A stretch of 27,642 bases of DNA from positions 1-27,642 of IMG/VR virus record IMGVR_UViG_3300012920_000200, one strand, 5' to 3'. The position numbers were made by a program, and so were the translations under genes. The notes under the pieces were generated by a model. It did no database searches. It was not told the DNA's origin and worked only from the letters and a program-made list of their open reading frames with translations. This DNA comes from a virus. Position 1 is the first letter of the stretch. Each line of letters begins with the position of its first letter. This document shows, piece after piece, positions 1 to 27,642 of this stretch.

Positions 1-7
1 ATAAATG

Positions 8-24
8 CATTATATATACCAAAG
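8..24 (+). repeat. 15-nt AT-rich motif, copy 1 (second copy at 26021)
   Basis: The bases CATTATATATACCAA at 8-22 recur exactly at 26021-26035 upstream of nrdB. Here the motif ends two bases before the ATG of the first gene. Two exact copies, both just upstream of + strand genes, suggest a promoter or other control element. AT-rich chance matches are possible, and this copy may lie in the 3' end of an upstream gene that is outside the window. Confidence 0.35.
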
Positions 25-435
25 ATGGCTTATAGGCCAAGCGGTAAAGATGAATTACATGTCAGTTTCTTTCCAAGTGAAATGGAAAATGAACAAGATA
101 TATATACTGAGTTTGTAAGTATTGATTATGACTCAGAAGAACCTAAGAGAACTTTATATCTACATAAATACAATCCTGATTGGAAAGAAGACTATGAACT
201 AGTAACTTCTAACTCTGGTTTTGTAAGACATATAATTCCTGTAAGTAAGCTTAAGATTATAAATGATGTGACAAGCAGAGGATCAGTAGAAGAACCTGCT
301 ATCATTGACTTTGCTAATCCAAGTTTGCCAAATCCAGATGATCAACTGATTGAAGATCCGCTGGTAGCTAAGCTAGAAGAAATCAATCAAACATTAAAAT
401 TATTAAATAAAACAATAAGTAAATTAATTAAGTAA
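25..435 (+). CDS. Hypothetical phage protein with C-terminal coiled coil
   Basis: This 136-residue protein has no family I recognise. The N-terminal two thirds is mixed polar and aromatic sequence. The last 25 or so residues (LEEINQTLKLLNKTISKLIK) form a leucine/isoleucine heptad-like helix that could oligomerise. Its stop overlaps the ATG of the Sak4-like gene in the arrangement TAATG, so the two are probably translationally coupled. Its position at the head of a recombination/replication cluster suggests a role near DNA metabolism, but nothing in the sequence shows this. The ATG at 25 is the first in frame; the gene could extend upstream of the window only if an earlier start were used. Confidence 0.75.
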   Translation: MAYRPSGKDELHVSFFPSEMENEQDIYTEFVSIDYDSEEPKRTLYLHKYNPDWKEDYELVTSNSGFVRHIIPVSKLKIINDVTSRGSVEEPAIIDFANPSLPNPDDQLIEDPLVAKLEEINQTLKLLNKTISKLIK

Positions 436-1118
436 TGGCACAAAGCGTATTAGTAATTGCTGATTCAGGTACAGGAAAGTCAACCTCAATCAGAACATTA
501 GACCCTAAAGAGACTTTCATTATAAATATTGCTAATAAACCTCTACCTTTTAAAGGTTATAAAAGCAAGTATACACAGATTAGTAAAGAAAACCCAAAAG
601 GTAATCTTACTTCAGCTTCAAGTGCTGCAGGCATCATAAAAGCAATGAAGCATGTTAATGATAAAATGTCAGAAATAAAAACAATTGTTGTTGATGACTG
701 GCAATATATGAGTTCTTTTGAGTATTTTGATAGAGCACAGGAAAAAGGTTATGATAAGTTTACTCAGATAGCATCCAACTTAGCCATGGTTGCAAAGCTT
801 CCTAAAGATCTGAGAGATGACTTAACCGTAATCTTCTTAACTCATTCAGAAGATTCAACTGATATCAATGGGAACAGAAAGATAAAGGCAAAGACTATTG
901 GTAAAATGATTGACAATGCTCTTACTTTAGAAGGTCTGTTTTCTATTGTACTTTTTGGTAAAGTAAATAAAAATGATGATGGTGAACTTGAATATGGTTT
1001 TGAAACACAAAACAATGGAGAGAACACATGTAAATCACCTATGGGTATGTTTGAGGAATTTTTTATTCCAAATGACTTACAGCTAGTAAAGGATTGTATT
1101 GAGGAATACAATAAGTAA
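435..1118 (+). CDS. Sak4-like RecA-fold ATPase / single-strand annealing recombinase (AAA_24 family)
   Basis: The 227-residue protein opens almost at once with a P-loop, residues 9-17 ADSGTGKST. A Walker B strand follows (TIVVDDWQYM, Asp87-Asp88), and then a sensor-like strand IFLTHSED (Thr136-His137). This order and length fit the phage nucleotide-binding proteins of the AAA_24/Sak4 group, single-domain RecA-like ATPases that promote annealing or strand exchange on ssDNA. In many phages Sak4 is encoded beside a dedicated ssDNA-binding protein, and the next gene here looks like one. The start overlaps the preceding stop (TAATG), which supports ATG 435. The function in this phage is inferred from motifs and context. 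Confidence 0.85.
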   Translation: MAQSVLVIADSGTGKSTSIRTLDPKETFIINIANKPLPFKGYKSKYTQISKENPKGNLTSASSAAGIIKAMKHVNDKMSEIKTIVVDDWQYMSSFEYFDRAQEKGYDKFTQIASNLAMVAKLPKDLRDDLTVIFLTHSEDSTDINGNRKIKAKTIGKMIDNALTLEGLFSIVLFGKVNKNDDGELEYGFETQNNGENTCKSPMGMFEEFFIPNDLQLVKDCIEEYNK

Positions 1119-1145
1119 AATTAATAATTAATAAAAAAGTAAATT

Positions 1146-1820
1146 ATGTTAAGTACTAAAGACATGTCTGCCGGAACAGGCGGAACAAAACCAGTAATTG
1201 GAACCGGTAATCACAAAGTAAAGATTAATTCTATCACTTTTGATCAAACACCATATGATGCAGATGCATATAATATTACTCTACATATTGAGTCAGAGCC
1301 TGTAACAGGAGAGTTTAATGGTTTCTTAAAAGATATGAATAATCCTAATGGCCCACGTTATGAAGGTCAAGTAGGTAGAGTTAGATTCTCTCCATATCCA
1401 TATAAAGATGCTACATTACAAAATGGAAATGAAATTAGCCGTGATACAGAAGTATTAAAAGCTATGGTATTTTTAGCTGAAGTTGTGGGTAAGAGAGCTG
1501 AGTTAGATGCCATAGAAGCTAATACAATTGAAGACTTTATGGCTAAAGCATCTAAAGTATGTTCTAACACTGGTTATATTAATGCATGCTTAGGTGCACG
1601 TGAGTGGGAAAATAAAGAAGGTTATGTAAATAATGATCTATTCCTACCAAAGAGAACTAGAAACGGTGTTCCATTAGAGGCACTAGATGTAGAGAATTCT
1701 AATCTTCTTACATTTGATAGAAATGATACTAATCACTTCCGTCCTATGGTTAAGAAAGAAGCTGCTGCTACAACTAGCTTTGAGCCGGTTGCAACATCAG
1801 GAGATGACTTTGATCTATAA
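1146..1820 (+). CDS. Probable ssDNA-binding protein partnered with Sak4
   Basis: The 224-residue protein has a beta-rich core with alternating hydrophobic strands (residues about 20-80, e.g. HKVKINSITF, AYNITLHIES). A low-complexity linker leads to an acidic tip ending GDDFDL. An acidic hydrophobic tail on an OB-type core is the hallmark of SSB proteins, where it docks partner enzymes. The gene lies 27 nt after the Sak4-like ATPase and before the primase, as in phage modules where Sak4 and its SSB are paired. I could not match a named SSB family by eye, so this rests on fold pattern, tail and context. A terminator follows directly, so this gene ends the first transcription unit. Confidence 0.6.
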   Translation: MLSTKDMSAGTGGTKPVIGTGNHKVKINSITFDQTPYDADAYNITLHIESEPVTGEFNGFLKDMNNPNGPRYEGQVGRVRFSPYPYKDATLQNGNEISRDTEVLKAMVFLAEVVGKRAELDAIEANTIEDFMAKASKVCSNTGYINACLGAREWENKEGYVNNDLFLPKRTRNGVPLEALDVENSNLLTFDRNDTNHFRPMVKKEAAATTSFEPVATSGDDFDL

Positions 1821-1835
1821 TATAAATCAAAAGAT

Positions 1836-1872
1836 TGGGTCCAGTGTAATGCTGGGCCCATTTCTTTTTCTT
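1836..1872 (+). terminator. Rho-independent terminator after the SSB gene
   Basis: The arms TGGGTCCAG (1836-1844) and CTGGGCCCA (1852-1860) pair over nine positions, eight Watson-Crick and one G-U, around a 7-nt loop. The pyrimidine run TTTCTTTTTCTT follows. It separates the Sak4/SSB genes from the primase gene. TACTTTTG at 1872-1879 resembles a Bacteroidota -7 box and sits just 4 nt before the primase ATG, but no -33 TTG is seen at the right distance. Confidence 0.85.
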
Positions 1873-1883
1873 ACTTTTGGAAT

Positions 1884-2864
1884 ATGTTTAGCACTAAGAA
1901 CTTTGTAATAGAAGGATCAGATGTACCAAGCACATGGGTATTCCAATACTATTTAAATTTACCAGAAAGACTTACGGGTCAGGATATAAAGATAAAATCT
2001 ATCTTTAATCCTAATGAGAGAACTCCAAGCTTTTGTATATATGTGGACAAATCCATAATGCAATATAAGTTTAAGGACTTTTCTACTGGTAGGAGCGGTA
2101 ATAAAGTTGACCTAGTTAAATTTATACTTAACCTTAGCTTCTCTGAAGCTATGAGAAGAATAGTAACAGACTACAATAATTTTGTAAAGTCATCTGACTA
2201 TATAGAAGATAAAAACTTTACACCTCAAGCAAGGTGGGAAATTGATTTTATTAATCTTAGAGGTTGGAACACAGAAGATAGTAAGTATTGGTTACAATAT
2301 AGAATAGGCAAAAGCTTATTAGATAAATATAATGTCAAGCCAATTGATTACTATAATTTGATTAAACAAGAATCAAATGAAGTAAAAAAACTAAAAATAG
2401 GCAGTAAGTTTTGCTATGGTTATTTTGATAGAAATGGTGAAGTATATAAAATATATCAGCCTCATAGTAAAAAACATAAGTTTTTCAAAGCAAAGCAATA
2501 TCTACAGGGTATTGATCAGCTTGAGTATAATCAGCCTTATTTAGTTATATGTTCTTCTTTAAAAGATGCAATGTGTTTAAAGAGTATGGGTTATAATATA
2601 GAAGTTATAGCGCCTGACTCAGAGAATACTATGATTAAACCACATATCATGCAGCATCTAAAAAAGAAATATGATAAAGTAATCTGTCTCTTTGATAATG
2701 ATGATGCAGGTAGACATGCCATAAATAAATATACAGAAGTATATAATATACATGGTGTATATCCAAGTCAATGTAAAGATGTATCTGATGCAATGCAAAC
2801 TATTGGTTTTAATAATTTGCATAGTATGTTGAAACCTTTACTAAAAGAGGCTTTAAAAAAATAG
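1884..2864 (+). CDS. DnaG-type primase fragment with divergent TOPRIM domain
   Basis: The 326-residue protein fits a phage primase that makes RNA primers at the fork. Residues about 35-75 contain the pattern seen in DnaG N-terminal regions (FNPNERTPSFCIY, then the KFKDFSTG segment and GNKVDLVKFIL), but without clear zinc-binding cysteines. The TOPRIM part spans about 170-280: a strand LVICSSLKDA (220-229) and the metal-binding segment LFDNDDAG (Asp271, Asp273, Gly276). The catalytic Glu normally in the first TOPRIM motif is replaced by Ser224/Ser225. No helicase domain follows. Spacing to the RusA-like gene is 2 nt. Primase function is likely; whether it is fully active is open. Confidence 0.75.
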   Translation: MFSTKNFVIEGSDVPSTWVFQYYLNLPERLTGQDIKIKSIFNPNERTPSFCIYVDKSIMQYKFKDFSTGRSGNKVDLVKFILNLSFSEAMRRIVTDYNNFVKSSDYIEDKNFTPQARWEIDFINLRGWNTEDSKYWLQYRIGKSLLDKYNVKPIDYYNLIKQESNEVKKLKIGSKFCYGYFDRNGEVYKIYQPHSKKHKFFKAKQYLQGIDQLEYNQPYLVICSSLKDAMCLKSMGYNIEVIAPDSENTMIKPHIMQHLKKKYDKVICLFDNDDAGRHAINKYTEVYNIHGVYPSQCKDVSDAMQTIGFNNLHSMLKPLLKEALKK

Positions 2865-2866
2865 TT

Positions 2867-3256
2867 ATGAAATGGTTTATACCAGGGAATGTACCCTCAA
2901 GTAAAAACGGAAGACGGTGGACAGGTAAATACTTTATTGCTAGCAAAGCAGTAATGAATTATAGAAAAGCAACAAAGCAGTATTATGCAGACTATGCTAA
3001 AGAATTCAAAGCTGAAGTTGCAAAAAAAGGTTTACCCGTTAAAGTGTCTTTTGAATTTATAAGAGGAACACGTCATAAGTTTGATTATATAAATCCAGCA
3101 CAGACAGTGCAAGATGATATGGTTAAACATGGATGGATTGAGGATGATAATGCAGAATTTATCATACCGGCATTTCAACAATATACCTATGATAAAAAGA
3201 ACCCAGGAGTATGGATAGAATTAATTGAAAATGAAAAAAAAGATAATAACAGTTGA
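2867..3256 (+). CDS. RusA-like Holliday junction resolvase
   Basis: This 129-residue protein matches the length and pattern of RusA, a homodimeric endonuclease that cuts four-way junctions using clustered aspartates. The N-terminus IPGNVPSSKNGRRW is the usual phage RusA opening (substrate-contacting loop). The acidic cluster is KFDYIN (Asp73), VQDDMVK (Asp83-Asp84) and GWIEDDN (Asp93-Asp94). E. coli RusA uses Asp70, Asp72 and Asp91. Here the position matching the second Asp appears to be Ile75, which fits a divergent subfamily. It lies between the primase and the next small gene and overlaps the latter by 26 nt. A recombination or replication-resolution role fits its neighbours. Confidence 0.8.
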   Translation: MKWFIPGNVPSSKNGRRWTGKYFIASKAVMNYRKATKQYYADYAKEFKAEVAKKGLPVKVSFEFIRGTRHKFDYINPAQTVQDDMVKHGWIEDDNAEFIIPAFQQYTYDKKNPGVWIELIENEKKDNNS

Positions 3257-3515
3257 AGAATTTTTCAGGTTAAAGCTAATGTTTAGCGGTAGCCAAGAAG
3301 ATAAAGAACTTGCATGGGAAATATATGATAATGCATATGAAGATAAAGTAATACTAAATCAGCTAATGGCCAAAGCCTTAATGTTTGAAGATAGACAGCA
3401 GTTTATTGATGGAGTTAAGTTTGAGTTTATTGCTAATAGTAAAAACTTATATGCATTTATATCAGCAGAATCTATTGAGGAAATATATAAAGACATCTTA
3501 AATAAATTATTATGA
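3231..3515 (+). CDS. Hypothetical small phage protein
   Basis: The 94-residue protein starts MKKKIITVEEFFRLKLMF and is largely helical in character, rich in Glu, Asp and Lys. An in-frame TTG at 3225 could add two residues, but ATG 3231 is the natural start. It overlaps the end of the RusA-like gene by 26 nt in another frame, and its TGA overlaps the ATG of the VWA/metallopeptidase gene (ATGA at 3512). No catalytic motif is visible. The tight coupling on both sides supports real translation. Its function is unknown. Confidence 0.7.
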   Translation: MKKKIITVEEFFRLKLMFSGSQEDKELAWEIYDNAYEDKVILNQLMAKALMFEDRQQFIDGVKFEFIANSKNLYAFISAESIEEIYKDILNKLL

Positions 3516-4675
3516 CAAACATCCAAGATTTGGTTGCAAGAACAACCAAGAATTTAATTTTTACTGAGCCCTTTTACGGGCTCTTTTTGATTGGTATCAA
3601 TAAACAATATATTACTACAATACCTACAGCAGGTGTTAGTAAACATAATGTTGGTATACAATTAGCAATTAACCCTGATTTCTATGAAGAGCTTTCAGAA
3701 GATCATAGATATGGATTAATAAAGCATGAGCTTTTGCATATAGCATTTGGTCATCTTATTATGAGGGACTTATATAATGATCATAAGCTATTTAATATAG
3801 CAGCAGATCTAGAGATAAATCAATATATAGCAGAGAGTAAACTTCCTGAAGGAGGATTATTACTAAGCAGTTTTCCTGAGCTTAACTTACCTACAAAAGC
3901 AGGTACAAAAGTATATTATGATTTATTACAACAGGCTAAAGAAGATGGATCATGTCCGGCTCTTGATAATCTAATGAATCAAATGGATGGTAGTACACCG
4001 TATTGTCATACTACATGGGATGAATTTGATGAATTACCTGAAGCAGATAAAAAGCTTATACAAAAACAAGTTGAGCATCAGCTAAAAGAATCTGCAGAAC
4101 AAACTGTAAAAAAGTGTGGTAATATACCGGGGGAGTTAGCTGATCTTATTAGAAGACTTCTTAATGTAGAGCCAGCTAAGTTTGATTGGAAAGGATATCT
4201 AAGAAGGTTTGTAGGAAACTCTAGTGTAGTTTATACAAAGAAACTGAGACGTAAGTATAATAAAAGATACTCTGCAAATCCAGGTCTTAAGATAAAATTT
4301 AAAAATCATATACTTGTTGGTGTTGACACAAGCGGATCTGTAAATAATGATGAATTAAAAGAATTCTTTAGTGAGCTTGTGCATATGCATAAGACGGGTC
4401 ATAAGATTACAGTAGCACAATGTGATACTAGACTGCAAAGCATCAAAGAGTTTAATCCAAATAAAGATTGGGAAATACATGGTCGTGGTGGAACAAGCTT
4501 CCAACCAGTAATTGACCACTATAATGAAAAGAAAGGCGCTTACACAGCCTTGATATACTTAACAGATGGTGAGGCTTATACTCCAGATAACTGTCCTAAT
4601 AATACATTATGGGTGCACAGTTCAAACTGTAGAATAAATGAGGAATTACCAGGATTAAAAATACAATTAAATTAA
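3512..4675 (+). CDS. VWA-like protein with HExxH metallopeptidase-type N-terminal domain (DUF2201 type)
   Basis: The 387-residue protein has two parts. The N-terminal part (about 1-150) has the DUF2201_N pattern: a TEPFYGLFLIG start, a strand with PTAGVSK, then HELLH at 72-76 inside KHELLHIAFGH, a zinc-metallopeptidase-type helix. The C-terminal part (about 265-387) is a von Willebrand A fold with an intact MIDAS motif DTSGS (272-276), a GGTSF segment near 326-330 and YLTDGEA near 349-355. Such VWA proteins typically act with a MoxR-type AAA+ ATPase, and one is encoded 6 nt downstream. Protease activity is not proven; some relatives keep the fold for protein remodelling only. A terminator-like hairpin lies within codons 19-26. 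Confidence 0.8.
   Translation: MTNIQDLVARTTKNLIFTEPFYGLFLIGINKQYITTIPTAGVSKHNVGIQLAINPDFYEELSEDHRYGLIKHELLHIAFGHLIMRDLYNDHKLFNIAADLEINQYIAESKLPEGGLLLSSFPELNLPTKAGTKVYYDLLQQAKEDGSCPALDNLMNQMDGSTPYCHTTWDEFDELPEADKKLIQKQVEHQLKESAEQTVKKCGNIPGELADLIRRLLNVEPAKFDWKGYLRRFVGNSSVVYTKKLRRKYNKRYSANPGLKIKFKNHILVGVDTSGSVNNDELKEFFSELVHMHKTGHKITVAQCDTRLQSIKEFNPNKDWEIHGRGGTSFQPVIDHYNEKKGAYTALIYLTDGEAYTPDNCPNNTLWVHSSNCRINEELPGLKIQLN
3566..3588 (+). promoter_or_regulatory. Intragenic terminator-like hairpin at the start of the VWA gene
   Basis: GAGCCC (3566-3571) pairs perfectly with GGGCTC (3578-3583) around the loop TTTTAC and is followed by TTTTT (3584-3588). It has every mark of an intrinsic terminator but lies inside codons 19-26 of the VWA/metallopeptidase gene. 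It could attenuate transcription into the downstream cassette when translation stalls. It could also be a by-product of the conserved PFYGLF residues it encodes. Confidence 0.55.
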
Positions 4676-4681
4676 TAGAAA

Positions 4682-5959
4682 ATGGCACAAGTAAATTTAA
4701 ACATTGAAGAACTAAAAGGTTTTGTAAATCACATTATCACAAACAATAGATATTTACAGGATAATAGTAAGAGTCCTGTATCAGTAGAAGTTGTAGGTGA
4801 GTCAGGTATTGGTAAGACATCTACTATTGTAGAGCTTGCTAAAGAAAATAAACTGAACTTTGTAAAACTTAATTTAGCACAGATAGAAGAGTTGGGTGAC
4901 TTAGTAGGATTTCCTGTACGTCAATTCCAAATGTATAAAGAAAAGAAGGTGACAGTACCTGGTACAAAAACAAATGATATATCTATGGTTACAGCTACAC
5001 AGAGAGCAGCTGGATCTAGTTTAGCAAACTTAAATCAAACTATTACCAAAAAGATTGGACAATGGGTTGATGAACTTGCCGTTCAAGAGTATCTTAAAAA
5101 TGGATACAAGATGACAGGTAAGAACAGAATGTCATATTGTGCACCTGAATGGATTGCAGATAAGAAAGAAGGTGGTATACTATTATTAGATGACTGGAAC
5201 CGTGCAGATACTAGATTTATACAAGCGGTTATGGAGTTGATAGATAGACAAACATATATCTCATGGACTCTTCCAAAAGACTGGCATATTATATTAACAG
5301 CAAATCCAGATAATGGTGACTATATGGTTAATAGTGTTGACTCAGCACAAAAGACCAGATATGTCACGGCTAATCTAAAGTTTGATGTAAATGTATGGGC
5401 AAAGTGGGCAGAAGGCGCTAATATAGATACAAGATGTATTAACTTCTTATTACTACACCCAGAGTTAGTAACACAAGAAACAAATGCTAGATCTATAACT
5501 ACTTTCTTTAACGCAATATCAAGCTTTGAATCTTTTGAAGATAACTTATCTATGATTCAAATGATTGGTGAAGGTAGTGTTGGTGATGCTTTTGCATCTA
5601 TGTTTACCACCTTTATTAATAATAAGCTAGATAAGCTTGTTACACCTAAAGATTTATTAACTCATGATAATGAACAATATATTCTTAATGAGTTGAGATC
5701 TTGTATTGGTAAAGATGATACTTACCGTGCAGATATTGCATCTACATTAGCCACAAGACTTGGTAACTATGCTGTAGTATATTCTCAAGAGAATACAGTA
5801 ACACAGAAGATTACTGATAGACTTAAAGCTTTGTGTACTCTAGACTATTTTACTAATGATCTTAAATATCTAGTTGTACGTACAATATTTAATGGTAATA
5901 AAAAGAAGTTTAACAAACTGATGATGATCCCAGAGATTGTCACAATGACAATGAAATAA
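4682..5959 (+). CDS. MoxR-type AAA+ ATPase
   Basis: This 425-residue AAA+ ATPase has Walker A GESGIGKTST (Gly39-Thr46 core, Lys45) and Walker B GGILLLDDWNRAD (Asp170-Asp171). The strand IILTANPDNGDYM after about residue 200 is a sensor-1 segment, and the DSAQKTRYVT segment beside it may supply the arginine finger. The WNRAD and TANPDNG patterns are typical of the MoxR/dynein-midasin-like branch. These ATPases couple to VWA-domain partners to remodel or activate target protein complexes. The partner is the gene 6 nt upstream, and the stop overlaps the next ATG (TAATG), so the whole cassette is likely made together. The target in this phage is unknown. Confidence 0.85.
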   Translation: MAQVNLNIEELKGFVNHIITNNRYLQDNSKSPVSVEVVGESGIGKTSTIVELAKENKLNFVKLNLAQIEELGDLVGFPVRQFQMYKEKKVTVPGTKTNDISMVTATQRAAGSSLANLNQTITKKIGQWVDELAVQEYLKNGYKMTGKNRMSYCAPEWIADKKEGGILLLDDWNRADTRFIQAVMELIDRQTYISWTLPKDWHIILTANPDNGDYMVNSVDSAQKTRYVTANLKFDVNVWAKWAEGANIDTRCINFLLLHPELVTQETNARSITTFFNAISSFESFEDNLSMIQMIGEGSVGDAFASMFTTFINNKLDKLVTPKDLLTHDNEQYILNELRSCIGKDDTYRADIASTLATRLGNYAVVYSQENTVTQKITDRLKALCTLDYFTNDLKYLVVRTIFNGNKKKFNKLMMIPEIVTMTMK

Positions 5960-6984
5960 TGGCAAAGAAAACTATATTTCAAGAGTATAGTAAAGCTGCA
6001 TTATCACACTATGATTTGGTTGATGACCCCATTTATGGGGTTGTCACCTCATCTGGTGTTGAAGATGTACTATGTACTCAAGATGAAAAAACATATAATG
6101 ATATACTTGAAGTATTGACACGTCCTACTGAAACAGATCAGACGTTTATAAATAAGAAGAAAGCTTTTGTTCTACCAGGGAGCCCAGTATCTAATGATAA
6201 GATTAAGGCTGCGCTTAAAGAACATAAGATTACTGTAACAAATGATTATACTCAGGCAGATTTAATGGTAACGCATGATAATATCAATAGTAGTTATGAA
6301 AATAGTGCAAATCCTAGAGTAACTCACATGCTTTGGCAGCTTTGGAATTATGAAACTACTAGTGGTGGTGGTCAAACATCTTCGTTTGCTAATATGATTA
6401 AGGATCATGATAAGCATGTTATCATTACAAATAAAATAACTGATAGACTTAGATATTATGATTTAGATATAGAAGATTCTTTATTTGATGTATGGGCTAT
6501 AACAGGTTTAGCACTTAATCTAGCACACCGTATTGAGATGGGTGATATGTCTACAGTTAGTATTGACACAGTATTACATACCTCTGCAACAAAACGTGAG
6601 TTAACTCATGATCTATGTGATCAAATAGTTAGTATGTGGAATGCAGGTGGTGATGATCGTACTATGTGTGAGAGTTTGCTGGTAAACTTAGATTATACTA
6701 AGAGTCTACATCTTATGTGGAATTTAGTGCAAGAGTTGGGTAGCATACATTATAATCACCACAATAAAGATCTAAAGTATTGGTTAGAAGCATCTAACTG
6801 GGAAAGATATTATAGCTTATCTGCTCAAGATATGATCAAATATTTAGAAGAAGAAGAAAAATTAAATAAAGAATCTTTTAGATATTTAGAACCTATTGTA
6901 AGAAAAGATATACAGATTCATAATAGAGATCTTTATGTATTTAAAGTTGCTGTAAAAAAGGAGTATCAACAATATTTAAAATAA
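5959..6984 (+). CDS. Unknown protein of the MoxR/VWA cassette, paralogous domain A
   Basis: The 341-residue protein is not one I recognise. Residues about 60-110 form an alpha/beta unit with the pattern KKAFVLPGSPVSNDKIK, then LKEHKITV and ADLMVTH, somewhat like a BRCT or Rossmann half. Around residues 232-247 is DDRTMCESLLVNLDYTKS, which has a counterpart in the next gene (DDRSLAVEMLANCNVNKS). The two therefore appear to be distant paralogues. The C-terminus is helical and charged. It starts inside the MoxR gene's stop (TAATG) and is 4 nt from its relative. Context makes it a likely accessory or substrate protein of the MoxR/VWA pair. Confidence 0.75.
   Translation: MAKKTIFQEYSKAALSHYDLVDDPIYGVVTSSGVEDVLCTQDEKTYNDILEVLTRPTETDQTFINKKKAFVLPGSPVSNDKIKAALKEHKITVTNDYTQADLMVTHDNINSSYENSANPRVTHMLWQLWNYETTSGGGQTSSFANMIKDHDKHVIITNKITDRLRYYDLDIEDSLFDVWAITGLALNLAHRIEMGDMSTVSIDTVLHTSATKRELTHDLCDQIVSMWNAGGDDRTMCESLLVNLDYTKSLHLMWNLVQELGSIHYNHHNKDLKYWLEASNWERYYSLSAQDMIKYLEEEEKLNKESFRYLEPIVRKDIQIHNRDLYVFKVAVKKEYQQYLK
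6024..6046 (+). promoter_or_regulatory. GC-rich intragenic hairpin near the start of the 5959 gene
   Basis: ACCCC (6026-6030) pairs with GGGGT (6037-6041) around the loop ATTTAT, and flanking TGAC/GTCA can extend the stem imperfectly. No T-run follows. It lies about 22 codons into the gene, nearly the same place as the terminator-like hairpin in the VWA gene, and encodes a similar peptide (DPIYGVV against EPFYGLF). It may be an mRNA structure or coincidence. Confidence 0.35.
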
Positions 6985-6988
6985 AATT

Positions 6989-8170
6989 ATGAGAAGAATA
7001 TATAACGTATCTATAAAATTAAGTGAGGGAAATCACAAGATCAAAAAAGATAATGGCAAGTATAAAATTCATGAAAGTAATTGTGAATATAAACAAGGAG
7101 CATATTGGGTTGGTTCTATAGCAGGTTGGCAAATAGGAGATGAAGAACTAAAAAATATTGGCTTAGGTAATACACTATCTCTAGATAAGAGTACTATAAA
7201 AGATAAAAAGTTTTATAGGCATCCAGATTTAAATTTACCTAGAACTAAAGTAGACTTATTAAAAGATAAGTACAATATAAAAGTTACCAGAAAGAAAGAG
7301 AGTGCTGACTTTGAAATTATATCTAAGAAAGGTATTCAAAAAATGGTTACTAAAGTTTGGGACAAACACTATAACAAAAGGCTTTTGTATACATATCTAG
7401 TCAAGTTAAAGAATGATGATCTGTTATCTGACTGTGCTTTAAATTGGTTCAGAAAGTTATTACAAGATACAGAACAGGATGCTATGTTTTGTGTTGAAGT
7501 AAATAGATATTATTATGGTAGTAATCTAAGTAAAGCACAAGAAGATTTTGTGCAAGATATTGTTAATGAAACTAATGATATATTTAGCGGAAATGATAGT
7601 AGTTTAGTTGTTGGTATGTGTACTAGCAAAGCAAGAGCTAATGATCCAAAACTTTTTGTTGAAATGGTTGCAGCTAATAATTTAGTTTTAGATGAAACTA
7701 TGATAGATATTATAGATGAGGGTCTTGCAGTTATAGGTAATGATAGATATGATGAGATAGAAACAATGATTCAGAGTGGCAATATAGATGACAGGTCTCT
7801 AGCTGTAGAGATGTTAGCTAATTGCAATGTAAACAAATCATTTGATGTTGTATCCGGCATATACTATTGGCATTATGACTGGTTTAAGAATTCTAATAAT
7901 TGGAATACAGTTAATGTTAAAGCTTTTAGAACTCAGATGGAAAACTATCAAGGAGGACATTGTACAGGTCAGATATGGTCTTATAATAATTATATAAAAA
8001 AGCTAGCAGATGATGGAAAATTAACTAAATTTGCTGTAGATAAGACTAGACAATTAGTCTTAGATAAGCTCCTATGCAAAGAGGTTGGTCCCGCTAGTGA
8101 GTGCTTTAAAGTTGATTTAAGTAATCTAGTATTATCAGATAAATATAAAGACTATATGACAGATGAATAG
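6989..8170 (+). CDS. Unknown protein of the MoxR/VWA cassette, paralogous domain B
   Basis: The 393-residue protein is of unknown function. Its N-terminal 50 residues include repeated CEYK/KIHESN stretches and Trp/Gly residues. Residues about 65-110 carry DKKFYRHPDLNLPRTKV, DKYNIKVT and ESADFEII, aligning by pattern with the alpha/beta unit of the preceding gene. Residues 267-284 (DDRSLAVEMLANCNVNKS) match the preceding protein's DDRTMCES segment. The protein has an acidic helical middle and several Trp/Tyr-rich stretches (YYWHYDWFKNSNNW). Its last codons overlap the nuclease gene by 8 nt. Its association with the MoxR/VWA pair is contextual. Confidence 0.75.
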   Translation: MRRIYNVSIKLSEGNHKIKKDNGKYKIHESNCEYKQGAYWVGSIAGWQIGDEELKNIGLGNTLSLDKSTIKDKKFYRHPDLNLPRTKVDLLKDKYNIKVTRKKESADFEIISKKGIQKMVTKVWDKHYNKRLLYTYLVKLKNDDLLSDCALNWFRKLLQDTEQDAMFCVEVNRYYYGSNLSKAQEDFVQDIVNETNDIFSGNDSSLVVGMCTSKARANDPKLFVEMVAANNLVLDETMIDIIDEGLAVIGNDRYDEIETMIQSGNIDDRSLAVEMLANCNVNKSFDVVSGIYYWHYDWFKNSNNWNTVNVKAFRTQMENYQGGHCTGQIWSYNNYIKKLADDGKLTKFAVDKTRQLVLDKLLCKEVGPASECFKVDLSNLVLSDKYKDYMTDE

Positions 8171-9152
8171 AGACTATATAAAAGAGGAGGAGTTTTATGC
8201 AGATAAAGATTTCTGCTTTAGCTACTCCTCTTTAAATAAGTTATTATTTTCACCTTCCTTATTCTATAAGGACTATATACTAAAAGACCGTGAGGTCAGA
8301 ACAGACAAACATTTGATAGAAGGTAAAGCTTTACATTGTCTTATGTTTGAGCCAGAACAATTTAAAAATAAATTTAATATAGTACCTGGTAAATTACCTA
8401 GTGATAATATTAGAAAAGTCTTAAAGGACATGTCTCTGCATACAGATGCAGAAACTCTTGTTGACTGTGAAGACTTTGTTATATTAGACTCTTTGAAAAC
8501 TCTTAATCTATATCAATCTCTTAAAAAAGATGAAGCACGTATAGCTAAAATTAGAACTCAAGATAATGAACCTTATTGGGAGTTCTTACTTAAGCCAAAC
8601 GTAGATGTTATAGATCAAGAAACAAATAAAAGATTAGGAGAAAGCCTTACATATCTAAAGAATAATGATGAGGTAATGAGCTTACTCACTAATGATACTA
8701 CTGACTTTGATCTTGATCCAATTGAAACACATTGTGAGAAATATTTAAAATCAGATTTGAAAGACTGTAACTTTGGCCTACATGGATATATAGATTACTT
8801 AAAAATAGATACAGATAAAAAGACTGCAACTATATGTGATCTAAAAACATCAGGTAAGAGTGTCTCTGAGTTTAAAGAAACTGTAGAGTACTATAATTAT
8901 TGGTTACAAGCTGCCATATATATGAAACTTGTCTATGATTTCTTAGGAGATGATAGAGATGAATATACTATGGAGTTTAAGTTTATTGTAATAGATAAAT
9001 ACAATCAAGTTTATGTCTTTGATGTTAGCCAAGAAACCATAAATACATGGTCTAATGGCTTGTTTGGTGTAATAAATGGTGCAAAATACCATTATGATAA
9101 CAGAAATTACTCTTTACCTGTGGAATTCTTAACAAATAAGATTACCTTATAG
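8163..9152 (+). CDS. PD-(D/E)XK exonuclease, RecE/exodeoxyribonuclease VIII-like
   Basis: The 329-residue protein begins with the family's signature SYSSLNKLLFSPSLFYK followed by EGKALHCLMFEPEQF. The nuclease core has GYIDYLKID (Asp211), then the metal/catalytic pair CDLKTSGKS (Asp226 and Lys228), and a helix YYNYWLQAAIYMKL with the conserved Gln. This is the PDDEXK arrangement of phage 5'-3' exonucleases and RecB-type nucleases that resect dsDNA to give 3' tails for a recombinase. With the Sak4-like protein and SSB upstream it completes a recombination set. It starts 8 nt inside the preceding gene. A long stem-loop covers codons 7-24. Confidence 0.85.
   Translation: MNRDYIKEEEFYADKDFCFSYSSLNKLLFSPSLFYKDYILKDREVRTDKHLIEGKALHCLMFEPEQFKNKFNIVPGKLPSDNIRKVLKDMSLHTDAETLVDCEDFVILDSLKTLNLYQSLKKDEARIAKIRTQDNEPYWEFLLKPNVDVIDQETNKRLGESLTYLKNNDEVMSLLTNDTTDFDLDPIETHCEKYLKSDLKDCNFGLHGYIDYLKIDTDKKTATICDLKTSGKSVSEFKETVEYYNYWLQAAIYMKLVYDFLGDDRDEYTMEFKFIVIDKYNQVYVFDVSQETINTWSNGLFGVINGAKYHYDNRNYSLPVEFLTNKITL
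8181..8233 (+). promoter_or_regulatory. Nested stem-loop at the start of the nuclease gene
   Basis: AAAGAGGAG (8181-8189) pairs perfectly over 9 bp with CTCCTCTTT (8225-8233). Inside the loop GCAGA (8199-8203) can pair with TCTGC (8212-8216). The GAGGAGG bases on the left arm are also the most Shine-Dalgarno-like sequence nearby, though they lie inside the gene. A folded mRNA could slow translation or hide an internal start. Confidence 0.4.
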
Positions 9153-9153
9153 T

Positions 9154-9735
9154 ATGAGAGTATATACTGACTATTTTCAGAAGAGCAAGGTTTTTCTTTA
9201 TCCTCTATTGAAGTTAAAGAAGGGCCTGCCTTTTGTCCCTAGACAAACATATATTTGTTGGGATAATGTGTATACACCTGAAGATTGCAGATTCTTTTGT
9301 GAATATAAAGTAAAGTATACAGATAAGTTTAGCAAATTTATTGCTGAGTATTTAAGTAGAAATATTTACTTTGAAGACTATATAAAACTTGATGATAGAC
9401 AGCATTTGTTTATTTATGACTTAACTAAATTAAAAGCAGACTATAAAAGATTTATAGAGGGTAAATACTCTCAGTTCTCTTTAGATTCTAAGATCACTAT
9501 ACTAGATTTCTTTTCTGATGACACTAAAGTAGCAGATTATGTACAGGGATTTTTAACACCTGAAGATGTTCATGTTGATTACGCTGAATTCTTGGACGTA
9601 AGTTTAGAAACTTTAGAACGTGTGCATGAGATATGTACACCGCCTAATCTAGAAAAAGAAACTTTAATTAATAATAATTTAATTTTAGACCAGTTATTAA
9701 AAAGAAGTTCCATATCTTTGACAAAAACCAAATAA
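9154..9735 (+). CDS. Hypothetical phage protein
   Basis: The 193-residue protein is rich in Tyr, Phe, Lys and Asp, with an aromatic N-terminal segment (YTDYFQKSKVFLYPLLKL) and a mostly helical C-terminus. I recognise no domain or catalytic motif. It begins one base after the nuclease stop and ends one base before the next gene, so it belongs to the same transcription unit. Its proximity to the nuclease suggests a role in DNA processing, but this is inference only. Cysteines at about 35, 46 and 50 (YICWD, DCRFFCEY) are noticeable but do not make an obvious zinc site. Confidence 0.75.
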   Translation: MRVYTDYFQKSKVFLYPLLKLKKGLPFVPRQTYICWDNVYTPEDCRFFCEYKVKYTDKFSKFIAEYLSRNIYFEDYIKLDDRQHLFIYDLTKLKADYKRFIEGKYSQFSLDSKITILDFFSDDTKVADYVQGFLTPEDVHVDYAEFLDVSLETLERVHEICTPPNLEKETLINNNLILDQLLKRSSISLTKTK

Positions 9736-9736
9736 A

Positions 9737-10159
9737 ATGGCAAACCAAATTGGACAAAACATGATGTTAGTAAACTCTAGTTTTAGAGGTGCTAAATCAT
9801 TTACACTTATTCCTGTGAGCCAAGACTCACCATATGTAGAAGCTTTGTTTGACCCATCGTCAAGCATGTTAGCTATCATTAGTAAAGTAATGAAACAATC
9901 ATATCATATGGTTCCTAAATTAGATGATGAGGGACAACCTATGAGATTAAAGAAGCCTAATATGCAAACAGGCAAAACAGTAAAAGAAGAAAGAAGACTT
10001 GTTGATACATTCTCTGAGTTTTATCTTAGTGATAAGAAAGACATTGAAACTTTTATTCATATGTTTGCAATTAATGCTGACACATTTGATTATAAAACAC
10101 TTCTTGATGTTGATGTAAATAAAACTGAAACATCTAAGATTATATTACCAGGACAGTAA
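9737..10159 (+). CDS. Hypothetical phage protein
   Basis: The 140-residue protein has no family I recognise. The N-terminal half is beta-like (MMLVNSSFRGAKSFTLIPVS). The middle (VPKLDDEGQPMRLKKPN) looks like an exposed basic loop. The C-terminal half (DTFSEFYLSDKKDIETFIHMFA) is helical. It is the last gene before a terminator, so it closes the transcription unit that starts at the primase gene. The clear spacing, standard codon use like its neighbours and a downstream terminator support it as a real gene. Confidence 0.75.
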   Translation: MANQIGQNMMLVNSSFRGAKSFTLIPVSQDSPYVEALFDPSSSMLAIISKVMKQSYHMVPKLDDEGQPMRLKKPNMQTGKTVKEERRLVDTFSEFYLSDKKDIETFIHMFAINADTFDYKTLLDVDVNKTETSKIILPGQ

Positions 10160-10186
10160 GATTTTTTATTTACTGACTTAAAAAGG

Positions 10187-10212
10187 AAAGCCTATTGATT
10201 TAGGCTTTTTTT
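10187..10212 (+). terminator. Rho-independent terminator before the polymerase gene
   Basis: AAAGCCTA (10187-10194) pairs perfectly with TAGGCTTT (10201-10208) around a 6-nt loop. The closing arm runs into a T-tract (10206-10212). It lies 28 nt after the preceding stop and about 30 nt before the polymerase ATG. Confidence 0.88.
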
Positions 10213-10241
10213 GGCTATAAATAATAAATTAAAAAAATTAG

Positions 10242-12233
10242 ATGAAGCATTGGGTAATGGACTATGAGACATTATCTAATTGTTTTGTAGGTGTGTTTGA
10301 ACATTATAAAACACAAGAATCAAAAGTATTTATAATACATGATATACAGAATGATTTAGATAAGTTTATAGAATTCTTAAAACAAAATTATACAAACAGA
10401 GAGTGGCATATATCCTATAATGGATTAGCCTTTGATGGTCAAGTTACTCATTATATTATAGACAACTATAAAGACTGGGAAGATCTAGATGGTTGTGATA
10501 TAGCTAGACAAATATTTATTTATGCTCAGACTTGCATACAAAAGTCAAGGAATAAAGAGTTCCAAGACTATCCGCAATGGAAGATGAAGATTAATCAAAT
10601 AGATATTTTTAAAATGCATCATTGGGATAATCCTGCAAAACGTTCTAGTCTTAAATGGATTCAGTACAGTATGGATTGGCAGAATATATTAGATATGCCT
10701 ATTCATCATGATACTGTTATTGAAGATAGAGATCAGATAGATACAATTGTAGAATATTGTGTCAATGATGTTAAGTCTACTAAAGAGATATACAATAGAT
10801 CAAAGTCACAGATTGGCCTTAGAAAAGAGCTTACTAAGAAATATGGTATTAATCTTTTTAGTGCATCTGAACCAAGAATAAGTAAAGAGTTATTTGGTTA
10901 TTATTTAACACAAAAACTAAATATACCCAAGAGAGATCTTAGAAATATGAGAACTCATAGAGATATCATAAAAGTAAAAGATATCTTGTTACCGTATATA
11001 GAGTTTAGTTCCCCTGAATTTAAATTACTATTCCAGCGCTTCTCTTCTTTAGAAGTAAACGCAGGTAGTTTGAAGGGTGCATTTAAATATAATCTTATAT
11101 ATAAAGATGTAAAGACTCATTTTGGTTTAGGCGGTGTTCATGGTGCAGCAAATAAAGGTGTATATGAAAGCAATGATAAGATGATTATCATGTCTTCAGA
11201 TGTTACCTCTTTCTATCCTAACCTTGCAATAAAGAATAGATGGTCACCAGGACATTTTCCAAAGCAAGAGTTTTGTGATCAGTATGAGTGGTTCTTTGAA
11301 GAAAGAAAGAAGATACCTAAGAGTAATCCTATGAACTATGTTTATAAGATTATACTTAATAGTACCTTTGGCCTAAGCAATGATGAGAATAGTTTCTTTT
11401 ATGATCCAGAATTATGTTTACGTATTACTCTTAATGGACAGTTGACACTAATGATGCTGTATGAACAGATCATGGAAAGAATCCCAGGTGCTGTAGCTTT
11501 ATTACAAAACACAGATGGTATTGAGACAATGATTCCTAGAGAATATATGGATTTATATATGCAGATCTGTAAGGAGTGGGAAGATAAAACAAATCTTAAC
11601 CTAGAACATGATGAGTACCAAAAGCTTGTACTAGCTGATGTCAACAATTATATTGGTGTGAATAACTTTATAGATGTGGATATCACTAAATGGAGGGAAA
11701 TTAAACAGAGTCAGCCTCACTATCTATTTAAAGTAGATAATGACAAATTTAGTTTTGCTCCAGTCAAGCTTAAGGGTAGATTTGATTTTCATAATTTACA
11801 GTTGCATAAGAATAAGTCCAAATTAGTTATACCTAAAGCTATCTATCAGTACTTTGTACATGATGTATTACCAGAGCAGTATCTAGAACAGAATAAAAAT
11901 ATTCTAGATTATTGTATTGGTGGTAAATCAAAAGGAGATTGGAAACAGGTTGCAAGATCTATCGTAGATGGTGATTACACTGAAGAAAACTTACAGAAAA
12001 TAAATAGATACTTTATTTCTAAGGGCGGTGTAAAGATTATCAAGGTCAACAAAAATGATGATAGAGAGATACAACTAGAAGCAGGACGTTGGTTGCAGAC
12101 AGTATACAATAAAATGGAGGTTGAACCTAAATGGGAAAACTATAACATTGATAAAGCATACTATCTACAAGCAATTGAGTCTGAGATAAACTCAATTCTT
12201 TCTGTAGCATCAAATCAACTAAAATTATTTTAA
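10242..12233 (+). CDS. Family B-like DNA polymerase with 3'-5' exonuclease domain
   Basis: The 663-residue protein replicates the phage genome. The N-terminal proofreading domain has Exo I DYET (Asp7, Glu9), Exo II NGLAFD (Asn60, Asp65) and Exo III YCVNDVK (Tyr172, Asp176). The polymerase domain has motif A SDVTSFYPN (Asp320), motif B KIILNSTFG (Lys369, Asn373, Gly377) and motif C QNTDGIE (Asn423, Asp425). Family B motif C is usually DTDS; here the first Asp is Asn, while the Asp matching the essential metal ligand is kept. At 663 residues it is shorter than T4-type polymerases (about 900) and shows no obvious protein-priming insertions. Its stop overlaps the next ATG (TAATG at 12231). Confidence 0.9.
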   Translation: MKHWVMDYETLSNCFVGVFEHYKTQESKVFIIHDIQNDLDKFIEFLKQNYTNREWHISYNGLAFDGQVTHYIIDNYKDWEDLDGCDIARQIFIYAQTCIQKSRNKEFQDYPQWKMKINQIDIFKMHHWDNPAKRSSLKWIQYSMDWQNILDMPIHHDTVIEDRDQIDTIVEYCVNDVKSTKEIYNRSKSQIGLRKELTKKYGINLFSASEPRISKELFGYYLTQKLNIPKRDLRNMRTHRDIIKVKDILLPYIEFSSPEFKLLFQRFSSLEVNAGSLKGAFKYNLIYKDVKTHFGLGGVHGAANKGVYESNDKMIIMSSDVTSFYPNLAIKNRWSPGHFPKQEFCDQYEWFFEERKKIPKSNPMNYVYKIILNSTFGLSNDENSFFYDPELCLRITLNGQLTLMMLYEQIMERIPGAVALLQNTDGIETMIPREYMDLYMQICKEWEDKTNLNLEHDEYQKLVLADVNNYIGVNNFIDVDITKWREIKQSQPHYLFKVDNDKFSFAPVKLKGRFDFHNLQLHKNKSKLVIPKAIYQYFVHDVLPEQYLEQNKNILDYCIGGKSKGDWKQVARSIVDGDYTEENLQKINRYFISKGGVKIIKVNKNDDREIQLEAGRWLQTVYNKMEVEPKWENYNIDKAYYLQAIESEINSILSVASNQLKLF

Positions 12234-13066
12234 TGATTAAAAGGCAAAGAACTAAAACTCTTGTTACTAAGCCTAATAATAATAGTGCAAATTGCATAGC
12301 TCCTAATATTATCTACGGATGTATGGGGGGCTGTGTAAACACTTATTGTTATATGGCCAGATATAACGGTAAAAGAGTTTTTGTTAATAGTAATGTAGAT
12401 CAAATTTTTAAGTCTGTTGTAGAGTGGGAAAAAACTTTTTATAAAGTCCCTGATCAACAAGACCCTATATATACAATGGTAGATATTGCTTGCAACTCTG
12501 ATTTAGTTCTAATGCAGCGTCATATGCCGGAACCTTTGATAGATTATCTAAAGAGATATGATGATCACCCACAACTTAATAGTACTATGGCTACTAAGTA
12601 TCCAGGATTATTAAAGTTAGATGTGAATCACTTTAATAAGAAACCTAGAGTTCGTGTAAGTCTCATGCCTCAAAAGTATTCTAGTATATTAGAGCCTAAG
12701 ATGCAGTCTATTAGCTCTAGAATATTAGATGTAGAAAGACTTAAAGCGTTAGGATGGGAAGTTCATCTTAATTATAGTCCTTTAATATTCTATCCCGGTT
12801 GGAAAGAAGAGTATAATGATTTATTCTCTGAAGTAAATGCATATGCAGGCATAAATAAGTGTGAGGTAATAGCATTAACCAATCATAGAAATCAAATGGC
12901 TAAAGCATCAGTACGTGCACAAGATCTTATGAAGAGATCATATGAGATAAAAAACAAGTCTGGTGTTATGAGATATCCATTGATACATAAGACACGTCTT
13001 ATAAAAGAATTCAAGCAGATATACTCAATATATTTTCCAATTGAGACAATAAGATATATATTTTAA
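12233..13066 (+). CDS. Spore-photoproduct-lyase-like radical SAM protein
   Basis: The 277-residue protein resembles SplB, which uses a radical SAM cluster to reverse the spore photoproduct, a UV thymine dimer. IIYGCMGGCVNTYCYMA (27-43) matches the SplB segment GC-x2-xC-xYCYL, followed by KRVFVNSNVDQIF, typical of the family. The later IACNSDL (Cys87, Ser89) matches the SplB CTSD segment whose Cys donates hydrogen. The cluster cysteines are Cys30, Cys34 and Cys39, giving CX3CX4C, two residues longer than the usual CX3CX2C. It is shorter than SplB (about 340). Coupled to the polymerase gene by TAATG, it probably acts on DNA. The actual substrate is unknown. Confidence 0.72.
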   Translation: MIKRQRTKTLVTKPNNNSANCIAPNIIYGCMGGCVNTYCYMARYNGKRVFVNSNVDQIFKSVVEWEKTFYKVPDQQDPIYTMVDIACNSDLVLMQRHMPEPLIDYLKRYDDHPQLNSTMATKYPGLLKLDVNHFNKKPRVRVSLMPQKYSSILEPKMQSISSRILDVERLKALGWEVHLNYSPLIFYPGWKEEYNDLFSEVNAYAGINKCEVIALTNHRNQMAKASVRAQDLMKRSYEIKNKSGVMRYPLIHKTRLIKEFKQIYSIYFPIETIRYIF

Positions 13067-13097
13067 TTTGCTGAGTCAAATTAATTTATTATATTTA
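13067..13097 (+). promoter_or_regulatory. Bacteroidota-type promoter upstream of the DUF932 gene
   Basis: TTTG at 13067-13070 and TATATTTA at 13090-13097 are separated by 19 nt. The Bacteroidota consensus is a -33 TTTG and a -7 TAnnTTTG about 19-20 nt apart; the only mismatch is the last base of the -7 box. It lies in the 51-nt gap before ATG 13118. It predicts a start of transcription near 13101-13105 and a short leader. Confidence 0.6.
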
Positions 13098-13117
13098 CAC
13101 TTTAAAAGTTTATAATT

Positions 13118-14002
13118 ATGGGATATAAAAAACCAACAGAGACCACAAGGTCATTTTTAGAGAATGCACCCTTACCTAACCATGGTAAGAGTTATACAGT
13201 AGTATCACATAAATCCGTGATAGACAACACTTTAAATCTTCTTAATGCTAGCGGATTTAGAATAGATAGAGAAATATATAGAGCAAACGTGAATGCCAAT
13301 GTAGCACAAGGCATATATCATATCTATCCAATAAACACAACTGATAAAGAAATTAGTAGTGAAAAGGAATTAGGGATGATGTTTGCCTGGACAAATTCAT
13401 ATGATAAGAGTACACGCTTTCAGTGTGCTGTAGGAGCATATGTTGCAGTTTGTTATAACGGTATGATTGCTGGAGATATGATGAATTTCAAAAGAAAACA
13501 TACAGGATCTGCAGACTATGACGTTAAAGTGCATCTTACAGATCAAATAAAGAATGCTGAGAAGTATTATAAGCGTTTGATTAAAGACAAAGAACTTATG
13601 AAAACTATTAAGATGAACTGTAAAGAACAGTCTGAAATGATAGGTAGGCTCTTTGTAGAGGAAGATATGCTTGACTCACAACAAATGACATGCCTTAAGT
13701 CTGAAATGAACAAACCATCTTTTAACTATGGTGATTATGACAATACAGCCTGGGCCTTTTACAATCATGTTACGCATGCATTGAAGAAAGCTCACCCAAG
13801 AGATTGGTTAGTTGACCAACAAAATTTTCATGACTTCATTACTGCTGAGTGTTTTAATAATGGAAAGACTCTGCAGGATTTTGATTTAAATTTTGATAAT
13901 ACTGATTTAGGTATAACTATGGCTGACACAGAGTTAGCAGTAGAAATTGATGAGGATGTAACTCATTCTAGATTAGTACAGGATGTCTACATGGGAAGAT
14001 GA
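13118..14002 (+). CDS. DUF932 family phage protein
   Basis: The 294-residue protein fits the DUF932 group, common in phages and plasmids and of unsettled function. Diagnostic segments are an N-terminal PNHGKSYTVVSHKSVIDN, a central TRFQCAVGAYVAVCYNGM and GDMMNFKRKHTG, then a helical region and an acidic C-terminal third. The family is often encoded next to replication genes. A promoter lies directly upstream, so it may be expressed separately from the polymerase. The stop overlaps the ATG of a membrane microprotein (ATGA at 13999). Family assignment is fairly secure; no function is shown by motifs. Confidence 0.8.
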   Translation: MGYKKPTETTRSFLENAPLPNHGKSYTVVSHKSVIDNTLNLLNASGFRIDREIYRANVNANVAQGIYHIYPINTTDKEISSEKELGMMFAWTNSYDKSTRFQCAVGAYVAVCYNGMIAGDMMNFKRKHTGSADYDVKVHLTDQIKNAEKYYKRLIKDKELMKTIKMNCKEQSEMIGRLFVEEDMLDSQQMTCLKSEMNKPSFNYGDYDNTAWAFYNHVTHALKKAHPRDWLVDQQNFHDFITAECFNNGKTLQDFDLNFDNTDLGITMADTELAVEIDEDVTHSRLVQDVYMGR

Positions 14003-14079
14003 TAAGGCTAATCCTAATAATACTTGTAATAATATTTTGTTTCTGGATTTCTACCAAGAATGACATGAAGCATTTTTAA
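13999..14079 (+). CDS. 26-residue single-pass membrane microprotein
   Basis: The ATG overlaps the TGA of the DUF932 gene as ATGA. The 26-residue product has an almost unbroken hydrophobic stretch (RLILIILVIIFCFWI, residues 3-17) and a polar tail STKNDMKHF. This is a textbook one-pass transmembrane peptide. Its stop falls at the base of the hairpin at 14078. The exact stop/start coupling and uninterrupted membrane segment argue for a real gene. Possible roles are membrane modulation, such as superinfection exclusion or lysis timing, with no direct evidence. Confidence 0.55.
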   Translation: MIRLILIILVIIFCFWISTKNDMKHF

Positions 14080-14136
14080 GAGGGGAAGAACCAACTAGGT
14101 CAAGTTTTTGCATTCTTGACCTATTCCCTTCCTCTT
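14078..14136 (+). promoter_or_regulatory. Long imperfect stem-loop upstream of the diphosphohydrolase gene
   Basis: TAGGTCAAG (14096-14104) pairs perfectly with CTTGACCTA (14115-14123) around a 10-nt loop. An outer part pairs 14078-14087 with 14124-14136 in two 5-bp blocks separated by a 3-nt bulge. No T-run follows, so it is not a typical terminator. It fills most of the gap before ATG 14152 and could be a leader RNA element, an RNase site or a small RNA. Confidence 0.5.
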
Positions 14137-14151
14137 ATAAAAGAATAACAC

Positions 14152-14541
14152 ATGGACGCAAAACAAAGAAAAGATAGGCCTGTATTTACAGGAGTTATAA
14201 AATACTTTCCAAAAGCTCTTATGGAAATTGCTAAAGTTTCTTTAGCAGGAAATCAGCAACACCATCCTGATAAACCGTTACACTGGGATCGTGAAAAGTC
14301 AACTGATGACTTTGATGCACTCGCTAGACATCTAATAGATGCTGGTAATATTGATACTGACGGAATTCGTCATACTGCAAAAGTAGCATGGCGTGCATTA
14401 GCTTGTCTAGAAAAAGAACTAGAAGCAGCTGATGAATTCGTTGAGCAATATAATAGGAATCGTGATGTAAAAGATCATATTCTAAGTCATGATGATATAA
14501 TATCTGGAACTGAAACAGGCTATGTAGATGGAGGAATATGA
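14152..14541 (+). CDS. dATP/dGTP diphosphohydrolase N-terminal-type protein (DUF5664)
   Basis: The 129-residue protein carries the whole signature of this family: RPVFTGVIKYFPKALMEIA, VSLAGNQQHHPDKPLHWDR, KSTDDFDALARHLIDAG and DGIRHTAKVAWRALACLEKE. Members resemble MazG-type all-helical hydrolases and are believed to cleave purine dNTPs to dNMP and pyrophosphate, shaping the phage's nucleotide pool. This copy is a single-domain protein, complete for the family core. With nrdAB in the same window it points to active dNTP control. No PurZ- or DatZ-like gene is present here, so modified-base DNA is not implied. It overlaps the zinc-ribbon gene by 14 nt. Confidence 0.8.
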   Translation: MDAKQRKDRPVFTGVIKYFPKALMEIAKVSLAGNQQHHPDKPLHWDREKSTDDFDALARHLIDAGNIDTDGIRHTAKVAWRALACLEKELEAADEFVEQYNRNRDVKDHILSHDDIISGTETGYVDGGI

Positions 14542-14632
14542 ATCTAAAAAATGCTCAGCGTGTAATGTTACCAATATAATTATAGACAAAGAGAAACAAA
14601 CTCATTGTCTAAATTGTGGAGAAAAACTATAA
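14528..14632 (+). CDS. 34-residue zinc-ribbon microprotein
   Basis: The product begins MEEYESKKCSACNVTNIII and ends HCLNCGEKL. Two CxxC pairs (Cys9/Cys12 and Cys27/Cys30) spaced 14 apart form a compact zinc ribbon. It starts 14 nt inside the diphosphohydrolase gene in another frame and stops one base before the next ATG. Such tiny ribbons are common in phage genomes as nucleic-acid or protein adaptors. Four correctly spaced cysteines in 34 residues make chance unlikely. Confidence 0.65.
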   Translation: MEEYESKKCSACNVTNIIIDKEKQTHCLNCGEKL

Positions 14633-14633
14633 T

Positions 14634-14807
14634 ATGAAAAGATATAATGTTTACTATATACCTTGGGATAAATTAATGGGTGAAGACCCCGCATATCATA
14701 CACAATGGATGATTGTCTACGCAGACACACCAGGAGAAGCTAAAAAGTTTGGAAGATCAGATGGATTAGTTACTGAAGTATCTCTCAATAGGAGAGCTGA
14801 CATATAA
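14634..14807 (+). CDS. Hypothetical small phage protein
   Basis: The 57-residue protein starts MKRYNVYYIPWDKLMGEDP and has a small alpha/beta look: a first strand, a strand WMIVYADTPGEAKKFG, and a basic end. The segment VYADTPGEAKKFG resembles small phage proteins that fold like a sensor domain with a strand-helix unit. ATG 14634 directly follows the zinc-ribbon stop (TAATATG), which is better than an upstream in-frame ATG at 14616 that would overlap that gene. It is the last rightward gene before the convergent terminator. Confidence 0.7.
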   Translation: MKRYNVYYIPWDKLMGEDPAYHTQWMIVYADTPGEAKKFGRSDGLVTEVSLNRRADI

Positions 14808-14812
14808 AAGAT

Positions 14813-14846
14813 AAAGCATAGGGGGTTATACTCCTTATGCTTTTTT
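14813..14846. terminator. Convergent (likely bidirectional) terminator
   Basis: AAAGCATA (14813-14820) plus GG pair with CC and TATGCTTT (14836-14843), with one bulged T, around a loop GGGTTATACT. A T-run (14841-14846) follows on the + strand. On the other strand the T-run is weaker. It sits where the rightward replication region meets the leftward virion operon; the stop codon of the last leftward gene lies inside it. Confidence 0.8.
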
Positions 14847-14999
14847 ATCATTAAATTGTTTAGACATAATACTATTCATAGTACCCAGTACAGTTTTGTC
14901 TGGATTAGGTCTAAAACCACCTTTATTACCATTTTGAGCATAACTTACTACAGATCCACTCTCTCTTTTAATTTTAGGTTCATTTTTTGTCTTTGACAT
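14835..14999 (-). CDS. Small hypothetical protein, last gene of the leftward operon
   Basis: The 54-residue product starts MSKTKNEPKIKRESGSVVSY and continues with NGNKGGFRPNPDKTVLGTMN. It is polar, basic and Gly/Asn-rich, with no hydrophobic core, suggesting a flexible or nucleic-acid-associated protein. It overlaps the upstream small gene by 20 nt and its stop lies in the terminator stem. It is not recognised. Confidence 0.6.
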   Translation of the reverse strand: MSKTKNEPKIKRESGSVVSYAQNGNKGGFRPNPDKTVLGTMNSIMSKQFNDKKA

Positions 15000-15096
15000 A
15001 ATCTTTTAGTTTATTTAATAACCATTTATAATCAGGATGATTCTTTGTAGCTAATAGCCTAAAAGATATTTCATCCGCTAATTTTTCTAAATCCAT
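14980..15096 (-). CDS. Small hypothetical helical protein
   Basis: The 38-residue product begins MDLEKLADEISFRLLATKNH and ends with a lysine-rich helix (LLNKLKDYVKDKK). It is probably one or two amphipathic helices. The ATG follows the fiber gene's stop by 2 nt (TAATTATG), and the end overlaps the next gene by 20 nt, both typical of genuine small phage genes. Its function is unknown. Confidence 0.6.
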   Translation of the reverse strand: MDLEKLADEISFRLLATKNHPDYKWLLNKLKDYVKDKK

Positions 15097-15098
15097 AA

Positions 15099-18000
15099 TT
15101 ACAGACTAAATCCAATAGCATTCAACTCTGCTCTTACAAGATTAAAGTAATATGCATTAGTACCACCATTTGTTACATTACCACTATAGGTTATTCTTGT
15201 TGGTGCTCCATGTGATTCAGCACGTAAACTTTGTGTAGCCACACTATATGCTGTTGCTTCTGGTAAGAAGCTGTTATCATAACCATTAACTGTACGTCCT
15301 CCTGTTTGAGCAAAACCATTTGGACCCAGTATTTGTTCTAAGTCATTGGTTCCTGTAGCTAATACTCTAAAGAATATACCTCTATATATTGTATTGTTAC
15401 CAGCCGCTGTTTCTAATGCACTAATAAATCCTTTTGTTGCTGTTACATCATTTAATATATTTAGGTTTGTAGTGTTTTGTCTGTCATTCCAAGTATTAGC
15501 TCCGGTTTCACCAGGACTTGCTTCATATGTATTATTACCATTACTTGATTCATCAGCCCATGCTGTTACAACAATTTGATCTGCATCTGGGAAATATCCT
15601 GCTGGACCTATTGTAGCTACAGCAGAACCACCTTGTGCTTGGAAACCTAAATAACCAATAGGTCTTTCAAAAGGCTGGTGGTACCAATATATATGACTAT
15701 CATACATATCTTGACCATTAGTTGCTGGATCATTATTACCGCTTGAAGCTGTACCACCTGTTGCATAAAAGTCTTGGAGCAGTCCTCTAAAGTTAGTGAC
15801 ACTATTATAGTCTGCTGTTTTTTGAGCTTGAGTTAGTTCAAATGTTATAACATCACCATTGCTTGTATTTTGAGGTAGACTTAATGTAAGGTTGTTTGTT
15901 CCACCGCCTGAAACTACTGTAGTACCTGCTGTGATTCCATTACCTGAAACTGTCATTCCATTTACAATACATAATTGAGAATCATCTGTATTTCCACCAG
16001 CATCGTTAACTCTTCCTGGATTTCCACCAGCTACTGCAAATGTTAATGTTGTTGTTCCAGAATTATTACCATCAGATTGCTTTGTAACTTGAGGTACACT
16101 ACTCATTTGTGCTGTTGCTTGAATTGTAGTAGCCATAGATCCTGAAGTATCACTAGTAAACACAAAGTATGTATCTTTTGTTACTGCTAGTCCACCAATA
16201 GTAAATGTTTGAGCATCTGAATTACCGTCTGGATCTGTAACTGTCATTATAACATCAAAGTTACCACCAGTAACAGGATAAGTTCCTGTCAATGTTCCTG
16301 TACAGTTATTATTATTTGTAAATGATAACCAGCTAGAACCTGCTGCAGGGAATATTTCTACAGGACCAGTACCATCATTTACTGTAATTACATAAGTTAA
16401 ATCAGTACAAGGATGATCTGGATCAGCTGTGGTCCAGTTATAGTTCCAAGTATCTCCACCAGTTAAGTTTGGATATGTACCTGCAGTAACTGGATCAGTT
16501 GAAGTCCACACCGGAGGTTCAGCTACTGGTAAAATATTTAAAGTAACCGTAGCTGTATTACTTTCACAGTAACCATCATTATAAGAAAATGTAAATGTTA
16601 CACTTCCGTGATAGTTTGCTGTAGGTGTGAATGTAAATGCACCTGTAAAAGTCTGAAAATTTAATGCTCCGGCTGAAGGGTCAGATAATCCACTTACTGT
16701 ATATAAACCTGGATACCCACCATAACCATTATCTACTATAGTAACAGTGCCAACTATATCATTATCTTCATTAGCAGTAAAGCTTGAGTTACTAGCAACT
16801 GGACATACATTTTCAGAAAATAACTTACAACAAGATTGCCAGTATAACATGTTATTTGGTGTTCCTGGAATTTTATAGTTGTGATATGTAAACTTAAGTG
16901 ACTCACCAAATAAAAGACCTGATGTTGGATAACCGTTATCTACTCCTGGTGTCCAACTAACTCTATTATCAAATAAATTTCCTACAACACCCCAGCCGTT
17001 AGGGAATCTTATTGCATTATCTGCTAGTAATGATCCTTGCTTTACATTTTCTGCTATAACAACTCCTGTTTGACCATCAGTCAAGTTAGTCATACCTTTA
17101 ATTGGTTTGAATGCTACGGATGTATCATCAAGTGGCACATATGCATTTAAGAACGTCTGGTTCCAGTCATCTGTTGTACTCATAGTAAGAGTATCAAAAC
17201 CTACTGGAGGTACAATTGTACTTACATCTCTGAATTTAACTTCATTAGCAGCACCTGTATCTCTTACTAATACTTCAGTAAGTGTGTCATCTTGTGCAAC
17301 ACTATCTAATTTAACTATACCAACATTCCTTAGCATACCATCATTCTTTACTTCAGTTGCTGGTGTAGAAGAGTTTCCATCTTGAATAAGTAAAGAACAA
17401 CCTAATGATTGATTATCTGGTGACCATAGTGGAATTCTATATACATCACATACTTCACCTATAATAGCTGCAGGATTATCTTGCCATGAAAAAGTAGTAC
17501 CATCAGAAATAAGAATCTGATCTGCAGTACCAATAGGCAATTCAACCTTAAGGTTATTAGAATCTCCTTGCCATAAAGCGCCATATGTAAGATATTCTAC
17601 TACATCATCATCATGCCAAACAACTCTACCATCTGCAAGACCAACAAGAACTTGAGATACTTGACCTAAGTTACCTTGTGAATCATATACAGGTCCATTA
17701 AGAATTACGCTTGAGTTTATGGTTGTTGTCTCAGCTGGAACACCAGGGACATCAGTACCATGTACTACATTCACATTTGCTGTAAAAGTAGTTCCGTCCA
17801 TTGTAAAGTTTGCATCATCCTCTAGCTCACCATTAGCACCTACTATAACTACACGGTCTTCTGTAAGGTCTAATATATTTGCTGAGCCTGCAGTAAGTTG
17901 TAAGTCTACTATAAGATTACCATTGTTAACTGTAATAGTATCACCAATAGCATTTTGTGTGATAATAGAATCCTTAAGAGTATCCCAAGAACATGATCCT

Positions 18001-18260
18001 TCAGGGTCAGTATATACTGGTATAAATCCAGGATTACCTGAACCAATTTGTGTTCTTGTTAAATGTTCTGTTGCTTCACAAACTAAATCTCCCCACTTAA
18101 TAACAAAAGGTTCCATAGTAGGATTATAAGAAGCACCAGTATTTAACTTACTAGTATGATAAAGCTTACCAAACTCAAAATGATCTCTCATTTTGTCTAG
18201 CTTCTTTTTCTTTTTGTTTCTCTTTAATAGTCCTAAGACCTCTTGTATATAAACACTCAT
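15099..18260 (-). CDS. Large tail fiber / receptor-binding protein with Ig-like and VWA domains
   Basis: The 1053-residue protein has layers. Residues 1-60 form an anchor-like head shared in pattern with two other fibers (VLGLLKR, then FGKLYHTSKL). Residues 60-480 are beta-rich fiber repeats (QILISDGTTFSWQ, LTLSTTDDWNQ-type). Residues about 487-577 resemble a cadherin/Ig-like domain (NEDNDIVGTVTI, FTFTPTANYHGSVTF), with a second Ig-like unit to about 690. From about 697 a von Willebrand A domain starts: FVFTSDTSGSM with MIDAS Asp704-Ser708, and the strand IVVTAWADES (Asp903) as the late MIDAS position. A beta module of about 100 residues (QVTKQSDGNN to VITFELTQ) is inserted between. Role inferred: host surface adhesion. 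Confidence 0.75.
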   Translation of the reverse strand: MSVYIQEVLGLLKRNKKKKKLDKMRDHFEFGKLYHTSKLNTGASYNPTMEPFVIKWGDLVCEATEHLTRTQIGSGNPGFIPVYTDPEGSCSWDTLKDSIITQNAIGDTITVNNGNLIVDLQLTAGSANILDLTEDRVVIVGANGELEDDANFTMDGTTFTANVNVVHGTDVPGVPAETTTINSSVILNGPVYDSQGNLGQVSQVLVGLADGRVVWHDDDVVEYLTYGALWQGDSNNLKVELPIGTADQILISDGTTFSWQDNPAAIIGEVCDVYRIPLWSPDNQSLGCSLLIQDGNSSTPATEVKNDGMLRNVGIVKLDSVAQDDTLTEVLVRDTGAANEVKFRDVSTIVPPVGFDTLTMSTTDDWNQTFLNAYVPLDDTSVAFKPIKGMTNLTDGQTGVVIAENVKQGSLLADNAIRFPNGWGVVGNLFDNRVSWTPGVDNGYPTSGLLFGESLKFTYHNYKIPGTPNNMLYWQSCCKLFSENVCPVASNSSFTANEDNDIVGTVTIVDNGYGGYPGLYTVSGLSDPSAGALNFQTFTGAFTFTPTANYHGSVTFTFSYNDGYCESNTATVTLNILPVAEPPVWTSTDPVTAGTYPNLTGGDTWNYNWTTADPDHPCTDLTYVITVNDGTGPVEIFPAAGSSWLSFTNNNNCTGTLTGTYPVTGGNFDVIMTVTDPDGNSDAQTFTIGGLAVTKDTYFVFTSDTSGSMATTIQATAQMSSVPQVTKQSDGNNSGTTTLTFAVAGGNPGRVNDAGGNTDDSQLCIVNGMTVSGNGITAGTTVVSGGGTNNLTLSLPQNTSNGDVITFELTQAQKTADYNSVTNFRGLLQDFYATGGTASSGNNDPATNGQDMYDSHIYWYHQPFERPIGYLGFQAQGGSAVATIGPAGYFPDADQIVVTAWADESSNGNNTYEASPGETGANTWNDRQNTTNLNILNDVTATKGFISALETAAGNNTIYRGIFFRVLATGTNDLEQILGPNGFAQTGGRTVNGYDNSFLPEATAYSVATQSLRAESHGAPTRITYSGNVTNGGTNAYYFNLVRAELNAIGFSL

Positions 18261-18280
18261 AGTTTTATTTTTTTTTTGTT

Positions 18281-21200
18281 TTATATTGTATCTAGTGATG
18301 TATCATATATAACCACATTAACTGTCTCACCATTTAAAGATGCACCAGTATTCATATGTTTTGTACCAATGGTACATGACGTTGTTGTTTTTCCTCTTAC
18401 ATTACACCATACGGGTGTATTAACATTTTCACTTGTAACTACAACAGCATAGTTAACACCTGATAAAGGCTTAGTCCATGATAATGAACAAGTACTACCA
18501 CCACTACCACTAACTGTTAATGTACCTATAGCTGATCTTCCTGTATTTGCATCACCTGCAAAACCTGATTGACCTGTAATAACTCTACACCAAGCAACAG
18601 CTAATGGAGCTGTGCTTCTTTGAACATACTTGTCAAACATGTCTTTGATTTCTGTTCTGTATACATTACTATTATTTAAATGATTGTAGATTATCTCATC
18701 TTCTTGGATGTTAAGTACTTCTGTAGTTCCATTTGGAGCACATAATACTACGTTATCTGCACCGGCATAGTCTACTAATATATTATTACTAGAGTCAATA
18801 TCAATACCACATCCTGCAGTATAACTTCCTCCTGAACCACCCGGTTGACTCCAGTTTCCTGTTGCGTCTAAGAAGAACTTTGGATTACCTGGATCAGAAC
18901 CATATGATGGTACATGACCTACTTTAGTTCCTCCTGCAAATGCATTAGAAACAAAGTTAAGTGATCCTGCAGCAGACACAGTAGCTGATACTGGTGCACC
19001 TGTACTTACATTTAAACTAGGAGTAAAACTAACAACTGGTTGTGAGCCAGCAGTAATAGCAGTTATGTGTCCTGTTGAATTTACTGTTATTGACTTTGGG
19101 AAAGGTTTTACGCCTGCTCCAACGCCTGATGAATCATGTGTTACTGTTACAGTATCTGCAACTGATGTTGCTGTACTAATTGGTCCAACACCTAAGATTT
19201 TTACATTATCATTGTTAGATACTGTCTGTGCTCCTCCAGTATCACCTTCTAAACTAAACTGAGTCATACCTCCACCAGCAGTCCCAGATGAAGCTGCAGT
19301 TAACCTTCCTTGTTGATCTACAGTTATGTTTGCATTAGTGTAAGAACCCGGAGTTACAGCTGTGTTATCTAAATTAACAACAACTTTTGGCCCTCCAGTT
19401 CCTACTGTTGCTATACCTGTACCGCCTTCTATATCTACTTGAGATCCACTTGTAACTGATTGGAAAGACCCAGAGTCACCACCAATAGTAAATCCAGAAA
19501 AGTTTCCTGGTAAATTACCAATTGGCATATAAAATACTTCTTTACTACCTCCTGCTTCTGACCAAGGAATCATATCCTCAGTAGTTGCAGTTTTCTGGCT
19601 TCTTACTAATATATAGTTATCAGCTCCTTCATAATCAACATCAAATCTAACTCCCGCAGCTTGATTATTTGTAGTATTTATACCTGATCCTCCTACAAAG
19701 TCTATAACGTCCCCACTTACAACGGTAAAGTCTGCTCCTGTATCTGCTGACGTATCCCAACTATAAGCTGAACTACCATTTGATGCTGCAGTAATTCTAC
19801 CTTGTGCATCAACTGTAATATTTGCAGCAGTATATGAACCAGGAGTAACTGATGTATTTGTAAGGTTTATTATTACTTCTCCGTTAAGACCTGGATTATT
19901 AGTTTCTATACCAGTACCACCGCTTATAGTAAGAGTTCCACCACTTTGAATAGTATTATTAGAACCTAAATCAGCAGCCATTATAAATGGTTCATAAAGA
20001 CCAGGTAAATCACTAATTTTTGTTTTATAAACGTTATTGTCTGTTACATCATGGAATGCTATAAGGTCATCTTTTGTAATTCCTACAGCTGATCTAAGAT
20101 TAATATAGTTATCTATTCCTAAATAATCTATATTGACACTTGGTTGTGGTCCACCACTATTGATTACTGTTATACCGTCTCCTCCTAAAACATCTGTTAC
20201 ATCTCCTTGAGGTATTGATGGGAAATTTTGTAAATGACCAGTACCATCTATATATTGTGATGCTGATCCAATTGCTGATATAGTTATTGTACCCGAACTA
20301 GTAATAGGTGAGTTTGCAACAGAGAAAGCAGAAGGAACTGCTATGTCAATACTAGTTACTGTTCCTGACCCAGCTGGTACTGCCCATTGCCCATCTCCTC
20401 TATAGAAGGTTGTTGCATCTGGAGTACCGCCTGCATTTATTAGTCCTATTGACATCTGACCTGCACTTACTGCTGAGTCAGTTTCAATACCTGCACCACC
20501 TGATGTAACAATTCCTGTAAATTTTAGGTTGGTTCCTGAACCTACTGTTATATCTGTACCTTCATCAGAATCTGCAATCCAGTTTCCATAGTATCCTGTT
20601 GGTGTAAAAGTAATTAGACCACCAACATCTGCTATTGTCATTCCTGCTCCTGGAGCTAAGGTTACTGTATCTGTACTACCATCAGATCCTACAAGGTTTA
20701 AGTTAACATTGCTTCCACTAGTTACTGCAGTGAAATCATATGTAGTACCAGGTATAGTTGAAACAGGTGCCCACTTATTAGTTTTTGTTAAATATCTTTC
20801 TCCTACAGCCGCTGTACCATCTACAGCACTTAAGTCTGCAGCTAATGTTCCTGCACTTGTTATTGTTCCGCCAGTAAGATTTACATATGTACCACTGTTT
20901 GTTGCAATAGATGTAACTGTACCTTGAAACTGATCTGTTGAGTTTATGATTACATTTCCTGTACCGCCTGATGGGTTAATTGTTATGTTTGTTCCTGCAA
21001 TAATTTGATCTACTGCACCGCCTCCACTTCCTCCAGGGAGAGAAGATATCAAGGCTTTCTTTATGTCTCCATTATCACTAGTATCAGAGAACCAAATAAA
21101 GTCATTATCTTGAGGGTCCGCCACTGGTGCAATCAATATAGCATTATCTGGTCCAGCATAATCAATATTTATTACAGGTGCTATTCCTGTACCTGTTATG

Positions 21201-22306
21201 TCAATACCATTACCACCACTAACTCCACCTGAAGGAATTCCTGTACTGGCTATTTGTATAGCGTTTCCGGTATCTGATATAGTAATATTATTACCAGGCT
21301 GAATTTTAACAATATCAGTAGTTCCATCACTACCTGAAAGCTTAATATCAGCATTAATTCCGTTTTGTACTGATGTTAAATCATATGTTGTATCATCATC
21401 AGCAGGATTTGGTAATGTTACAGTCTTAACATTCACGGCTGTTGGGTGACCTGTTGCATCTTGAGTTACAGAATCTATAACTGTAAAGCTTGCACCTGCA
21501 GCAGGTGATACTGCTGAAGTTGTATCAGTTCTTGTTGTATTATCATGAGTTACAGCTATATCTAGATTATTAATGTTTGTAGTTATTTTAGTACCACCAA
21601 GTATTGAAACTTGATCTCCATCTGTAACATCTGTAACTACACCATTATCTGCTGTTAGATCCCATGAAGACATTGAGCCAGAACCATTTGAAGTCCACTC
21701 TAATCCACCGCCAGCAGATACTGTAAGAACTTGACCTGTTGTTCCAGTACCATTACTTAATTCTATTTTACTGTTACCGGCTGCTAACACCAAGTAATTA
21801 ACTTTTAATTTTTTAGTGCCAGCTAAAGTATACATATCTACTCCATCATAGACTATATGACTTTCACCTAATGAACACGTACCACCATCCCAAATTGGAA
21901 TAGTATTTTGAGTATTAGCACCAGTACATTCTACAAAAACGCCTGCTGTTACATCTAATTCAATTGTTGCATTAGCTACGTCTACTGTTTGAGTTATACC
22001 TGCTCCAGTTTCTATTGTTATAATATCTGAAGTACCATCAGAACCTTGTAAAGTTAATTCTGCTTTTCCTGCATTATTTGCAAGGACATAGTCATAAGTT
22101 GTATTTCCGGCACCATTAATTGCATCTGCCAATTGTTGTACAGAGATTAGTGTTTGTTCTACCTTTGGTAGGTAAGCCATTACATTTAGCTCACTAGACC
22201 CTCTAGTTGATAAAACTAAAAAGTCATCCTTATTTACTGTATAAGGATTCTCTGCATATTTTTTCTTGGAAAATAATCCAATTACATCTTGTAATAATGA
22301 TCCCAT
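18281..22306 (-). CDS. Very large tail fiber protein with repeated modules
   Basis: The 1341-residue protein starts MGSLLQDVIGLFSKKKYAEN, the same kind of head as the two other fibers. It then repeats three types of unit: LxGSDGT(S/T)D near residues 85, 322 and 539; RGDGQW / DGTGHLQ / DATGNWSQ turns with a conserved Trp or Gln; and a 25-residue module VTPGSYT-NITVD-QGR-TAAS near 820 and 984. The composition is Gly, Thr, Ser, Asn and Asp-rich with little helix, as for trimeric beta-fibers. The C-terminal 100 residues (CRVITGQSG to VNVVIYDTS) look like a compact knob with several cysteines. It is the longest gene in the window, in the middle of the virion operon. Confidence 0.8.
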   Translation of the reverse strand: MGSLLQDVIGLFSKKKYAENPYTVNKDDFLVLSTRGSSELNVMAYLPKVEQTLISVQQLADAINGAGNTTYDYVLANNAGKAELTLQGSDGTSDIITIETGAGITQTVDVANATIELDVTAGVFVECTGANTQNTIPIWDGGTCSLGESHIVYDGVDMYTLAGTKKLKVNYLVLAAGNSKIELSNGTGTTGQVLTVSAGGGLEWTSNGSGSMSSWDLTADNGVVTDVTDGDQVSILGGTKITTNINNLDIAVTHDNTTRTDTTSAVSPAAGASFTVIDSVTQDATGHPTAVNVKTVTLPNPADDDTTYDLTSVQNGINADIKLSGSDGTTDIVKIQPGNNITISDTGNAIQIASTGIPSGGVSGGNGIDITGTGIAPVINIDYAGPDNAILIAPVADPQDNDFIWFSDTSDNGDIKKALISSLPGGSGGGAVDQIIAGTNITINPSGGTGNVIINSTDQFQGTVTSIATNSGTYVNLTGGTITSAGTLAADLSAVDGTAAVGERYLTKTNKWAPVSTIPGTTYDFTAVTSGSNVNLNLVGSDGSTDTVTLAPGAGMTIADVGGLITFTPTGYYGNWIADSDEGTDITVGSGTNLKFTGIVTSGGAGIETDSAVSAGQMSIGLINAGGTPDATTFYRGDGQWAVPAGSGTVTSIDIAVPSAFSVANSPITSSGTITISAIGSASQYIDGTGHLQNFPSIPQGDVTDVLGGDGITVINSGGPQPSVNIDYLGIDNYINLRSAVGITKDDLIAFHDVTDNNVYKTKISDLPGLYEPFIMAADLGSNNTIQSGGTLTISGGTGIETNNPGLNGEVIINLTNTSVTPGSYTAANITVDAQGRITAASNGSSAYSWDTSADTGADFTVVSGDVIDFVGGSGINTTNNQAAGVRFDVDYEGADNYILVRSQKTATTEDMIPWSEAGGSKEVFYMPIGNLPGNFSGFTIGGDSGSFQSVTSGSQVDIEGGTGIATVGTGGPKVVVNLDNTAVTPGSYTNANITVDQQGRLTAASSGTAGGGMTQFSLEGDTGGAQTVSNNDNVKILGVGPISTATSVADTVTVTHDSSGVGAGVKPFPKSITVNSTGHITAITAGSQPVVSFTPSLNVSTGAPVSATVSAAGSLNFVSNAFAGGTKVGHVPSYGSDPGNPKFFLDATGNWSQPGGSGGSYTAGCGIDIDSSNNILVDYAGADNVVLCAPNGTTEVLNIQEDEIIYNHLNNSNVYRTEIKDMFDKYVQRSTAPLAVAWCRVITGQSGFAGDANTGRSAIGTLTVSGSGGSTCSLSWTKPLSGVNYAVVVTSENVNTPVWCNVRGKTTTSCTIGTKHMNTGASLNGETVNVVIYDTSLDTI
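19283..19357 (-). repeat. 25-codon fiber module, copy 2
   Basis: Encodes VTPGSYTNANITVDQQGR followed by LTAASSG within the 1341-residue fiber. It matches the module at 24033-24107 in a different gene. Over the 16 codons from Pro to Arg the peptides are identical, yet 11 codons differ synonymously. Confidence 0.85.
19775..19849 (-). repeat. 25-codon fiber module, copy 1
   Basis: Encodes VTPGSYTAANITVDAQGR followed by ITAASNG in the same 1341-residue fiber, about 490 nt upstream in reading direction of copy 2. It has the same frame and layout as the other two copies, with Ala for Asn and Ala for Gln at two positions. Confidence 0.85.
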
Positions 22307-22318
22307 CTTTTTTAATTT

Positions 22319-22663
22319 TTATAAGAACAGCGCTGCTAGTTTTACATTAGTTTGTGCTGAACATGTTATTGTTATATTACCATTAGCATCATTAAAAGCA
22401 TCAACTTCAAAAGGGCCTAAAAACCCTTCTTCTCCTGCAGCTAAACTTAGAACTGCGTTTTCTTTCTTTAATACACCTAATAAAGGATCTACTACTGTTG
22501 ATATTTCTGGTATTACAGTAGCTGTGATTGCTGATCCACTATCATTTTGTACGTGAAAGAATTGTTTAGCAGTATTCTTGAGTGTATCTCCACCTGCTGA
22601 AGGTGTAGCATACGTAGGCTCAAGACCTGCTTGTGATATTTGTTGTGCTGTTATTTGTGCCAT
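22319..22663 (-). CDS. Small virion-type beta protein (head or tail decoration-like)
   Basis: The 114-residue protein starts MAQITAQQISQAGLEPTYAT and continues with GGDTLKNTAKQFFHVQND, then a series of short beta strands (ITATVIPE, GFLGPFEVDAF, GNITITCSAQ). From memory this layout is common among small phage virion proteins that decorate the capsid or complete the tail; I cannot name a family for certain. It lies directly upstream of the largest fiber in the leftward operon, separated by 12 nt. Confidence in a structural role is moderate; the exact location in the particle is unknown. Confidence 0.65.
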   Translation of the reverse strand: MAQITAQQISQAGLEPTYATPSAGGDTLKNTAKQFFHVQNDSGSAITATVIPEISTVVDPLLGVLKKENAVLSLAAGEEGFLGPFEVDAFNDANGNITITCSAQTNVKLAALFL

Positions 22664-22674
22664 GTTTAATTTTT

Positions 22675-22896
22675 TTAACTATTTCTATATCCTCTTTTAA
22701 AAGCTGCTGACTGAACAGGTTCTTTTGCTCTTGTATCTTTCATTTCACAAACAATACCTGCTTTAGCTAGCCTCTGTTTTTTAGCTACTTTTTTTCTATT
22801 CCTTTTTTGCTGTATAGCTTGAGGAATTGAGGTAGGGTTATAATAGCCATTCTCTACCTTGCCGTTTCCCATTGGGAATGAAATTTTCTTACTCAT
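22675..22896 (-). CDS. Small basic hypothetical protein
   Basis: The 73-residue protein starts MSKKISFPMGNGKVENGYYN and has a strongly basic middle (QQKRNRKKVAKKQRLAKAG). The ending (AAFKRGYRNS) is also basic. The composition suggests binding to nucleic acid or an acidic virion partner. It is 2 nt from the next upstream gene and 11 nt from the following one, inside the virion operon. No family is recognised. Confidence 0.7.
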   Translation of the reverse strand: MSKKISFPMGNGKVENGYYNPTSIPQAIQQKRNRKKVAKKQRLAKAGIVCEMKDTRAKEPVQSAAFKRGYRNS

Positions 22897-22898
22897 AA

Positions 22899-23189
22899 TT
22901 AGCTTCTTCTTCTGCCCATGTTACCATAGCCTGCTTTTTTAACTTTAGACTGACCCATCATTCCATCCATAACTCCTCCACCGTTCATGAATCCTTTTAG
23001 TCCACCGCCTTTAGCCATGCTTTCCATGTTCATTTCACGTGCAGTCATACCCATTCCTCCGTCTCCCATAGACATTTTTGGGTCTCTATCTCCACCAATG
23101 TTATACTTTCTCATTGATCTTTTTTTCATCTTTTTTTTAGAGCCTCCTTTTTTGTAGGACATATTTGCTCTTCTCATATTATCTGGCAT
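22899..23189 (-). CDS. Low-complexity Gly/Met/Lys-rich small protein
   Basis: The 96-residue protein reads MPDNMRRANMSYKKGGSKKK at the start and then MGDGGMGMTAREMNMES and GGGLKGFMNGGGVMDGMMG. It has 18 or so methionines and many glycines and lysines and lacks a hydrophobic core. It is probably disordered. Similar KKGG-rich small proteins occur in other marine phage virion regions (from memory). In-frame Met codons at residues 5 and 10 are alternative starts; position 10 (MSYKKGG) would match the usual form of such proteins. Its function is unknown. Confidence 0.65.
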   Translation of the reverse strand: MPDNMRRANMSYKKGGSKKKMKKRSMRKYNIGGDRDPKMSMGDGGMGMTAREMNMESMAKGGGLKGFMNGGGVMDGMMGQSKVKKAGYGNMGRRRS

Positions 23190-23214
23190 AATTTCTAATT
23201 TTTAATTGTTAATA

Positions 23215-23673
23215 TTACTTTTTAATTGTTTGAAACTTTTCAAATCCTCTTGAACCAAAATATGCCACATATATTGTAACAAGAAGTGTTTTTAATAATT
23301 CTACCCAGCTCTCGTCTATATCAAATGCAATATTTAGTGAGTCAAGTATTATATAAAGAGATGTTATAACTGTTAAATAAATAAGAGTCATAGGTCTTGT
23401 ATTCTTGCTAAGCCATGAATCTGATTTCATATCTGATTCCCAACGCTTAGATACTTCAGCCATTTCTATCATATCTAATTCAAGAAGCTTCATTGCTTTC
23501 TCTTTATCTTCTGCTGGTAATGGTTCTTTATCTATAAGATTTTTAACCACACCCAAGACACCGGCATCAGGTAATACATCACCAACAACACCCAAAATAG
23601 ATGGTGCTTTCTCTAATAAGAAATTACCAACTTTTGTGTCTCTAAATTTTTTTCTAGGTTTTTTATCACTCAT
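23215..23673 (-). CDS. Holin, 3TM GTA-holin type
   Basis: The 152-residue protein fits the holin family (GTA_holin_3TM type) that forms holes in the inner membrane at lysis. The N-terminal part (about 15-50) is a moderately hydrophobic Gly/Val segment SILGVVGDVLPDAGVLGVVK. A charged helix follows (EDKEKAMKLLELDMIEM), with the family-like WESDMKSDSWLSKNTRP segment. Two clear membrane helices come last: PMTLIYLTVITSLYIIL (about 94-117) and LLKTLLVTIYVAYFGS (about 126-141). A basic C-terminal tail ends the protein. The endolysin is not visible in the window. Its place among fiber genes is typical of a phage late operon. Confidence 0.8.
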   Translation of the reverse strand: MSDKKPRKKFRDTKVGNFLLEKAPSILGVVGDVLPDAGVLGVVKNLIDKEPLPAEDKEKAMKLLELDMIEMAEVSKRWESDMKSDSWLSKNTRPMTLIYLTVITSLYIILDSLNIAFDIDESWVELLKTLLVTIYVAYFGSRGFEKFQTIKK

Positions 23674-23684
23674 AATTTTTTATT

Positions 23685-24776
23685 TTAAGGATATATTCTA
23701 ATCTCTAAAGGAGTTCTAAATAATATATCATCTGCTTCTAAATTATTACTTGTTGCTCCATGAAGAAATGTTTGTACTGTAAAATTCATATTACCAGCAG
23801 ATACAACATTAACTCCACCCGGACCACTCTTTATAGTATCATGAAACATAACCATAGTTTTATCTGGGTCAACAGCCGTATTATATGTAAATCTATATCT
23901 TCCTGGACTAGTACGTACACCAGTTACACTATTACCTGTATCATTAGCTAATTGTGTAACGGCTGGATCATTAGTGCCAGATTGTGATACTAAAGCACAA
24001 TAACTTGTATATCCTAATTCAGTACCTCCTGATCCATTAGAAGCAGCTGTTATCCTACCCTGCTGATCTACAGTAATATTAGCGTTTGTATATGACCCCG
24101 GTGTTACTGCTGTATCTTGTAAAAATATTTTTACAGTATCATTTGTACCATCACCTTCTGTTTCTATTCCTTGTGAGCCTGTTAAAGTTATATCATCTCC
24201 ATCTACTACAACAGCACTACCACTATCAGAAAGAAGTTTAAATATTCCTAGACCTCCAGAAGCCGCACTTATTGTTATTTCATTTGGGCTTTGAGCAATA
24301 GTAATATTAGGACCTTCCACTAAAGTTCTAAAGTTTAGTGTCTCACCAACTTTATCTTTCCATACTTTTGCACCAGCTCCTACATTTGCTGCAGTATTAG
24401 GCTCTCCTTCTGTTGTGATTTCTATAAAGTCATCATCCGCAGAAGTTGCAAGAGTTAGATTGCTGCTCATTGATTTCAAGGATCTGTAGAATACGGTACA
24501 AGTTTCTGTAACTTCATCAGATACTGTTTTCTGATATACTTGTCCTGTGCCAGCAGGGGGAACAACTGGAGAGTTTGCATGATCACAATGTTCTGCAGCA
24601 ATCTTTAAGTCTCTTACTTTTATAACCTTTACACTCTTATATGGTATAGGAGATGCAACACCAGTCATTTCTGGTGCCTCGTGAAACTTACCAAGAACCA
24701 AAACGTCATCAAGTTCTGCCTTCTCAGCGTAGACCCCTCTCTTTATTAAACTTAATACGTCAGTTAAGATGTTCAT
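23685..24776 (-). CDS. Tail fiber-like protein, paralogue of the two larger fibers
   Basis: The 363-residue protein starts MNILTDVLSLIKRGVYAEKA, then DDVLVLGKFHEAPEMTG and a stretch VKVIKVRDLKIAAEHC, the same head as the large fibers. The middle holds short beta repeats (ISAASGGLGIFKLLSDSGSA, GDDITLTGSQGIETEGDG) and one copy of the 25-residue module at about residues 224-248. The last 100 residues (YTSYCALVSQSGTNDPAV to EIRIYP) look like a knob. It is one third the size of its relatives and may be a short tail spike or adaptor. Its ATG overlaps the preceding small gene's stop (ATGA, 24773-24776). Confidence 0.75.
   Translation of the reverse strand: MNILTDVLSLIKRGVYAEKAELDDVLVLGKFHEAPEMTGVASPIPYKSVKVIKVRDLKIAAEHCDHANSPVVPPAGTGQVYQKTVSDEVTETCTVFYRSLKSMSSNLTLATSADDDFIEITTEGEPNTAANVGAGAKVWKDKVGETLNFRTLVEGPNITIAQSPNEITISAASGGLGIFKLLSDSGSAVVVDGDDITLTGSQGIETEGDGTNDTVKIFLQDTAVTPGSYTNANITVDQQGRITAASNGSGGTELGYTSYCALVSQSGTNDPAVTQLANDTGNSVTGVRTSPGRYRFTYNTAVDPDKTMVMFHDTIKSGPGGVNVVSAGNMNFTVQTFLHGATSNNLEADDILFRTPLEIRIYP
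24033..24107 (-). repeat. 25-codon fiber module, copy 3
   Basis: Encodes VTPGSYTNANITVDQQGR followed by ITAASNG in the 363-residue fiber. It is identical over 16 residues to the copy at 19283-19357, with 11 of 16 codons changed synonymously. Confidence 0.85.
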
Positions 24777-25018
24777 CTCTTTTTATTTTTTTTGCTTCTT
24801 CCACTGTATGTGTTATGAGTGCCACCGCCTAACTTATAAGCTTGTTTCTTTTCTATTCCTGTTTCAACTTCTCTTACTATTCTTTCAGCGTTGCCACCCT
24901 TACGCATCTTCTCTATTGTAGAAGACATCATAATTTCATCAAGCTCACCTCCAGATCTCATCAAGAGCTTTGTTTTTTGTCTTGACATTTTTTGCTTTGG
25001 TAACCTAAACTTTTTCAT
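24773..25018 (-). CDS. Small basic hypothetical protein
   Basis: The 81-residue protein starts MKKFRLPKQKMSRQKTKLLM and has an acidic patch GELDEIMMSSTIEKM. A glycine-rich, strongly basic end follows (KLGGGTHNTYSGRSKKNKKR). It resembles the other lysine/glycine-rich small proteins of this operon. Its stop overlaps the fiber ATG, so translation is probably coupled. It could bind DNA or a virion component; this is not shown. Confidence 0.7.
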   Translation of the reverse strand: MKKFRLPKQKMSRQKTKLLMRSGGELDEIMMSSTIEKMRKGGNAERIVREVETGIEKKQAYKLGGGTHNTYSGRSKKNKKR

Positions 25019-25027
25019 AATAATATA

Positions 25028-25171
25028 TTAAAAATCTAAAGTAAATGTTGCTATGAACATATATACTTTAAGGGTTCTATACTCATATACATCATCCTCA
25101 TCAATAAACTCCCATCCTAATGCAAATCTATTATGAGGCCAATGAAATGCTATCTCTAAGCTCCAATCCAT
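25028..25171 (-). CDS. Small hypothetical protein of the late operon
   Basis: The 47-residue product begins MDWSLEIAFHWPHNRFALGW, has an acidic middle (EFIDEDDVYEYRTLKVY) and ends in a hydrophobic segment (MFIATFTLDF). The layout (LGW, acidic turn, Tyr-rich strand, hydrophobic end) recalls a small conserved phage protein I have seen near lysis and tail genes, without known function. It is 2 nt after the Cys-rich peptide gene. Its position in an unbroken chain of small leftward genes supports it. Confidence 0.6.
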   Translation of the reverse strand: MDWSLEIAFHWPHNRFALGWEFIDEDDVYEYRTLKVYMFIATFTLDF

Positions 25172-25173
25172 TT

Positions 25174-25272
25174 TTACTTTTTGCAAGATGGTTTTTTACA
25201 CTCTTCACGGCAACTGCCTAAACAAACATAACCAAATGTAATCCATCTGATAAATAAACATAAATTTTTCAT
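25174..25272 (-). CDS. 32-residue Cys-rich lipoprotein-like peptide
   Basis: The product starts MKNLCLFIRWITFGYVCLGS and ends CREECKKPSCKK. A basic N-terminus and hydrophobic stretch lead to LGSC (residues 18-21), close to a lipobox, which would leave a 12-residue lipidated, cysteine- and lysine-rich tail. It overlaps the preceding gene by 4 nt (ATGA). Small lipoproteins in late operons can act as outer-membrane spanins, but this one is very short and no inner-membrane partner is visible. Confidence 0.5.
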   Translation of the reverse strand: MKNLCLFIRWITFGYVCLGSCREECKKPSCKK

Positions 25273-25406
25273 TTTCCTTGTCCTTTATATTTTTTAAAAT
25301 AGTTTTTACTTCCTTTTAAATTAGAAGACTTTGTTTTTGAATGTATACCTGGACGTTTTCTTTTAGCAGGTTTTACATAATTTGCTGTTATTGATCTTCT
25401 AGCCAT
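25269..25406 (-). CDS. Small highly basic conserved-type phage protein
   Basis: The 45-residue product starts MARRSITANYVKPAKRKRPG and continues HSKTKSSNLKGSKNYFKKYK. Almost a third of residues are Lys or Arg. The RPG-HSK-K-SSNLKGSKNY pattern recurs, from memory, in Bacteroidota phages, always as a tiny late gene. It overlaps the genes on both sides by a few bases. A role in DNA packaging or ribosome contact is guesswork. Confidence 0.65.
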   Translation of the reverse strand: MARRSITANYVKPAKRKRPGIHSKTKSSNLKGSKNYFKKYKGQGK

Positions 25407-25647
25407 TTTTCTTTCTACCTTTTCTGGCTTTACCTTTAACAGCACCGCCTATATCACCAAGTTGATTACCAACTTCTTTTATAGCACGTCCTACATCAGC
25501 AAGCTCCTCTGCAGTTAGTTTATATCTCTTAACTATCTCAACAAGAGTCTTTTCAGCTTTTTCATCAATAGATGTTTTAGACCAAAGACCTTTCCAATAA
25601 TCTTGAGGACTATAAGTCCATAAAATATTTATTATTTTTTTAAACAT
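25399..25647 (-). CDS. Hypothetical helical protein, first gene of the leftward operon
   Basis: The 82-residue protein starts MFKKIINILWTYSPQDYWKG and has a helical middle (EKTLVEIVKRYKLTAEELAD, VGRAIKEVGNQLGDIGG). It ends in a basic KGKARKGRKKNG tail. An in-frame ATG at 25716 would add 23 residues but would run through the inverted repeat at 25680-25694, so ATG 25647 is preferred. It overlaps the next gene by 8 nt. The helix-plus-basic-tail layout resembles small virion or scaffold-associated proteins; the family is not recognised. Confidence 0.7.
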   Translation of the reverse strand: MFKKIINILWTYSPQDYWKGLWSKTSIDEKAEKTLVEIVKRYKLTAEELADVGRAIKEVGNQLGDIGGAVKGKARKGRKKNG

Positions 25648-25679
25648 AATAAAGTGTTTTGTTGTACTATATAAATAAT

Positions 25680-25694
25680 ATACAAATTTTGTAT
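25680..25694. promoter_or_regulatory. Inverted repeat 1 in the divergent control region
   Basis: ATACAAA (25680-25686) and TTTGTAT (25688-25694) form a perfect 7-bp inverted repeat with one base between. It lies 33 nt before the leftward operon's ATG and 110 nt before the rightward gene, within the 157-nt spacer 25648-25804. The form fits a dimeric repressor or activator operator. AT-rich chance palindromes are possible. Confidence 0.5.
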
Positions 25695-25709
25695 CACTTA
25701 ACCAACTGA

Positions 25710-25734
25710 ATAACATATATAAATGTTATATTTG
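25710..25734. promoter_or_regulatory. Inverted repeat 2 and -7-like box in the divergent control region
   Basis: ATAACAT (25710-25716) and ATGTTAT (25723-25729) form a perfect 7-bp inverted repeat with a 6-nt spacer. TATATTTG at 25727-25734 matches the Bacteroidota -7 consensus TAnnTTTG on the + strand and overlaps the right arm. No -33 TTG lies at the usual distance, so the promoter may need an activator. It would drive the 25805 gene. Confidence 0.45.
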
Positions 25735-25804
25735 TGATCCACAGCTAAGTATAATATACAAAAAATAACCAACATAATTAAAGTTTAACCTATAAGAAAA
25801 CCAT

Positions 25805-25993
25805 ATGAAAAAAATCAATCATTTACAATTTAAGCATAAATTTAGCTTAGAACTTCTGCCTACAGAAACATTACTTGGAATTAAAATTCTCAATTGTGAA
25901 GTACTCTGTGAGGACAATGAATACCGTCCTGTTGGTGGAATAGAAATTGGATTTATATTTTTTACTATTTCATTTGTAAAATTGTTTGTTTAG
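25805..25993 (+). CDS. Small hypothetical protein
   Basis: The 62-residue protein starts MKKINHLQFKHKFSLELLPT, has a beta-like middle (ETLLGIKILNCEVL, EYRPVGGIEIG) and ends in a hydrophobic segment (FIFFTISFVKLFV) that might insert in a membrane. It has its own candidate promoter upstream. A perfect 6-bp hairpin, TAGACT-TTTT-AGTCTA (25991-26006), starts exactly at its stop codon. No family is recognised. It is the only gene between the control region and the terminator before nrdB, so it may be an early or regulatory gene. Confidence 0.6.
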   Translation: MKKINHLQFKHKFSLELLPTETLLGIKILNCEVLCEDNEYRPVGGIEIGFIFFTISFVKLFV

Positions 25994-26020
25994 ACTTTTT
26001 AGTCTACATAAATTTTCTTA

Positions 26021-26036
26021 CATTATATATACCAAG
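26021..26036 (+). repeat. 15-nt AT-rich motif, copy 2
   Basis: CATTATATATACCAA (26021-26035) is an exact second copy of the motif at 8-22. Here it lies just before the terminator stem and 57 nt before the nrdB ATG. If it is a promoter, transcription would begin before the terminator and nrdB would be controlled by attenuation. Confidence 0.35.
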
Positions 26037-26037
26037 T

Positions 26038-26073
26038 AGCTGCACCCTTCTCAATAGATCGTGCAGCTTTTTT
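26038..26073 (+). terminator. Strong intrinsic terminator / possible attenuator before nrdB
   Basis: AGCTGCAC (26038-26045) pairs perfectly with GTGCAGCT (26061-26068) around a 15-nt loop and runs into a T-run (26068-26073). Only 19 nt remain before the nrdB ATG, too few for a normal promoter. The nrdB transcript must therefore either read through or start upstream of the hairpin. Confidence 0.88.
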
Positions 26074-26092
26074 AACCCTATAAATTATTATT

Positions 26093-27070
26093 ATGAAAGA
26101 TATCTTTAAACCTAGAGTAAATATACTGCCTTATGAATACCCACAATTATTAGAATATAAAGATGCAATTAGACATTCATATTGGATTGATACAGAATTT
26201 AACTTCACAGAAGATATACAAGATTTTAAGATTAATATTAGCTCCCAAGAAAAAGATGTAATTAAAAAGACAATGCTTGCAATTGCACAGATAGAGGTTA
26301 ATGTAAAAACTTTTTGGGGTGATTTATATAAACGCATGCCTATTACAGAAATAGGAGATGTAGGTTTTACTTTTGCTGAATCAGAAGTTAGACACAAAGA
26401 TGCTTATGCTAGGCTATTAAGAATACTTGGGTTAGAAGAAGAGTTTAAAAATGTTATTGAGGTACCAGCTATAGCAAATAGAATTAAGTACCTAAAAAAA
26501 TACTTGGATGGTACAAGATCTAGAGATGATAAAATGTATACTAAATCAGTTTTATTATTCTCACTCTTTATAGAACATGTTAGTTTATTTAGCCAGTTCT
26601 TAATTATGATGAGCTTTAATAAAGAAAGAAACGTGCTTAAAGGTATATCTAATGTTGTTGAAGCTACTAGTAAAGAAGAAGAAATACACGGCAACTTTGG
26701 TGCTGAAATTATAAATATAATTAAAAAAGAAAACCCAGAGTGGTTTGATGCAGAGTTTGAAGCTCTTATTTACTCAGCATGTAATAAAGCATATATAGCA
26801 GAATGTGGTATTCTTGATTGGATATTTGAGAAAGGAGAACTAGACTTTCTACCAAAAGAAACCATATGTCACTTTATAAGAAACAGATTTAATAACTCTC
26901 TTGAGAAAATAGGGATGGAACCAATCTTTGATGTAGACAAAGATATGATAAAGTCTGTTGAGTGGTTTGATATAGAAATCACTGGCACAAAAGAAGGAGA
27001 CTTCTTTTACAAAAAAAGTATAGACTACAATAAGAAAAGTAAAAGCATCACATTAGATGACTTATTTTAA
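26093..27070 (+). CDS. nrdB: Class I ribonucleotide reductase small (beta) subunit
   Basis: The 325-residue protein carries the di-iron/tyrosyl-radical site that starts ribonucleotide reduction. All six metal ligands are present: Glu68, Glu98 and His101 (ESEVRH), Glu161 (FIEHVSLF), Glu196 and His199 (KEEEIHGNFG). The radical tyrosine is Tyr105, four residues after His101 as in E. coli Tyr122. The first ligand is Glu where E. coli NrdB has Asp84. The C-terminal tail ends SITLDDLF, the acidic end that docks the large subunit. It precedes nrdA by 12 nt, the reverse of the common order. With the large subunit it supplies dNTPs for phage replication. Expression may be limited by the upstream terminator. 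Confidence 0.93.
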   Translation: MKDIFKPRVNILPYEYPQLLEYKDAIRHSYWIDTEFNFTEDIQDFKINISSQEKDVIKKTMLAIAQIEVNVKTFWGDLYKRMPITEIGDVGFTFAESEVRHKDAYARLLRILGLEEEFKNVIEVPAIANRIKYLKKYLDGTRSRDDKMYTKSVLLFSLFIEHVSLFSQFLIMMSFNKERNVLKGISNVVEATSKEEEIHGNFGAEIINIIKKENPEWFDAEFEALIYSACNKAYIAECGILDWIFEKGELDFLPKETICHFIRNRFNNSLEKIGMEPIFDVDKDMIKSVEWFDIEITGTKEGDFFYKKSIDYNKKSKSITLDDLF

Positions 27071-27082
27071 AACTAAACCAAC

Positions 27083-27642
27083 ATGGAATACAAAAGATAT
27101 TATTGGCTAAATGAAGATAGCCGTACATTTTTATCAAGAGGATATATATCAGAATCACCAGAACAAAGAATAAAAGACATAGCAATAAAAGCAGAGAAGT
27201 ACTTAAATATTAAAGGCTTTGCTGAAAAGTTTGAGGATTATATGGCAAGAGGATTTTACTCTTTGTCTACTCCTGTATGGATAAACTTTGGTAAACAAAA
27301 AGGTTTACCTATAAGTTGTTATGGATCTAACATAGATGATAATCTAGATAGCATACTTAATGCTGGTCGTGAAATAGGAATGATGTCTAAATATGGTGGA
27401 GGTACAAGCGCCTATTTAGGAAACATTAGACCAAGAGGTAGTGTAATATCTACAGGAGGACATGCTGATGGGCCCATTCATTATGCCAGAATGTATGATA
27501 CTGTAGTAGATGTATGTAAACAATCTGAAGCAAGACGTGGAGCATGTGCAGTATACTTACCTGTAGAGCATCCAGATATAGAAGAGTTCTTGGATATAGG
27601 TACTGAGGGAAACCCAATACAAAACTTACAGTATGGTGTTAC
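27083..27642 (+). CDS. nrdA: Ribonucleotide reductase large (alpha) subunit, 5' part
   Basis: The open reading frame runs off the window end after 186 codons. It starts MEYKRYYWLNEDSRTFLSRG and has no N-terminal ATP-cone, so the usual dATP overall-activity switch is absent. The catalytic barrel begins with FYSLSTPVWINFG. LPISCYGS holds Cys79, the counterpart of the redox cysteine Cys225 of E. coli. GGGTSAYLGNIRPRGSVIS is the next conserved block, followed by RRGACAVYLPVEHPDI. The finger-loop and active-site cysteines lie beyond the window. Its pairing with nrdB 12 nt upstream confirms the call. Confidence 0.93.
   Translation, partial: MEYKRYYWLNEDSRTFLSRGYISESPEQRIKDIAIKAEKYLNIKGFAEKFEDYMARGFYSLSTPVWINFGKQKGLPISCYGSNIDDNLDSILNAGREIGMMSKYGGGTSAYLGNIRPRGSVISTGGHADGPIHYARMYDTVVDVCKQSEARRGACAVYLPVEHPDIEEFLDIGTEGNPIQNLQYGV

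Follow-up and report, generated by a model that had tools for sequence, protein, structure and literature searches.

Spore photoproduct lyases (SPLs) are radical-SAM enzymes that reverse a thymine-dimer photoproduct usually discussed for endospores only, and an unvarying spacing of the cluster ligands is usually taken as the hallmark of a radical-SAM family. In the SPL of B. subtilis, C91, C95 and C98 are the ligands, C141 is the hydrogen-atom donor, and the radical relay is completed by Y99 together with Y97; all six residues are needed for full activity (PMC3742179). The donor position is known to vary, since in the C. acetobutylicum enzyme the donor cysteine is placed at another site, across the pocket (PMC5368176). 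The photoproduct forms in spores because their DNA is dry and A-form (PMC3742179). Homologues of SplB are, however, predicted LexA targets in non-sporulating alpha- and beta-Proteobacteria (PMC3323433) and predicted LexA/SOS targets in non-sporulating Bacteroidetes (PMC8565304), which weakens the argument, made in a first-pass annotation of the locus described here, that Bacteroidota do not sporulate and that a phage homologue may hence have another substrate. In this work, we describe a viral relative of these enzymes; our main point, as judged from sequence comparison, is an SPL clade confined to viruses in which a non-canonical spacing of the cluster ligands is fixed and goes together with an additional cysteine.

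The window, that is, the whole stretch of 27,642 nucleotides that was analysed, is one IMG/VR virus record. An open reading frame at 12233-13066 (+ strand) encodes a 277-aa SPL-family radical SAM enzyme that shows homology to cellular SPL and lacks approximately the first 60 residues of the latter. The protein scores 61.2 bits (E 1e-16) on the Pfam SPL family (PF20903), whose cut-off is 27, and in a phmmer search it matches the solved SPL 4fhc (E=1.8e-10). Its best-scoring model is NCBIfam TIGR03886 (135.7 bits, E 2e-39), and TIGR04070 gives 59.5 bits (E 2.5e-16), both scores being below the respective equivalog cut-offs of 437.55 and 400. By these profile and sequence matches, membership in the SPL family is far above chance. 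The PF04055 Radical_SAM profile has no match in the window, a result of little weight, and no PHROGs family was found for the protein. A first structural model, built from an alignment of close relatives only, was poorly resolved around the cluster; a second one, based on a diverse alignment, reached a mean pLDDT of 91.7 and a pTM of 0.90, with the cluster loop as its least confident part (blocks 31-50 average 66-68). The second model superimposes on the G. thermodenitrificans SPL (4fhc) with Z 25.4 and rmsd 2.5 over 263 residues, starting from SPL residue 62, at 20-21% identity to the solved SPL over the aligned region, and the next radical-SAM family is matched with Z 13.7. The Pfam score above the cut-off and this predicted fold uphold the initial assignment as an SPL-like enzyme.

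The predicted cluster-binding loop, C30-M-G-G-C34-V-N-T-Y-C39 (12320-12349, + strand), has the spacing CX3CX4C, with the gap between the second and third cysteines two residues longer than in CX3CX2C; the cysteine codons lie at 12320-12322 (C30), 12332-12334 (C34) and 12347-12349 (C39). The segment Y38-C39-Y40 (12344-12352, + strand) is the counterpart of Y97-C98-Y99 of the B. subtilis SPL, implicated in SAM binding and the radical relay, and in the segment A-C87-N-S-D90 (12488-12502, + strand; C87 codon 12491-12493) C87 aligns with the hydrogen-atom donor, C141 in B. subtilis and C140 in G. thermodenitrificans. Hence, counterparts of all six B. subtilis residues (three ligands, the donor and two tyrosines) are present in the phage protein. 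In the alignment, C30, C34, C39, Y38, Y40, C87 and C21 are invariant across the 86 distinct clade proteins, and the SPL catalytic set C87, Y38, Y40 and D90 is likewise invariant in the clade. The codon for Cys21 lies at 12293-12295 (+ strand); this residue, fixed in 86/86 CX3CX4C proteins, is replaced by Phe, Tyr or Trp in all 134 CX3CX2C relatives, and it belongs, with the loop, to dozens of fixed residues peculiar to the clade. An annotation artefact, frameshift, or sequencing or alignment slip was ruled out as the source of the spacing because the in-frame CX3CX4C is common to all 86 distinct proteins. Thus, both the unusual spacing and the retention of YCY and of the CNSD segment with its donor-type Cys87, as originally reported, are borne out, including the proposed check of CX3CX4C conservation in viral contigs; the first-pass annotation had named another fold or homologues devoid of the cysteines as counter-evidence, and neither was found, since the model has the SPL fold (Z 25.4) and the homologues keep the cysteines (86/86).

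To define the distribution of this spacing, viral contigs were scanned with a profile of the window's clade (206 stretches), with a mixed query (534) and with a canonical-group query (at least 599); the counts, which overlap, are of sequence stretches that were not collapsed into genomes, and the 80 best matches per scan were examined. The alignment set drawn from these best 80 consists of 227 distinct proteins, a few of them cellular, among which 86 carry CX3CX4C, 134 carry CX3CX2C and 4 carry CX4CX2C. The CX3CX4C clade accounts for approximately 200 viral contigs, its viral sister group with CX3CX2C is larger (hundreds of contigs), and the identity between the clade and other viral members is 30-37%. 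Neither this sister group with its canonical motif nor the invariant Cys21 had been noticed in the first-pass annotation. In the maximum-likelihood tree, all CX3CX4C sequences form one group (99/97), so that the clade, on this sequence evidence, has a single origin; the root and the deeper order are unsure because cellular SPL, L212 and L213 sit on long branches, and the unity of this group is the only feature of the tree that we rely on. A second spacing variant, CX4CX2C (C-L/I-G-F-N-C-S-Y-C-Y), is found in four viral SPL-like sequences (L254, L302, L305 and L344), for which the tree requires three changes, implying about three origins in the viral sister group. Among the viral TIGR03886-like sequences L221-L238, the donor cysteine is mostly replaced by Glu or Asn (G-E-N-x-D, G-N-N-N-D, G-E-S-T-D), and L222 and L230 keep the cysteine at this site. 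Pairwise dN/dS values within the clade are 0.07-0.15, about 0.1, indicating purifying selection. Given this selection, it appears very improbable that the altered spacing abolishes the canonical cluster and leaves a non-catalytic DNA-damage binder, or a protein in which Cys21 is an alternative ligand: the literature covered (mostly non-subscription) yielded no mention of CX3CX4C as a motif of radical-SAM enzymes, C21 is invariant and clade-specific, and model confidence is lowest in the loop, but invariance of the three cysteines, Tyr38, Tyr40 and Cys87 under strong purifying selection would be unexpected in a non-catalytic protein.

Outside the viral contigs, this viral form of the gene is nearly absent from the sequences searched. 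The window protein has no tblastn match among 50,697 phage records, and the canonical viral (CX3CX2C) group gave two weak partial matches only in isolate phage records. A pattern-based scan of species genomes yielded three MAG contigs only, binned as Pseudomonadales, Campylobacteraceae and Sphingomonadaceae. A cellular origin of the gene was considered, and bacterial ownership was not accepted because L082 carries the phage neighbours too. From these searches, the SPL clade with fixed CX3CX4C is virus-restricted. In the literature covered, mostly non-subscription journal papers, no report was found of a phage-borne SPL or of CX3CX4C in radical-SAM enzymes. The scans thereby reveal a large, essentially uncultured viral SPL-like set, with hundreds of contigs and no isolate record found.

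Immediately upstream of the SPL-like gene, a family B DNA polymerase is encoded (10242-12233, + strand; phrog_1252, E 3.6e-129), and its stop codon shares one base with the SPL start codon (TAATG). The first-pass annotation took this coupling as support for a DNA role; the overlap is real in the window and the context is one of DNA repair, but the junction recurs in only about 12 of the 67 relatives that have the polymerase upstream. In other relatives, a MazG-like gene, PhoH or small ORFs intervene between the polymerase and the SPL-like gene, or the latter lies elsewhere. The one-nucleotide overlap is local to close relatives, and the position of the SPL-like gene varies, its neighbours being genes of replication, of nucleotide metabolism or of repair. 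In two loci (L140 and L162), the CX3CX4C gene is located near an exonuclease/PolA-type polymerase-like gene, identified by eye, with no family B polymerase in the flank; these neighbours suggest transfer of the SPL-like gene between phage groups. The most constant downstream neighbour encodes a DUF932 protein (13118-14002, + strand, in the window), which is the commonest close neighbour overall, at most 1 kb from the SPL-like gene in 44 of 85 loci. A gene for a uracil-DNA glycosylase (UDG) with the GQDPYP motif precedes the SPL-like gene by 107-387 bases in six loci (L139, L136, L137, L068, L064 and L055), lies within the flank in 14/85 loci, and occurs in 11 of 20 large relatives. Neither the FAD photolyase domain (PF03441) nor thymidylate synthase (PF00303) was detected in these 20 large relatives, whose records are possibly incomplete. 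Nucleotide-metabolism genes (MazG-like, dGTP_diPhyd_N) often adjoin the SPL-like gene; in the window, a protein with the dATP/dGTP diphosphohydrolase N-terminal domain (PF18909, E 5.4e-11) is encoded at 14152-14541. Elsewhere in the window, at 3512-5959, a VWA/metallopeptidase-like DUF2201 gene adjoins an AAA ATPase gene, forming a MoxR/VWA-like pair, and a ribonucleotide reductase small subunit (26093-27070) is 59-60% identical to those of Staphylococcus phages of approximately 134-145 kb.

Between the SPL-like and DUF932 genes, an element conserved in many relatives (13067-13097, + strand) reads TTTG-N19-TATATTTA, then CACTTTAAAAGTTTA. The TTTG-N19-TATATTTA part is one mismatch from the -33/-7 consensus of Bacteroidota, and the element is possibly a Bacteroidota-type phage promoter. 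Across the window, the pattern TTTG-N19-TAnnTTTG is not enriched (10 found vs 6.8 expected, no more than by chance), and the relatives of the DNA polymerase include those from phages of Vibrio, Proteus and Cellulophaga, whose identities are similar. On both grounds, the Bacteroidota host assumed earlier is not established.

A DNA-repair role of the SPL-like gene is likely, and the enzyme that it encodes, with its new cluster motif, probably serves the virus in repairing DNA. Homology, predicted fold, residue conservation, purifying selection and gene context are established for the protein, and its function we infer. The reading that we consider fairly probable is a minimal virus-borne radical-SAM enzyme of the SPL type, which would use SPL chemistry, with the cluster loop extended by two residues, to reverse a thymine-dimer photoproduct. 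C30, C34 and C39 would hold a [4Fe-4S] cluster on this loop; upon reduction, the cluster would cleave SAM to yield the 5'-deoxyadenosyl radical. In the DNA of the entering phage, this radical would take hydrogen from C6 of a thymine dimer joined by a methylene bridge, presumably the spore photoproduct or a closely similar lesion. Splitting of the dimer would follow, Cys87 would give a hydrogen atom back to the thymine radical, and a relay from Cys87 to Tyr40, assisted by Tyr38, would regenerate SAM. Such an enzyme would need no light and would work on phage DNA after injection or during replication, alongside other repair functions.

Direct reversal of a thymine photoproduct is the best reading because the full SPL catalytic set is under purifying selection, in an SPL fold and a repair neighbourhood; it is favoured by the Pfam SPL match, the fold match, the invariant residues, dN/dS, the UDG neighbours and the lack of PF03441 in the 20 large relatives. 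Against it stand the 20-21% identity, the least confident loop, the two missed equivalog cut-offs and the minor share of the spore photoproduct among the lesions of hydrated B-form DNA. The reaction may also differ from that of SPL, as the closest cellular family, TIGR03886, lacks the donor cysteine in the five members examined. An SPL-fold enzyme acting on another DNA lesion or a phage-modified base, with the active site reshaped by the longer loop and Cys21, is an unlikely alternative: the low identity to other viral members and the dozens of clade-specific residues would fit it, and the replacement of the donor cysteine by Glu or Asn in TIGR03886-like relatives indicates that chemistry varies within the superfamily, but the catalytic set is invariant in the clade. 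For a modified base, also proposed in the first-pass annotation, no positive evidence was found, and there is no sign of uracil or hydroxymethyluracil DNA, as the 20 large relatives contain no thymidylate synthase family member and frequently encode UDG. Still less likely is a non-repair role, in which an SPL-derived radical-SAM enzyme modifies tRNA, protein or a nucleotide during infection; the frequent nucleotide-metabolism neighbours and the variable place of the gene are compatible with it, but the retained donor cysteine and Tyr relay, a fold match to SPL far above other radical-SAM families and the UDG adjacency argue against it. By analogy, packaged phage DNA may behave like the dry, A-form DNA of spores. 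A broader and rather doubtful scenario is that virions resemble spores, their dense, partly dehydrated DNA gaining spore-photoproduct-type lesions in sunlight that viral SPL-type lyases would erase on entry, the loop of this clade having been rebuilt to CX3CX4C with the new invariant Cys21. With these enzymes, it becomes testable whether viruses repair damage of the spore-photoproduct type.

Within one family, a spacing change is fixed in a large viral clade and about three small CX4CX2C changes have occurred in the sister group, with the remaining catalytic set unchanged, so these variants constitute a natural experiment on how far the cluster loop may vary. Compared with known systems, the phage protein shares with the solved SPLs of B. 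subtilis and G. thermodenitrificans (TIGR04070; PDB 4fhc-4fhg, 4k9r, 4rh0) the radical-SAM barrel (Z 25.4), YCY at the third ligand and the donor cysteine in C-x-S/T-D. Unlike these enzymes, which have CX2C between ligands 2 and 3, it has CX4C, lacks the approximately 60 N-terminal residues, is 20-21% identical, falls below the equivalog cut-off and is phage-borne. The viral CX3CX2C group (S-C-N-E-D type, e.g. L256) is likewise virus-borne and has the donor cysteine and the same conserved blocks, but differs from the clade in its canonical CX3CX2C (few CX4CX2C), the aromatic residue at position 21 and the 30-37% identity. With the TIGR03886 'spore photoproduct lyase family protein' of Proteobacteria, Deinococcus and others, for which we know of no demonstrated substrate, the phage protein shares the IAP, SLMP, EVHxNxSP and C-terminal RYxF blocks, whereas five cellular members (L167-L171) have CX3CX2C and E-N-G-D, with Glu at the donor position, in place of C-N-S-D. 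At the sequence level, the phage clade thus joins TIGR03886-like blocks to an SPL-type hydrogen donor.
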